Notes under the pieces: model-generated | The model's database searches: none | The model's input: the letters and a program-made list of their open reading frames with translations, nothing else | Told to the model about the DNA's origin: nothing | Shown: positions 1-64,000 of the stretch, piece by piece | Numbering within the stretch: position 1 is the stretch's first letter | How the letters are laid out: the number at the start of each line of letters is the position of its first letter | Made by a program: the position numbers and the translations under genes | Origin: Cunninghamella blakesleeana | Taxonomy: Eukaryota > Mucoromycota > Mucoromycetes > Mucorales > Cunninghamellaceae | DNA: 64,000 nucleotides | Direction: 5' to 3' | Assembly (NCBI GenBank): GCA_017871115.1 | Contig: JAFCIZ010000002.1 | Coordinates: 1,385,501 to 1,449,500, forward strand

Positions 1-1524
1 TTTAAAATATTTAGATCTCCGGTTTTTATTAAGGTTTTAATCAGCGATGTCTATTCGAACAGTTTTTTCCATAATGTGATTATTAAGTATTTTCGTTATG
101 TTTTCCCATTTTACTTGCTATTATTGGTTCGGAAAGTATAGAATAATAATTAATAACGTAAATATATCCCGAAAAACTATTTAAACCATTATTTTTCAAT
201 TTAATTATTTTTATTTTCTTTTACTTTTCTTTATCACCTCAATTAAACTACCTATTCACTTTATCCATTAATCAAGATGCCTCAAGCTTTACCTGTAGAT
301 GTCCAAAATGATTTAAAAGCAATGTTGATCAATGAAATACCATATAGTATCATTTCTAGTAGACTTAACTTATCAAAAAGTACCATTAGCTCTTATTCTA
401 ATAAGTGGTTCCCTAATAGAAACCGTAATCTTGGTGGAAGACCTATTGTTGTAGCCGACAAAACTAAATCTCTCATCAAAAAAATGGTTCTATCAGGTCA
501 ACTACTAACTGCCACGGATGTCCAAAGGATGTTATCGAACCTAGGATATGAATTGACAGTCAAAACATCGGCTAATGTTTTAAAATCTATGAATTTTTTT
601 TCTGCCATCAAAAAAAAGAAGCCACTTTTGTCAAAAAAGCATCAACAGGACCGTTTAAACTTTGCAAAAAGATACAGAAATTGGACTATTGATGACTGGA
701 GACGTGTAGTATTCTCTGACGAAACCAAAATAAACGTCTGGGGGTCTGATGGCTGCAAATATTATTGGTCAAGACCAGGTGACAAATTGAAGCCTCATCA
801 TCTTGATTTAACAGTCAAGCATGGGGGTGGAAATATAATGATGTGGGGTTGTATAACTCATTCTGGACCAGGATATGCATGTCAAGTTTACGATGGGACT
901 ATGAAAGCTAAGGATTATCAAGAAATTTTGAACACTACATTCAGAGATAGCATGGAATACTATGGTTTTGACTGGTCAGAGTATTATTTTCAACAGGATA
1001 ACGACCCAAAACATAAGGCAACATCTACTATTGAATGGATGCGACAAGAAAAGATAAAAATACTCGAAGATTGGCCAGCACAAAGTCCTGACTTAAACCC
1101 AATTGAACACGTGTGGCACCATTTGAAGTTAAAGCTTAGTGAATATGGTACCAGGGCTAAAGGTGTTCACGAATTATGGGAAAGAATTGATGTAGAATGG
1201 AATTCTTTTACACAGGAACAATGTAGAAGATACATAGATAGTATGCCTGATCGTATTCAAGCTGTATTGGATGCTAAAGGCGGACCAACAAGATATTAGT
1301 TAATTAATTAGAAATTGGAAAAAACTGTTCGAATAGACATCGCTGTTTAAAACCTTAATAAAAACCGGAGATCTAAATATTTTAAACTCAAACTTTATAA
1401 GATATTTATAAATAAGCTATTCTATTACTATTCTAAGTTTCATAAGGATTGATAAAGTATTGATAGAGTAATTAAAGAATAAAGTCAAATTTTGAAAACG
1501 TCCGAACAGTTTTTTCTCCCACTG
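1..1524 (+). mobile_element. Tc1/mariner element A1 (variant of family A), 5' end outside window
   Basis: The right end closes with the family A terminus ...CCCACTG followed by TA at 1525-1526. Full family A copies are 1662 bp, so about 138 bp of the left end lies before base 1. Inner binding sites (near 58-72 and 1320-1335) and the right outer site (near 1500-1515) read CTGTTCGA or CTGTTCGG, whereas the other three A copies have CTGTTCAT at every site. The element sits inside the gypsy-1 pol region, whose frame is open immediately after the TA. Confidence 0.93.
277..1299 (+). CDS. Tc1-type transposase, family A (variant A1), 340 aa, intact
   Basis: Cut-and-paste DNA transposase acting in the nucleus on its own inverted ends. 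An N-terminal helix-turn-helix region (about residues 8-45) is followed by a second DNA-binding region with GRP motif near residue 54, then the catalytic core. Catalytic residues visible: D in FSDETKINVWG, D in QQDNDPKH, E in DLNPIEHVW. By my count 35 residues separate the last D and E (DD35E), one more than classical Tc1. Full family length, no stop or frameshift, so potentially active. The recognition helix (residues 31-39, LSKSTISS) differs from all other A copies (LSKGVISN) while nearly everything else is the same. The start matches the conserved MPQALPV start of the family. Confidence 0.95.
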   Translation: MPQALPVDVQNDLKAMLINEIPYSIISSRLNLSKSTISSYSNKWFPNRNRNLGGRPIVVADKTKSLIKKMVLSGQLLTATDVQRMLSNLGYELTVKTSANVLKSMNFFSAIKKKKPLLSKKHQQDRLNFAKRYRNWTIDDWRRVVFSDETKINVWGSDGCKYYWSRPGDKLKPHHLDLTVKHGGGNIMMWGCITHSGPGYACQVYDGTMKAKDYQEILNTTFRDSMEYYGFDWSEYYFQQDNDPKHKATSTIEWMRQEKIKILEDWPAQSPDLNPIEHVWHHLKLKLSEYGTRAKGVHELWERIDVEWNSFTQEQCRRYIDSMPDRIQAVLDAKGGPTRY

Positions 1525-1526
1525 TA

Positions 1527-2387
1527 TATAAACATAAATCAGCTGAACTACCTATCACTTTTTTAAAAGAAACAGATAAACCTTTAGTTACTATTAAAAC
1601 AATCAATACTAATTATCAAACCGAAAACCAAACTCAAGATAATACAACAGGAAATAATAATGAAATAAATACTGATAGTGATACTGATGCTACTGATTCT
1701 GTAACAGATGATGACGAATGGGAACATGATGAATATTCAGAAGAAGAAAATTATTACATGGAAGATGATATAAAAATTAATATTGAACGTAATCAAGAAG
1801 AAAATAGTTTAACTATATCTACTGGTAATGATGGAATGACTATACCACCTCATACAAACTGTCAATTTTATATTAATCCTAACATGCATACGTCTGAACC
1901 TATACTACTTACACAAGATGATCCTCATACTATATCTAAACCAAATGAATATACATTAAATATAATTAATAGATCTGATAAAGATGTTGATTTACCTCCG
2001 CATCATATTATTAGTGAATTTTATAATTTAATGAGCAATGAATCTATTCTAGATACTGATGATCTGAAAGGTTATGACATAGTCGAAGAAATTGGTATAG
2101 AAGGAACAACAACAGAACTATTCAATATTGATAATATAAATGATGACAATCCACTGGATGAATCTTTTAAAGAAAAATTACAATTTGGAAACATACCTGA
2201 AAAATATAAGATTAAGTTTTGGAAATTAATAAATCATTATCAAGATGTTTTCGATTGGAATAATGATAAAATGGGTTACACAACAATGATTGAACATGAA
2301 ATAATATTAAAAGAAAACACAGTACCAATTAGACATCGACCTTATCGTATGAGTCCGGTAGAACAAGATTATTTAAAAATGGAATTA
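1527..2387 (+). pseudogene. gypsy-1 pol, linker and start of reverse transcriptase, cut by C1
   Basis: The frame is open from the A1 junction (first codon 1527) to the C1 insertion point at 2387, with an internal ATG at 1758. The first 80 codons are acidic and Asn/Thr-rich. A segment around codons 110-170 (TIPPHTNCQFYI ... LPPHHIISEF) resembles the linker seen between protease and RT in gypsy elements; that resemblance is from memory of the family. The last part carries the conserved RT opening HEIILKENTVPIRHRPYRMS. The frame resumes exactly at 4070 after C1 and one TA are removed. The protease active site is not in this piece. Translation across the insertion is not possible as it stands. 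Confidence 0.85.
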
Positions 2388-4067
2388 CAGTGGCTTCCAG
2401 AAGTGATCGAATGTTTTCGTTTTTTTTATAAAATCAATTGTATCAATAAAATTTACTATTTAACCATGCATAATTTTTATATCAATCGAAAGCTCTATTG
2501 ATTGGCTTTCATATGAATATATTTATATCCATTTCCATATTTGGGTTGCGGAGTAAATGGTGTTTGAAAATTATTGGCACATTCGATCACTTGTGTTGCG
2601 ATACCAAAAAAATTAAAAATATAATTAAAACACAATATAAATGGTACAAAAAGTCTTTATTTAATAATCAATCCAATAGCCCTTTGCTTTTATTACATCA
2701 TTACAACGTTTAGGCATTGTTTCTATCACTTTTTTACAATCTTCAGCCGTGATTGTATTCCATACTTCCTGAGTACGGTCCCACAAGTCTAACATCCCTT
2801 TTGGTGGTGTAGTATAGTTGCTAAAGAGCCTGTTTTTCACTAAAGCCCATATATTCTCAATGGGATTCAAGTCAGGCGACTGTGCTGGCCATTCCATTAC
2901 CGAAAAAGGCTGGTTTTCCAAGTATTCTTTGACTGTTTTGGCTGTGTGTTTTGGATCGTTATCTTGTTGAAAGACCATTTTGCTTTGATCCATGCCATAC
3001 CAGTCAAATGTATGCACTAATTCATGCTCCAAAATAGCTTGGTAGAGTTCCTTATCTAAAACTGTATCAATTTTAGTCATGTAACCCGGGCCATCGTACG
3101 AAATGCATCCCCAAACCATTATGTTTCCACCACCATGTTTGACTGTTTGCTTGACATGTTTAGGTTGAAGCTTTTCCTCGGCCCTTTTCCAAGCATAGCG
3201 GCGTCCATCCGATCCAAAACGATTAATTTTGGTTTCGTCTGACCAAATGACACGACTCCAGTCATCTAAAGTCTAATCTTTGTGTGCTTTTGCCCAAGCT
3301 AAACGAGCTTTAACATTTTTGGCACTGAGGAGAGGTTTCTTTGGCTTGACAAAGGACCCTAATCCTTTTTCTTTAAGTGCTCTACGGACTGTTTGAGCAC
3401 TTATATCGATTTCCAAATGTTCCTTTAATGCCTTCTGCACCTCAGTAGCATTACTTTTACCTCCTTTGGTCACTTGATGTACACAAAAGGACTTGTCTCT
3501 ACCAGTGAGCTTGGATACAGCACCACCAACAGCCATAGGAATCTCCCGTTCAAGACCTGCAGAGATATTGTGAACTGTTCCATAGCTAACACCAACATCC
3601 TTAGCTACTTGACGCATAGATTTACCTTGTTTGAGAAGGTTAATGACTTGGTTCTTAATGGAATTTTGAATAGGACGCATGTTGATAACAGATCACTAAA
3701 AAATGGACAATATTGATATAAAAAATATATAAAAAATAGAATATTAGCTATAGATTTGAACTAAGAAAGTGCGAAACAGGTTTATTCTAACATTTTATAG
3801 GTTATTTTATACTCTATTATTGTTTTATTACAAGTTGTGGTATTTTTTTGGCATCGCAACACAAGTGATCGAATGTACCAATAATTTTCAAACACCATTT
3901 ACTCCGCAACCCAAATATGGAAATGCATATAAATATATTCACAAGAAAGCCAATCAACAGGGCTTTCGATTGATGTATAAATCATGCATGGTTGAATAGT
4001 AAGTTTTATTGATACAATTGATTTTATAAAAAAAACGAAAACATTCGATCACTTCTGGAAGCCACTG
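2388..4067 (-). mobile_element. Tc1/mariner element C1 (family C, variant specificity), 1680 bp
   Basis: Ends CAGTGGCTTCC / GGAAGCCACTG with TA at 2386-2387 and 4068-4069. It interrupts the gypsy-1 RT frame, which is restored in phase without it. All four binding sites (two outer, two inner, near 2403, 2585, 3867 and 4045) read GTGATCGAA instead of the TGTTCGAA found in C2, C3 and C4. Confidence 0.96.
2661..3680 (-). pseudogene. Family C transposase with in-frame TAG (codon 136), variant recognition helix
   Basis: A 339-codon Tc1 transposase interrupted by TAG at 3273-3275 where the intact copy has Trp (the DWTLDDW motif just before the first catalytic Asp). Upstream part: residues 1-135 with helix-turn-helix. 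Downstream part, still open: FQQDNDPKH and NPIENIW catalytic motifs with 34-residue spacing. Apart from the stop there is no damage. Residues 33-39 read YGTVHNI, against CTTVHKY in the other C copies, and this is the only protein difference from C2 in the first 135 residues. The same TAG occurs in C2 and in both tandem partial copies (40616-42647), so it was copied by transposition or recombination rather than arising here. Confidence 0.92.
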
Positions 4068-4069
4068 TA

Positions 4070-5266
4070 GATCGTCTATGTAATCTTGGAATAATCAAAC
4101 CTGCAAATACACCTTATACTGCTCCTATTATTTTGGTTAAAAAGAAAAACGGTGAATATAGAATGGTAGTAGATTACAGAAAACTGAATGCCCAAACTAA
4201 AGTAGACGCTTACCCACTACCAAGAATTGATGATCTTATTGATGAACTAGGAACTTCAAGTATATTCTCTGCATTAGATCTTAGAGCTGGCTTTCATCAA
4301 GTACCTTTACATGATAATAGTAAAGAATTAACTGGTTTTGTTACAAAATTTGGAACATATCAATATGAAATGCTACCGATGGGGTTAGTTAATAGTCCTG
4401 CTACTTTCCAACGTTTTATAGATATATGTTTTAAATCTATGATGAATAGATGTTTAGTGGCATACATAGATGATCTCAATGTACACTCTAGTAATATTGA
4501 ACAACATTTATCTGATCTTGAAGAATTATTTAAATGTGCAAGACTTGGTGGATTATTATTCAACATAGAAAAATGTGTATTTTTTAAAGATGAACTAAAA
4601 TTTCTTGGTTATATTATCACCAAAGATGGAATAAAAACAGATCCAGCAAAAATAGAAAAAGTAAAAGATTATCCACAACCAACAACAATTAAACAGATAA
4701 GAGGATTTATTGGACTAGCATCTTATTATAGACGTTTCATACAAAACTTTGCAGCAATAGCAAGACCATTACATGATGTTACAAAGACAAAAAATAAATC
4801 ACCATGGACTGATATAACAACTAAATCATTTGAATTATTAAAACAAAAACTGACAGAAGCACCTATTCTTAAAAGGGCAGATCATAGTAAACCATTTATC
4901 ATAGTATGTGATGCATCAATAGAAGGTTTAGGTTGCGTTCTATCACAATTAGATGATGATGAACAAGAACATCCTGTAGTATATGCAAGTCGTGGATTAA
5001 AACAAAGTGAAAGAAATTATAGTGCTACTAAATTGGAATGTCTAGCTCTCATATGGAGTCTACAAATGTTTAGACCCTACCTATTAGGAAAAAAATTTAC
5101 TGTAATTTCTGATCATTCTCCTTTGCGTTGGCTGATAAAGGCTCCTAATCCTACTGGTATGGTGGCACGATGGATTACTTACTTGGCTGACTATGAATTT
5201 GAAATACAATATCGCAGTGGAAAGAAACAACAATCTGCAGACTTTCTTTCAAGACTTGGTTATTAA
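4070..5266 (+). pseudogene. gypsy-1 reverse transcriptase and RNase H (continuation of pol)
   Basis: Copies element RNA into DNA and degrades the RNA strand. Recognisable in order: LVKKKNGEYRMVVDYRKLN, the SALDLRAGFHQ motif, LPMGLVNSPATFQR, the catalytic box YIDD (VAYIDDLNVHS), then RNase H with D in VCDASIEG, E in ATKLECLAL, D in ISDHSPLRWL. The frame ends LSRLGY followed by TAA and a poly-A run. It joins in phase to 1527-2387 once C1 is removed. Integrase is not fused here, unlike the usual gypsy Pol; it is a separate frame 921 bp downstream. Catalytic residues look intact, but the frame has no independent start at its true beginning. Confidence 0.93.
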
Positions 5267-6187
5267 AACAAAAAAAAAAAAAAACAACAAAAAAAAAAAA
5301 AAAAAAAAAATTTATAATAATAATAAAATATAACGTCCAAGAGAAATTGAAGACGCTAAAAGCTAGACACAAACGTCCAAGAGAAATTGAAGACGCTAAA
5401 AGCTAGACACAAACGTCCAAGAGAAATTGAAGACGATAAAAGCTAGACAAACAATTAACAAAACAACTTATTTTACAATTATTTTATAGAAGACAATATT
5501 ATACAACAATTATTACTATTTCAACAACGCTTGCAACAAAAATCTATATTTTTATACAACAATTATATTATTTATTTACAACAATTATTTTTAACAAACT
5601 ACCACTTCAATAACATTAATTACAACAATTAAAAACAACATAACAAAAAAAAAAAAAAAAAAAACACATAACAAATACAAAAAAAAAAAAAATATATAGC
5701 GTCCAAGACGATTGAAGACATTAAAAGCTAATCTAACTAACTATTATTATTTTACATCAATTATTGTTACAACAATTGCAACAATTCTTATAATTATTTT
5801 TACAACTACTACAACAATTATTTTTACAACAACTATTCTTTTATTAATAGATTACAATAACTAATATTACAACAAACATCATTATATATCTACTAATTTT
5901 ACAACAATATTTAAAACTACAAAAAAAAAAAAAAAAAACAACTACACACATAACACTTAAACAAATACAAAAAATATATATATATATTGTCCGAAGACGA
6001 TTGAAGACATTAAAAGCTATACTCAAAATCAAAAACAACTTATAACACGACACTAATACAACAATACATAATCAAAAATCCTTTGCAGAATATATTAAAA
6101 CAACTCACACAACTTTATTTAATATAGTTACAATCACACACACAAAAAAAAAAAATTCTTTTCACAACAAAAAAAAAAAAAAAAAAA
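5267..6187 (+). other. gypsy-1 spacer between RNase H and integrase frames
   Basis: Stops in all frames; rich in CAA/TTA and poly-A. It contains three perfect-looking 40-bp tandem units (5332-5451) and two diverged single units near 5700-5733 and 5990-6024, all containing the core TTGAAGAC...TAAAAGCTA. A 19-A run at 6169-6187 touches the integrase ATG. The part next to integrase is conserved in gypsy-2 (47820-48050). Confidence 0.8.
5332..5451 (+). repeat. Three 40-bp tandem repeats in the gypsy-1 spacer
   Basis: Units start at 5332, 5372 and 5412; each opens AACGTCCAAGAGAAATTGAA and ends in AAAAGCTAGACA. Only one internal base differs in the third unit (GACGATAAA for GACGCTAAA). Related single units recur at about 5700 and 5990. 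Confidence 0.9.
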
Positions 6188-7507
6188 ATGGATCAGCAAA
6201 TTATAAATAACATTAAAGAATATCTCACAACTTTAAAAATTCCTGAAGACATAACAATAAAAATGAAAAGATACTTACAACGAAACTCACATAATTTTAT
6301 TGTTCGAAACAATAAACTATATAAATTTAATATCAAACATCAAACTCTAAGACAAGTTTTAAATAAGCAAGAAGCTCTGGAAGCACTGTACATGTATCAT
6401 CAACATCCTTTAGGTGGACATATTGGTTATCACAATACATTATATAAATTATCAATAAGATATTATTGGGATTCTATGGCTAAAGATATACAAATATATA
6501 TAAAAAAATGTTCAAGATGTCAAACGGTAGGTCCTAAAAAATTAAATGAATTTCTCTATCCTATACCAGTTAAATCGAAACCATTTGAACAATGGGGCTT
6601 GGATGTTAAACATGTACCTACATCAAAAGGTGGATACAGATATATTATTGCCGGTATAGATTATCTAACTAAATGGGTAGAAGCTCGTGCTTTACGTTAT
6701 CAAACAACATCAGAAGTTGCCTTATTTATTTATGAAGAAATAATATGTCGTCATGGTACACCTCATCTTATAATTACGGATAATGGCAAACCCTTTATTA
6801 GTGATTTAATAAAAAAGGTTTGTAATCAATATAATATACATCATAATACAATATCAGTCGGAAACTCTCAAGCCAATGGATTGATTGAAAGGTTTAATTC
6901 TACACTTGGAACTATAATAAAAAAGGTTACATCAACTGAAAAATCAATATGGGATCAATATCTTCCTTCGGTTCTATTCGCGTATCGATCCATCAAACAA
7001 TCTTCAACACAACAATCACCATTTTATTTAACTTATGGATATGACGTTAAAACTCCGTTTGATCAACATGCCAAACCTATTGATTTTCATACTTATAATT
7101 TTGATACACAATTAAAATTAAGGACAAAAAAGGAAATTCTAGCTCTCAATCAGATAAGACAATCAGCATCAAAAATGATAGAAAAATCACAAATGAACCA
7201 GAAATTGGCGATCGATAAAAAAGTCTTAAATAATAATAGAGAATGGAAACCTGCCTTCAGAATCGGTGACATTGTAACGTTATATAATGGAATAAAAGCA
7301 AATTCTTGGTCTGGGAAAATATCTGACATGTGGCAAGGAAAATATATCATACACCAATCTCTTGGGAAAGGTACTTATATGATTAAACCACTAGATACAA
7401 CAAAGACAAGGATAAAGCGTGTTCATGGTAATAGGCTCAAAATTTTACAATTACCTGATGTAAATTGGAATGTACATGTTTATAAAACCTATGGATTGGA
7501 AATATAA
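6188..7507 (+). CDS. gypsy-1 integrase as a stand-alone frame, 439 aa, intact
   Basis: Inserts retrotransposon cDNA into the genome. N-terminal zinc-binding HHCC: H in YHQHPLGGHIGYH and the pair CSRCQ (about residues 75-115). Catalytic core: D in QWGLDVKHV, D in IITDNGKPF, E in NGLIERFNSTL. The C-terminal part has GDIVTLYNG and a GPY/F-like stretch WQGKYIIHQSLGKGTYMIKP, as in gypsy integrases. The ATG directly follows a 19-A run and the stop is followed by another A run. In known Ty3/gypsy elements integrase is normally fused to RT-RH, so either the spacer is spliced out, or integrase is made from its own mRNA or internal initiation; the sequence alone does not decide. The copy in gypsy-2 is nearly identical. 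Confidence 0.93.
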   Translation: MDQQIINNIKEYLTTLKIPEDITIKMKRYLQRNSHNFIVRNNKLYKFNIKHQTLRQVLNKQEALEALYMYHQHPLGGHIGYHNTLYKLSIRYYWDSMAKDIQIYIKKCSRCQTVGPKKLNEFLYPIPVKSKPFEQWGLDVKHVPTSKGGYRYIIAGIDYLTKWVEARALRYQTTSEVALFIYEEIICRHGTPHLIITDNGKPFISDLIKKVCNQYNIHHNTISVGNSQANGLIERFNSTLGTIIKKVTSTEKSIWDQYLPSVLFAYRSIKQSSTQQSPFYLTYGYDVKTPFDQHAKPIDFHTYNFDTQLKLRTKKEILALNQIRQSASKMIEKSQMNQKLAIDKKVLNNNREWKPAFRIGDIVTLYNGIKANSWSGKISDMWQGKYIIHQSLGKGTYMIKPLDTTKTRIKRVHGNRLKILQLPDVNWNVHVYKTYGLEI

Positions 7508-7834
7508 AAAAAAAAAAAAAAAAAAAAATTTATAATAATAATAATTATTACGTACTCTTCCGAAAAATAATAATAATAATAATATATAATATATATAATA
7601 ATAATCATAATAGTATAAATCATATTAAAAAAAAAAAAAAATCAGATAACAATAATAATTTTAACGAAGTTGATCCAGTAACACAAAAGAGCTAATCTGC
7701 CAACACAAAAAAAAAAAAAAATATATATATACATTTATACTTCTTCTTACTCTCTTTATTTTTATCAAATTATTACAAAAAAAAATTTTTTTAACCATTT
7801 TACCTTCTTATTATCCTTTGCTACTTTAACAACC
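7508..7834 (+). other. gypsy-1 spacer between integrase and third frame
   Basis: Noncoding, made of poly-A and ATA/AAT runs with one non-repetitive stretch around 7660-7710. That stretch is kept almost unchanged in gypsy-2 (about 42955-43010), which suggests a function such as a leader or splice signal, but I see no specific motif. Confidence 0.7.
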
Positions 7835-8296
7835 ATGGATATGCCCTTTAATACAAACCGTGTACCCCTAGATGAAGACCCTCTTTATGATGAAGCCTTA
7901 AATGTTTTGGAAAACTTTGATAAACTACCAGAAATCGAGACATATAGGATGTTCATAAGATATTTATATCCTATGTATGTAGACGATCACCAAACTGTAG
8001 AAAAAATTAGAAATAGAATGTATGATACCTTTTCTGCTAGCCTCTGTCCTATGGTACACAGATTTTTACATCATTCTTTGGATCGTCCTACTACTAATGA
8101 AAGTTTAGCAATATATAAAATGCAACGAACAAATCTCCTTCAAGAACTTTTCACTGGTGTTGGTACTGCTAAGGTTAATAAAGTCATCATAAGAAGAATA
8201 AGAAACATGGATCCATGGAATGATATTCAAGATAGAGGGCTATCTTTTGTTGGCGTTGGGGGTGTCGACAATGGTGATACCAATGGCGCTCCTTAA
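7835..8296 (+). CDS. Third gypsy-1 frame of unknown function, 153 aa, ending inside the LTR
   Basis: A small protein encoded downstream of integrase, where some gypsy elements carry env or an accessory gene. I recognise no domain. There is no signal peptide, membrane span or zinc knuckle; it is mixed-charge with Tyr/Phe/Met-rich helical segments (residues 20-60), a basic stretch KVNKVIIRRIRNMDPW near 120-135, and a Gly-rich tail. The last 11 codons and the stop lie in the 3' LTR, which starts at 8263. A copy of the first 42 codons survives in gypsy-2 (42650-42777): about 18 codon differences are silent and 7 change the residue, mostly in the first ten residues, so the protein has been under selection. 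It could be a Gag-like, integrase cofactor or silencing-related factor; none can be supported. Confidence 0.75.
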   Translation: MDMPFNTNRVPLDEDPLYDEALNVLENFDKLPEIETYRMFIRYLYPMYVDDHQTVEKIRNRMYDTFSASLCPMVHRFLHHSLDRPTTNESLAIYKMQRTNLLQELFTGVGTAKVNKVIIRRIRNMDPWNDIQDRGLSFVGVGGVDNGDTNGAP

Positions 8297-8994
8297 AACT
8301 AGTACTGCTTTTTGGAGTAGCTACTCCTGGAGTAGCCGCTCTTGGAGTGGCCACTCCATACGATAGTCACTTTCATCTCTTTTCCCTACTCTCAATATAC
8401 TTTGAATAATTTTTTAAATTTTTTTTTAATATAAATAGAACCAATTTTTTTCTCTTTCTTTCTCTTAAATTGTCAAATTTTTATAATAAATTATTATCTA
8501 CTAAATAATTATTGAACTTGTCCACTTTATAAAACAAACTTTATAATTTTAAATTTTTTTATTTTAACTTACTATAACATATTCAATTATTGAACTTATC
8601 TATTTTTTATTTAACAAATTATTTTATTTTTATTTTATTTTTACTTTATAATATTTTATATTATTATATACTATCTTATTTTATAATATTTATTTACTTA
8701 AATATTCTATACTACTGATCTAAATCATTTAAACTCTTTACTACTTATTTTACTCGGCGGTCATTAAACTTTTGCTTTAATCCTGCTTATATTTTACTTA
8801 TAATCTTTATTTTATTTTCTTTTATTTTTTTTATTTTATTTTATTTTTTTAATTTTCTATTCCTTTATATTAAGTCGTTCTACTTATAAAACAGGAACTG
8901 GTGCTCACTGGAAACTTATTATATACTCCAAATATAACTTATAATACTCATTCCTCATTTCAAAAATAAATCTTAACCAAAAACCCACATAACA
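8263..8994 (+). repeat. 3' LTR of gypsy-1 (family LTR-1), 732 bp
   Basis: Begins TGTCGACA and ends CACATAACA. A solo copy in the opposite orientation at 51890-52622 has the same termini and a 4-bp target duplication, which fixes the boundaries. A G-rich tract (GTTGGGGG, 8255-8262) precedes it, suitable as a polypurine primer. Near its left end (8310-8357) are three 15-bp units around GGAGTAGCTACTCC, each nearly palindromic. The core promoter is at about 8871-8912. Confidence 0.9.
8871..8912 (+). promoter_or_regulatory. LTR core promoter with TATA box
   Basis: TATAAAA at 8886-8892 is followed by GAACTGGTGCTCACTGG, a plausible start region. The block from TTAAGTCG to CACTGG recurs in LTR families 1, 1c and 3 and, with changes, in LTR-2, while surrounding LTR sequence is far less conserved. 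Placement about 100 bp from the LTR end fits a U3/R boundary. Promoter role is inferred. Confidence 0.6.
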
Positions 8995-9193
8995 GCATAT
9001 ACTTTTGAATTTTTTTTAAATATTTTATTTTATTTTATCTTTTTATTTTTTTTTACTTTTATATTATATTAAGTCGTTCTACTTATAAAACAAGAACTGG
9101 TGCTCACTGGAATTATCTTATTTATAATTAATATAAACGCAAACTCTCTTATTTTATTTTAACAAAAATAACTCTTACCAAAAACACACACAG
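8995..9193 (+). repeat. Remnant of an LTR-3 family LTR, interrupted by gypsy-1
   Basis: It matches the last 200 bp of the complete LTR-3 copy at 16100-16828 (reverse complement), including the promoter block at about 9071-9113 and the terminal CCAAAAACACACAC. The break with gypsy-1 falls at GCATATACTTTTG, a continuous sequence in the intact LTR-3. Its end lies about 55 bp from the 3' end of tRNA-Phe. Confidence 0.8.
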
Positions 9194-9247
9194 CGGCAAA
9201 GGCTAAACTATTAAACCTTATTTTTAAAATGAAAACAAAAATAAAAA

Positions 9248-9320
9248 TGCTTCGAACGTGGATTGAACACGTGACCTTTAGATCTTCAGTCTAACGCTCT
9301 CCCAGCTGAGCTACCAAAGC
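9248..9320 (-). tRNA. tRNA-Phe (GAA)
   Basis: Seventy-three nt with a complete cloverleaf: acceptor GCTTTGG pairs with TCGAAGC (G-T allowed), D arm GCTC...GAGC, anticodon arm TTAGA-CTGAAGA-TCTAA giving anticodon GAA, T arm with GTTCAATC. Internal A and B boxes for RNA polymerase III are intact. No intron and no encoded CCA, as in nuclear genes. Confidence 0.95.
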
Positions 9321-9322
9321 AC

Positions 9323-9705
9323 TTGTTGAATTGAGGAGCGAGAGTATCTTTTTAAAGTTACTCTGTCTTAAACTTTTCTTTTTTATTTTATTTTTATAAT
9401 TATTTTTGTTAATTTATTTATTTTACTATTTTTATTATATGTTATGTAATTTTATTATTATCATTATATTATTTTTATATTTTTTTTTTATTTATTTTAT
9501 TTTTTTATTTTTAAACTTTATTATATTTTAACTTCCGATAGAAATATGCAAATATAAAGTCAGGATTTCATTACAATAATAATTCACTTTTCTTTAGCAT
9601 ATTAGTCACATATCTTGGTTTTTAGTTTTAGTTTTTTTTTATTTCTTTTAATTGAAGTATTTTGAAGATTGAATTATATCTTTGTTTTTCTTATTTTATT
9701 TTAGT
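9323..9705. other. AT-rich intergenic stretch, no gene seen
   Basis: T-rich low-complexity sequence upstream of tRNA-Phe and left of D1. No reading frame or repeat match elsewhere in the window. If D1 had simply inserted into the E1 element, the other half of E1 should be here, but it is not. Confidence 0.7.
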
Positions 9706-9707
9706 TA

Positions 9708-11388
9708 CACCTAAAGGCAAAACTGATCACGGTTTTTTGATTTTTTAGTTATTTTTTATTGGACTTGATTTTGTACTAAATATTCAAATACAAGTTTAAT
9801 TATTTATTTTCTTTAAATGTATCCTCACATGATTGACTTTTCTTTCATGCAGTAATACAAATACTATTAATGTGTTTATTATGTATAAAATGCATTTTAA
9901 AATTTTTATTTCTAGTTTTTATAAATCTGTAAAAAAATACAACTTCATACAATAACTGATATCTACTGTTTAATAATGTATATGATCACCTTTATTTTGT
10001 ATTACTAAATCGCACCTCTTAGGCATGGAATGGATAACAGTTTTAGCCATATTGTTCATAGCCGGAGAATCCCAAATGACTTGAATACGTTCCCACAAAT
10101 CATCCAATGATACAGCAGGTTCAGCATACTTTTCATGTAACAATTGCTTTAGATAAGCCCACATGTTTTCAATGGGATTTAAATCAGGAGAGTACGTAGG
10201 CCAATAAAGTAAATCCACATTGTTTTTTTTGTACCATTCTTGGGATGCTTTTGCTGTATGTTTAGGATCTTTATCTTGCAACAATTTAACCTGTGATTTG
10301 TCAAAGTTATACCATTCTACAGTTTTTATAAATTCGTCATTCATGATATCTATAAACAATTGCGTATCCATGGTCGAATCTATTCTAGTCAAGTAACCGA
10401 CACCTTGTGCTGTTATACAACCCCAAAGGCATACTGAACCTCCACCACCTTTTGGCACTTCATATACTTCATGTGGTTTTGTTGGCCTATTTCTTTCTCC
10501 CCACACCCACTGATAGCCTTCTCCACCAAACCTGTGCACCCTAGTTTCGTCAGCAAAGATTACTTTATCCCAATCACTAGAGTCCCAACCACCATACATT
10601 TTTGCAAACTGCAAACGGTTTTTTTTGACATCACGTGATATTGGAAATACTTTTCTTTTTTTATGAGCAAAAAGGTTTCGAGATTTAAGGAACCTACGAA
10701 TAGTCCGAAGGCTTGCATCACTAATATTATTATACTTTAAATATCTCTGAGTTTCAACAGCATTGATAACCTTCCCCGTTTTAATAGATCTAGCAATTAA
10801 ATTAGAGGTATGTTTGGATATTTTTTTTGGTCGACCACCGTGACATGTTTTTATTGGCCCAATTGACTGTCTAATTTTTGATATTTCCCCAACAGATATA
10901 TTATATTTTTCTGCTATTGCCCTATGAGTATCACCATGTTTTATTGCATCAGTTATATATTGTTTCTTTTGTCTTGTAATATAAGTCATATTAATAAAAT
11001 ATCAAGTATTTGATCACAGTAAAACTTATGCAATTTAAAAATAAATGTAAAGAGAAAAAGAAGAAGGTTAAAATAAATATACAAAATACAGAATATAAAT
11101 ATTTGAAGAAATAAAATATTGACCGATTTGAAACAGGCCATGGAGGTTTAAATAATAACACAAACTTTTTTTTAAAAATCACCGATCCGGAAATTTTGGA
11201 TTTTTTTTTTAAATTAATTTAATTTCCATTTATTGACCGTGGACTTTAAACCATATTGTTTCAAAATATAGAGTATTAGTTAAGGAAAATTTATCACCCA
11301 TCAATATATTTCTTTTAGTTGTATTAAATAAAATATAATGCCAAACAATCAAAAAAGCGAGCACCGTGATCAGTTTTGCCTCTAGGTG
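9708..11388 (-). mobile_element. Tc1/mariner element D1 (family D), 1681 bp
   Basis: Ends CACCTAAAGGCAAAACTGATC and its inverse, with TA at 9706-9707 and 11389-11390. The right flank is the 5' half of an E element, broken within its coding region; the left flank is unrelated, so the left part of E1 has been lost. Confidence 0.93.
9970..10989 (-). CDS. Tc1-type transposase, family D, 339 aa, intact
   Basis: Cut-and-paste transposase. N-terminal helix-turn-helix with KYNISVGEISKIRQS (residues 24-39), then GGRPKK hinge near residue 52 and a second helix-turn-helix. Catalytic motifs: FADETRVHRFGG, LLQDKDPKH, DLNPIENMW, with 34 residues between the last two acidic residues. The residue after the second Asp is Lys where other families have Asn. 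Full length, no lesion; differs from the D2 copy (61505-62524) by only two residues that I can see (Ser/Pro and Ile/Val), so both are young. The start is the only ATG fitting the family length. Confidence 0.94.
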   Translation of the reverse strand: MTYITRQKKQYITDAIKHGDTHRAIAEKYNISVGEISKIRQSIGPIKTCHGGRPKKISKHTSNLIARSIKTGKVINAVETQRYLKYNNISDASLRTIRRFLKSRNLFAHKKRKVFPISRDVKKNRLQFAKMYGGWDSSDWDKVIFADETRVHRFGGEGYQWVWGERNRPTKPHEVYEVPKGGGGSVCLWGCITAQGVGYLTRIDSTMDTQLFIDIMNDEFIKTVEWYNFDKSQVKLLQDKDPKHTAKASQEWYKKNNVDLLYWPTYSPDLNPIENMWAYLKQLLHEKYAEPAVSLDDLWERIQVIWDSPAMNNMAKTVIHSMPKRCDLVIQNKGDHIHY

Positions 11389-11977
11389 TAGTGATAGAAC
11401 GCACATTATACTGATGTTCACGGCTAGTAAGTAAGGATGGCCGACCAGGATTATTAATTTTTTCAAAATTTAACATTGTTGAACGTGTTTTTTGAACTCT
11501 TCCTATACTAACCTTTGTTAATTTAGCTACTTGGCGAACAGACAGACCTTTACCAAGGTGCATAATTACAATACGATCCATTTCATTGCTAATTGGCTTC
11601 ATGGTGACAAAAATCTAAAATTTTATAGTATTATTTTGTAAAAAATAAATAAATATACAAAGTAAACAAAAGGGAAAAGTTATTTTTTTAAAAAAAATTA
11701 AAAATAAAAGGTTTTCAGTAACATTTACAAGCCTCTTGTGACTAATTTTTATTTTTTAGAACTCGGCAGCAAAATTGTTCAAGTGATGCGACAGTTTTTA
11801 AACTCCTATTACTGCCAAACTACAAGTGATACAAAAGTGTAACATATAGAGAGAGATACACATTAAACAGGGCTTTCTAACAATATAAGAAGCAGCTATC
11901 ATCAATTAATAGTATTTTTATAAAAAATCAATTTTTCATAAAAATCAAAAACATGTGAACAATTTTGCTGCCTACTG
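11389..11977 (-). mobile_element. E1: truncated family E element (5' part only), cut by D1
   Basis: The right end GCAGCAAAATTGTTCA.../...GCTGCCTACTG with TA at 11978-11979 is the family E terminus. Sequence continues into the transposase gene and stops at the TA where D1 sits. The remaining ~1070 bp of the element is absent on the other side of D1. Confidence 0.9.
11391..11602 (-). pseudogene. Family E transposase, N-terminal 70 residues only
   Basis: Encodes the start MKPISNEMDRIVIMHLGKGL and the helix-turn-helix (VSIGRVQKTRSTM) up to about residue 70, identical to E2 and E3, then runs into the D1 terminus. It lacks the whole catalytic core, so it cannot transpose; at most it could bind family E ends. 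Confidence 0.9.
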
Positions 11978-12452
11978 TAGGTAAAAGAAATATATAACTT
12001 AAATATAAAATAATCGTCGTTTGCTCAGTTTTTTCAGACAACTTTCTATTTTTGTGAATTTTTACAGTGGGGGAAAAAACTGTTCATACGTTTTCAAAAT
12101 TTGACTTTGTTCTTTAATTACTCTATCAATACTTTATCAATCCTTATGAAACTTAGAATAGTAATAGAATAGCTTATTTATAAATATATTATAAAGTTTG
12201 AGTTTAAAATATTTAGATCTCCGGTTTTTATTAAGGTTTTAAACAGCGATGTCCATATGAACAGTTTTTTCCATAATGTGAATATTAAGCATTTCCGTTC
12301 TGTTTGCCTACCTTACCTTTTATTATTGGTTCGGAAAGTATAGAATAATGATTACTAACATAAATGCATTCCGAAAAACTATTTAAACCATTATTTTTCA
12401 GTTTATTTTTTTTTATTTTCTTTCACTTTTCTTTATCACTTCAATTAAACTA

Positions 12453-14108
12453 CAGTGGGTGAAAAAATTGTTCACGTGTTACTCACTTTTTCACTTTTTC
12501 GCTTATATCTCAACAACGGTTAGTAGTAGCACAAAGCCAAATACAGTATTTGAAAGCCACGTTAAACAGGTTTATTTTGATGTGTAACATAGGCGGAGTT
12601 TATTATTAATATAAGAAATGAGAGCGTTATAAAGAGGAAGGGGTTACGTGAACAATTTTTTCCTTCTCTAAAATCTATCACTAATACCTTGTTGACCCAC
12701 CTTTAGCGTCAATCACAGCCTTGATTCTCTTTGGCATGCTGTCAATATACCTTCTACACTCATCCTTGGTGAATGTATTCCACTCTTTATCACATCTTTC
12801 CCAAAGTTCATGGACACCTTTGGCCTTCTTCTCATAGACACTAAGTTTGAGCTTGAGATGATGCCACAGGTGCTCAATTGGATTCAAATCTGGGCTCCGA
12901 GCAGGCCAATCTTCTAGAACAACGATGCCTTGGTCCTGGATCCATCTTTTGGTGGCAACGGAACGGTGATTGGGTGCATTATCGTCTTGAAAATACATCT
13001 CTGACCAGTCCAGACCATAGTACTCCATAGTGTCACGCAGGCTTGTATCCAAGATGTGAATATAATCCTCCGATTTCATGGTCCCATCGTATACTTGACA
13101 TGCATATCCAGGTCCATAGTAGGTCATACAACCCCACATCATCAGGCTTCCACCACCATGCTTGACAGTAACATCGATATGATGCGGCTTGAGATCATCA
13201 TCAGGTCTTGACCAGTAGTACTTGCACCCATCTGACCCCCAAATGTTGATTTTGGTCTCATCTGAGAAGATGACTCTTCTCCAATCATCGATGGTCCAAT
13301 GTTGGTGTCGTTTCGCCCAGTCAAACCTCGCCTTCATGTGCCTGGCGCCCAACAAAGGCTTCTTCTTCTTAATGGCGGAAAAAAAGTTCATTGACCTGAG
13401 AACATTACCGGCCGTTTTTGCTGTCAAGGTGTATCCAAGCTGCAGGAGCTCCTTATGGACATCATGAGCAGTAAGAAGAGCACCAGAAAGAACCTTCCTA
13501 CGCACCAAAGACTTGCTTGCATCAGCCACAATCACCGGTCTACCAGCTCGGTTGCGATCGCGGTTGGGAAACCACTTGTTGGCATACTTGCTGATCACCC
13601 CTTTGGATACACCTAGCCTCTTGGAGATAGTTACCATGGGTACATCTTTCATAAGAAGGTTTTTTAAATCCATTTGGACGCCAACAGGAAGAGCACGAGT
13701 CATGATAAGGGAAGTATAGTAAGCAAAAGGGTTTAGCGAAAAAAGAAGGCGAAATAGGGATTTCCCCGGCAAAATCATGGTGTTTATATACTTTTTATAA
13801 TTCGTAGGACCATCTAGAAGGCTCCAATGCATTTGTCAGCACGATTAATTAACAGTTCTTGGCGGTACCACATGAATTATTGAAAATGTTTTCCATTGGA
13901 AAAAATTGTTCACGTAACCCCTTCCTCTTTATAACGCTTTCATTGCTTATATTAATAATAAACTCCGCCTATGTTACACATCAAAATAACCCTGTTTAAC
14001 GTGGCTTTCAAATACTGTATTTGGCTTTGTGCTACTACTAACCGTTGTTGAGATATAAGCGAAAAAGTGAAAAAGTGAGTAACACGTGAACAATTTTTTC
14101 ACCCACTG
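12453..14108 (-). mobile_element. Tc1/mariner element B1 (family B), 1656 bp
   Basis: Ends CAGTGGGTGAAAAAATTG and inverse, TA at 12451-12452 and 14109-14110. Each end holds an outer site and, about 200 bp in, an inverted copy (GTGAACAATTTTTTCC near 12650 and its partner near 13895). Confidence 0.96.
12681..13703 (-). CDS. Tc1-type transposase, family B, 340 aa, intact
   Basis: Closest in the window to family A. The N-terminal helix-turn-helix reads RLGVSKGVISKYANKW (residues 29-44), hinge GRP near 54, catalytic FSDETKINIWG, FQDDNAPNH, DLNPIEHLW. By my count 35 residues separate the last two catalytic acids (DD35E). The frame stays open 43 codons upstream to 13832, but that extension differs between copies only by amino-acid-changing bases and has no counterpart in family A, so I place the start at the ATG of MTRALPVGV. 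Codon use is more GC-rich than the other families, suggesting recent arrival or different ancestry. No lesion seen. Confidence 0.92.
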   Translation of the reverse strand: MTRALPVGVQMDLKNLLMKDVPMVTISKRLGVSKGVISKYANKWFPNRDRNRAGRPVIVADASKSLVRRKVLSGALLTAHDVHKELLQLGYTLTAKTAGNVLRSMNFFSAIKKKKPLLGARHMKARFDWAKRHQHWTIDDWRRVIFSDETKINIWGSDGCKYYWSRPDDDLKPHHIDVTVKHGGGSLMMWGCMTYYGPGYACQVYDGTMKSEDYIHILDTSLRDTMEYYGLDWSEMYFQDDNAPNHRSVATKRWIQDQGIVVLEDWPARSPDLNPIEHLWHHLKLKLSVYEKKAKGVHELWERCDKEWNTFTKDECRRYIDSMPKRIKAVIDAKGGSTRY

Positions 14109-14136
14109 TACCTATTCACTTTATCCATTAAACAAG

Positions 14137-15159
14137 ATGCCTCAAGCTTTACCTGTAGATGTCCAAAATGATTTAAAAGCAATGCTGATCAATGAAATAC
14201 CATACAGTATCATTTCTAGTAGACTTGGTTTATCGAAAGGTGTCATTAGTAACTACTCTAATAAGTGGTTCCCTAATAGAAACCGTAATCTTGGTGGAAG
14301 ACCTATTGTTGTAGCCGACAAAACTAAATCTCTTATCAAAAAAATGGTTCTATCAGGTCAACTACTAACTGCCACGGATGTCCAAAGGAAGTTATCGAAC
14401 CTAGGATATGAATTGACAGTCAAAACATCGGCTAATGTTTTAAAATCTATGAATTTTTTTTCTGCCATCAAAAAAAAGAAGCCACTTTTGTCAAAAAAGC
14501 ATCAACAGGACCGTTTAAACTTTGCAAAAAGATACAAAAACTGGACTATTGATGACTGGAGACGTGTAGTATTCTCTGACGAAACCAAAATAAACGTCTG
14601 GGGGTCTGATGGCTGCAAATATTATTGGTCAAGACCAGGTGACAAATTGAAGCCTCATCATCTTGATTTAACAGTCAAGCATGGGGGTGGAAATATAATG
14701 ATGTGGGGTTGTATAACTCATTCTGGACCAGGATATGCATGTCAAGTTTACGATGGGACTATGAAAGCTAAGGATTATCAAGAAATTTTGAACACTACAT
14801 TCAGAGATAGCATGGAATACTATGGTTTTGACTGGTCAGAGTATTATTTTCAACAGGATAACGACCCAAAACATAAGGCAACATCTACTATTGAATGGAT
14901 GCGACAAGAAAAGATAAAAATACTCGAAGATTGGCCAGCACAAAGTCCTGACTTAAACCCAATTGAACATGTGTGGCACCATTTGAAGTTAAAGCTTAGT
15001 GAATACAGTACCAGGGCTAAAGGTGTTCACGAATTATGGGAAAGAATTGATGTAGAATGGAATTCTTTTACACAGGAACAATGTAGAAGATACATAGATA
15101 GTATGCTTGATCGTATTCAAGCTGTATTGGATGCTAAAGGCGGACCAACAAGATATTAG
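14137..15159 (+). CDS. Tc1-type transposase, family A (A2), 340 aa, full length
   Basis: Same architecture and catalytic triad as A1 (FSDETKINVWG, QQDNDPKH, NPIEHVW, DD35E). The recognition helix is RLGLSKGVISNYS, matching the CTGTTCAT binding sites of this element. A 17-codon open extension upstream comes from the nested B1 end and is not part of the gene. Small differences from A4: Lys for Met near residue 85, Ser for Gly in SEYSTRAKG, and Leu for Pro in DSMLDRI near the C terminus; the last changes a motif kept in all other families (SMP.R) and may weaken it. Its promoter region is displaced 1.66 kb by B1. Confidence 0.93.
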   Translation: MPQALPVDVQNDLKAMLINEIPYSIISSRLGLSKGVISNYSNKWFPNRNRNLGGRPIVVADKTKSLIKKMVLSGQLLTATDVQRKLSNLGYELTVKTSANVLKSMNFFSAIKKKKPLLSKKHQQDRLNFAKRYKNWTIDDWRRVVFSDETKINVWGSDGCKYYWSRPGDKLKPHHLDLTVKHGGGNIMMWGCITHSGPGYACQVYDGTMKAKDYQEILNTTFRDSMEYYGFDWSEYYFQQDNDPKHKATSTIEWMRQEKIKILEDWPAQSPDLNPIEHVWHHLKLKLSEYSTRAKGVHELWERIDVEWNSFTQEQCRRYIDSMLDRIQAVLDAKGGPTRY

Positions 15160-15386
15160 TTAATTAATTAGAAATTGGAAAAAACTGTTCATATGGACAT
15201 CGCTGATTAAAACCTTAATAAAAACCGGAGATCTAAATATTTTAAACTCAAACTTTGTAATATATTTATAAATAAGCTATTCTATTACTATTCTAAGTTT
15301 CATAAGGATTGATAAAGTATTGATAGAGTAATTAAAGAACAAAGTCAAATTTTGAAAACGTATGAACAGTTTTTTCCCCCACTGTA

Positions 15387-15832
15387 AATTATTTTAATTT
15401 ATTTTAATCTCGTTTATTTTATTTTATTTTATTTTTAAAAAGAGTAATTTCTAAAAATCTATAAGTACAACACCTAGGTATAATGGTAATTTTAATACAA
15501 GCTGTAAGTATATAAATAATTAGGCATACTAAAAGAAAGTAGAAGCAGAAAAAATGAAAGAATTTGTAAAATATATTTAATATGCTCACTTTTTACCTTT
15601 CTAATTTCATTTTCTATTTATCCAATAAAATCATTCAATTGTTTTAATATAGTTAAAATATATGGAACAAACAAGGATAATATCAATAATATAAAACATA
15701 TAATGTAATAATGATATAATTTATAGCATTAAGTAATAAACATATGAAATAAATAAAAATAAATATGTTATTTATTATTTTATTTTTGATAAAATATTCA
15801 ATTATTTCAGATTGGTCTAGCATTCAACTAAT
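15387..15832. other. AT-rich flank upstream of tRNA-Tyr, no gene seen
   Basis: No frame with recognisable content and no repeat match elsewhere in the window. It is probably original host sequence between A2 and tRNA-Tyr. Confidence 0.6.
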
Positions 15833-15916
15833 CCCTTTATAGCTCAGTTGGTAGAGCGGAGGACTGTAATGAAAGTTGTCATCCTTAGGTCACTTGTTCG
15901 AATCAGGTTGAAGGGA
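15833..15916 (+). tRNA. tRNA-Tyr (GTA) with 11-nt intron
   Basis: Acceptor CCCTTTA pairs with TGAAGGG; D arm GCTC...GAGC; anticodon stem GAGGA/TCCTT with GTA; T arm GTTCGAATC. An 11-nt insertion (TGAAAGTTGTC) sits after position 37, the standard site for eukaryotic tRNA introns. Mature length is 73 nt. Two more copies lie at 57551 and 58044; all share about 65 bp of 3' flank. Confidence 0.95.
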
Positions 15917-16026
15917 TTTCTTTTTGCCCATCATCTATGGATAAATAATTACCCAGGTGGTGCGCGTAGGCTTTGTGTTGGTACGATTGGCGGAATTTTA
16001 AAATCATTTCAACCCTTAGACTCTAT

Positions 16027-17378
16027 TGTTTTGTGTGTTTTTGGTAAGTGTTATGTGGGTTTTTGGTTAAGATTTATTTTTGAAATGAGGAATGAGTATT
16101 GTTGTGTGTGTTTTTGGTAAGAGTTATTTTTGTTAAAATAAAATAAGAGAGTTTGTATTTATATTAACTATAAATAAGATAATTCCAGTGAGCACCAGTT
16201 CTTGTTTTATAAGTAGAACGACTTAATATAATAAAAAGTAAAAGATAAATAAAAAGATAAAATAAAATAAAATATTTAAAAAAATTCAAAAGTATATGCA
16301 AATGAACTTAAAAGTCAGAGAATAGATTATTATATAAAAAGAGTAATAATCAAATAAAGTAATAATAAAATTAAAAATAAAATATAAAAGTTTATATATG
16401 TTGTATATAAATAAAAAGAGATTTCACTTAAGAAATAAAATATACTTGTTATAGTAATAAAAATGATTTCAATTAAGAAATTAATATAAAATTAAAATAA
16501 AATAAAAATAAAAATTAGTTTGGACAAATAAAATATTTATTATATAAAATATTATTTAAAAATTTGACATTTATATTTGACAAAGTAAAAAAAAACAAAA
16601 GAGAAAGAAAAATATTCTTTCCTATTTATATTAAAACAAAATTTTATTTTAGAGAGAGAGAGAAAGAAGTCATACGGTCAAGGATGTGCGGTTGCGGATG
16701 TGCGGTTGTGGATGTGCGTCTGTGGATGTGCGTCTGTGGATGTGCGGTTGTGGATGTGAGCTTGACCAATTAAAACAAAAGTTAAAAAAACTTTTTAAAC
16801 ACCGGTAGGATCATTATCCTGCGCGACAGTATTATAAGTTATATTTGGAGTATATAATAAGTTTCCAGTGAGCACCAGTTCCTGTTTTATAAGTAGAACG
16901 ACTTAATATAAAGGAATAGAAAATTAAAAAAATAAAATAAAATAAAAATAAAATAAAAGAAATGTTGTGTGGGTTTTTGTTTAAGATTTATTTTTTTTGA
17001 AATGAGGAATGAGTATTATAAGTAATATTTGATATGTATAATATAATTCCAGTGAGCACCAGTTCCTGTTTTATAAGTAGAACGACTTAATATAAAGGAA
17101 TAAAAAAAATAAAATAAAATAAAGTAAAAAATAAAGAAATAAAAAAATAAAAATTTTAAAAGGTGTAATATAATTGCAGGATTAAAGAGAGATTTCAGTA
17201 ACCGCAATGTAAAATATATATAATAAGAAAATTTAAAAAGTAATTTAAATTTGAATTGTTGAAAAATATATTTAAGTAAATAAATATAAAATAAAAAAAT
17301 AAAATGATATAGTTTGTTATAAAAAAATAGATAAATTCAGTAATTTGAATAAGTTATAAGTAAAATAAGTTAAAATTA
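16027..17378 (-). repeat. Nested LTR cluster downstream of tRNA-Tyr
   Basis: Reading left to right: first 22 bp of an LTR-3 (16027-16048), then an LTR-1 starting TGTTATGTGGG (16049), interrupted at 16100 by a complete LTR-3 and resuming at 16829, then a related LTR (LTR-1c, start 16963) that runs to the DIRS left end at about 17379 and resumes after it at about 23353. Promoter blocks (GTGAGCACCAGT...TTATAAGTAGA) occur near 16190, 16870 and 17050. All are in minus orientation, with their 3' ends facing the tRNA. Confidence 0.8.
16100..16828 (-). repeat. Complete solo LTR, family LTR-3, 729 bp
   Basis: Begins TGTTGTGTGTG and ends GCGCGACA; flanked by GTAT on both sides (16096-16099 and 16829-16832), a 4-bp target duplication. 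It splits an LTR-1. A 14-bp tandem repeat (GATGTGCGGTTGTG and variants, about five units) lies at 16683-16757, the same relative place as the repeats in LTR-1. Confidence 0.88.
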
Positions 17379-17390
17379 TTACACTTCGTT

Positions 17391-17517
17391 TGTGATAATG
17401 GTTGTTTATCAATTCTTTTCTTTATTTATTACGAAATACTACTTAGTTAAATTAAAATTTTTTTATATAAAACTGAGTTTTAAAATATTTAAAAGTTTAA
17501 AAGGAAGTAAAATTTTT

Positions 17518-17550
<33 letters not shown>

Positions 17551-17560
17551 CTTCTTTTCG
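17391..17560 (+). repeat. DIRS left inverted terminal repeat
   Basis: GATAATGGTTGTTTATCAAT onward through the poly-T run and ATCTTCTTTT matches the reverse complement of 23138-23301 almost base for base. Confidence 0.9.
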
Positions 17561-17602
17561 TTCGAATTACTACTTACGCACTGGACTTCCGTCGTACAAG
17601 TA

Positions 17603-17793
17603 ATGCAAGATCAACATAATAACAATAATAATGAACAACCTCCTGCATGGTTTACACAATTTGCTGCTAGATTGGATAATATGGAATCATCCATCTATTC
17701 GTCTCGTCTTATCCAAAATGACCCTAATGTACACATTAGAAATCCTGGATCAGATTTGGATCCTACACAAGAATTATTGGACCAATGCCCTTA
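17603..17793 (+). pseudogene. DIRS gag, N-terminal part (63 codons) cut by C2
   Basis: A nucleocapsid-like frame starting MQDQHNNNNNEQPPAWFTQF, predicted to package element RNA. It is interrupted at the TA 17792-17793 by C2 and resumes in phase at 19476 (Tyr codon split across the insertion, then Met-Ala-Glu). Asn/Gln-rich start; ARLDNMESSI could form a short coiled coil. Assignment to gag rests on position before RT in a DIRS element. Confidence 0.8.
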
Positions 17794-19473
17794 CAGTGGC
17801 TTCCAGAAGTGTTCGAATGTTTTCGTTTTTTTTATAAAATCAATTGTATCAATAAAACTTATTATTTAACCATGCATGATTTATACATCAATCGAAAGCC
17901 CTATTGATTGGCTTTCATATGAATATATTTATATGCATTTCCATATTTGGGTTGCGGAGTAAATGGTGTTTGAAAATTATTGGCACATTCGAACAGTTGT
18001 GTTGCGATGCCAAAAAAATACCACAACTTGTAATAAAACAATAATAGAGTATAAAATAACCTATAAAATGTTAGAATAAACCTGTTTCGCACTTTCTTAG
18101 TTCAAATCTATAGCTAATATTCTATTTTTTATATATTTTTTATATCAATATTGTCCATTTTTTAGTGATCTGTTATCAACATGCGTCCTATTCAAAATTC
18201 CATTAAGAACCAAGTCATTAACCTTCTCAAACAAGGTAAATCTATGCGTCAAGTAGCAAAGGATGTTGGTGTAAGTTGTACAACTGTCCACAAGTACTCT
18301 GCAGGTCTTGAACGGGAGATTCCTATGGCTGTTGGTGGTGCTGTATCCAAGCTCACTGGTAGAGACAAGTCCTTTTGTGTACATCAAGTGACCAAAGGAG
18401 GTAAAAGTAATGCTACTGAGGTGCAGAAGGCATTAAAGGAACATTTGGAAATCGATATAAGTGCTCAAACAGTCCGTAGAGCACTTAAAGAAAAAGGATT
18501 AGGGTCCTTTGTCAAGCCAAAGAAACCTCTCCTCAGTGCCAAAAATGTTAAAGCTCGTTTAGCTTGGGCAAAAGCACACAAAGATTAGACTTTAGATGAC
18601 TGGAGTCGTGTCATTTGGTCAGACGAAACCAAAATTAATCGTTTTGGATCGGATGGACGCCGCTATGCTTGGAAAAGGGCCGAGGAAAAGCTTCAACCTA
18701 AACATGTCAAGCAAACAGTCAAACATGGTGGTGGAAATATAATGGTTTGGGGATGCATTTCGTACGATGGCCCGGGTTACATGACTAAAATTGATACAGT
18801 TTTAGATAAGGAACTCTACCAAGCTATTTTGGAGCATGAATTAGTGCATACATTTGACTGGTATGGCATGGATCAAAGCAAAATGGTCTTTCAACAAGAT
18901 AACGATCCAAAACACACAGCCAAAACAGTCAAAGAATACTTGGAAAACCAGCCTTTTTCGGTAATGGAATGGCCTGCACAGTCACCTGACTTGAATCCCA
19001 TTGAGAATATATGGGCTTTGGTGAAAAACAGACTCTTTAGCAACTATACTACACCACCAAAAGGGATGTTAGACTTGTGGGACCGTACTCAGGAAGTATG
19101 GAATACAATCACGGCTGAAGATTGTAAAAAAGTAATAGAAACAATGCCTAAACGTTGTAATGATGTAATAAAAGCAAAGGGCTATTGGATTGATTATTAA
19201 ATAAAGACTTTTTGTACCATTTATATTGTGTTTTAATTATATTTTTAATTTTTTTGGTATCGCAACACAACTGTTCGAATGTGCCAATAATTTTCAAACA
19301 CCATTTACTCCGCAACCCAAATATGGAAATGCATATAAATATATTCATATGAAAGCCAATCAATAGGGCTTTCGATTGATGTATAAATCATGCATGGTTA
19401 AATAATAAGTTTTATTGATACAATTGATTTTATAAAAAAAACGAAAACATTCGAACACTTCTGGAAGCCACTG
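17794..19473 (+). mobile_element. Tc1/mariner element C2 (family C), 1680 bp
   Basis: Standard family C ends; TA at 17792-17793 and 19474-19475; the DIRS gag frame is restored without it. All four binding sites read TGTTCGAATG. Confidence 0.96.
18181..19200 (+). pseudogene. Family C transposase with in-frame TAG (codon 136)
   Basis: A 339-codon transposase, identical in protein to C1 except for the recognition helix (here VSCTTVHKYS), with the same Trp-to-TAG change at 18586-18588. Both halves remain open and the catalytic residues are unchanged. The catalytic half could only be made by read-through or re-initiation. This copy is therefore best seen as non-autonomous, mobilised by an intact C transposase such as that of C4. 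Confidence 0.93.
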
Positions 19474-19475
19474 TA

Positions 19476-20148
19476 TATGGCTGAAAATTTCTTTAATCGT
19501 CCTCTTCCGGATAATGATAGAAGACGATATCTATTTGACTGCCCTAAAAATTCGATTAGAAATTATGATCCACCTAAGACTAATAAGGTTAATCTTTCAA
19601 ACAAGGATAAACAACATGACACCACTTTGCATAATATTCAATACCGTCTATCAGGTCTTACAAGACCTATCGATTGGTTTGCTTATAGATTACTACACTA
19701 TAAATGGGATCAAGAAACGCAAACACAACAGACATTGGACTTTGTGGAAGCAATGCATGAACTGTTATCGGATATGGCTTCACACATTACTTCATTACGA
19801 ACTGACAACATGTTTAACGCTTATCCTAATGTTTCAGCACCATCTAACGATCAACAAAATTATCTTATGGATCCAAAGGAATTGGCGGACCACATTAAAA
19901 ATCAGCAAAGTATATATCAAAATACAAATAGAAAAACAAACAATAATAGGCCTCGACCTAGACGTTTTCAAAATAGTAACCCTCAACAGTCCTTTTCTAA
20001 TATATTACCTAATAATATACAAAATAATTCGACTAGCACGGGCAATTCTAATTTATCCGAGGGTAATTTATCATCACATCCTATACAAAATCAACAAACA
20101 CGAAATAAAAATTTTCAGTCACGACAACAAACGAAGAAAAGGTTTTAA
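19476..20148 (+). pseudogene. DIRS gag, C-terminal part (223 codons after the junction)
   Basis: Continues the gag frame after C2. A folded-looking middle (residues 20-110 of this part, with LTRPIDWFAYRLLHYKWDQE) is followed by an Asn/Gln/Arg-rich tail (RRFQNSNPQQ, RQQTKKRF) fit for RNA binding. There is no CCHC zinc knuckle, as is common in DIRS gags. The stop TAA is at 20146-20148. The last 40 nt overlap the RT frame, which lies in -1. A canonical -1 slippery heptamer A AAT TTT lies in register at 20109-20115, exactly where the RT frame becomes open, so Gag-Pol could be made by frameshifting (inference). Confidence 0.82.
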
Positions 20149-22043
20149 CACAGGTAGGTGGTCGTTTATCCTTCTTTGCATCCTCTTGGTCACATCATCT
20201 ACATTATTCCGTACATCCATGGATTCATCAAATCATAAAGAAAGGATATCGAATACCAACCAACCCACGTCCACCTCTAACCCTTCCTCATCTATTTCAA
20301 CCACTTCACCTTCCGTCAACTTCATCCAACAACGCTATAGAATTAGAAATACAAACACTTTTATCCAAACAAGCAATAGAATTGGCACCTCCAAACCCGG
20401 GATTCTTTTCCAACCTCTTCGTAATTCCCAAAAAGGATGGGGGTTTACGCCCAGTCCTCAATTTGAAAACACTGAACAACTATTTGCCACAACAACATTT
20501 CAAAATGGAAACGCTATCAACAATTGCCAAATTGATTCAACCCAACGACTATCTAACATCAATAGACTTACAAGATGCATTCCATCACATAGCCGTGCAC
20601 CCTCATTCACGTCACCTTCTACGTTTTCATTGGAAAAACAAGAATTACCAATACAAGGTACTACCATTTGGCCTCAGTCTTTCGCCACTCATCTTTACCA
20701 AGGTACTAAAACCAGTCTTGCAATGGGCACGCAGGAAAGGAATACGCATTACAGCATACCTCGACGACCTTCTAATAATAGCCAAGACGCATCAACAATC
20801 CATTCAACATACAGAGATGGTAGTAAAGAAACTAACACAATTAGGATGGCTAATGAACCTAAAGAAATCGTCGCTTCTTCCTCTTCAAAAGATCAACCAC
20901 TTAGGAATGACAATAGATACTCAGGCTATGATGATATCAGTACCAGGGAAAAAGATCAGATCCATACGTCGGATGGCTTACAAACTTCTGCACCTATCAT
21001 CAACCTCGTGGACAACTCTATCCAGATTTGTGGGAACCGCATTAGCCACGCAAATAGGGAATCAACAAGCACGTTACAGAACAAGACACCTAATTCAAAT
21101 GATCAATTCACACCGCAATCAACCATCCTGTCCCATCACACCTCACATCAAAGCAGAACTTCTTTGGTGGATATCCCAACTGATCAAATGGAATGGCAAT
21201 CACATTCTTTCCCACATTCCAACGACACAAATATTCACAGATGCATCCAATCAAGGTTGGGCAGCCATATGGGATGGCAAACAGATCACAGGACAGTGGT
21301 CAACAACAGAAGATTCACTTCACATCAATGCCAAAGAACTATTAGTGATTCAAAAATTCATTCAACAGGTCAATCTACCTCAACATCACCATCTACAATT
21401 TTGCATGGACAACAGATCAGCGATGGCTTACCTTCAACATTATGGTGGCACTCGTTCCTCAACACTGAATTCGATAGCAATGAGAATTTGGAAAACATGC
21501 TTCCACCACTCTCTTTACCTAACAACACTTTATGTACCATCCAAGCTGAATCCAGCGGACGCTCCATCCAGACAACTACACCAGGAAATAGAATGGTCGC
21601 TACCGAGGAAAACATTCAATTGGATAAATCGTTTGTGGGGTCCTCATCATATAGACCTCTTTGCATCACATCAAAACCATCAACTTCCACTTTATGTCAC
21701 TCACCAATTTCATCCTCAAGCCACTTGGATCAACGCCTTCTCCAGGAATTGGACGACGATACCAGGTCGCCTTTATTTAGCCCCTCCATGGAACTTGATA
21801 CTATCAACAGCACAGCGCCTTCTCCAACAACCAAAAACAGCAACATTATTAACACCCAACTGGCCAACTGCTCCGTGGTATCCTCTCCTTCTACAATTAA
21901 CTCATCAGAATCCTTTGCTTCTGCGGCATCATCAACTAATACATCCTCATCAAAACCAATTACTCCACAAAAACGACCTTTGGACAATGCTAGCATGGAA
22001 TATTCAACCTCAAAAAATAAAAGACAAAAATCAACAAAATTAA
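20109..22043 (+). CDS. DIRS reverse transcriptase and RNase H
   Basis: Copies the element RNA. The frame is open from 20109 with no early ATG, so I take it as a -1 extension of gag. Order: VGGRLSFFASSWSHH leader typical of DIRS pol, FFSNLFVIPKKDGGLRPVLNL, SIDLQDAFHHI, LPFGLSLSPLIFTK, catalytic YLDD (TAYLDDLLIIAK); then RNase H with IFTDASNQGWAA, NAKELLV and FCMDNRSAMAYL. It ends at TAA 22043 after overlapping the recombinase frame by about 50 nt. No stop or frameshift visible over 640 codons. Function depends on host translation of the overlap. Confidence 0.92.
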   Translation, partial: KFSVTTTNEEKVLTQVGGRLSFFASSWSHHLHYSVHPWIHQIIKKGYRIPTNPRPPLTLPHLFQPLHLPSTSSNNAIELEIQTLLSKQAIELAPPNPGFFSNLFVIPKKDGGLRPVLNLKTLNNYLPQQHFKMETLSTIAKLIQPNDYLTSIDLQDAFHHIAVHPHSRHLLRFHWKNKNYQYKVLPFGLSLSPLIFTKVLKPVLQWARRKGIRITAYLDDLLIIAKTHQQSIQHTEMVVKKLTQLGWLMNLKKSSLLPLQKINHLGMTIDTQAMMISVPGKKIRSIRRMAYKLLHLSSTSWTTLSRFVGTALATQIGNQQARYRTRHLIQMINSHRNQPSCPITPHIKAELLWWISQLIKWNGNHILSHIPTTQIFTDASNQGWAAIWDGKQITGQWSTTEDSLHINAKELLVIQKFIQQVNLPQHHHLQFCMDNRSAMAYLQHYGGTRSSTLNSIAMRIWKTCFHHSLYLTTLYVPSKLNPADAPSRQLHQEIEWSLPRKTFNWINRLWGPHHIDLFASHQNHQLPLYVTHQFHPQATWINAFSRNWTTIPGRLYLAPPWNLILSTAQRLLQQPKTATLLTPNWPTAPWYPLLLQLTHQNPLLLRHHQLIHPHQNQLLHKNDLWTMLAWNIQPQKIKDKNQQN

Positions 22044-23026
22044 CAGATCTAGCCAACAACATCATATCTAGTAAAAGATATTCAAAAACATATAATTATC
22101 GTTTCAGAGCCTTTCAAGTTTGGTACGAAGAGAATGGCTTTGATTTCGATAATCATCCTCATATCACTTATGTAAACTACATGGCCCATTTATATTTCAA
22201 CAACCAATTAAAAATATCTTCTCTTATTACCTATTCTAGCTCCATAATGAACATGTTACCCATCTCCACACAAACATACATAAAATCCAGACGCGAATAT
22301 ATTGATTTTATTAAAGGATTAAAAAATCGTAACATTAAACCACCAACACAATGGGAATATGATATTTCACCTGCTTTACAACATATTAAAGATCTAGGTA
22401 ATAATAGTACACTACAATTGCTAGACCTTACAAAGAAAACCATTTGGTTGTTAGCCATGTCAGGTTTCCTTAGACCATCCGATATTGCACGAATTGATTT
22501 GGACCAAATTCGTTTCGGTAATCTTGATAGTATAACCTTGTTAATCGTAGCACCAAAAGAGAAAAGAGGAGGATCACATATTACAAGAACAGTCAACATA
22601 CAGCCCAATTCCGATCCACTTCTTTGCCCGGTAGCAGCCTTTAAGCAATACTATAATCTAATAAAAACAATACATTGTTATCAGCCACACCCTATTATCC
22701 CTGATAGCAATATTAATATGGTATTTCGCAGTTCAAGAAACATAAACCAAGCACTTACTGTTCAAAGAATTGCAAAACATATAAGTTTTTATATGTCTAT
22801 GGTAACTCGTTCTAAGAATGCACCATTACCGAAGGCTCGTGCACTTGCATCTACATTAGCTGCACAAGCTGGTGTACCAATTGATGACATTGTTGCTCAT
22901 GGTAATTGGTCTTCAAAAGCTATATTCGAACAATTCTATAGAATTTCATCAGTAACAGCAACGAATTTTACGGATATAACTCTGAATAAACAACCATTAT
23001 CACAAACGAAGTGTAATATTATGTAA
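21995..23026 (+). CDS. DIRS tyrosine recombinase, 343 aa
   Basis: Integrates the circular cDNA in place of a DDE integrase. Located in the third frame, overlapping the end of RT-RH. The N-terminal SAM-like arm (residues 15-130) is followed by the catalytic domain: first Arg in MSGFLRPSDIARI, second-box Arg in KARALASTLAAQAG, W in AHGNWSS and the nucleophile Tyr in IFEQFYRI. The frame is open much further upstream, but that part is the shadow of RT-RH; I chose the ATG at 21995, just before a basic stretch (KNKRQKSTK) that could serve for nuclear import. Intact by eye. Confidence 0.9.
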   Translation: MEYSTSKNKRQKSTKLTDLANNIISSKRYSKTYNYRFRAFQVWYEENGFDFDNHPHITYVNYMAHLYFNNQLKISSLITYSSSIMNMLPISTQTYIKSRREYIDFIKGLKNRNIKPPTQWEYDISPALQHIKDLGNNSTLQLLDLTKKTIWLLAMSGFLRPSDIARIDLDQIRFGNLDSITLLIVAPKEKRGGSHITRTVNIQPNSDPLLCPVAAFKQYYNLIKTIHCYQPHPIIPDSNINMVFRSSRNINQALTVQRIAKHISFYMSMVTRSKNAPLPKARALASTLAAQAGVPIDDIVAHGNWSSKAIFEQFYRISSVTATNFTDITLNKQPLSQTKCNIM

Positions 23027-23085
23027 TACGAATACTTTATGAAGTATTTAACATATTACACGAGTAAGTGATAATGGTTGTTCCC
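22990..23085 (+). repeat. DIRS internal complementary region
   Basis: 22990-23015 is the reverse complement of the left tip (17379-17404) and 23016-23085 that of the right tip (23288-23352). In the DIRS model it templates end joining during circle formation. It overlaps the last codons of the recombinase. Confidence 0.88.
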
Positions 23086-23137
23086 GCCCTCCCTCCGCAT
23101 TCTTTGTAACTTATTATTAAACTTACGTATTCTACAA

Positions 23138-23145
23138 AAAGAAGA

Positions 23146-23176
<31 letters not shown>

Positions 23177-23301
23177 AAAATTTTACTTCCTTTTAAACTT
23201 TTAAATATTTTAAAACTCAGTTTTATATAAAAAAATTTTAATTTAACTAAGTAGTATTTCGTAATAAATAAAGAAAAGAATTGATAAACAACCATTATCA
23301 C
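23138..23301 (-). repeat. DIRS right inverted terminal repeat
   Basis: Inverted copy of the left terminal repeat, including the long homopolymer (A run here, T run at left). Confidence 0.9.
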
Positions 23302-23352
23302 TTACTCGTGTAATATGTTAAATACTTCATAAAGTATTCGTATTACATAATA

Positions 23353-23650
23353 TAAAATATGATTTATAAAGTGGACAAGTTCAATAATTATTTAATAGAT
23401 AATAATTTATTATAAAAATTTGACAATTTAAGAGAAAGAAAGAGAAAAAAAATGATTCTATTTATACAAAAAAAAAAGATAAAAATTAAAAATTTATGAG
23501 AGTGAGGAGAGATAAAATAAAGTTTGGAGTCATAGCACCGGAGTCATGACACTGGAGTTATGGCTCTGGAGTCATGGCACCAGTAACACAAAATCAGGCC
23601 CAAATAAGGAAAAAAAAATATTAAAGAGCATTATTGCTAACAGTAGATAG
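23353..23650 (-). repeat. LTR-1c, remainder after DIRS
   Basis: Continues LTR-1c from 17378. Contains four 14-bp units (GGAGTCATGGCACC and variants, about 23530-23585) at the position where LTR-1 has its 15-bp units. Ends in TTGCTAACA, followed by GTAG of an LTR-2 copy. Confidence 0.7.
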
Positions 23651-24232
23651 TTTTATAGTTTAGTTTAGTTGTCAGTGAGCACCAGTATCTTGTTTTATAA
23701 GTAGATACAACTTAGTTTAGATTGATAATTTAAAATAAAATTAAAATAATAAAATAAAATAAAATAAATTATATAATTGGATAAAGATCAACAATTATAT
23801 AGACAAAGTAAAAATAAAATAAAATAAATATAATATCGGATAAAGATCAACGATTATTATAATAAAATAATATAAAGTAATATTGGATAGTAATCAACAA
23901 TATTAATATAAAATAAATATAATCTTTAGCTAAAAAGATGAGTTAAGAGAATTTAATATATAAAAATCTTTATTTCAAATAACTGAATATTAACTTCGTA
24001 TTAACTGATTTTTCAAAAATAAAATAAAAATTTCGCTTCTTTATATATAAAAAAAATCTGAATTTAAACACAGACTCTTAAGTATATATAAAGGTCAATA
24101 TAAATAAGGGAGTAAATATAAGTTAGATAAAATATATAATATAAGATATATAAATAAGATAAAATATAAATAAAATATAAGGTTAATATATTTATACCTG
24201 CATATATTTATATATGCAGATACATATATATA

Positions 24233-25887
24233 CACCTCGGTCCAAAATGCCCAAGTGTTTACATTTTTTTTTTTTTTCGAAATAATTCAAGTTAATTTCT
24301 ATATTAAATATGTGTATATACTGCATGAATATAATGTCCTAGTAATTGTCCTTTTATATTAAAAGCGCTATGTTTATATACATATCCAGTCCCGCGTAAT
24401 ATGTTGCTGAAAAAAAAAATTCATTTGGGCAATTTTGAACCTTGGTGCCCAAAAAAATTTTTTTTTTGAAAAATAGGTTTTATTGGTTTATGCTTTTTAT
24501 ATAAAATATGGTCGTTATCGGAGAATTACTTTTTCTTCATTTCTTTCTTGAATATCTAGTTTTTTTTTTTTTTTTTTAAATTAATTGATCTCTAATTTCG
24601 TAATTTCGACATTTCACAATGCACCCAATTAACAAAGCAAAGAAGTCAGACATAATAGTAGCTTTGCAACATTGCGAACCACACAGAGATATAGCTCGTA
24701 AATTTAAAGTTTCTAAAGGAACAGTATTAAACATTAGTAAGACTTTAAAGAACATTCCTAAAAATAATGCTGGTCGGCCACATAGAATCTCTAAGGAATG
24801 CGAATCTCATTTGGTGACATCTTTCCAGCGAGGAAAATTAATGAATACAGTAGAAGCAGTAAAGTCCATAGGACGTAGTTATAATGTTAAAGTTAGCAAA
24901 TCAACAATTCGTAGGGTACTTGTTGGGAAGGATTTGGTTGCACGAAAAAAAAAAACGGTTCCTCCACTAACTAAGAGCACCAAACGAAAGCGCCTAGAAT
25001 TTGCTAAAAGGTACAAGGATTGGGGAGAAGCGGAGTGGTCAAAGGTTATCTTCGCAGATGAAAGTAGAGTGAATCGTTTTGGTGATGACGGCAATTTATG
25101 GACTTGGGGGAAAAAGAATGTACCTCGACAAGACTTTTCTTTCTCCGAGGTGCCAAAGGGGTTTGGTGGTTCAATTTCCGTTTGGGGCTGCATCACTGCT
25201 AAAGGTGTAGGCTTTTTATCACGACTACATTCCTACATGGATACTCCATTATTTCTAGAAATAATGGATGATGAATTCATAAAGACTTTGGATTGGTATA
25301 ACTTTGACAAAAGTCACGTTTTACTTTTGCAAGACAACGATCCTAAGCATAAATCTATTGCATCCCAAAAATGGTACCAGAAGCATAATGTAGAATTATT
25401 ATATTGGCCAACATACTCTCCAGATTTAAACCCAATAGAGAATATGTGGTCATTACTTAAGCAACAGCTGGTGAAAAACTATGATGAACCAGCTAAATCA
25501 CTAGATGAACTATGGGAACGTATTGAAGTGATTTGGGAAAGTAAATATATGAATGATATGGCAATTAAAGTCGTTAATTCAATGCCACACAGATGTCAAT
25601 TAATAATAAAAAATAAAGGTGGTCGTATCCCTTATTAGTAGCTTTAGATAAAAAGAAATGTCATGTACACTACTCTTTTTTATTTTATTTTTTTTAATAA
25701 AAAATTTAAATGTGGTATATTGAAGCCATGCAATAGTGTATTCTCACAATTGTTATTCATGGATAGATAGAGCTTTATTAGTGCTACACAATATACATTA
25801 GCTGTTATAGATTTATTAATAAATATTTAAATGAAATACAAAAAATATTAAAAATTGCAAAACACTTGGGCATTTTGGACTGAGGTG
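24233..25887 (+). mobile_element. Tc1/mariner element F1 (family F), 1655 bp
   Basis: Ends CACCTCGGTCCAAAATGCCC and inverse CACTTGGGCATTTTGGACTG..., TA at 24231-24232 and 25888-25889. An inverted copy of the outer motif (CATTTGGGCAATTTTGAACC) lies near 24421-24450. Confidence 0.95.
24619..25638 (+). CDS. Tc1-type transposase, family F, 339 aa, intact
   Basis: N-terminal helix-turn-helix FKVSKGTVLNISKTL (residues 29-43), AGRPHR hinge near 53, second helix-turn-helix, catalytic FADESRVNRFGDDG, LLQDNDPKH and NPIENMW (34-residue spacing). Closest to family D in the catalytic half (both have QKWYQK/QEWYKK and LLYWPTYSPDL). Protein identical to F2 at 48302-49321 as far as I can see, so the family moved recently. 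Flanked by complete terminal repeats, so this copy is potentially autonomous. Confidence 0.94.
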   Translation: MHPINKAKKSDIIVALQHCEPHRDIARKFKVSKGTVLNISKTLKNIPKNNAGRPHRISKECESHLVTSFQRGKLMNTVEAVKSIGRSYNVKVSKSTIRRVLVGKDLVARKKKTVPPLTKSTKRKRLEFAKRYKDWGEAEWSKVIFADESRVNRFGDDGNLWTWGKKNVPRQDFSFSEVPKGFGGSISVWGCITAKGVGFLSRLHSYMDTPLFLEIMDDEFIKTLDWYNFDKSHVLLLQDNDPKHKSIASQKWYQKHNVELLYWPTYSPDLNPIENMWSLLKQQLVKNYDEPAKSLDELWERIEVIWESKYMNDMAIKVVNSMPHRCQLIIKNKGGRIPY

Positions 25888-25899
25888 TATATATATATA

Positions 25900-27555
25900 C
25901 AGTGGGTGAAAAAATTGTTCACGTGTTACTCACTTTTTCACTTTTTCACTTGTATCTCAACAACGGTCAGCAGCAGCACAAAGCCAAATACAGTATTTGA
26001 AAGCCATGTTAAACAGGTTTATTTTGATGTGTAACATAGGCGGAGTTTATTATTAATATAAGCAATGAGAGCGATATAAAGGGGAAGGGGTTACGTGAAC
26101 AATTTTTTCCTTCTCTAAAATCTATCACTAATACCTTGTTGAGCCACCCTTAGCGTCAATTACAGCCTTGATTCTCTTTGGCATACTGTCAATATACCTT
26201 CTACACTCATCCTTGGTGAATGTATTCCACTCTTTATCACATCTTTCCCAAAGTTCATGGACACCTTTGGCCTTCTTCTCATAGACACTAAGTTTGAGCT
26301 TGAGATGATGCCACAGGTGCTCAATTGGATTCAAATCTGGGCTCTGAGCAGGCCAATCTTCTAGAACAACGATGCCTTGGTCCTGGATCCATCTTTTGGT
26401 GGCAACGGAACGGTGATTGGGTGCATTATCGTCTTGAAAATACATCTCTGACCAGTCCAGACCATAGTACTCCATGGTGTCACGCAGACTTGTATCCAAG
26501 ATGTGAATATAATCCTCCGACTTCATGGTCCCATCGTATACTTGACATGCATATCCAGGTCCATAGTAGGTCATACAACCCCACATCATCAGGCTTCCAC
26601 CACCATGCTTGACAGTAACATCGATATGATGCGGCTTGAGATCATCATCAGGTCTTGACCAATAGTACTTGCACCCATCTGACCCCCAAATGTTGATTTT
26701 GGTCTCATCTGAGAAGATGACTCTTCTCCAATCATCGATGGTCCAATGTTGGTGTCGTTTCGCCCAGTCAAACCTCGCCTTCATGTGCCTGGCGCCCAAC
26801 AAAGGCTTCTTCTTCTTAATGGCGGAAAAGAAATTCATTGACTTGAGGACATTACCGGCCGTTTTTGCTGTCAAGGTGTACCCAAGCTGCAAGAGCTCTT
26901 TATGGACATCATGAGCAGTAAGAAGAGCACCAGAAAGAACCTTCCTACGCACCAAAGACTTGCTTGCATCAGCCACAATCGCCGGTCTACCAGCTCGGTT
27001 GCGATCGCGGTTGGGAAACCACTTGTTGGCATACTTGCTGATCACCCCTTTGGATACACCCAGCCTCTTGGAGATAGTTACCATGGGTACATCTTTCATA
27101 AGAAGGTTTTTTAAATCCATTTGGACGCCAACAGGAAGAGCACGAGTCATGATAAGGGAAGTATCGTAAGCAAAAGAGTTCAGCGAAAAAAGAAGGTAAA
27201 ATAGGGAATTTCCCAGCAAAATCATGGTGTTTATATACTTTTTATAATTTGTAGGACCATCTAGAAGGCTCCAATGCATTTGTCAGCACGATTAATTAGC
27301 AGTTCTTGGTGGTACCACGCGAATTATTGAAAATGTTTTCCATTGGAAAAAATTGTTCACGTAACCCCTTCCCCTTTATATCGCTCTCATTGCTTATATT
27401 AATAATAAACTCCGCCTATGTTACACATCAAAATAACCCTGTTTAACGTGGCTTTCAAATACTGTATTTGGCTTTGTGCTGCTGCTGACCGTTGTAGAGA
27501 TACAAGTGAAAAAGTGAAAAAGTGAGTAACACGTGAACAATTTTTTCACCCACTG
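25900..27555 (-). mobile_element. Tc1/mariner element B2 (family B), 1656 bp
   Basis: Family B ends with TA at 25898-25899 and 27556-27557, ten bases to the right of F1. Sequence nearly identical to B3; slightly different from B1 and B4. Confidence 0.96.
26128..27150 (-). CDS. Tc1-type transposase, family B (B2), 340 aa, intact
   Basis: Same as B1 in layout: helix-turn-helix with VSKGVISKYANKW, catalytic FSDETKINIWG, FQDDNAPNH, NPIEHLW, 35-residue last spacing. Differs from B1 by Ala for Val in GRPAIVAD, Lys for Arg in NVLKSM and Gln for Arg in WPAQSPD. Start at the conserved MTRALPVGV ATG. Identical in protein to B3, marking recent transposition of this subtype. Confidence 0.94.
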   Translation of the reverse strand: MTRALPVGVQMDLKNLLMKDVPMVTISKRLGVSKGVISKYANKWFPNRDRNRAGRPAIVADASKSLVRRKVLSGALLTAHDVHKELLQLGYTLTAKTAGNVLKSMNFFSAIKKKKPLLGARHMKARFDWAKRHQHWTIDDWRRVIFSDETKINIWGSDGCKYYWSRPDDDLKPHHIDVTVKHGGGSLMMWGCMTYYGPGYACQVYDGTMKSEDYIHILDTSLRDTMEYYGLDWSEMYFQDDNAPNHRSVATKRWIQDQGIVVLEDWPAQSPDLNPIEHLWHHLKLKLSVYEKKAKGVHELWERCDKEWNTFTKDECRRYIDSMPKRIKAVIDAKGGSTRY

Positions 27556-27640
27556 TATATATATATAAATGAATATATATGTATTTAAAAATTATTTCGA
27601 GGATTATTTAGGTATGGTAAGTTCAGCCATACCATAACAA

Positions 27641-27704
27641 AGTAGATACAACTTAGTTTAGATTAATAATTTAAAATAAAAATAAAATAAAATAAAATAA
27701 ATTA
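27641..27704 (-). repeat. LTR-2c, left fragment
   Basis: Begins mid-LTR at AAGTAGATACAACTTAG, next to the TATA block, directly after the end of LTR-2a, and is split at 27704 by LTR-2b. It continues at 33389. Confidence 0.7.
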
Positions 27705-28720
27705 TGTTGTGTAAATTTTTGGTTGTTTGAAAAATAGAATTTCCTTTTATAGTTTTGGAAAGTAGATAGTTTTGTAGTTTAGTTTAGTTGTCAGTGAGCA
27801 CCAGTATCTTGTTTTATAAGTAGATACAACTTAGTTTAGATTGATAGTTTAAAATAAAAATAAAATAATAAAATAAAATAAAATAAATTATATAATTGGA
27901 TAAAGATCAACAATTATATAGACAAAATAATAAAAATTAAAATAAAATAAATATAATATCGGATAAAGATCAACGATTATTATAATAATATAATATAAAA
28001 TAATATTGGATGGTAATCAACAATATTAATATAAAGTAAATATAACCTTTAGCTAAAAAGATGAGTTAAGAGAATTTAATATATATAAATCTTTATTTCA
28101 AATTAACTGATTTTTCAAAAATAAAATAAAATCTCGCTCCTTTATATATAAAAATGATCTGAATTCAAACCCAGATTGGTAGGTAAGTTATAAAGACCAT
28201 TATAACAAGGAGGAGTATAAATTGATAAAGTTATAAAAGATAAAATAAATAAATATATATATAATCATGAAATACTATTGGATAAAATATAAGGTTAATA
28301 TATATACAGTGGGGGAAAAAACTGTTCATACGTTTTCAAAATTTGACTTTGTTCTTTAATTACTCTATCAATACTTTATCAATCCTTATGAAACTTAGAA
28401 TAGTAATAGAATAGCTTATTTATAAATATATTATAAAGTTTGAGTTTAAAATATTTAGATCTCCGGTTTTTATTAAGGTTTTAAACAGCGATGTCCATAT
28501 GAACAGTTTTTTCCATAATGTGAATATTAAGCATTTCCGTTCTGTTTGCCTACTTTACCTTTTATTATTGGTTCGGAAAGTATAGAATAATAATTACTAA
28601 TGTAAATGCATTCCGAAAAACTATTTAAACCATTATTTTTCAGTTTATTTTTTTTTATTTTCTTTCACTTTTCTTTATCACCTCAATTAAACTACCTATT
28701 CACTTTGTCCATTAATCAAG

Positions 28721-29680
28721 ATGCCTCAAGCTTTACCTGTAGACGTCCAAAATGATTTAAAATCAATGTTGATCAATGAAATACCATACAGTATCATTTC
28801 TAGTAGACTTGGTTTATCAAAAGGTGTCATTAGTAACTACTCTAGTAAGTGGTTCCCTAATAGAAACCGTAATCTTGGTGGAAGACCTATTGTTGTAGCC
28901 GACAAAACTAAATCTCTTATCAAAAAAATGGTTCTATCAGGTCAACTACTAACTGCCACGGATGTCCAAAGGATGTTATCGAACCTAGGATATGAATTGA
29001 CAGTCAAAACATCGGCTAATGTTTTAAAATCTATGAATTTTTTTTCTGCTATTAAAAAAAAGAAGCCACTTTTGTCAAAAAAGCATCAACAGGACCGTTT
29101 AAACTTTGCAAAAAGATACAAAAACTGGACTATTGATGACTGGAGACGTGTAGTATTCTCTGACGAAACCAAAATAAACGTCTGGGGGTCTGATGGCTGC
29201 AAATATTATTGGTCAAGACCAGGTGACAAATTGAAGCCTCATCATCTTGATTTAACAGTCAAGCATGGGGGTGGAAATATAATGATGTGGGGTTGTATAA
29301 CTCATTCTGGACCAGGATATGCATGTCAAGTTTACGATGGGACTATGAAAGCTAAGGATTATCAAGAAATTTTGAACACTACATTCAGAGATAGCATGGA
29401 ATACTATGGTTTTGACTGGTCAGAGTATTATTTTCAACAGGATAACGACCCAAAACATAAGGCAACATCTACTATTGAATGGATGCGACAAGAAAAGATA
29501 AAAATACTCGAAGATTGGCCAGCACAAAGTCCTGACTTAAACCCAATTGAACATGTGTGGCACCATTTGAAGTTAAAGCTTAGTGAATATGGTACCAGGG
29601 CTAAAGGTGTTCACGAATTATGGGAAAGAATTGATGTAGAATGGAATTCTTTTACACAGGAACAATGTAGAAGATACATA
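28721..29680 (+). pseudogene. Family A transposase (A3), split by E2 at codon 320
   Basis: Codons 1-320 of a transposase that is otherwise identical to A4. All three catalytic residues are in this piece. E2 entered the TA of the ATACATAGATAGT stretch; the last 20 codons and stop are at 32999-33061. The truncated product gains only one or two foreign residues and then a stop (CAG TAG), so it loses just the C-terminal tail; whether it still works is unknown. Confidence 0.94.
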
Positions 29681-29813
29681 CAGTAGGCAGCAAAATTGTT
29701 CACATGTTTTTGATTTTTATGAAAAATTGATTTTTTATAAAAATACTATTAATTGATGATAGCTGCTTCTTATATTGTTAGAAAGCCCTGTTTAATGTGT
29801 ATCTCTCTCTATA

Positions 29814-31469
29814 CAGTGGGTGAAAAAATTGTTCACGTGTTACTCACTTTTTCACTTTTTCACTTGTATCTCAACAACGGTCAGCAGCAGCACAAAGCCA
29901 AATACAGTATTTGAAAGCCATGTTAAACAGGTTTATTTTGATGTGTAACATAGGCGGAGTTTATTATTAATATAAGCAATGAGAGCGATATAAAGGGGAA
30001 GGGGTTACGTGAACAATTTTTTCCTTCTCTAAAATCTATCACTAATACCTTGTTGAGCCACCCTTAGCGTCAATTACAGCCTTGATTCTCTTTGGCATAC
30101 TGTCAATATACCTTCTACACTCATCCTTGGTGAATGTATTCCACTCTTTATCACATCTTTCCCAAAGTTCATGGACACCTTTGGCCTTCTTCTCATAGAC
30201 ACTAAGTTTGAGCTTGAGATGATGCCACAGGTGCTCAATTGGATTCAAATCTGGGCTCTGAGCAGGCCAATCTTCTAGAACAACGATGCCTTGGTCCTGG
30301 ATCCATCTTTTGGTGGCAACGGAACGGTGATTGGGTGCATTATCGTCTTGAAAATACATCTCTGACCAGTCCAGACCATAGTACTCCATGGTGTCACGCA
30401 GACTTGTATCCAAGATGTGAATATAATCCTCCGACTTCATGGTCCCATCGTATACTTGACATGCATATCCAGGTCCATAGTAGGTCATACAACCCCACAT
30501 CATCAGGCTTCCACCACCATGCTTGACAGTAACATCGATATGATGCGGCTTGAGATCATCATCAGGTCTTGACCAATAGTACTTGCACCCATCTGACCCC
30601 CAAATGTTGATTTTGGTCTCATCTGAGAAGATGACTCTTCTCCAATCATCGATGGTCCAATGTTGGTGTCGTTTCGCCCAGTCAAACCTCGCCTTCATGT
30701 GCCTGGCGCCCAACAAAGGCTTCTTCTTCTTAATGGCGGAAAAGAAATTCATTGACTTGAGGACATTACCGGCCGTTTTTGCTGTCAAGGTGTACCCAAG
30801 CTGCAAGAGCTCTTTATGGACATCATGAGCAGTAAGAAGAGCACCAGAAAGAACCTTCCTACGCACCAAAGACTTGCTTGCATCAGCCACAATCGCCGGT
30901 CTACCAGCTCGGTTGCGATCGCGGTTGGGAAACCACTTGTTGGCATACTTGCTGATCACCCCTTTGGATACACCCAGCCTCTTGGAGATAGTTACCATGG
31001 GTACATCTTTCATAAGAAGGTTTTTTAAATCCATTTGGACGCCAACAGGAAGAGCACGAGTCATGATAAGGGAAGTATCGTAAGCAAAAGAGTTCAGCGA
31101 AAAAAGAAGGTAAAATAGGGAATTTCCCAGCAAAATCATGGTGTTTATATACTTTTTATAATTTGTAGGACCATCTAGAAGGCTCCAATGCATTTGTCAG
31201 CACGATTAATTAGCAGTTCTTGGTGGTACCACGCGAATTATTGAAAATGTTTTCCATTGGAAAAAATTGTTCACGTAACCCCTTCCCCTTTATATCGCTC
31301 TCATTGCTTATATTAATAATAAACTCCGCCTATGTTACACATCAAAATAACCCTGTTTAACGTGGCTTTCAAATACTGTATTTGGCTTTGTGCTGCTGCT
31401 GACCGTTGTAGAGATACAAGTGAAAAAGTGAAAAAGTGAGTAACACGTGAACAATTTTTTCACCCACTG
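29814..31469 (-). mobile_element. Tc1/mariner element B3 (family B), 1656 bp, innermost of the stack
   Basis: Family B ends with TA at 29812-29813 and 31470-31471; the E terminal repeat reads CTCTCTATATGTTAC once it is removed, as in E3. Confidence 0.96.
30042..31064 (-). CDS. Tc1-type transposase, family B (B3), 340 aa, intact
   Basis: Protein identical to B2, with the same start (MTRALPVGV), catalytic motifs and 35-residue spacing. As the youngest layer of a stack A3 > E2 > B3, it shows that family B was active after families A and E. No lesion seen; both terminal repeats are present, so it is potentially autonomous. Confidence 0.95.
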   Translation of the reverse strand: MTRALPVGVQMDLKNLLMKDVPMVTISKRLGVSKGVISKYANKWFPNRDRNRAGRPAIVADASKSLVRRKVLSGALLTAHDVHKELLQLGYTLTAKTAGNVLKSMNFFSAIKKKKPLLGARHMKARFDWAKRHQHWTIDDWRRVIFSDETKINIWGSDGCKYYWSRPDDDLKPHHIDVTVKHGGGSLMMWGCMTYYGPGYACQVYDGTMKSEDYIHILDTSLRDTMEYYGLDWSEMYFQDDNAPNHRSVATKRWIQDQGIVVLEDWPAQSPDLNPIEHLWHHLKLKLSVYEKKAKGVHELWERCDKEWNTFTKDECRRYIDSMPKRIKAVIDAKGGSTRY

Positions 31470-31602
31470 TATGTTACACTTTTGTATCACTTGTAGTTTG
31501 GCAGTAATAGGAGTTTAAAAACTGTCGCATCACTTGAACAATTTTGCTGCCGATTAAAAAAAATGCTTTATTTATAAAAATATGTAAAAAATATATAATA
31601 AA

Positions 31603-32622
31603 CTAGTATTTGGTCCATAGCCCTTTGTTTTTAATAACTTCTTGGCAACGTTTAGGCATGGTTTCGATACATTTCATGCACTCTTCTTTAGTAATACTAT
31701 ACCAAGTTTCCGAGATCCTTTCCCAGAGGTCGTTCATGCCAGCTGGAGGAGATTCATAGTTTTTAAATAGTTTTCTTTCTAGTATAGCCCACATATTTTC
31801 AATTGGATTCAAATCTGGTGATTGAGGAGGCCATTTCATCACCTTAAATGGTTGTTCAGCAAGCCATTCTGTCACTATTTTTGATGTATGCTTTGGATCA
31901 TTGTCATGCATAAATTCAATTTTGTTTAAATCCATATTGTAATCGTCAACTGTATTGATTAAATCATCTTGTAAAGTAGAAAGATATATTTCTTTATTCA
32001 TATGAGACGTTACATCGACGATATACCCGACACCTTCCCATGTAATGCAGCTCCATACCATAATACTTCCACCACCACCTTTTACCGTTTCTCTTACATG
32101 ACGTTTTTGAAGACTTTCGTGTGGTCTTTTCCACGCATACAGTTTTCCATCTGAGCCAAACCGATTTATTTTTGTTTCATCTGACCAAATAATTCGTTTC
32201 CAGTCATCAATAGTCCACTCCTTATGATCCTGTGCCCATTCTAATCGTAACTTACGATTTTTTTCAGATACCTGCGGTTTTTTTGGTTTAACAAACGCTT
32301 TTAACCCTGATTTTTTTAAGCTGCGGCGGATAGTATCAACACTAACATTGATACTCAAGTCTGATTTTAATGAATTCATGACCTGGACAGCATTATCGTT
32401 TCCATTTTTAGTGATAGAACGCACATTATACTGATGTTCACGGCTAGTAAGTAAGGATGGCCGACCAGGATTATTAATTTTTTCAAAATTTAACATTGTT
32501 GAACGTGTTTTTTGAACTCTTCCTATACTAACCTTTGTTAATTTAGCTACTTGGCGAACAGACAGACCTTTACCAAGGTGCATAATTACAATACGATCCA
32601 TTTCATTGCTAATTGGCTTCAT
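31603..32622 (-). CDS. Tc1-type transposase, family E (E2), 339 aa, intact
   Basis: Helix-turn-helix LTKVSIGRVQKTRSTM (residues 27-42), NNPGRPS hinge, second helix-turn-helix, catalytic WSDETKINRFG, FMHDNDPKH and NPIENMW (34-residue spacing). His replaces Gln before the second Asp (HDND), as in E3. The gene is whole, but B3 separates the left binding sites, which may hinder end pairing. Identical in protein to E3 (59272-60291). Similar to family C in the C-terminal half. Confidence 0.94.
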   Translation of the reverse strand: MKPISNEMDRIVIMHLGKGLSVRQVAKLTKVSIGRVQKTRSTMLNFEKINNPGRPSLLTSREHQYNVRSITKNGNDNAVQVMNSLKSDLSINVSVDTIRRSLKKSGLKAFVKPKKPQVSEKNRKLRLEWAQDHKEWTIDDWKRIIWSDETKINRFGSDGKLYAWKRPHESLQKRHVRETVKGGGGSIMVWSCITWEGVGYIVDVTSHMNKEIYLSTLQDDLINTVDDYNMDLNKIEFMHDNDPKHTSKIVTEWLAEQPFKVMKWPPQSPDLNPIENMWAILERKLFKNYESPPAGMNDLWERISETWYSITKEECMKCIETMPKRCQEVIKNKGLWTKY

Positions 32623-32998
32623 GGTGACAAAAATCTAAAATTTTATAGTATTATTTTGTAAAAAATAAATAAATATACAAAGTAAACAAAAGGGAAAAGT
32701 TATTTTTTTAAAAAAATTAAAAATAAAAGGTTTTCAGTAACATTTACAAGCCTCTTGTGACTAATTTTTATTTTTTAGAACTCGGCAGCAAAATTGTTCA
32801 AGTGATGCGACAGTTTTTAAACTCCTATTACTGCCAAACTACAAGTGATACAAAAGTGTAACATATAGAGAGAGATACACATTAAACAGGGCTTTCTAAC
32901 AATATAAGAAGCAGCTATCATCAATTAATAGTATTTTTATAAAAAATCAATTTTTCATAAAAATCAAAAACATGTGAACAATTTTGCTGCCTACTGTA

Positions 32999-33061
32999 GA
33001 TAGTATGCCTGATCGTATTCAAGCTGTATTGGATGCTAAAGGCGGACCAACAAGATATTAG
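32999..33061 (+). pseudogene. Family A transposase (A3), last 20 codons
   Basis: GATAGTATGCCTGATCGT onward matches the end of the A gene (DSMPDRIQAVL...), ending TAG; it is the part cut off by E2. Confidence 0.93.
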
Positions 33062-33388
33062 TTAATTAATTAGAAATTGGAAAAAACTGTTCATATGGAC
33101 ATCGCTGTTTAAAACCTTAATAAAAACCGGAGATCTAAATATTTTAAACTCAAACTTTGTAATATATTTATAAATAAGCTACTCTATTACTATTCTAATT
33201 TTCATAAGGATTGATAAAGTATTGATAGAGTAATTAAAGAACAAAGTCAAATTTTGAAAACGTATGAACAGTTTTTTCCCCCACTGTATATACATATATT
33301 TATATATGCAAAAACACTTGTTTAAAAATATATTTAAAAATTATTTTTAGGATTATTTAGGTATGGTAAGTTCAACCATACCATAACA

Positions 33389-35476
33389 ATTATATAATTG
33401 GATAAAGATCAACAATTATATAGACAAAATAAAAATAAAATAAATATAATATCGGATGAAGATCAACGATTATTATTATAAAATAATATAAAAAATAATA
33501 TTGGATAGTAATCAACAATATTAATATAAAATAAATATAATCTTTAGCTAAAAAGATAAGTTAATAGACTTATTATAAGTACTTTATTTTTATAACAGGG
33601 TTTTAATTGATTTTTTCAAAAGTAAAATATAATGGTCGAGTATTTATATAAATAAATAAAAATAAGGTTATTGTTTTCTTCTCCTGAGAAGAGAGAAAAA
33701 ACATAAAACCATTTAAAAATAATAATAATAAAAAAAGAATAATAAATAAATATAAATATAGATAGTAATTATAATAAAAATAAGAATAAAATTAATAAAA
33801 GTAATAAAACTTCAAATAGCTGTCGACTATTTTTTAAGATACTCGAGACGTACCCACTTCATAATATTATTAAAAATCATTTTAAGTGTTGTGGATTATT
33901 TTAGTTGTTTTAAAAGTGGAATGTTGTGTGTGTTTTTGGTAAGAGTTATTTTTGCTAAAATAAAATAAGAGAGTTTGTATTTATTGTTATGTGGATTTTT
34001 GTTTAAGATTTATTTTTTTGAAATGAGGAATGAGTATTAAAAGTAATATTTGATATGAATAATATAATCCCAGTGAGCACCAGTTCTTGTTTTATAAGTA
34101 GAACGACTTAATATAAAGGAACAAAAATAAAATAAAAAGATATAAAAAATATAAAAAAATTAAAAGAGTAATATAATTGCAGGATTAAGTAAGATTTCAG
34201 TAACCGCAATGTAAAATGAAGATAATATAAAAATTTAAAAGTAATTTAAATTTGAGTTGTTAAAAAAAATATTCCAGTAAATAGATATATAAAAAAAATA
34301 AAAGATAAAATAAAATAAAATAAAAATAGCTTGTTATAAAAAAATATATAAATTCAGTAACATGAATATGTTACAAGTAAAATAAAATAAGACAAGATTA
34401 TAAAATATGATTTAAAAAGTGGACAAGTTTACTAATTATTTAGTAGATAATGATTTATTATAAAAATTTGGCAATTTAAAAAAAAGTAAAATAGAAAGAT
34501 TGGTTCTATTTATGCTAAGAAAAATCTAAAAATATTATAAGAGTGAGGAGAGGTAAGATAATGTTTGGAGTCATGGCACCAGCAACACAAAACCAGGTCC
34601 AAAAAAGAAAAGAAGAGAGAAGAAAAAATCAAAGAGTATTGTTGTTAATAGTAGTTAAAAAAGCTAAGTTAATAAAGTTTATTTATTATAATAAAATATA
34701 TTTAAAATTAACTGATTTTTTCAAAAATAAATTAAAAAATCAAGTATTTATGTTAAAATTTAAAAAATAAAGTTTATACTTTAGGCTTTTGGCAAGGTAC
34801 CCCAAAGTATAAACCTTATTTCCTTTCCAAAAAAAAAGAACAAAATAAATGGTACTAATGATAATAATGATTTTAAACTTTATTTTAAGGTGATCCCATT
34901 GAATCACTCCATAACAAGATTTATTTTTACTAAAATAAAGAATGAGGGTTTGTATTTATATGTATAATAAATAAGAGAGTGCCGGTGAACATCAGTCCCT
35001 GTTTTCTAAGTAGAGCGGCCTAATGTAAAGGAATAATAAAAGGATAACATAAACATTAAAAGCATAACAAAATAAGCAGAATTAAAGCAAAGTTTAATGG
35101 CCGGCAAATAAAATAGTGTGCAAATTTAAAATATTTTAGATCAGTATTGTTAAAAAATAGTTGAGTAAATAAATATAATAAAATAAAATAAATTGATATC
35201 GTATAAATCGATCGGCTCTTTATTAATTCATCTTTTTAAAATAACGAGCAATAATATACGAAAAATTTAAATAGTACTAATTAATATAAAACTTAATGAT
35301 AATAAAGCTAATTTCAAAATATCCAACTTATCTCAGGATATGACAAAGTTAAAAGATTAGTTTTTTTTTTTTTGAGAAAAGTTCACAGTTATTACGAATA
35401 TAATTAATGTATTAGAAATAAACCCTATATTCAATATTTCTTCTTTTTTCCCAATACACATTTTGTTTGGTAAATA
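33389..35476 (-). repeat. Layered LTR remnants (LTR-2c, LTR-3, LTR-1c and older)
   Basis: 33389 to about 33660 continues LTR-2c. 33922 starts an LTR-3 (TGTTGTGTGTG) cut after 62 bp by an LTR-1c (start 33985, TGTTATGTGG; promoter block about 34070-34115; ends near 34655 in TTGTTAATAG). Sequence after that returns to LTR-2-like text (ACTGATTTTTTCAAAAATA). A strongly diverged promoter block (GTGCCGGTGAACATCAGT) near 34980 marks an older LTR. No gene seen; boundaries beyond 34660 are uncertain. Confidence 0.6.
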
Positions 35477-37152
35477 CAGTGACGAGCGAAATTGTTCACG
35501 ATTTTTTTTTTTTTACATTTTTTCATTTATCTTGAAAAGTACATATTTAACTGTAGACATATGTTATATCATTCGAAAGCCCTATTAAAATACTAAATGT
35601 AAATAAACAATTTTCCATATAATATATATTAACATAAATGATAAAGAAGCACTTGAAAAAAAAAAGTCTCAAAAATGCATATTTTTTTTTATTAAAAAAA
35701 TTAAATATATTATTATTTGCTAATTAAATTCAACAAAATCACCATTTAGTTGCCCCTCCTTTTTGTTTTATCACAGCCTCTATACGTCTAGGCATACTTT
35801 CAATATGTTTTATGCACATTTCCGGTGTTATTTTTTTGTACCATATGTGGGCCGCGCGCTCCCATAGTTCTTGTTTGTTTTTAGGCGGTATGTTGTATGC
35901 TGCAAGTTGACACTTAAGATAAAACCACATATTTTCGATTGGATTTAAATCTGGAGAGTATGGTGGCCAATCTAGAACGTTTATATGATGTTTTTTTATC
36001 CATTTAGTGGTAAAAGCTGACTTATGTTTAGGATCATTGTCTTGTTGCAGAAGAACCTCATTCAGTTTCATGCCATAATCTTTTAAGGTGCCTTTGAAAT
36101 CGTCCCCTAAAATCTCACAGTACAATTTAGAGTCCATTCCACCTTCTATTTTTGCAATATAACCTGGTCCGTGTTGCGTAAAACAACTCCACAACATTAA
36201 ACTTCCACCACCACCCTTATACTTGAAATTGAAATTATGGTCTCGTAAAGGTCTTCCTTTTTTAACCCACGTCCATAATTTCCCATCGGATCCAAAACGA
36301 TTTATTTTTGTTTCGTCACTAAAGACGACCTTTTTCCAATCTTCAACTGTCCAGTGTCTATGTGCTTTTGCCCAATTTAAACGCTTTTTCTTTCGTATAG
36401 TAGTAAGTGGCAATGCCGACTTTTTAATCTCCGAAGCAAAATCATTATTACCAAGGAATCTTCGTATAGAATATGCTGAAATATTATAGCCACTAAAACG
36501 TAAAGCCCTTGAAGCACCTATAGCTGTAGAAAACTTGCCAGTATAGAAGTTACGAGCAATCAACCTGCCTAAATTACATGAGATTTCTGAATGTCGACCA
36601 GCATTATTTTTACAATTAACGTAATTGCGTTTTGCAATTTTACTAATGAGACCGAGTGAAATATTCAGTGAACTTGCAATACTTCTATATGTTTCTTTAT
36701 TATTAAGTTTTTCCAAAACTGCCATTTTTTTGTTGTGAGATGTCTTCACCATTGTTAATGGAATTAGGTTAATGAGTAGTAAGATGGTAAAGATTCAAAA
36801 AAAATAAAAAAATAAAAAAAACTGTAATTATAGTGACTTAAGGTCTCGGAAAATTTAAAAAATAAAAAAAAAAACCATTTTATAATGTCACATAAAAAAT
36901 TATATTTAAAAGAATTTTATATCTATCATAAAAACAGAAAAAAAAAAAACAGGTTTTTCATACTTTTTTTGAAACCCCGTTCATTTAAGGCTTCATACTT
37001 TCTCCAGCGCCAATTAGTATATAAAGCATGAAAGCTCATAACCACAGCTCTCATTTGATATAAAAGTTACCATTTTGTATTTATATTTAATTTCGAGAAA
37101 AATAAAAAAATATAAAAAAAAAAAAAATCGTGAACAATTTCGCTCGTCACTG
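35477..37152 (-). mobile_element. Tc1/mariner element G1 (family G), 1676 bp
   Basis: Ends CAGTGACGAGCGAAATTG and inverse, TA at 35475-35476 and 37153-37154. The terminal inverted repeat is short (about 30 bp) followed by poly-T. Confidence 0.95.
35739..36752 (-). CDS. Tc1-type transposase, family G, 337 aa, intact
   Basis: Helix-turn-helix LNISLGLISKIAKRN (residues 28-42), NNAGRHS hinge (His for the usual Pro), second helix-turn-helix, catalytic FSDETKINRFGSDG, LQQDNDPKH and NPIENMW with 34-residue spacing. It ends in Trp (GGATKW) rather than Tyr as in other families. Identical in protein to G2 at 50454-51467. Terminal repeats complete, so potentially autonomous. Confidence 0.94.
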   Translation of the reverse strand: MVKTSHNKKMAVLEKLNNKETYRSIASSLNISLGLISKIAKRNYVNCKNNAGRHSEISCNLGRLIARNFYTGKFSTAIGASRALRFSGYNISAYSIRRFLGNNDFASEIKKSALPLTTIRKKKRLNWAKAHRHWTVEDWKKVVFSDETKINRFGSDGKLWTWVKKGRPLRDHNFNFKYKGGGGSLMLWSCFTQHGPGYIAKIEGGMDSKLYCEILGDDFKGTLKDYGMKLNEVLLQQDNDPKHKSAFTTKWIKKHHINVLDWPPYSPDLNPIENMWFYLKCQLAAYNIPPKNKQELWERAAHIWYKKITPEMCIKHIESMPRRIEAVIKQKGGATKW

Positions 37153-37154
37153 TA

Positions 37155-37740
37155 TATATAAATAAAATATTTTTTAAAAAAGAAAAAGAATAAAACAATT
37201 TAAAAGGTTAATTAGAATTTGATAATAATTAAAATAAAGTTATTTTTTTTTTCATTTTTATCTCCCAAAATATAAAAATAAGGAAAATGTTAGTATATGA
37301 TATTATATATAAAAGTTTATGGCTCTTTTTCACCTTTTTCACTTTTGCAATGATATATTATTGGTTAGTATTTGCTATATATATAAATAGCAATCGAGTT
37401 GAGTTTTTTCTTTCCAATTGTATTTGTATTAATATAATATTTTTATTGTTTATTGAAATAATATAGCATTTATAATTGAATAACTTTTATTATTTCAACA
37501 CTTTTGAGCTTATAATTAGTTAAAAAAAAAACAATAACAATATTATACCTATTAATTTTGTACTGTTGAATCAAGTTATATATTCATTTTTATTATTTTA
37601 GATATAGATTTTATAGTTCAACATAAGGAGAGTTTTCTTATTTTTAAAAAGAAATCTGAAGATAAATAACTGACGATATTTATTTATTTATTTATTATAA
37701 TAGATATAGTAAAAAAAATTAAAAAGTAAAAAAAAAAAAA
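37155..37740. other. AT-rich stretch between G1 and the membrane-protein candidate, no gene seen
   Basis: No frame or repeat of note; TATA- and poly-A-rich. It may hold the 3' flank of the gene at 37741. Confidence 0.6.
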
Positions 37741-38172
37741 TTAAAAGTGATAGTTTTTCTTCCATATATAATATTCAAATGGAATGACTGCGGTTAGGCC
37801 GCTTGCTGTAACGGAAACATCCCAAAAAAAAAGTGATGCAGATGATGGATCCTTTAATTTGTAATAAATAAAAAAGAAATAAAGGAGATGCTGTAAAATA
37901 GCAGCAAAAGGAGCTACCATAAGACGAATAGCGGCTTGTTTATGACCACCGCGTTTTGGATAAATAACCACATTAATAACCAGTAAACATTGAGATATGA
38001 ATGAATAAACAGCGGCAGATAATAAACCATAGTTTTGAGCTTTTGTATCTTGTCTCGTTTTAATGTACATCAAGATTAAACCAGTTAAAATATTTGATAC
38101 TACGGAAAACGTCATGATCCAACCCATGCATTTATGAATATTATAAGTTGATTTTTTATTTTTTTTTATCAC
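37741..38172 (-). CDS. Candidate host membrane protein, DUF2306-like, 3' exon or fragment
   Basis: The open part encodes about 143 residues with four hydrophobic spans (around 16-37, 49-68, 82-103 and 110-133) and His-containing turns: NIHKCMGWI at the start of the first span and GGHKQAAIRLMV before the third. That spacing of H..MGW and H....IR resembles the DUF2306 membrane family as I remember it; function unknown. There is no ATG at its beginning: the frame extends upstream to an AG at about 38222 (CTATCTAG), so this is likely a downstream exon. A short frame with ATG at about 38411-38413 (MEIKKVVLYWILFTVPF, one membrane span) may be the first exon. The intron between them has no clear donor, so a frameshifted pseudogene is equally possible. 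Confidence 0.4.
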   Translation of the reverse strand: MIKKNKKSTYNIHKCMGWIMTFSVVSNILTGLILMYIKTRQDTKAQNYGLLSAAVYSFISQCLLVINVVIYPKRGGHKQAAIRLMVAPFAAILQHLLYFFFIYYKLKDPSSASLFFWDVSVTASGLTAVIPFEYYIWKKNYHF

Positions 38173-38419
38173 AGGGAAATAAATGATAAAGAATTGAAAG
38201 CATAAAGTTCCACACTAGATAGCAGAAGCAATCCTATGAAGGTTTAATGTTGTTTTAAAAAATTTTTAAAAAAAAAGGATTGATCTTCGAAATTAGGGGG
38301 ATATCTTTGTTGAAATAAATTAAAAATATCATAACGATAAGATAATACTATAAAAAATAAGCTAAATGGAACTGTAAATAAGATCCAATATAAAACTACT
38401 TTTTTTATTTCCATTATAG

Positions 38420-38935
38420 TATATATATATATACTAAAAGTAAAGAAAAGAAAAGTATTTTAATAAAATTTAAAATCCTATATATATTATTTTGAATTCC
38501 CTTTTTAAATAAGTAATTGTAACGATCCATATATTTACAATTTTTTTTTTTTAGATTATCACACGATATAATAGTACATATGAATATATTCATTAAACAT
38601 GTATTTATCTCCCATATATATATATATATATATATATTTATTTATTTATTTATTTTAAAATTTTAATGGGGAATTATATTTATGCAGCTATAATAACAAT
38701 AATGCAAATGTAAAATAAACTTTTTTTTATATTTCTTTAACTTTAATTTTATTTTATCTCAATATGAGTATGGTGAATTTGGTTTAGATTATATTGTTAC
38801 CTTTATTTTATTTTACTTTATTTTCAGTTTATATATTTTTATTTTACTTACACCAAGGTCATTTCTACTTTATTCTAATATTATGATCGATTTGTTTTAT
38901 CAAAACTATAAAAGGAATTACTTTCCTAACATATA
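38420..38935. other. AT-rich stretch, possible LTR end at 38880-38933
   Basis: CAAAACTATAAAAGGAATTACTTTCCTAACA at the right resembles the outer end of an LTR-2 in plus orientation and ends in AACA. The rest shows no gene. C3 follows. Confidence 0.4.
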
Positions 38936-40615
38936 CAGTGGCTTCCAGAAGTGTTCGAATGTTTTCGTTTTTTTTATAAAATCAATTGTATCAATAAAAC
39001 TTATTATTTAACCATGCATGATTTATACATCAATCGAAAGCCCTATTGATTGGCTTTCATATGAATATATTTATATGCATTTCCATATTTGGGTTGCGGA
39101 GTAAATGGTGTTTGAAAATTATTGGCACATTCGAACAGTTGTGTTGCGATGCCAAAAAAATACCACAACTTGTAATAAAACAATAATAGAGTATAAAATA
39201 ACCTATAAAATGTTAGAATAAACCTGTTTCGCACTTTCTTAGTTCAAATCTATAGCTAATATTCTATTTTTTATATATTTTTTATATCAATATTGTCCAT
39301 TTTTTAGTGATCTGTTATCAACATGCGTCCTATTCAAAATTCCATTAAGAACCAAGTCATTAACCTTCTCAAACAAGGTAAATCTATGCGTCAAGTAGCA
39401 AAGGATGTTGGTGTAAGTTGTACAACTGTCCACAAGTACTCTGCAGGTCTTGAACGGGAGATTCCTATGGCTGTTGGTGGTGCTGTATCCAAGCTCACTG
39501 GTAGAGACAAGTCCTTTTGTGTACATCAAGTGACCAAAGGAGGTAAAAGTAATGCTACTGAGGTGCAGAAGGCATTAAAGGAACATTTGGAAATCGATAT
39601 AAGTGCTCAAACCGTCCGTAGAGCACTTAAAGAAAAAGGATTAGGGTCCTTTGTCAAGCCAAAGAAACCTCTCCTCAGTGCCAAAAATGTTAAAGCTCGT
39701 TTAGCTTGGGCAAAAGCACACAAAGATTGGACTTTGGATGACTGGAGTCGTGTCATTTGGTCAGAGGAAACCAAAATTAATCGTTTTGGATCGGATGGAC
39801 GCCGCTATGCTTGGAAAAGGGCCGAGGAAAAGCTTCAACCTAAACATGTCAAGCAAACAGTCAAACATGGTGGTGGAAATATAATGGTTTGGGGATGCAT
39901 TTCGTACGATGGCCCGGGTTACATGACTAAAATTGATACAGTTTTAGATAAGGAACTCTACCAAGCTATTTTGGAGCATGAATTAGTGCATACATTTGAC
40001 TGGTATGGCATGGATCAAAGCAAAATGGTCTTTCAACAAGATAACGATCCAAAACACACAGCCAAAACAGTCAAAGAATACTTGGAAAACCAGCTTTTTT
40101 CGGTAATGGAATGGCCAGCACAGTCGCCTGACTTGAATCCCATTGAGAATATATGGGCTTTAGTGAAAAACAGGCTCTTTAGCAACTATACTACACCACC
40201 AAAAGGGATGTTAGACTTGTGGGACCGTACTCAGGAAGTATGGAATACAATCACGGCTGAAGATTGTAAAAAAGTGATAGAAACAATGCCTAAACGTTGT
40301 AATGATGTAATAAAAGCAAAGGGCTATTGGATTGATTATTAAATAAAGACTTTTTATACCATTTATATTGTGTTTTAATTATATTTTTAATTTTTTTGGT
40401 ATCGCAACACAACTGTTCGAATGTGCCAATAATTTTCAAACACCATTTACTCCGCAACCCAAATATGGAAATGCATATAAATATATTCATATGAAAGCCA
40501 ATCAATAGGGCTTTCGATTGATGTATAAATCATGCATGGTTAAATAATAAGTTTTATTGATACAATTGATTTTATAAAAAAAACGAAAACATTCGAACAC
40601 TTCTGGAAGCCACTG
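38936..40615 (+). mobile_element. Tc1/mariner element C3 (family C), 1680 bp, head of a tandem array
   Basis: Complete family C ends; TA at 38934-38935 and 40616-40617. Right of it the sequence jumps into the middle of another C (AGTGCTCAAACAGTCC), i.e. C3 abuts a C truncated at an internal TA. Confidence 0.95.
39323..40342 (+). CDS. Family C transposase, open frame but first catalytic Asp changed to Glu
   Basis: 339 aa without a stop (Trp at codon 136), helix-turn-helix VSCTTVHKYS. The first catalytic motif reads WSEETKINRFG instead of WSDETK (GAG for GAC near 39767), so the DDE triad is EDE. In known DDE transposases replacing this Asp, even by Glu, removes most activity; loss of function is therefore expected though unproven. 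One further change: Leu for Pro in ENQLFSVMEW. Second and third catalytic residues are normal (QQDNDPKH, NPIENIW). Confidence 0.92.
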   Translation: MRPIQNSIKNQVINLLKQGKSMRQVAKDVGVSCTTVHKYSAGLEREIPMAVGGAVSKLTGRDKSFCVHQVTKGGKSNATEVQKALKEHLEIDISAQTVRRALKEKGLGSFVKPKKPLLSAKNVKARLAWAKAHKDWTLDDWSRVIWSEETKINRFGSDGRRYAWKRAEEKLQPKHVKQTVKHGGGNIMVWGCISYDGPGYMTKIDTVLDKELYQAILEHELVHTFDWYGMDQSKMVFQQDNDPKHTAKTVKEYLENQLFSVMEWPAQSPDLNPIENIWALVKNRLFSNYTTPPKGMLDLWDRTQEVWNTITAEDCKKVIETMPKRCNDVIKAKGYWIDY

Positions 40616-41631
40616 TAAGTGCTCAAACAGTCCGTAGAGCACTTAAAGAAAAAGGATTAGGGTCCTTTGTCAAGCCAAAGAAACCTCTCCTCAGTGCCAA
40701 AAATGTTAAAGCTCGTTTAGCTTGGGCAAAAGCACACAAAGATTAGACTTTAGATGACTGGAGTCGTGTCATTTGGTCAGACGAAACCAAAATTAATCGT
40801 TTTGGATCGGATGGACGCCGCTATGCTTGGAAAAGGGCCGAGGAAAAGCTTCAACCTAAACATGTCAAGCAAACAGTCAAACATGGTGGTGGAAATATAA
40901 TGGTTTGGGGATGCATTTCGTACGATGGCCCGGGTTACATGACTAAAATTGATACAGTTTTAGATAAGGAACTCTACCAAGCTATTTTGGAGCATGAATT
41001 AGTGCATACATTTGACTGGTATGGCATGGATCAAAGCAAAATGGTCTTTCAACAAGATAACGATCCAAAACACACAGCCAAAACAGTCAAAGAATACTTG
41101 GAAAACCAGCCTTTTTCGGTAATGGAATGGCCTGCACAGTCACCTGACTTGAATCCCATTGAGAATATATGGGCTTTGGTGAAAAACAGACTCTTTAGCA
41201 ACTATACTACACCACCAAAAGGGATGTTAGACTTGTGGGACCGTACTCAGGAAGTATGGAATACAATCACGGCTGAAGATTGTAAAAAAGTAATAGAAAC
41301 AATGCCTAAACGTTGTAATGATGTAATAAAAGCAAAGGGCTATTGGATTGATTATTAAATAAAGACTTTTTGTACCATTTATATTGTGTTTTAATTATAT
41401 TTTTAATTTTTTTGGTATCGCAACACAACTGTTCGAATGTGCCAATAATTTTCAAACACCATTTACTCCGCAACCCAAATATGGAAATGCATATAAATAT
41501 ATTCATATGAAAGCCAATCAATAGGGCTTTCGATTGATGTATAAATCATGCATGGTTAAATAATAAGTTTTATTGATACAATTGATTTTATAAAAAAAAC
41601 GAAAACATTCGAACACTTCTGGAAGCCACTG
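40616..41631 (+). repeat. Partial family C element, first 1016-bp tandem unit
   Basis: Runs from an internal TA of the transposase gene to the 3' end of the element. It carries the TAG-type sequence (GATTAGACT) and an open C-terminal frame at 40900-41358. Followed immediately by a second copy of the same length. Confidence 0.95.
40900..41358 (+). pseudogene. Family C transposase, C-terminal fragment
   Basis: 152 codons with the second and third catalytic residues only; helix-turn-helix region missing, and the TAG upstream separates it from the rest of the gene. Identical to the C2 C-terminal half. Confidence 0.93.
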
Positions 41632-42647
41632 TAAGTGCTCAAACAGTCCGTAGAGCACTTAAAGAAAAAGGATTAGGGTCCTTTGTCAAGCCAAAGAAAC
41701 CTCTCCTCAGTGCCAAAAATGTTAAAGCTCGTTTAGCTTGGGCAAAAGCACACAAAGATTAGACTTTAGATGACTGGAGTCGTGTCATTTGGTCAGACGA
41801 AACCAAAATTAATCGTTTTGGATCGGATGGACGCCGCTATGCTTGGAAAAGGGCCGAGGAAAAGCTTCAACCTAAACATGTCAAGCAAACAGTCAAACAT
41901 GGTGGTGGAAATATAATGGTTTGGGGATGCATTTCGTACGATGGCCCGGGTTACATGACTAAAATTGATACAGTTTTAGATAAGGAACTCTACCAAGCTA
42001 TTTTGGAGCATGAATTAGTGCATACATTTGACTGGTATGGCATGGATCAAAGCAAAATGGTCTTTCAACAAGATAACGATCCAAAACACACAGCCAAAAC
42101 AGTCAAAGAATACTTGGAAAACCAGCCTTTTTCGGTAATGGAATGGCCTGCACAGTCACCTGACTTGAATCCCATTGAGAATATATGGGCTTTGGTGAAA
42201 AACAGACTCTTTAGCAACTATACTACACCACCAAAAGGGATGTTAGACTTGTGGGACCGTACTCAGGAAGTATGGAATACAATCACGGCTGAAGATTGTA
42301 AAAAAGTAATAGAAACAATGCCTAAACGTTGTAATGATGTAATAAAAGCAAAGGGCTATTGGATTGATTATTAAATAAAGACTTTTTGTACCATTTATAT
42401 TGTGTTTTAATTATATTTTTAATTTTTTTGGTATCGCAACACAACTGTTCGAATGTGCCAATAATTTTCAAACACCATTTACTCCGCAACCCAAATATGG
42501 AAATGCATATAAATATATTCATATGAAAGCCAATCAATAGGGCTTTCGATTGATGTATAAATCATGCATGGTTAAATAATAAGTTTTATTGATACAATTG
42601 ATTTTATAAAAAAAACGAAAACATTCGAACACTTCTGGAAGCCACTG
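41632..42647 (+). repeat. Partial family C element, second 1016-bp tandem unit
   Basis: Appears identical to 40616-41631. Ends at the normal C terminus, followed by TA (42648-42649) and the gypsy-2 third frame. Confidence 0.95.
41916..42374 (+). pseudogene. Family C transposase, C-terminal fragment (second copy)
   Basis: Same 152-codon fragment as at 40900, without visible difference. Confidence 0.93.
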
Positions 42648-42649
42648 TA

Positions 42650-42777
42650 TATCTTATAAACATTTTATATGTTTCAATTTCCGGCAGCTTGTCGAAGTTT
42701 TCCAATACAGCCAGTGCTTCATCGTAGAGTGGGTCTTCATCTAGAGGTATCCGATTGCGATTAGTAGGTATTTCCAT
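42650..42777 (-). pseudogene. gypsy-2 third frame, first 42 codons
   Basis: Starts MEIPTNRNRIPLDEDPLYDE, parallel to the gypsy-1 frame at 7835. Cut at an internal TA by the C array. Most base differences from gypsy-1 are silent, which supports this being a real protein in both lineages. Confidence 0.88.
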
Positions 42778-42778
42778 A

Positions 42779-43081
42779 TTTGTTAATAAAGTATGATAGT
42801 AGCAATTATATAAAAAAATGGTTATTAAGTTAATTATTATTATTTATTTATTTTTTTTTGTAATAACTTGATAAAAATAAAGGGAGTAATGAAAGAAAGA
42901 AAAATTCTTTTTTTTTTTTTTTTATAAGATTTTTTTTTTTTTTTTTTTGTGTTGGCAGATTAGTTCTTTTGTGTTACTGGATCAACTTCGTTAAAATTAT
43001 ATTTGTTATCTGATTTCTTTTAAATATGATTTATGTTATTATGATTATTATTATATATATTATTATGGTTATTATTATATA
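42779..43081 (-). other. gypsy-2 leader of the third frame
   Basis: Corresponds to gypsy-1 7570-7834; poly-T/A tracts and a conserved stretch around 42955-43010 (GGATCAACTTCGTTAAAAT). Confidence 0.75.
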
Positions 43082-44743
43082 CAGTGGGGGAAAAAACTGT
43101 TCATACGTTTTCAAAATTTGACTTTGTTCTTTAATTACTCTATCAATACTTTATCAATCCTTATGAAACTTAGAATAGTAATAGAATAGCTTATTTATAA
43201 ATATATTATAAAGTTTGAGTTTAAAATATTTAGATCTCCGGTTTTTATTAAGGTTTTAAACAGCGATGTCCATATGAACAGTTTTTTCCATAATGTGAAT
43301 ATTAAGCATTTCCGTTCTGTTTGCCTACTTTACCTTTTATTATTGGTTCGGAAAGTATAGAATAATAATTACTAATGTAAATGCATTCCGAAAAACTATT
43401 TAAACCATTATTTTTCAGTTTATTTTTTTTTATTTTCTTTCACTTTTCTTTATCACCTCAATTAAACTACCTATTCACTTTGTCCATTAATCAAGATGCC
43501 TCAAGCTTTACCTGTAGACGTCCAAAATGATTTAAAATCAATGTTGATCAATGAAATACCATACAGTATCATTTCTAGTAGACTTGGTTTATCAAAAGGT
43601 GTCATTAGTAACTACTCTAGTAAGTGGTTCCCTAATAGAAACCGTAATCTTGGTGGAAGACCTATTGTTGTAGCCGACAAAACTAAATCTCTTATCAAAA
43701 AAATGGTTCTATCAGGTCAACTACTAACTGCCACGGATGTCCAAAGGATGTTATCGAACCTAGGATATGAATTGACAGTCAAAACATCGGCTAATGTTTT
43801 AAAATCTATGAATTTTTTTTCTGCTATTAAAAAAAAGAAGCCACTTTTGTCAAAAAAGCATCAACAGGACCGTTTAAACTTTGCAAAAAGATACAAAAAC
43901 TGGACTATTGATGACTGGAGACGTGTAGTATTCTCTGACGAAACCAAAATAAACGTCTGGGGGTCTGATGGCTGCAAATATTATTGGTCAAGACCAGGTG
44001 ACAAATTGAAGCCTCATCATCTTGATTTAACAGTCAAGCATGGGGGTGGAAATATAATGATGTGGGGTTGTATAACTCATTCTGGACCAGGATATGCATG
44101 TCAAGTTTACGATGGGACTATGAAAGCTAAGGATTATCAAGAAATTTTGAACACTACATTCAGAGATAGCATGGAATACTATGGTTTTGACTGGTCAGAG
44201 TATTATTTTCAACAGGATAACGACCCAAAACATAAGGCAACATCTACTATTGAATGGATGCGACAAGAAAAGATAAAAATACTCGAAGATTGGCCAGCAC
44301 AAAGTCCTGACTTAAACCCAATTGAACATGTGTGGCACCATTTGAAGTTAAAGCTTAGTGAATATGGTACCAGGGCTAAAGGTGTTCACGAATTATGGGA
44401 AAGAATTGATGTAGAATGGAATTCTTTTACACAGGAACAATGTAGAAGATACATAGATAGTATGCCTGATCGTATTCAAGCTGTATTGGATGCTAAAGGC
44501 GGACCAACAAGATATTAGTTAATTAATTAGAAATTGGAAAAAACTGTTCATATGGACATCGCTGTTTAAAACCTTAATAAAAACCGGAGATCTAAATATT
44601 TTAAACTCAAACTTTGTAATATATTTATAAATAAGCTATTCTATTACTATTCTAATTTTCATAAGGATTGATAAAGTATTGATAGAGTAATTAAAGAACA
44701 AAGTCAAATTTTGAAAACGTATGAACAGTTTTTTCCCCCACTG
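43082..44743 (+). mobile_element. Tc1/mariner element A4 (family A), 1662 bp, complete
   Basis: Uninterrupted copy; TA at 43080-43081 and 44744-44745, within the gypsy-2 spacer. Each end is about 210 bp of inverted repeat with an outer and an oppositely oriented inner CTGTTCAT site. Confidence 0.97.
43496..44518 (+). CDS. Tc1-type transposase, family A (A4), 340 aa, intact
   Basis: The best family A reference in the window: uninterrupted element, full frame, helix-turn-helix RLGLSKGVISNYSSKW, catalytic FSDETKINVWG, QQDNDPKH, NPIEHVW (DD35E), C-terminal SMPDRI motif. Identical in protein to the A3 fragment over 320 residues. Potentially autonomous. Confidence 0.96.
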   Translation: MPQALPVDVQNDLKSMLINEIPYSIISSRLGLSKGVISNYSSKWFPNRNRNLGGRPIVVADKTKSLIKKMVLSGQLLTATDVQRMLSNLGYELTVKTSANVLKSMNFFSAIKKKKPLLSKKHQQDRLNFAKRYKNWTIDDWRRVVFSDETKINVWGSDGCKYYWSRPGDKLKPHHLDLTVKHGGGNIMMWGCITHSGPGYACQVYDGTMKAKDYQEILNTTFRDSMEYYGFDWSEYYFQQDNDPKHKATSTIEWMRQEKIKILEDWPAQSPDLNPIEHVWHHLKLKLSEYGTRAKGVHELWERIDVEWNSFTQEQCRRYIDSMPDRIQAVLDAKGGPTRY

Positions 44744-44781
44744 TATATTATTATTATTATTTTTTTTCGGAAGAGTACGTA

Positions 44782-44817
<36 letters not shown>

Positions 44818-44824
<7 letters not shown>

Positions 44825-45041
44825 CCAATCCATAGGTTTTATAAACATGTACATTCCAATTTACATCAGGTAATTGTAAGATCTTGAGCCTATTACCGTG
44901 AACACGCTTTATCCTTGTCTTTGTTGTATCTAGTGGTTTAATCATATAAGTACCTTTCCCAAGAGATTGATGTATGATATATTTTCCTTGCCACATGTCA
45001 GATATTTTCCCAGACCAAGAATTTGCTTTTATTCCATTATA
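44818..45041 (-). pseudogene. gypsy-2 integrase, C-terminal part
   Basis: Matches gypsy-1 integrase from the SWSGKISDMWQGKY region to the end. Separated from the rest by C4. At the C4 junction gypsy-2 has two bases fewer than gypsy-1, which would shift the frame even before C4 inserted. Confidence 0.88.
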
Positions 45042-45043
45042 TA

Positions 45044-46723
45044 CAGTGGCTTCCAGAAGTGTTCGAATGTTTTCGTTTTTTTTATAAAATCAATTGTATC
45101 AATAAAACTTATTATTTAACCATGCATGATTTATACATCAATCGAAAGCCCTGTTGATTGGCTTTCATATGAATATATTTATATGCATTTCCATATTTGG
45201 GTTGCGGAGTAAATGGTGTTTGAAAATTATTGGTACATTCGAACAGTTGTGTTGCGATGCCAAAAAAATACCACAACTTGTAATAAAACAATAATAGAGT
45301 ATAAAATAACCTATAAAATGTTAGAATAAACCTGTTTCGCACTTTCTTAGTTCAAATCTATAGCTAATATTCTATTTTTTATATATTTTTTATATCAATA
45401 TTGTCCATTTTTTAGTGATCTGTTATCAACATGTGTCCTATTCAAAATTCCATTAAGAACCAAGTCATTAACCTTCTCAAACAAGGTAAATCTATGCGTC
45501 AAGTAGCAAAGAATGTTGGTGTAAGTTGTACAACTGTCCACAAGTACTCTGCAGGTCTTGAACGGGAGATTCCTATGGCTGTTGGTGGTGCTGTATCCAA
45601 GCTCACTGGTAGAGACAAGTCCTTTTGTGTGCATCAAGTGACCAAAGGAGGTAAAAGTAATGCTACTGAGGTGCAGAAGGCATTAAAGCAACATTTGGAA
45701 ATCGATATAAGTGCTCAAACAGTCCGTAGAGCACTTAAAGAAAAAGGATTAGGGTCCTTTGTCAAGCCAAAGAAACCTCTCCTCAGTGCCAAGAATGTTA
45801 AAGCTCGTTTAGCTTGGGCAAAAGCACACAAAGATTGGACTTTAGATGACTGGAGTCGTGTCATTTGGTCAGACGAAACCAAAATTAATCGTTTTGGATC
45901 GGATGGACGCCGCTATGCTTGGAAAAGGGCCGAGGAAAAGCTTCAACCTAAACATGTCAAGCAAACAGTCAAACATGGTGGTGGAAACATAATGGTTTGG
46001 GGATGCATTTCGTACGATGGCCCGGGTTACATGACTAAAATTGATACGGTTTTAGATAAGGAACTCTACCAAGCTATTTTGGAGCATGAATTAGTGCATA
46101 CATTTGACTGGTATGGCATGGATCAAAGCAAAATGGTCTTTCAACAAGATAACGATCCAAAACACACAGCCAAAGCAGTCAAAGAATACTTGGAAAACCA
46201 GCCTTTTTCGGTAATGGAATGGCCTGCACAGTCACCTGACTTGAATCCCATTGAGAATATATGGGCTTTGGTGAAAAACAGACTCTTTAGCAACTATACT
46301 ACACCACCAAAAGGGATGTTAGACTTGTGGGACCGTACTCAGGAAGTATGGAATACAATCACGGCTGAAGATTGTAAAAAAGTGATAGAAACAATGCCTA
46401 AACGTTGTAATGATGTAATAAAAGCAAAGGGCTATTGGATTGATTATTAAATAAAGACTTTTTATACCATTTATATTGTGTTTTAATTATATTTTTAATT
46501 TTTTTGGTATTGCAACACAACTGTTCGAATGTGCCAATAATTTTCAAACACCATTTACTCCGCAACCCAAATATGGAAATTCATATAAATATATTCATAT
46601 GAAAGCCAATCAATAGGGCTTTCGATTGATGTATAAATCATGCATGGTTAAATAATAAGTTTTATTGATACAATTGATTTTATAAAAAAAACGAAAACAT
46701 TCGAACACTTCTGGAAGCCACTG
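45044..46723 (+). mobile_element. Tc1/mariner element C4 (family C), 1680 bp, complete
   Basis: Family C ends with TA at 45042-45043 and 46724-46725, inside gypsy-2 integrase. All four sites are of the TGTTCGAATG type. Confidence 0.96.
45431..46450 (+). CDS. Tc1-type transposase, family C (C4), 339 aa, the only fully intact C gene here
   Basis: Trp at codon 136 (no TAG) and WSDETKINRFG with the normal first Asp; QQDNDPKH and NPIENIW follow with 34-residue spacing. Helix-turn-helix VSCTTVHKYS. Private changes: Cys for Arg at residue 2, Asn for Asp at 28, Gln for Glu near 91, Ala for Thr in TAKAVKEY. Among family C copies in the window it alone could supply active transposase, and its recognition helix matches the ends of C2 and C3 but not those of C1. 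Confidence 0.95.
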   Translation: MCPIQNSIKNQVINLLKQGKSMRQVAKNVGVSCTTVHKYSAGLEREIPMAVGGAVSKLTGRDKSFCVHQVTKGGKSNATEVQKALKQHLEIDISAQTVRRALKEKGLGSFVKPKKPLLSAKNVKARLAWAKAHKDWTLDDWSRVIWSDETKINRFGSDGRRYAWKRAEEKLQPKHVKQTVKHGGGNIMVWGCISYDGPGYMTKIDTVLDKELYQAILEHELVHTFDWYGMDQSKMVFQQDNDPKHTAKAVKEYLENQPFSVMEWPAQSPDLNPIENIWALVKNRLFSNYTTPPKGMLDLWDRTQEVWNTITAEDCKKVIETMPKRCNDVIKAKGYWIDY

Positions 46724-46725
46724 TA

Positions 46726-47819
46726 GCGTTACAATGTCACCAATTCTAAAGGCAGGTTTCCATTCTCTATTATTATTTAAGACTTTTTTATCGATCGCCA
46801 ATTTCTGGTTCATTTGTGATTTTTCTATCATTTTTGATGCTGATTGTCTTATCTGATTGAGAGCTAGAATTTCCTTTTTTGTCCTTAATTTTAATTGTGT
46901 ATCAAAATTATAAGTATTAAAATCAATAGGTTTGGCATGTTGATCAAACGGAGTTTTAACGTCATATCCATAAGTTAAATAAAATGGTGATTGTTGTGTT
47001 GAAGATTGTTTGATGGATCGATACGCGAATAGAACCGAAGGAAGGTATTGATCCCATATTGATTTTTCAGTTGATGTAACCTTTTTTTATTATAGTTCCA
47101 AGTGTAGAATTAAACCTTTCAATCAATCCATTGGCTTGAGAGTTTCCGACTGATATTGTATTATGATGTATATTATATTGATTACAAACCTTTTTTATTA
47201 AATCACTAATAAAGGGTTTGCCATTATCCGTAATTATAAGATGAGGTGTACCATGACGACATATTATTTCTTCATAAATAAATAAGGCAACTTCTGATGT
47301 TGTTTGATAACATAAAGCACGAGCTTCTACCCATTTAGTTAGATAATCTATACCGGCAATAATATATCTGTATCCACCTTTTGATGTAGGTACGTGTTTA
47401 ACATCTAAGCCCCATTGTTCAAATGGTTTTGATTTAACTGGTATAGGATAGAGAAATTCATTTAATTTTTTAGGACCTACCGTTTGACATCTTGAACATT
47501 TTTTTATATATATTTGTATATCTTTAGCCATAGAATCCCAATAATATCTTATTGATAATTTATATAATGTATTGTGATAACCAATATGTCCACCTAAAGG
47601 ATGTTGATGATACATGTACAGTGCTTCCAGAGCTTCTTGCTTATTTAAAACTTGTCTTAGAGTTTGATGTTTGATATTAAATTTATATAATTTATTGTTT
47701 CGAACAATAAAATTATGTGAGTTTCGTTGTAAGTATCTTTTCATTTTTATTGTTATGTCTTCAGGAATTTTTAAAGTTGTGAGATATTCTTTAATATTAT
47801 TTATAATTTGCTGATCCAT
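46726..47819 (-). pseudogene. gypsy-2 integrase, N-terminal and core part, frameshifted
   Basis: From MDQQIINNIKEYL through the zinc-binding HHCC and the DDE core; identical to gypsy-1 except Cys for Arg in EARALCYQTT. One extra A in the A run at about 47084-47091 (AAAAAAAGG versus AAAAAAGG) shifts the frame after residue 246, giving an early stop at 47067. The downstream part remains readable in the shifted frame to 46726, where C4 interrupts. Confidence 0.92.
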
Positions 47820-48052
47820 TTTTTTTTTTGTTGTAAAAAGAATTTTTTTTTTTTTTTTTGTGTGTGATTATAACTGTATTAAATAAAGTTGTGTGAGTTG
47901 CGTTAATATGTTCTGAAAAGGATTTTTGATTATGTATTGTTGTATTAGTGTTGCGTTATAAGTTGTTTTTGATTTTTGAGTATAGCTTTTAATGTCTTCA
48001 ATCGTCTTTGGACAATTTTTTTTTTTTTTTTGTATTTGTTAAATGTTATGTA
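47820..48052 (-). other. gypsy-2 spacer upstream of integrase
   Basis: Includes the poly-T (A on minus) leader of integrase and one copy of the spacer unit (TCTTCAATCGTCTTTGGACA, near 47996-48016). Cut by F2. Confidence 0.8.
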
Positions 48053-49384
48053 CACCTCAGTCCAAAATGCCCAAGTGTTTTGCAATTTTTAATATTTTTT
48101 GTATTTCATTTAAATATTTATTAATAAATCTATAACAGCTAATGTATATTGTGTAGCACTAATAAAGCTCTATCTATCCATGAATAACAATTGTGAGAAT
48201 ACACTATTGCATGGCTTCAATATACCACATTTAAATTTTTTATTAAAAAAAATAAAATAAAAAAGAGTAGTGTACATGACATTTCTTTTTATCTAAAGCT
48301 ACTAATAAGGGATACGACCACCTTTATTTTTTATTATTAATTGACATCTGTGTGGCATTGAATTAACGACTTTAATTGCCATATCATTCATATATTTACT
48401 TTCCCAAATCACTTCAATACGTTCCCATAGTTCATCTAGTGATTTAGCTGGTTCATCATAGTTTTTCACCAGCTGTTGCTTAAGTAATGACCACATATTC
48501 TCTATTGGGTTTAAATCTGGAGAGTATGTTGGCCAATATAATAATTCTACATTATGCTTCTGGTACCATTTTTGGGATGCAATAGATTTATGCTTAGGAT
48601 CGTTGTCTTGCAAAAGTAAAACGTGACTTTTGTCAAAGTTATACCAATCCAAAGTCTTTATGAATTCATCATCCATTATTTCTAGAAATAATGGAGTATC
48701 CATGTAGGAATGTAGTCGTGATAAAAAGCCTACACCTTTAGCAGTGATGCAGCCCCAAACGGAAATTGAACCACCAAACCCCTTTGGCACCTCGGAGAAA
48801 GAAAAGTCTTGTCGAGGTACATTCTTTTTCCCCCAAGTCCATAAATTGCCGTCATCACCAAAACGATTCACTCTACTTTCATCTGCGAAGATAACCTTTG
48901 ACCACTCCGCTTCTCCCCAATCCTTGTACCTTTTAGCAAATTCTAGGCGCTTTCGTTTGGTGCTCTTAGTTAGTGGAGGAACCGTTTTTTTTTTTCGTGC
49001 AACCAAATCCTTCCCAACAAGTACCCTACGAATTGTTGATTTGCTAACTTTAACATTATAACTACGTCCTATGGACTTTACTGCTTCTACTGTATTCATT
49101 AATTTTCCTCGCTGGAAAGATGTCACCAAATGAGATTCGCATTCCTTAGAGATTCTATGTGGCCGACCAGCATTATTTTTAGGAATGTTCTTTAAAGTCT
49201 TACTAATGTTTAATACTGTTCCTTTAGAAACTTTAAATTTACGAGCTATATCTCTGTGTGGTTCGCAATGTTGCAAAGCTACTATTATGTCTGACTTCTT
49301 TGCTTTGTTAATTGGGTGCATTGTGAAATGTCGAAATTACGAAATTAGAGATCAATTAATTTAAAAAAAAAAAAAAAAAACTAG
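48053..49384 (-). mobile_element. Tc1/mariner element F2 (family F), 5' end lost
   Basis: 3' end CACCTCAGTCC preceded by TA (48051-48052). At 49384, inside the 5' leader (after ...AAACTAG), sequence leaves F1 homology; about 320 bp of the 5' end is missing, and the Merlin left end follows within a few bases. Confidence 0.92.
48302..49321 (-). CDS. Tc1-type transposase, family F (F2), 339 aa, intact gene in a broken element
   Basis: Protein identical to F1, catalytic motifs FADESRVNRFGDDG, LLQDNDPKH, NPIENMW. The element has lost one terminal repeat, so it cannot move, but if its promoter survives the gene could still supply transposase to F1. Confidence 0.93.
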   Translation of the reverse strand: MHPINKAKKSDIIVALQHCEPHRDIARKFKVSKGTVLNISKTLKNIPKNNAGRPHRISKECESHLVTSFQRGKLMNTVEAVKSIGRSYNVKVSKSTIRRVLVGKDLVARKKKTVPPLTKSTKRKRLEFAKRYKDWGEAEWSKVIFADESRVNRFGDDGNLWTWGKKNVPRQDFSFSEVPKGFGGSISVWGCITAKGVGFLSRLHSYMDTPLFLEIMDDEFIKTLDWYNFDKSHVLLLQDNDPKHKSIASQKWYQKHNVELLYWPTYSPDLNPIENMWSLLKQQLVKNYDEPAKSLDELWERIEVIWESKYMNDMAIKVVNSMPHRCQLIIKNKGGRIPY

Positions 49385-49412
49385 GTTGATGTGGAGTTTA
49401 GGGACCCACAGT

Positions 49413-50190
49413 GTTATCTTAGAATTCTAATATCTTTTTCAATATTTATTTTATATTGTATATTCTATAATATTTTATTATCTACGTTTTTTTGTCTATC
49501 TAATGTTGTTAAAATCGTTTGATTTTTTTTTTTTTTTTTTTTTTATTATTATTATTATTGCTGTCATTTCTTTAATTTTAGTAAATTCCTAAATATGGTA
49601 ATATGTTTACTATATATTTAAAATGAGTATATCTCTTCTGATATTGCATATTTTCTTTCTTTTTTTTTCATATATGTATATTATAAGGTCATTAAATTAA
49701 GTATGTATTTTAATATTAAAATAATCTTTAATAAATTAATATATTTTTTAAAAAAAAAAGTAAAGTGATTAACTTCATTTGGTATAATATTAGTCTATAT
49801 TATTTTCAATATTTTTTATTTTTTTTATTTTATTAATAATTTAACAATCTATAAAATGTATACTTATATTAATATAAAATACATATTATATATTCGAAAA
49901 TTTTATTATGAAATGTGATATTAAGCAAAATATAAGCAAAAATAATTTAAACTATGAATAGAGATATTTTTAATTTTTAGTTTTAAAAACGTATCTTTTT
50001 AGTGTAAGTTGCGAGTTGTTGTTTTTTTTTGTTCGGCCAAGGTTCAATACTGGTTATGTTTATTTTTCTTTTTTAATATTTTTTTTGTTTATTTCTTCCT
50101 TTTCTTTCATTTTTTTTTTTTTTTTAGGAATAATTTTTTTTTTGTAGGTATTCATCCATCCATTTTGCAATTACGAAAGGATTTATTTTA
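49413..50190. other. Merlin left arm, AT-rich, no gene seen
   Basis: T-rich low complexity; no frame with recognisable content. Confidence 0.6.
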
Positions 50191-51867
50191 CAGTGACGAG
50201 CGAAATTGTTCACGATTTTTTTTTTTTTTACATTTTTTCATTTATCTTGAAAAGTACATATTTAACTGTAGACGTATGTTATATCATTCGAAAGCCCTAT
50301 TAAAATACTAAATTTAAATAAACAATTTTCCATATAATATATATTAACATAACTGATAAAGAAGCACTTGAAAAAAAAAAGTCTCAAAAATGCATATTTT
50401 TTTTTATTAAAAAAATTAAATATATTATTATTTGCTAATTAAATTCAACAAAATCACCATTTAGTTGCCCCTCCTTTTTGTTTTATCACAGCCTCTATAC
50501 GTCTAGGCATACTTTCAATATGTTTTATGCACATTTCCGGTGTTATTTTTTTGTACCATATGTGGGCCGCGCGCTCCCATAGTTCTTGTTTGTTTTTAGG
50601 CGGTATGTTGTATGCTGCAAGTTGACACTTAAGATAAAACCACATATTTTCGATTGGATTTAAATCTGGAGAGTATGGTGGCCAATCTAGAACGTTTATA
50701 TGATGTTTTTTTATCCATTTAGTGGTAAAAGCTGACTTATGTTTAGGATCATTGTCTTGTTGCAGAAGAACCTCATTCAGTTTCATGCCATAATCTTTTA
50801 AGGTGCCTTTGAAATCGTCCCCTAAAATCTCACAGTACAATTTAGAGTCCATTCCACCTTCTATTTTTGCAATATAACCTGGTCCGTGTTGCGTAAAACA
50901 ACTCCACAACATTAAACTTCCACCACCACCCTTATACTTGAAATTGAAATTATGGTCTCGTAAAGGTCTTCCTTTTTTAACCCACGTCCATAATTTCCCA
51001 TCGGATCCAAAACGATTTATTTTTGTTTCGTCACTAAAGACGACCTTTTTCCAATCTTCAACTGTCCAGTGTCTATGTGCTTTTGCCCAATTTAAACGCT
51101 TTTTCTTTCGTATAGTAGTAAGTGGCAATGCCGACTTTTTAATCTCCGAAGCAAAATCATTATTACCAAGGAATCTTCGTATAGAATATGCTGAAATATT
51201 ATAGCCACTAAAACGTAAAGCCCTTGAAGCACCTATAGCTGTAGAAAACTTGCCAGTATAGAAGTTACGAGCAATCAACCTGCCTAAATTACATGAGATT
51301 TCTGAATGTCGACCAGCATTATTTTTACAATTAACGTAATTGCGTTTTGCAATTTTACTAATGAGACCGAGTGAAATATTCAGTGAACTTGCAATACTTC
51401 TATATGTTTCTTTATTATTAAGTTTTTCCAAAACTGCCATTTTTTTGTTGTGAGATGTCTTCACCATTGTTAATGGAATTAGGTTAATGAGTAGTAAGAT
51501 GGTAAAGATTCAAAAAAAATAAAAAAATAAAAAAAACTGTAATTATAGTGACTTAAGGTCTCGGAAAATTTAAAAAATAAAAAAAAACCCCATTTTATAA
51601 TGTCACATAAAAAATTATATTTAAAAGAATTTTATATCTATCATAAAAACAGAAAAAAAAAAAACAGGTTTTTCATACTTTTTTTGAAACCCCGTTCATT
51701 TAAGGCTTCATACTTTCTCCAGCGCCAATTAGTATATAAAGCATGAAAGCTCATAACCACAGCTCTCATTTGATATAAAAGTTACCATTTTGTATTTATA
51801 TTTAATTTCGAGAAAAATAAAAAAATATAAAAAAAAAAAAAATCGTGAACAATTTCGCTCGTCACTG
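50191..51867 (-). mobile_element. Tc1/mariner element G2 (family G), 1677 bp
   Basis: Family G ends; TA at 50189-50190 and 51868-51869. Nearly identical to G1. Confidence 0.95.
50454..51467 (-). CDS. Tc1-type transposase, family G (G2), 337 aa, intact
   Basis: Protein identical to G1, catalytic triad FSDETKINRFGSDG, LQQDNDPKH, NPIENMW. Element ends complete; potentially autonomous. Confidence 0.94.
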   Translation of the reverse strand: MVKTSHNKKMAVLEKLNNKETYRSIASSLNISLGLISKIAKRNYVNCKNNAGRHSEISCNLGRLIARNFYTGKFSTAIGASRALRFSGYNISAYSIRRFLGNNDFASEIKKSALPLTTIRKKKRLNWAKAHRHWTVEDWKKVVFSDETKINRFGSDGKLWTWVKKGRPLRDHNFNFKYKGGGGSLMLWSCFTQHGPGYIAKIEGGMDSKLYCEILGDDFKGTLKDYGMKLNEVLLQQDNDPKHKSAFTTKWIKKHHINVLDWPPYSPDLNPIENMWFYLKCQLAAYNIPPKNKQELWERAAHIWYKKITPEMCIKHIESMPRRIEAVIKQKGGATKW

Positions 51868-51889
51868 TATTTGTTTACCTATTAACTAT

Positions 51890-52622
51890 TGTTATGTGGG
51901 TTTTTGGTTAAGATTTATTTTTGAAATGAGGAATGAGTATTATAAGTTATATTTGGAGTATATAATAAGTTTCCAGTGAGCACCAGTTCCTGTTTTATAA
52001 GTAGAACGACTTAATATAAAGGTATAGAAAATTAAAAAAAATAAAATAAAATAAAAAAAATAAAAGAAAATAAAATAAAGATTATAAGTAAAATATAAGC
52101 AGGATTAAAGCAAAAGTTTAATGACCGCCGAGTAAAATAAGTAGTAAAGAGTTTAAATGATTTAGATCAGTAGTATAGAATATTTAAGTGAATAAATATT
52201 ATAAAATAAGATAGTATATAATAATATAAAATATTATAAAGTAAAAATAAAATAAAAATAAAATAATTTGTTAAATAAAAAATAGATAAGTTCAATAATT
52301 GAATATGTTATAGTAAGTTAAAATAAAAAAATTTAAAATTATAAAGTTTGTTTTATAAAGTGGACAAGTTCAATAATTATTTAGTAGATAATAATTTATT
52401 ATAAAAATTTGACAATTTAAGAGAAAGAAAGAGAAAAAAATTGGTTCTATTTATATTAAAAAAAAATTTAAAAAATTATTCAAAGTATATTGAGAGTAGG
52501 GAAAAGAGATGAAAGTGACTATCGTATGGAGTGGCCACTCCAAGAGCGGCTACTCCAGGAGTAGCTACTCCAAAAAGCAGTACTAGTTTTAAGGAGCGCC
52601 ATTGGTATCACCATTGTCGACA
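51890..52622 (-). repeat. Solo LTR of the gypsy-1 family (LTR-1), 733 bp
   Basis: Reverse complement of 8263-8994, from TGTTATGTGGG to TGTCGACA, flanked by CTAT on both sides (51886-51889 and 52623-52626). The core promoter block is near 51974-52015 and the three 15-bp GGAGTAGCTACTCC-type units near 52530-52574. Left by recombination between the two LTRs of a full element. Confidence 0.92.
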
Positions 52623-52724
52623 CTATATTCTATTATTTATTTTTTAAATTTTATTAATACTTTTTTCATTGTTATTTTAATATTTTTTATTATTTTATAT
52701 TTAACGTTGTCATTTACATTTGCT

Positions 52725-53060
52725 ACCTTTCATCATTTAACATTTCAACATTTCAACATTTAACATTTCAACATTTAACATTTCAACATTTTTACATTCC
52801 AACATTCCAACATTCCAACATTCCAACATTTAACATTTAATATTTAACATTTAACATTTAACATTTAACATTTTACATTTTACATTTAAAATTTAACATT
52901 AATTTGATATTTAATATTTCAACATGCAACATTTTACATTTCAACGTTCATTTGACAATTTACATTTTACATTTTACATTTTACATTTCAACAATTAACA
53001 TTTTACATTTTACATTTCAACAATTTATACATTTCACCATTTAACATTTTACATTTCAAA
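52725..53060. repeat. Minisatellite of AACATTT-type units
   Basis: About 330 bp of irregular 7-10 bp units (CATTTAACATTTCAACATTT and variants) just upstream of the Merlin transposase; no coding potential. Confidence 0.9.
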
Positions 53061-53086
53061 TGTATTAAATGAATGTTTAGATTTTT

Positions 53087-54435
53087 ATGTCTCTCCCAAC
53101 ACAAGAGTCGTTGAGCTATCTCTTTATTGACAAAAAGGTTTGTTTTAAGTAAGTTAATATATAAGTTTGTAGATATTGAATGAATAATAATACTTTTTTT
53201 TTTTTTTTTTTAAAGATGGCTATTAGAAAATGGTTTTTTCAATCAAAACCCTCCTTTAACTTGTGACAGTGGTTCTGAAATGCGCCTTCATTTTTTTAAT
53301 GATAAAGGTCCTATGTGGCAATGTAAAGAGCGTCTTGAAAAATGTGATTGCAATAATCGTAAGAGCCGACAAAGGAAATCTATTAAGTCTGGTTCATTAT
53401 TTTTTGGTCACCATTTTCCTATCAATAAGATTATGATGTTTATTTATATGTTTCTTCACCGTTTTCCATTGACTGGTTATGAAACGTGGTTTGGTATGTC
53501 AAGAAAAACTGTTGGTAAACTTATTAAGGATATCTACAAAGTGTTGGAAACTGATATGGAGATTAATAGTATTCAAATTGGTAATTAAAAAAAGGGAAAA
53601 TTAGTGTATTGTAATTTTATATTAAAATATTTTTACTTTATTATTTCATTTTTTAATAATAGGAGGTCCTGGTATTATCGTTGAATTAGATGAAAGCAAG
53701 TTTGGTAAGAGAAAGTATCATCGCGGGCATCGTGTTGAAGGTGTTTGGGTCTTTGGAGGTGTTGAAAGAACAGAAGAAAGAAAATGTTTTTTAATTACGG
53801 TGGAAAATAGAACTACTGAAACTTTAGGTGAATTGATTCGTCAACATGTACTTCCTGGTTCCATTATTTATACAGATTGTTGGGCATCTTATAGTCAAAT
53901 TAGACAACTTCCAGGTTTTAATTATGTACATTATACTATTAATCATTCCTTGTATTTTGTTCATCCAGATGATCGTGGTCGTCATACTAATAGTATTGAA
54001 GGTAAAAAAAAAAAAAAAAAAAAAGAGGCAAAAGAGTATAGATGAAAGCTATAATTAGTTTAACTTTATTTTATAGGTACCTGGAATGGTATTAAAATAA
54101 ATTTGCGTCCTAGAACACGCACTAGACTCTTGTTACCTTGCCGTCTTGTTGAATTTATGTGGCGTAGAAAAAATAAAGATAATCTTTGGGAAGGTATGCT
54201 GAATGCTATTAAGGATACAAATTTTTATTGGCTAAACGAAGAAGATGAAGAAGAGGAAGAGGATGCAGAATATTTTAATACAGAAGAGATAGAATACGAG
54301 GTACCTTTTGCTTCAAATAGTGATACAATTCCTACCATTATTCCTAGCAGAAGAGCTTATAATGAGATAGAAAGTAGTAGTGATAGTGCAAGTGATAGTG
54401 AACATTCAGAATATATTCCAGATGAAGATAATTAA
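53087..54435 (+). CDS. Merlin transposase (ISXO2/IS1595-like), four exons, about 374 aa
   Basis: Exons 53087-53148, 53216-53580, 53663-54001 and 54077-54435, with GT-AG introns of 67, 82 and 75 nt (phases 2, 1, 1). Intron 1 has the strong donor GTAAGT and restores the frame to NPPLTCDSGSEM, a conserved Merlin N-terminal motif; the shorter ATG at 53280 is internal. Exon 2 holds the zinc-binding-like region (Cys in TCDSG, MWQCKERLEKCDC). Exons 3-4 hold the DDE core: D in IVELDESKFGKRKYHRG, D in IYTDCWASY, E in TNSIEGTWN. The acidic tail (EEDEEEEEDAEY) is unusual for bacterial relatives. Moves DNA by cut and paste. No lesion seen; the element is split by later insertions, all outside the gene. 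Confidence 0.9.
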
Positions 54436-54677
54436 CAACAATATAATTATTATTTAAACTTTAATAATAAAAAAAAATTATTTTTTTTTTTTCAATAAAA
54501 TAACAAAAAAAAAAAATAATAAAACAAATGAAATATAAGAAATAAACAAATTAAATAATAAATAAATAAACAAATAAGAATAAGTAGAAATAAAAGATAC
54601 ATAATAATAATAATATAATAAAATTAATATAATAATAATAATAATAATAATAAATATAAAATAAAATAAATAAATAA

Positions 54678-54723
<46 letters not shown>
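54436..54723. other. Merlin right arm, simple sequence
   Basis: AATAAA-type signals just after the stop, ATA repeats and a 37-A run (about 54681-54720) up to the terminal repeat. Confidence 0.7.
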
Positions 54724-54754
54724 ACTGTGGGTCCCTAAACTCCACCTGATCCCT

Positions 54755-55206
54755 AAAAAATAGTATAAATACTCGACATTTTTATTTTTATTTTTGAAAA
54801 ATCAGTTAATTTGAAATAAAGATTTATATATATTAAATTCTCTTAACTCATCTTTTTAGCTAAAGATTATATTTACTTTATATTAATATTGTTGATTACT
54901 ATCCAATATTATTTTATATTATATTATTATAATAATCGTTGATCTTTATCCGATATTATATTTATTTTATTTTAATTTTATTGTTTTGTCTATATAATTG
55001 TTGATCTTTATCCAATTATATAATTTATTTTATTTTATTTTATTATTTTATTTTTATTTTAAACTATCAATCTAAACTAAGTTGTATCTACTTATAAAAC
55101 AAGATACTGGTGCTCACTGACAACTAAACTAAACTATAAAACTATCTACTTTCCAAAACTATAAAAGGAAATTCTATTTTTCAAACAACCAAAAATTTAC
55201 ACAACA
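54755..55206 (+). repeat. LTR-2 copy (LTR-2d), left end truncated
   Basis: Reverse complement of the LTR-2 sequence from GTCGAGTATTTATA to its outer end TTACACAACA; promoter block near 55078-55122. The left end is lost at the Merlin boundary. Confidence 0.8.
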
Positions 55207-55252
55207 CCTTCTTTTTTTTTTAACAAAAATAACTTTTACCAAAAACACTTAC
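55207..55252 (+). repeat. LTR-3 tail fragment
   Basis: TTTAACAAAAATAACTTTTACCAAAAACAC matches the LTR-3 outer end; LTR-2d inserted into it. It ends about 53 bp from the 3' end of tRNA-Arg. Confidence 0.65.
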
Positions 55253-55304
55253 AACGTTTTCATTGGATATGTTTCATTTAAATTGATTTTTAAAAAAAAT
55301 AGAG

Positions 55305-55378
55305 TACCCACGACGGGGGTCGAACCCGCAATCCTCGGATTAGAAGTCCGAAGCGATATCCAATTTCGCCACGTGGGC
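55305..55378 (-). tRNA. tRNA-Arg (TCT)
   Basis: Acceptor GCCCACG pairs with CGTGGGT; D arm GCGA...TCGC; anticodon arm TCGGA-CTTCTAA-TCCGA with anticodon TCT; T arm GCGGGTTCGACCCCCGT. 74 nt, no intron. Confidence 0.95.
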
Positions 55379-55379
55379 A

Positions 55380-56616
55380 TACGCGTTTGTTGTTGTTTTA
55401 TTATTTTATTATAATTCTAGTAGAAGTTATTTTTATAATTATTCTATGAATATCCGTATTTCTTTAATAAACGCGTCACTCAGACAATACACTATTTGTT
55501 ATAACTATTCTTCTGATAAAATAACAAAAGTAATTAATATAAATCTTATATCAAAAAGAGTTGTTTTTTTTTATTTTATTAAAACAATCGTCGTATTTAT
55601 ATTTTTTAGAGGATCTAGTACTACTTTGATTATTATTAACATTTATAATACTATTCTATAAAAATCATAAAAGCGAAAAGGATTTAATAAAATTAAGGAA
55701 AGGTTTAAAAAAAAAGAATAAGTTATACAAAAGGAAAAGTGAAGAAAAAGGAAAAAGAAAAAATAAAAATAAAAATAAAAATAAATAAAAATGTATATTT
55801 TTTTTAAATCCCGATTGTAAGAGGATTTATTTTGATTTTCCAGTGTTGGGTTTAAATTTTCGTTTTTGTTTCCTTTCTTTTTCTTCAAAGCTATTTTCTT
55901 TTTCTTTGTTATTATTGATTTTATTATTGTTATTGCTATTATTGTTATTATTATTATTACTGTTATTATTACCGACATTGTAAGACGCGAAAAAAATCAT
56001 ATTTAGGTAAATAAGAAAAAGCTAAAAAATAGTTTATTGTTTTAATAATGTGTCGCCCAAGCGGATGAGTGAAAAATATGTTAAAATTAAAAATAGGTAA
56101 AATAAATAGTTTTTATGTATAAAAGAGAAAAACAAAATAATTAAGTGAAATTCCTTGGTTGGTTGTTTTTATTATAAATATAAGATGAAGATTGTAATAA
56201 TAATCTAATTCTGCTTTAGTATTTATATAAAATAATATTTCACTTTTCATATGATTAGTGATATTAATCAATATGATTTATAACCCCATTATGACGATCT
56301 TTCATATATTTTATTATTACTATATGATGATCCATGATAACTGTCATTGGTTCTTTTATATATTAATGTAGTAATATAGTTAGATTCAATATAGGGACTT
56401 TTAACATTCAGTTTATAAGGTTAAGTTTGACAGTTTAAAGATAATAATATATCTGAGTTAGATTTAACTCCTTATTTAGTATAGCTATCCATTTAAATAA
56501 AAGATTATATATTTTAATCTCAGTGCACTTGACGATCATTATCATTATTTTACTTTATACTATTTACTATTATATAATCATAGCATTATATTTGTTTACT
56601 ATAAGATAAAATAGCC
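55380..56616. other. AT-rich intergenic stretch, no supported gene
   Basis: Upstream of tRNA-Arg. Short frames on both strands (for example 55643-55978 minus) are Ile/Lys low complexity without recognisable domains. No repeat shared with the rest of the window. Confidence 0.6.
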
Positions 56617-57392
56617 TGATACGACAATGAGGCTGACGGTGCTTAAAAAAATATATATATATTTTTAACCTCTGAACCGACAACCTCTGAACCGACAACC
56701 TCTGAACCGACAACCTTTGAACCGACAACCTTTGAACCGACAACCTTTGAACCGACAACCTTTTGACCTCGTACAAAAATAATAATTTTTAAAATTTTGT
56801 TTTAATATAAATAGGAAAGAATATTTTTCTTTCTCTTTTGTTTTTTTTTTTTCGTTGTCAAATATCAAGTCAAATCTTGAAATAATATTTTATATAATAA
56901 ATATTTTATTTGTCCAAACCAATTTTATTTTTTTAAATTTTATTAACTTTACATATATTTCTTAAGTGAAATCTTTTTATTTTATTTTATTATAACAAAC
57001 ATACTTTATTTCTTAAGTGAAATCATTTTTATTTTATTTTTAAATTTTTATAACATATATAAATTATTTATTTTATTTTATTTCATCTGATATTACATAT
57101 TAATATATATTTTTTATTTTATTTTTTTATACTTTCTATTATTTTATTAGATTATTACTCTTTTTATACAATAATCTACCTCTGACTTTAAAATTCATTT
57201 GCATACACTTTTGAATTTTTCTCTTAAACACTTTATTATATTTTTATTTTTACTTTTGCTATAACTTAAGTCGTTCTACTTATAAAACAAGAACTGGTGC
57301 TCACTGGAAATTATATTATTATAATTAATTCAAATACAAATTCTCACTTTTTATTTTAACAAAAATAACTTTTACCAAAAACACACACAACA
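56617..57392 (+). repeat. LTR-3 copy (about 776 bp), downstream of tRNA-Tyr
   Basis: Matches the LTR-3 of 16100-16828 in the opposite orientation; right end ACACACACAACA, left end near TGATACGACA is diverged. Promoter block near 57263-57306. No clear target duplication. Confidence 0.75.
56667..56768 (+). repeat. 15-bp tandem repeat inside LTR-3
   Basis: AACCTCTGAACCGAC and AACCTTTGAACCGAC, six full units and a partial, where the other LTR-3 copy has 14-bp GATGTGCGGTTGTG units. Confidence 0.92.
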
Positions 57393-57550
57393 AATGATAT
57401 TGTAAAACTATTAATAAATTTCAAATAAAATTATTATTTTAATTGTTTTGAAGTACTTCATTATGTCTGTTTTTCATTATTTAAAATAATAAAAAGCTTA
57501 CGCGCACCACCTGGGTAATTATTTATCCATAGATGATGGGCAAAAAGAAA

Positions 57551-57634
57551 TCCCTTCAACCTGATTCGAACAAGTGACCTAAGGATGACAACTTTCATTA
57601 CAGTCCTCCGCTCTACCAACTGAGCTATAAAGGG
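57551..57634 (-). tRNA. tRNA-Tyr (GTA) with 11-nt intron, inverted copy
   Basis: Same sequence as 15833-15916. With the gene at 58044 it forms the arms of an inverted duplication that also includes about 65 bp of 3' flank. Confidence 0.95.
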
Positions 57635-57637
57635 ATT

Positions 57638-57790
57638 CATGTCAACTCTATCAGCTGGTACTATTTGATCCTAACATATTTTAATTAATTTTTTGTACAA
57701 AAATTAAATTAAAATATTTGCTTTTCGAGCATTTTTATTATCATTAAATTATGTTAGGATCAAATAGTACCAGCTGATAGAGTTGACATG
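57638..57790. repeat. Palindrome with 40-bp perfect arms between two tRNA-Tyr genes
   Basis: Arms 57638-57677 and 57751-57790 (CATGTCAACTCTATCAGC... and its complement) around a 73-bp AT-rich loop. The left arm ends three bases from the 5' end of tRNA-Tyr. Confidence 0.93.
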
Positions 57791-58040
57791 TTACGTGTGG
57801 TGCTTCGACTTGAATTGGCTAGGTTCAAGTACTTGTAAAAGTAAAGAAGTTCCCAAAAAAATATGTTCAACAATAAATTTATGTTTTCGTTTTCGAATAA
57901 GATGTGTTTTATTTAAAAATAAATTATTTAAGATATTTATACTAGATTATAAGATCTCCGTTTTAAAATAAACATAAGAAGATAAACAGGAATAAGACGC
58001 TGTGGCTATACAGACGACCACTCACCATATCACAGACATG
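57791..58040. other. About 250-bp insertion with GACATG repeat at both ends
   Basis: Separates the right palindrome arm from tRNA-Tyr; GACATG ends the arm (57785-57790) and recurs at 58035-58040 immediately before AAT and the tRNA. GGTTCAAGT near 57822 resembles a Pol III B box. Identity unknown. Confidence 0.5.
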
Positions 58041-58043
58041 AAT

Positions 58044-58127
58044 CCCTTTATAGCTCAGTTGGTAGAGCGGAGGACTGTAATGAAAGTTGTCATCCTTAGG
58101 TCACTTGTTCGAATCAGGTTGAAGGGA
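58044..58127 (+). tRNA. tRNA-Tyr (GTA) with 11-nt intron
   Basis: Identical to 15833-15916 and to the inverted copy at 57551-57634; intact internal promoter boxes. Confidence 0.95.
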
Positions 58128-58184
58128 TTTCTTTTTGCCCATCATCTATGGATAAATAATTACCCAGGTGGTGCGCGTAAGCTT

Positions 58185-58896
58185 TGTTGTGTAAATTTTT
58201 AGTTGTTTGAAGGGTAGAATTTCCTTTTATAGTTTTGTAAATTAGTTTAGTCGTCAGTGAGTACCAGTATCTTGTTTTACAAGTAGTGTTGTGTAAATTT
58301 TGGGTTGTTTGAAAAATAGAATTTCCTTTTATAGTTTTGGAAAGTAGTGTTGTGTAAATTTTTGGTTGTTTGAAAAGTAGAATTTCCTTTTATAGTTTTG
58401 GAAAGTAGATAGCTTTGTAGTTTAGTTTAGTTGTCAGTGAGCACCAGTATCTTGTTTTATAAGTAGATACAACTTAGTTTAGATTGATAGTTTAAAATAA
58501 AATAAATTATATAATTGGATAAAGATCAACAATTATATAGACAAAGTAATAAAATTAAAATAAAATAAGTATAATATCGGATAAAGATCAACGATTATTA
58601 TAATAAAATAATATAAAGTAATATTGGATAGTAATCAACAATATTAATATAAAATAAAAATAATCTTTAGCTAAAAAGATGAGTTAATAGACTTATTGGT
58701 TATAATATAAGTTCTTTTATTTAAAATTAACTTGTTATTAACTGATTTTTCAAAAATAAAATAAAAATTGTCGAGTATTTATATAAAAAGGATTTGAATT
58801 TTAAATACCGATCATTGATATATATATGCTAGTGCATATATATAAGAGAGTATATATATATATCTATACTGAGTTTAAATGGGATATATATACCTA
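58185..58896 (-). repeat. Three LTR-2 starts nested in each other
   Basis: TGTTGTGTAAA occurs at 58185, 58287 and 58348. The second and third each follow GTAG in the LTR-2 sequence (after ...AAGTAG and ...GGAAAGTAG), so each LTR entered the previous one. The third continues to E3. The first starts 57 bp after the 3' end of tRNA-Tyr. Confidence 0.82.
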
Positions 58897-60555
58897 CAGT
58901 AGGCAGCAAAATTGTTCACATGTTTTTGATTTTTATGAAAAATTGATTTTTTATAAAAATACTATTAATTGATGATAGCTGCTTCTTATATTGTTAGAAA
59001 GCCCTGTTTAATGTGTATCTCTCTCTATATGTTACACTTTTGTATCACTTGTAGTTTGGCAGTAATAGGAGTTTAAAAACTGTCGCATCACTTGAACAAT
59101 TTTGCTGCCGAGTTCTAAAAAATAAAAATTAGTCACAAGAGGCTTGTAAATGTTACTGAAAACCTTTTATTTTTAATTTTTTTTAAAAAAATAACTTTTC
59201 CCTTTTGTTTACTTTGTATATTTATTTATTTTTTACAAAATAATACTATAAAATTTTAGATTTTTGTCACCATGAAGCCAATTAGCAATGAAATGGATCG
59301 TATTGTAATTATGCACCTTGGTAAAGGTCTGTCTGTTCGCCAAGTAGCTAAATTAACAAAGGTTAGTATAGGAAGAGTTCAAAAAACACGTTCAACAATG
59401 TTAAATTTTGAAAAAATTAATAATCCTGGTCGGCCATCCTTACTTACTAGCCGTGAACATCAGTATAATGTGCGTTCTATCACTAAAAATGGAAACGATA
59501 ATGCTGTCCAGGTCATGAATTCATTAAAATCAGACTTGAGTATCAATGTTAGTGTTGATACTATCCGCCGCAGCTTAAAAAAATCAGGGTTAAAAGCGTT
59601 TGTTAAACCAAAAAAACCGCAGGTATCTGAAAAAAATCGTAAGTTACGATTAGAATGGGCACAGGATCATAAGGAGTGGACTATTGATGACTGGAAACGA
59701 ATTATTTGGTCAGATGAAACAAAAATAAATCGGTTTGGCTCAGATGGAAAACTGTATGCGTGGAAAAGACCACACGAAAGTCTTCAAAAACGTCATGTAA
59801 GAGAAACGGTAAAAGGTGGTGGTGGAAGTATTATGGTATGGAGCTGCATTACATGGGAAGGTGTCGGGTATATCGTCGATGTAACGTCTCATATGAATAA
59901 AGAAATATATCTTTCTACTTTACAAGATGATTTAATCAATACAGTTGACGATTACAATATGGATTTAAACAAAATTGAATTTATGCATGACAATGATCCA
60001 AAGCATACATCAAAAATAGTGACAGAATGGCTTGCTGAACAACCATTTAAGGTGATGAAATGGCCTCCTCAATCACCAGATTTGAATCCAATTGAAAATA
60101 TGTGGGCTATACTAGAAAGAAAACTATTTAAAAACTATGAATCTCCTCCAGCTGGCATGAACGACCTCTGGGAAAGGATCTCGGAAACTTGGTATAGTAT
60201 TACTAAAGAAGAGTGCATGAAATGTATCGAAACCATGCCTAAACGTTGCCAAGAAGTTATTAAAAACAAAGGGCTATGGACCAAATACTAGTTTATTATA
60301 TATTTTTTACATATTTTTATAAATAAAGCATTTTTTTTAATCGGCAGCAAAATTGTTCAAGTGATGCGACAGTTTTTAAACTCCTATTACTGCCAAACTA
60401 CAAGTGATACAAAAGTGTAACATATAGAGAGAGATACACATTAAACAGGGCTTTCTAACAATATAAGAAGCAGCTATCATCAATTAATAGTATTTTTATA
60501 AAAAATCAATTTTTCATAAAAATCAAAAACATGTGAACAATTTTGCTGCCTACTG
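58897..60555 (+). mobile_element. Tc1/mariner element E3 (family E), 1659 bp, complete
   Basis: Family E ends, TA at 58895-58896 and 60556-60557. Uninterrupted reference copy for E2. Confidence 0.96.
59272..60291 (+). CDS. Tc1-type transposase, family E (E3), 339 aa, intact
   Basis: Helix-turn-helix VSIGRVQKTRSTM, NNPGRPS hinge, catalytic WSDETKINRFG, FMHDNDPKH, NPIENMW (34-residue spacing). Protein identical to E2. Complete element, so potentially autonomous. Confidence 0.96.
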   Translation: MKPISNEMDRIVIMHLGKGLSVRQVAKLTKVSIGRVQKTRSTMLNFEKINNPGRPSLLTSREHQYNVRSITKNGNDNAVQVMNSLKSDLSINVSVDTIRRSLKKSGLKAFVKPKKPQVSEKNRKLRLEWAQDHKEWTIDDWKRIIWSDETKINRFGSDGKLYAWKRPHESLQKRHVRETVKGGGGSIMVWSCITWEGVGYIVDVTSHMNKEIYLSTLQDDLINTVDDYNMDLNKIEFMHDNDPKHTSKIVTEWLAEQPFKVMKWPPQSPDLNPIENMWAILERKLFKNYESPPAGMNDLWERISETWYSITKEECMKCIETMPKRCQEVIKNKGLWTKY

Positions 60556-60789
60556 TATATACAGTGGGTGAAAAAATTGTTCACGTGTTACTCACTTTTT
60601 CACTTTTTCGCTTATATCTCAACAACGGTTAGTAGTAGCACAAAGCCAAATACAGTATTTGAAAGCCACGTTAAACAGGTTTATTTTGATGTGTAACATA
60701 GGCGGAGTTTATTATTAATATAAGAAATGAGAGCGTTATAAAGAGGAAGGGGTTACGTGAACAATTTTTTCCTTCTCTAAAATCTATCA

Positions 60790-61104
60790 CTAATACCTTG
60801 TTGAGCCACCTTTAGCGTCAATCACAGCCTTGATTCTCTTTGGCATGCTGTCAATATACCTTCTACACTCATCCTTGGTGAATGTATTCCACTCTTTATC
60901 ACATCTTTCCCAAAGTTCATGGACACCTTTGGCCTTCTTCTCATAGACACTAAGTTTGAGCTTGAGATGATGCCACAGGTGCTCAATTGGATTCAAATCT
61001 GGGCTCCGAGCAGGCCAATCTTCTAGAACAACGATGCCTTGGTCCTGGATCCATCTTTTGGTGGCAACGGAACGGTGATTGGGTGCATTATCGTCTTGAA
61101 AATA
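60790..61104 (-). pseudogene. Family B transposase (B4), C-terminal part
   Basis: Last 105 codons from MYFQDDNAPNH to the end, with two catalytic residues. Cut at a TA by D2. Confidence 0.93.
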
Positions 61105-62786
61105 CACCTAGAGGCAAAACTGATCACGGTGCTCGCTTTTTTGATTGTTTGGCGTTATATTTTATTTAATACAACTAAAAGAAATATGTTGATGGGTGAT
61201 AAATTTTCCTTAACTAATACTCTATATTTTGACACAATATGGTTTAAAGTCCATGGTCAATAAATGGAAATTAAATTAATTTAAAAAAAAAAATCCAAAA
61301 TTTCCGGATCGGTGATTTTTAAAAAAAAGTTTGTGTTTTTATTTAAACCTCCATGGCCTGTTTCAAATCGGTCAATATTTTATTTCTTCAAATATTTATA
61401 TTCTGTATTTTGTATATTTATTTTAACCTTCTTCTTTTTCTCTTTACATTTATTTTTAAATTGCATAAGTTTTACTGTGATCAAATACTTGATATTTTAT
61501 TAATATGACTTATATTACAAGACAAAAGAAACAATATATAACTGATGCAATAAAACATGGTGATACTCATAGGGCAATAGCAGAAAAATATAATATATCT
61601 GTTGGGGAAATATCAAAAATTAGACAGTCAATTGGGCCAATAAAAACATGTCACGGTGGTCGACCAAAAAAAATATCCAAACATACCTCTAATTTAATTG
61701 CTAGATCTATTAAAACGGGGAAGGTTATCAATGCTGTTGAAACTCAGAGATATTTAAAGTATAATAATATTAGTGATGCAAGCCTTCGGACTATTCGTAG
61801 GTTCCTTAAATCTCGAAACCTTTTTGCTCATAAAAAAAGAAAAGTATTTCCAATATCACGTGATGTCAAAAAAAACCGTTTGCAGTTTGCAAAAATGTAT
61901 GGTGGTTGGGACTCTAGTGATTGGGATAAAGTAATCTTTGCTGACGAAACTAGGGTGCACAGGTTTGGTGGAGAAGGCTATCAGTGGGTGTGGGGAGAAA
62001 GAAATAGGCCTACAAAACCACATGAAGTATATGAAGTGCCAAAAGGTGGTGGAGGTTCAGTATGCCTTTGGGGTTGTATAACAGCGCAAGGTGTCGGTTA
62101 CTTGACTAGAATAGATCCGACCATGGATACGCAATTGTTTATAGATATCATGAATGACGAATTTATAAAAACTGTAGAATGGTATAACTTTGACAAATCA
62201 CAGGTTAAATTGTTGCAAGATAAAGATCCTAAACATACAGCAAAAGCATCCCAAGAATGGTACAAAAAAAACAATGTGGATTTACTTTATTGGCCTACGT
62301 ACTCTCCTGATTTAAATCCCATTGAAAACATGTGGGCTTATCTAAAGCAATTGTTACATGAAAAGTATGCTGAACCTGCTGTATCATTGGATGATTTGTG
62401 GGAACGTATCCAAGTCATTTGGGATTCTCCGGCTATGAACAATATGGCTAAAACTGTTGTCCATTCCATGCCTAAGAGGTGCGATTTAGTAATACAAAAT
62501 AAAGGTGATCATATACATTATTAAACAGTAGATATCAGTTATTGTATGAAGTTGTATTTTTTTACAGACTTATAAAAACTAGAAATAAAAATTTTAAAAT
62601 ACATTTTTTACATAATAAACACATTAATAGTATTTGTATTACTGCATGAAAGAAAAGTCAATCATGCGAGGATACATTTAAAGAAAATAAATAATTAAAC
62701 TTGTATTTGAATATTTAGTACAAAATCAAGTCCAATCAAAAATAACTAAAAAATCAAAAAACCGTGATCAGTTTTGCCTTTAGGTG
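61105..62786 (+). mobile_element. Tc1/mariner element D2 (family D), 1682 bp
   Basis: Ends CACCTAGAGGCAAAACTGATC and inverse (right end CACCTAAAGG-type), TA at 61103-61104 and 62787-62788, inside the B4 gene. Confidence 0.95.
61505..62524 (+). CDS. Tc1-type transposase, family D (D2), 339 aa, intact
   Basis: Same layout as D1: KYNISVGEISKIRQS helix-turn-helix, GGRPKK hinge, catalytic FADETRVHRFGG, LLQDKDPKH, NPIENMW (34-residue spacing). Pro for Ser in RIDPTMD and Val for Ile in TVVHSMP relative to D1. Complete element; potentially autonomous. As the inner layer in B4, it shows family D activity after a family B insertion. Confidence 0.95.
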   Translation: MTYITRQKKQYITDAIKHGDTHRAIAEKYNISVGEISKIRQSIGPIKTCHGGRPKKISKHTSNLIARSIKTGKVINAVETQRYLKYNNISDASLRTIRRFLKSRNLFAHKKRKVFPISRDVKKNRLQFAKMYGGWDSSDWDKVIFADETRVHRFGGEGYQWVWGERNRPTKPHEVYEVPKGGGGSVCLWGCITAQGVGYLTRIDPTMDTQLFIDIMNDEFIKTVEWYNFDKSQVKLLQDKDPKHTAKASQEWYKKNNVDLLYWPTYSPDLNPIENMWAYLKQLLHEKYAEPAVSLDDLWERIQVIWDSPAMNNMAKTVVHSMPKRCDLVIQNKGDHIHY

Positions 62787-62788
62787 TA

Positions 62789-63496
62789 CATCTCTGACCA
62801 GTCCAGACCATAGTACTCCATAGTGTCACGCAGGCTTGTATCCAAGATGTGAATATAATCCTCCGATTTCATGGTCCCATCGTATACTTGACATGCATAT
62901 CCAGGTCCATAGTAGGTCATACAACCCCACATCATCAGGCTTCCACCACCATGCTTGACAGTAACATCGATATGATGCGGCTTGAGATCATCATCAGGTC
63001 TTGACCAGTAGTACTTGCACCCATCTGACCCCCAAATGTTGATTTTGGTCTCATCTGAGAAGATGACTCTTCTCCAATCATCGATGGTCCAATGTTGGTG
63101 TCGTTTCGCCCAGTCAAACCTCGCCTTCATGTGCCTGGCGCCCAACAAAGGCTTCTTCTTCTTAATGGCGGAAAAAAAGTTCATTGACCTGAGAACATTA
63201 CCGGCCGTTTTTGCTGTCAAGGTGTATCCAAGCTGCAGGAGCTCCTTATGGACATCATGAGCAGTAAGAAGAGCACCAGAAAGAACCTTCCTACGCACCA
63301 AAGACTTGCTTGCATCAGCCACAATCACCGGTCTACCAGCTCGGTTGCGATCGCGGTTGGGAAACCACTTGTTGGCATACTTGCTGATCACCCCTTTGGA
63401 TACACCTAGCCTCTTGGAGATAGTTACCATGGGTACATCTTTCATAAGAAGGTTTTTTAAATCCATTTGGACGCCAACAGGAAGAGCACGAGTCAT
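62789..63496 (-). pseudogene. Family B transposase (B4), N-terminal part
   Basis: From MTRALPVGV through the helix-turn-helix and first catalytic Asp to the TA where D2 entered. Identical in sequence to B1 apart from a few bases. Confidence 0.93.
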
Positions 63497-63903
63497 GATA
63501 AGGGAAGTATAGTAAGCAAAAGGGTTTAGCGAAAAAAGAAGGCGAAATAGGGATTTCCCCGGCAAAATCATGGTGTTTATATACTTTTTATAATTCGTAG
63601 GACCATCTAGAAGGCTCCAATGCATTTATCAGCACGATTAATTAACAGTTCTTGGCGGTACCACATGAATTATTGAAAATGTTTTCCATTGGAAAAAATT
63701 GTTCACGTAACCCCTTCCTCTTTATAACGCTTTCATTGCTTATATTAATAATAAACTCCGCCTATGTTACACATCAAAATAACCCTGTTTAACGTGGCTT
63801 TCAAATACTGTATTTGGCTTTGTGCTACTACTAACCGTTGTTGAGATATAAGCGAAAAAGTGAAAAAGTGAGTAACACGTGAACAATTTTTTCACCCACT
63901 GTA

Positions 63904-63906
63904 TAT

Positions 63907-63946
<40 letters not shown>

Positions 63947-64000
63947 TTTTTTTTTTTTCTTTAAACGATTGTCTTTTTGGAAAAGTCAATCCAAAATACA
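63904..64000. other. Poly-T tract and unassigned end of window
   Basis: A long T run after B4, then about 50 bp with no match. Confidence 0.6.

Follow-up and report, generated by a model that had tools for sequence, protein, structure and literature searches.

The window analyzed here is a 64,000-nucleotide stretch (G000:C2:1385501-1449500) of a 31.9-Mb, 12-contig genome. It holds four copies of a transposon that we call family C (C1, C2, C3, and C4, each 1,680 bp long and flanked on both sides by TA) and two copies of a second family, family B, whose element is 1,662 bp long and whose protein is about 42% identical to that of family C. Copies elsewhere are labeled by contig and position (e.g., C3:217328), so that C1, C2, C3, and C4 alone always denote window copies, and ref positions are coordinates along the 1,680-bp family C element. 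The features are listed below in window coordinates; the helix classes (H1 to H3) and site types (A and T) are described in the next section.

2388..4067, minus strand: C1, family C Tc1-like element, 1,680 bp, H2 helix, A-type sites
2388..2613: left terminal inverted repeat of C1, 226 bp, inverted copy
3842..4067: right terminal inverted repeat of C1, 226 bp, inverted copy
2404..2411, plus strand: outer left site of C1, TGATCGAA, A-type
2582..2589, minus strand: inner left site of C1, TGATCGAA
3866..3873, plus strand: inner right site of C1, TGATCGAA
4044..4051, minus strand: outer right site of C1, TGATCGAA
2661..3680, minus strand: transposase gene of C1, 339 codons, with TAG at codon 136 (3273-3275)
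3565..3588, minus strand: helix tract of C1, codons 31-39, H2 type VSYGTVHNI, 10 differences from H1
17794..19473, plus strand: C2, H1 helix (tract 18273-18296), T-type sites, same TAG as C1
38936..40615, plus strand: C3, H1 helix (tract 39415-39438), T-type sites, 339-amino-acid frame open, Glu at the first catalytic Asp
45044..46723, plus strand: C4, H1 helix (tract 45523-45546), T-type sites, 339-amino-acid frame open
43082..44743, plus strand: family B copy, GV helix type (tract about 43586-43615), outer sites TGTTCATACG, inner sites TGTTCATATG
1..1524, plus strand: family B copy, ST helix type (tract about 367-396), left end beyond the window, right outer site TGTTCGGACG, inner sites TGTTCGAATA

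C1 adjoins a retroelement open reading frame with reverse transcriptase and RNase H domains (window 4133-5266; Pfam), and a second open reading frame nearby (window 6188-7507) has integrase domains (Pfam). Left pieces of family C, 1,016 bp long, lie in tandem at window 40616-42647.

Each family C element carries four core sites (ref 17, 195, 1479, and 1657), an outer and an inner one in each 226-bp end, and its transposase has N-terminal helix-turn-helix domains and a DDE domain (Pfam). The residues D148, D240, and E275 (D-D-34-E) are found in 34 of the 49 near-full copies in the genome, the other 15 having E148. Judged by these domains, motifs, and ends, we assign family C to the Tc1/mariner group as a Tc1-like (DD34E) element with an IR/DR (Sleeping Beauty-like) end layout.

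Relative to the H1 copies, C1 has exactly 10 differences in the helix tract, at window 3565-3588: four are silent (codons 31, 32, 35, and 36), and six are replacing changes in codons 33, 34, 38, and 39 (Y, G, N, and I for C, T, K, and Y). All four sites read TGATCGAA in C1 and TGTTCGAA in C2 to C4. These observations agree with the initial annotation of the window. Differences private to C1 in comparison with C2 to C4 are not evenly spread; each of them lies in one of the 226-bp ends or in the helix tract (to ref 1216), and the sequence between has none. The ends of C1 also differ outside the 8-bp sites, which the initial annotation did not mention, at ref 65, 69, 85, 90, 93, 107, 142, 203, 1478, 1555, 1557, 1607, and 1612. 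The nonsense codon said to be common to C1 and C2 is TAG at codon 136 in both, but it is polymorphic, being absent from C3 and C4 and present in 10 of the 49 near-full copies (9 H1 and 1 H2; 8 of 31 haplotypes).

Helix classes and terminal sites across the genome

The genome was searched with the whole element, with the backbone, with a conserved stretch beside the helix (54 matches), and with an end (100 of 118 matches listed, so that end-only fragments may be missing from the family C set). The best 40 of 124 and 40 of 129 candidates were scored in the whole-element and backbone searches, respectively, and 119 of 212 in a further search; pieces of less than 200 bp were dropped. At least 65 family C copies or fragments were mapped in this way. 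Ten of the 65 pieces are without the helix and were excluded from helix counts, and the 16 that are not near-full were excluded from haplotype tests. The helix tract, readable in 55 copies, falls into three classes: 42 copies are H1 (VSCTTVHKYS), 8 are H2 (seven VSYGTVHNIS and one VSYRTVHNIS, with Arg34), and 5 are H3 (VGYGTVQKYS). C1, which had been taken for a single switched copy, belongs to a class of eight.

Helix and site types do not combine freely. H1 pairs with T-type sites (TGTTCGAA), and H2 and H3 pair with A-type sites (TGATCGAA). The match of recognition helix and all four sites that had been read from the window extends to 46 of the 49 near-full copies, namely, 37 H1 copies with four T-type sites, 6 H2 copies with four A-type sites (the Arg34 copy included), and 3 H3 copies with four A-type sites. 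The three near-full exceptions are C3:217328 (an H1 gene with an open frame and four A-type sites), C8:2650 (H1; left end A, right end T), and C10:858874 (H3; left end T, right end A); a truncated copy outside the 49, C10:653295, combines H1 with a left end of A type. Within an end, the outer and inner sites are always of one type (115 of 115 ends). When the near-full copies are reduced to 31 distinct haplotypes, the left site and the helix combine as T-H1 in 19, T-H2/H3 in 1, A-H1 in 2, and A-H2/H3 in 9, and the right site and the helix do so in 20, 0, 1, and 10, respectively (Fisher P values of 2.5e-5 and 2.5e-7, which are nominal because the copies share ancestry). In the Arg34 copy (C1:3751023; Arg34 for Gly34, split by an insertion), all four sites read TGATCAAA, the same site base having been altered four times over.

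Open, unsplit 339-codon frames with D, D, and E occur naturally for H1, H2, and H3. At residue 148, the position of the first catalytic Asp, 12 H1, 2 H2, and 1 H3 of the 49 near-full copies have Glu instead; the gene at window 39323-40342 is one of them. An identical set of seven copies, one of them split by an insertion, carries Glu148; either this residue is tolerated or such copies have moved in trans.

The H3 tract is mosaic-like (e.g., G000:C3:230368), with codons 33 to 36 resembling H2, codons 31, 38, and 39 resembling H1, and private changes in codons 32 and 37. Since H3 looks mosaic, exchange may also happen inside the helix tract. Family C is nested in family C at the same place (about ref 1011-1016) in G000:C1:1209841-1213202 and C3:168010-171371, one host being H1 and the other H3. 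Near the start of its contig, G000:C2:21177-36383 is a tandem array of four near-identical family C copies at intervals of about 4.5 kb; three of them adjoin a family D copy.

A matched change of helix and sites recurs in family B, for which 24 pieces were compared (the partial matches C3:333627, C1:3760900, and C1:3758132 were left out) and 21 have the helix. Of these 21, 11 have the helix type GV..N and 10 have ST..S. The outer sites are TGTTCATACG with GV and TGTTCGGACG with ST, and inner sites are TGTTCATATG and TGTTCGAATA, respectively; the corresponding site motifs are ATAC/ATATG and GGAC/GAATA. Wherever the helix can be read (21 of 21 copies), it is matched by the sites at every readable end. 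Of the 27 fixed differences between the two types, 10 lie in the helix tract (8 replacing and 2 silent) and 10 in the four sites; the remainder are one beside the left outer site (position 30), five at 242-256, and one at 612.

In five other families (18, 8, 19, 17, and 15 copies found), codons 33 to 35 are invariant, except in one family F copy with a stop. The pattern search behind these counts allowed two mismatches in the flanks, so that diverged subfamilies could be missed, and codons 33 to 35 alone were seen in families E, F, and G; chance matches were set aside in one family (2 of 10) and in another (13 of 32; the reversed control pattern gave 21). Because these five families are invariant and both variable families show matched sites, helix variation is not a general background.

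Differentiation of helix, ends, and backbone

A comparison of 39 pure H1 copies with the 8 H2 copies yielded 21 fixed differences, 11 in the helix tract (1178-1216) and 10 in the ends (left, 19, 69, 93, 200, and 203; right, 1478, 1481, 1555, 1557, and 1662), and none in the 949-bp backbone (ref 227-1175). When the ends are mirrored, the fixed positions common to both are exactly 19, 200, and 203, in or beside the outer and inner sites. The 5 H3 copies show 13 fixed differences from H1, of which 8 fall in the helix and the other 5 in the right end; a mismatched copy leaves the left end with none. H2 and H3 have 8 fixed differences, two of which (1048 and 1049) are in the backbone. Mean backbone divergence is 0.94% within H1, 0.89% within H2, and 1.01% between them, and mean helix divergence is 0 within H1, 0.83% within H2, and 33.3% between; whole ends differ by 4.0 to 4.6%.

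When differentiation by helix class (Kst) is measured, the helix scores 0.755 and the four sites score 0.46 to 0.76. The stretches that lie between the sites of an end give 0.35 and 0.51, codons 1 to 30 give 0.21, the leader from the start codon to the right end gives 0.05 (reached by 25 of 2,000 permutations), and the backbone gives 0.011 (reached by 385 of 2,000 permutations). At least 17 recombination events are required outside the ends and the helix tract. Correlation with the left site (r2) is at most 0.24 at every position of ref 229-1093, 0.62 at the helix, and 0.74 at the right outer site. What had been called an otherwise frozen backbone is thus a shuffled pool. The 949-bp backbone is not differentiated between H1 and H2, whereas the ends are differentiated as a whole rather than at the sites only. 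In family B the backbone is partly differentiated (Kst of 0.36), which makes that family a weaker case for free exchange.

Among the 24 variable residues of the family C transposase, those fixed between H1 and H2 are 33, 34, 38, and 39 and those fixed between H1 and H3 are 32, 33, 34, and 37. On the sequences compared, we conclude that the matched helix-site specificity is real and recurrent and that the frozen backbone gives way to specificity islands in a recombining element, in which the helix would serve as the reader of the sites.

Putative contact residues and explanations for the match

A profile of the relatives matches the Tc3 DNA-binding domain (1u78; E value of 4e-6; span 13-133), the Sleeping Beauty (SB) RED domain (5unk; 0.001), more weakly the SB PAI domain (2m8e/6urs; 0.03 to 0.04), and also the SB catalytic domain. 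In the weakly scored PAI alignment, with SB numbering from His19, family C residue n corresponds to SB residue n+3, so that residues 33, 34, 37, and 38 align with SB R36, S37, Q40, and T41. A docking model described in a passage of PMC11754664 positions six helix-3 residues in the major groove, and these four are among them. Passages of PMC7827188 state that PAI reads a core found in all four repeats, that RED contacts DNA at the outer repeats only, and that all four repeats are needed; hence, if the PAI helix changes, all four sites have to change with it. By analogy, the change of four sites seen alongside the helix change would fit this requirement.

The resemblance extends to the ends, which in SB and other IR/DR Tc1-like transposons are about 220 bp long and have outer and inner repeats with a shared core read by PAI (PMC7827188, in the same passages). 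Unlike family C, SB-type elements have their specificity between related subfamilies ascribed there to the RED subdomain at a later step. In family C, the end tips (ref 1-18) are invariant in the ends compared, no RED-region residue among the 24 variable residues compared separates H1 from H2, and residue 82 separates H2 from H3 only (Arg in 5 of 5 H3 copies, Gln in 7 of 7 H2 copies read, and mixed in H1). Tc3 (1u78) shares two helix-turn-helix domains with family C but has short ends without the IR/DR arrangement, as a passage of PMC7827188 describes.

The variants also suggest which residues read which bases. Among the replaced residues, H2 and H3 share only Tyr33 and Gly34 in comparison with H1, and both have A-type sites, so that residues 33 and 34 are the likely readers of site base 19. 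Residue 34 may in addition read base 22, since Arg34 goes with a change at base 22 and the family B change at bases 22 and 23 includes the residue aligned with 34. A residue-base code across families (residue 35 versus site base 22) was considered and rejected, being broken by the Arg34 copy and by family F.

Our preferred explanation, which we consider probable, is that old-looking specificity classes, each with a helix and four sites that match, share a recombining backbone and that selection on self-sufficient copies keeps the match. The first helix-turn-helix of family C would read the core motif that recurs at the outer and inner sites of both ends. Its classes are H1 with TG-T-TCGAA, H2 and H3 with TG-A-TCGAA, and the one Arg34 copy with TGATC-A-AA; in each, the helix residues and all four sites go together, presumably because one transposase must bind all four. 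Binding would differ between classes, which presumably would not cross-mobilize one another. The silent changes in the tract and its 33% divergence suggest that the classes are old; the remainder of the element would since have been exchanged among them by recombination or gene conversion. Exchanges that separate helix from sites would rarely be kept because the element would then no longer be a source of its own transposase, and selection would act on self-sufficient master copies.

An alternative, which we regard as unlikely, dispenses with selection and invokes linkage by descent: two older subfamilies came together, conversion homogenized the middle of the element, and the ends, out of its reach, and the helix, too mismatched, kept their partners. 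Differentiation of the ends as a whole, including the stretches between sites, is in keeping with this alternative, and neutral conversion was simulated under the assumption of uniform conversion along the element. Outer sites stayed linked to the helix only when the ends were out of reach, helix conversion was strongly suppressed (by 90 to 99%), and crossovers were few or absent, as in 49 of 60 runs at 99% suppression with a 100-bp tract and no crossover; the exception was one of 60 runs without suppression that also kept the link. In the same uniform-conversion model, however, the inner sites were lost, and full linkage of the outer and inner sites survived at both ends in 0 of 720 runs, compared with the 115 of 115 real ends whose sites agree. 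Exchange between ends is evident from copies whose two ends differ in type (A and T), and the leader beside the right end is barely differentiated; both count against linkage by descent. For uniform conversion, we favor selection because the neutral runs that keep the outer link lose the inner sites.

Some evidence also weighs against a match kept by selection. Trans mobilization is likely because copies with the stop or Glu148 are numerous, and defective copies are probably common (the Glu148 set of seven; TAG in 8 of 31 haplotypes). If transposase acted purely in trans, the helix and ends of one copy would not need to match, which counts against our explanation, as do the three near-full mismatches, the differentiation of whole ends, the backbone Kst of family B, and the retention of the outer-site/helix link when neutral runs suppress conversion of the helix and place the ends beyond its range. 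If copies also move in trans, a kept match would mean selection for self-sufficient founders with their own working gene or a cis preference.

The initial annotation had favored replacement of a short tract; a second alternative on these lines is a single recent replacement of the tract and both ends in one ancestor of C1, later spread by transposition. C1, C3:325671, and C10:855000 are indeed close (0 to 3 backbone differences), but H2 sits on diverse backbones: C1:3772596, an H2 copy, has an H1 copy as its nearest relative (4 backbone differences), its nearest H2 copy being 11 differences away. H3 and the Arg34 copy are further classes, and a donor of the H2/H3 helix sought in another family was not found at ≤3 mismatches, 13 of 13 pattern matches falling in family C. 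We therefore find such an event very improbable and consider replacement in C1 alone less likely than an older lineage with an exchanged backbone. Least credible of all is coincidence of mutations or of chimeric repeat copies, for although repeats are hard to assemble and the three mismatched copies could be chimeras, chimeras would weaken the match rather than create it, the match is present in two distantly related families, TA lies on both sides of all 9 family C copies with inspected flanks, and codons 33 to 35 are invariant in the copies found of five other families save the one with a stop.

A single transposase has to suit four sites, and many relatives keep the old ends; how a transposon shifts its recognition specificity under these conditions is, to our knowledge, an open question. 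The step may be directly measurable here because two families supply natural matched and mismatched versions only a few residues and bases apart; why a copy keeps its own helix and ends matched if transposase acts in trans is a testable puzzle. The pattern in two families of one genome looks like jumping genes splitting into separate kinds. On a broader reading we are evenly divided: transposon families might hold specificity types as a maintained polymorphism, with one-helix/four-site lock-and-key islands kept by selection on a freely recombining common backbone and arising repeatedly in one genome, which would amount to transposon speciation with ongoing gene flow.

Divergence of mariner elements offers a comparison. 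A passage of PMC4161770, citing Lampe et al. 2001, reports that mariner repeats differing by ≥16% lost binding in vitro and that lineages coexist in one genome; as may be the case in family C, changed ends and transposases let several lineages share a genome. Unlike in mariner, the difference over whole family C ends (4.0 to 4.6%) does not reach the size reported there to abolish binding, and the lineages share one recombining backbone. Passages of PMC3687335 treat, among other things, titration and cross-mobilization. Among the matches listed from open-licence PMC literature, titles and abstract openings mentioned no matched helix-site classes on a recombining transposon backbone.

Among the best 120 protein database relatives listed for family B, those with a species name are mostly from Rhizopus. 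One of the best 120 listed, P0121, is 96% identical to family B and has the ST helix; because proteins in the database are clustered at 90% identity, helix variants of one family may be hidden there. Two clues bear on the ancestral helix type of family C: P0002 (70% identical) has KY at residues 38 and 39, like H1, and in a count of 16 close sequences that includes the window copy, 12 have I at residue 39.
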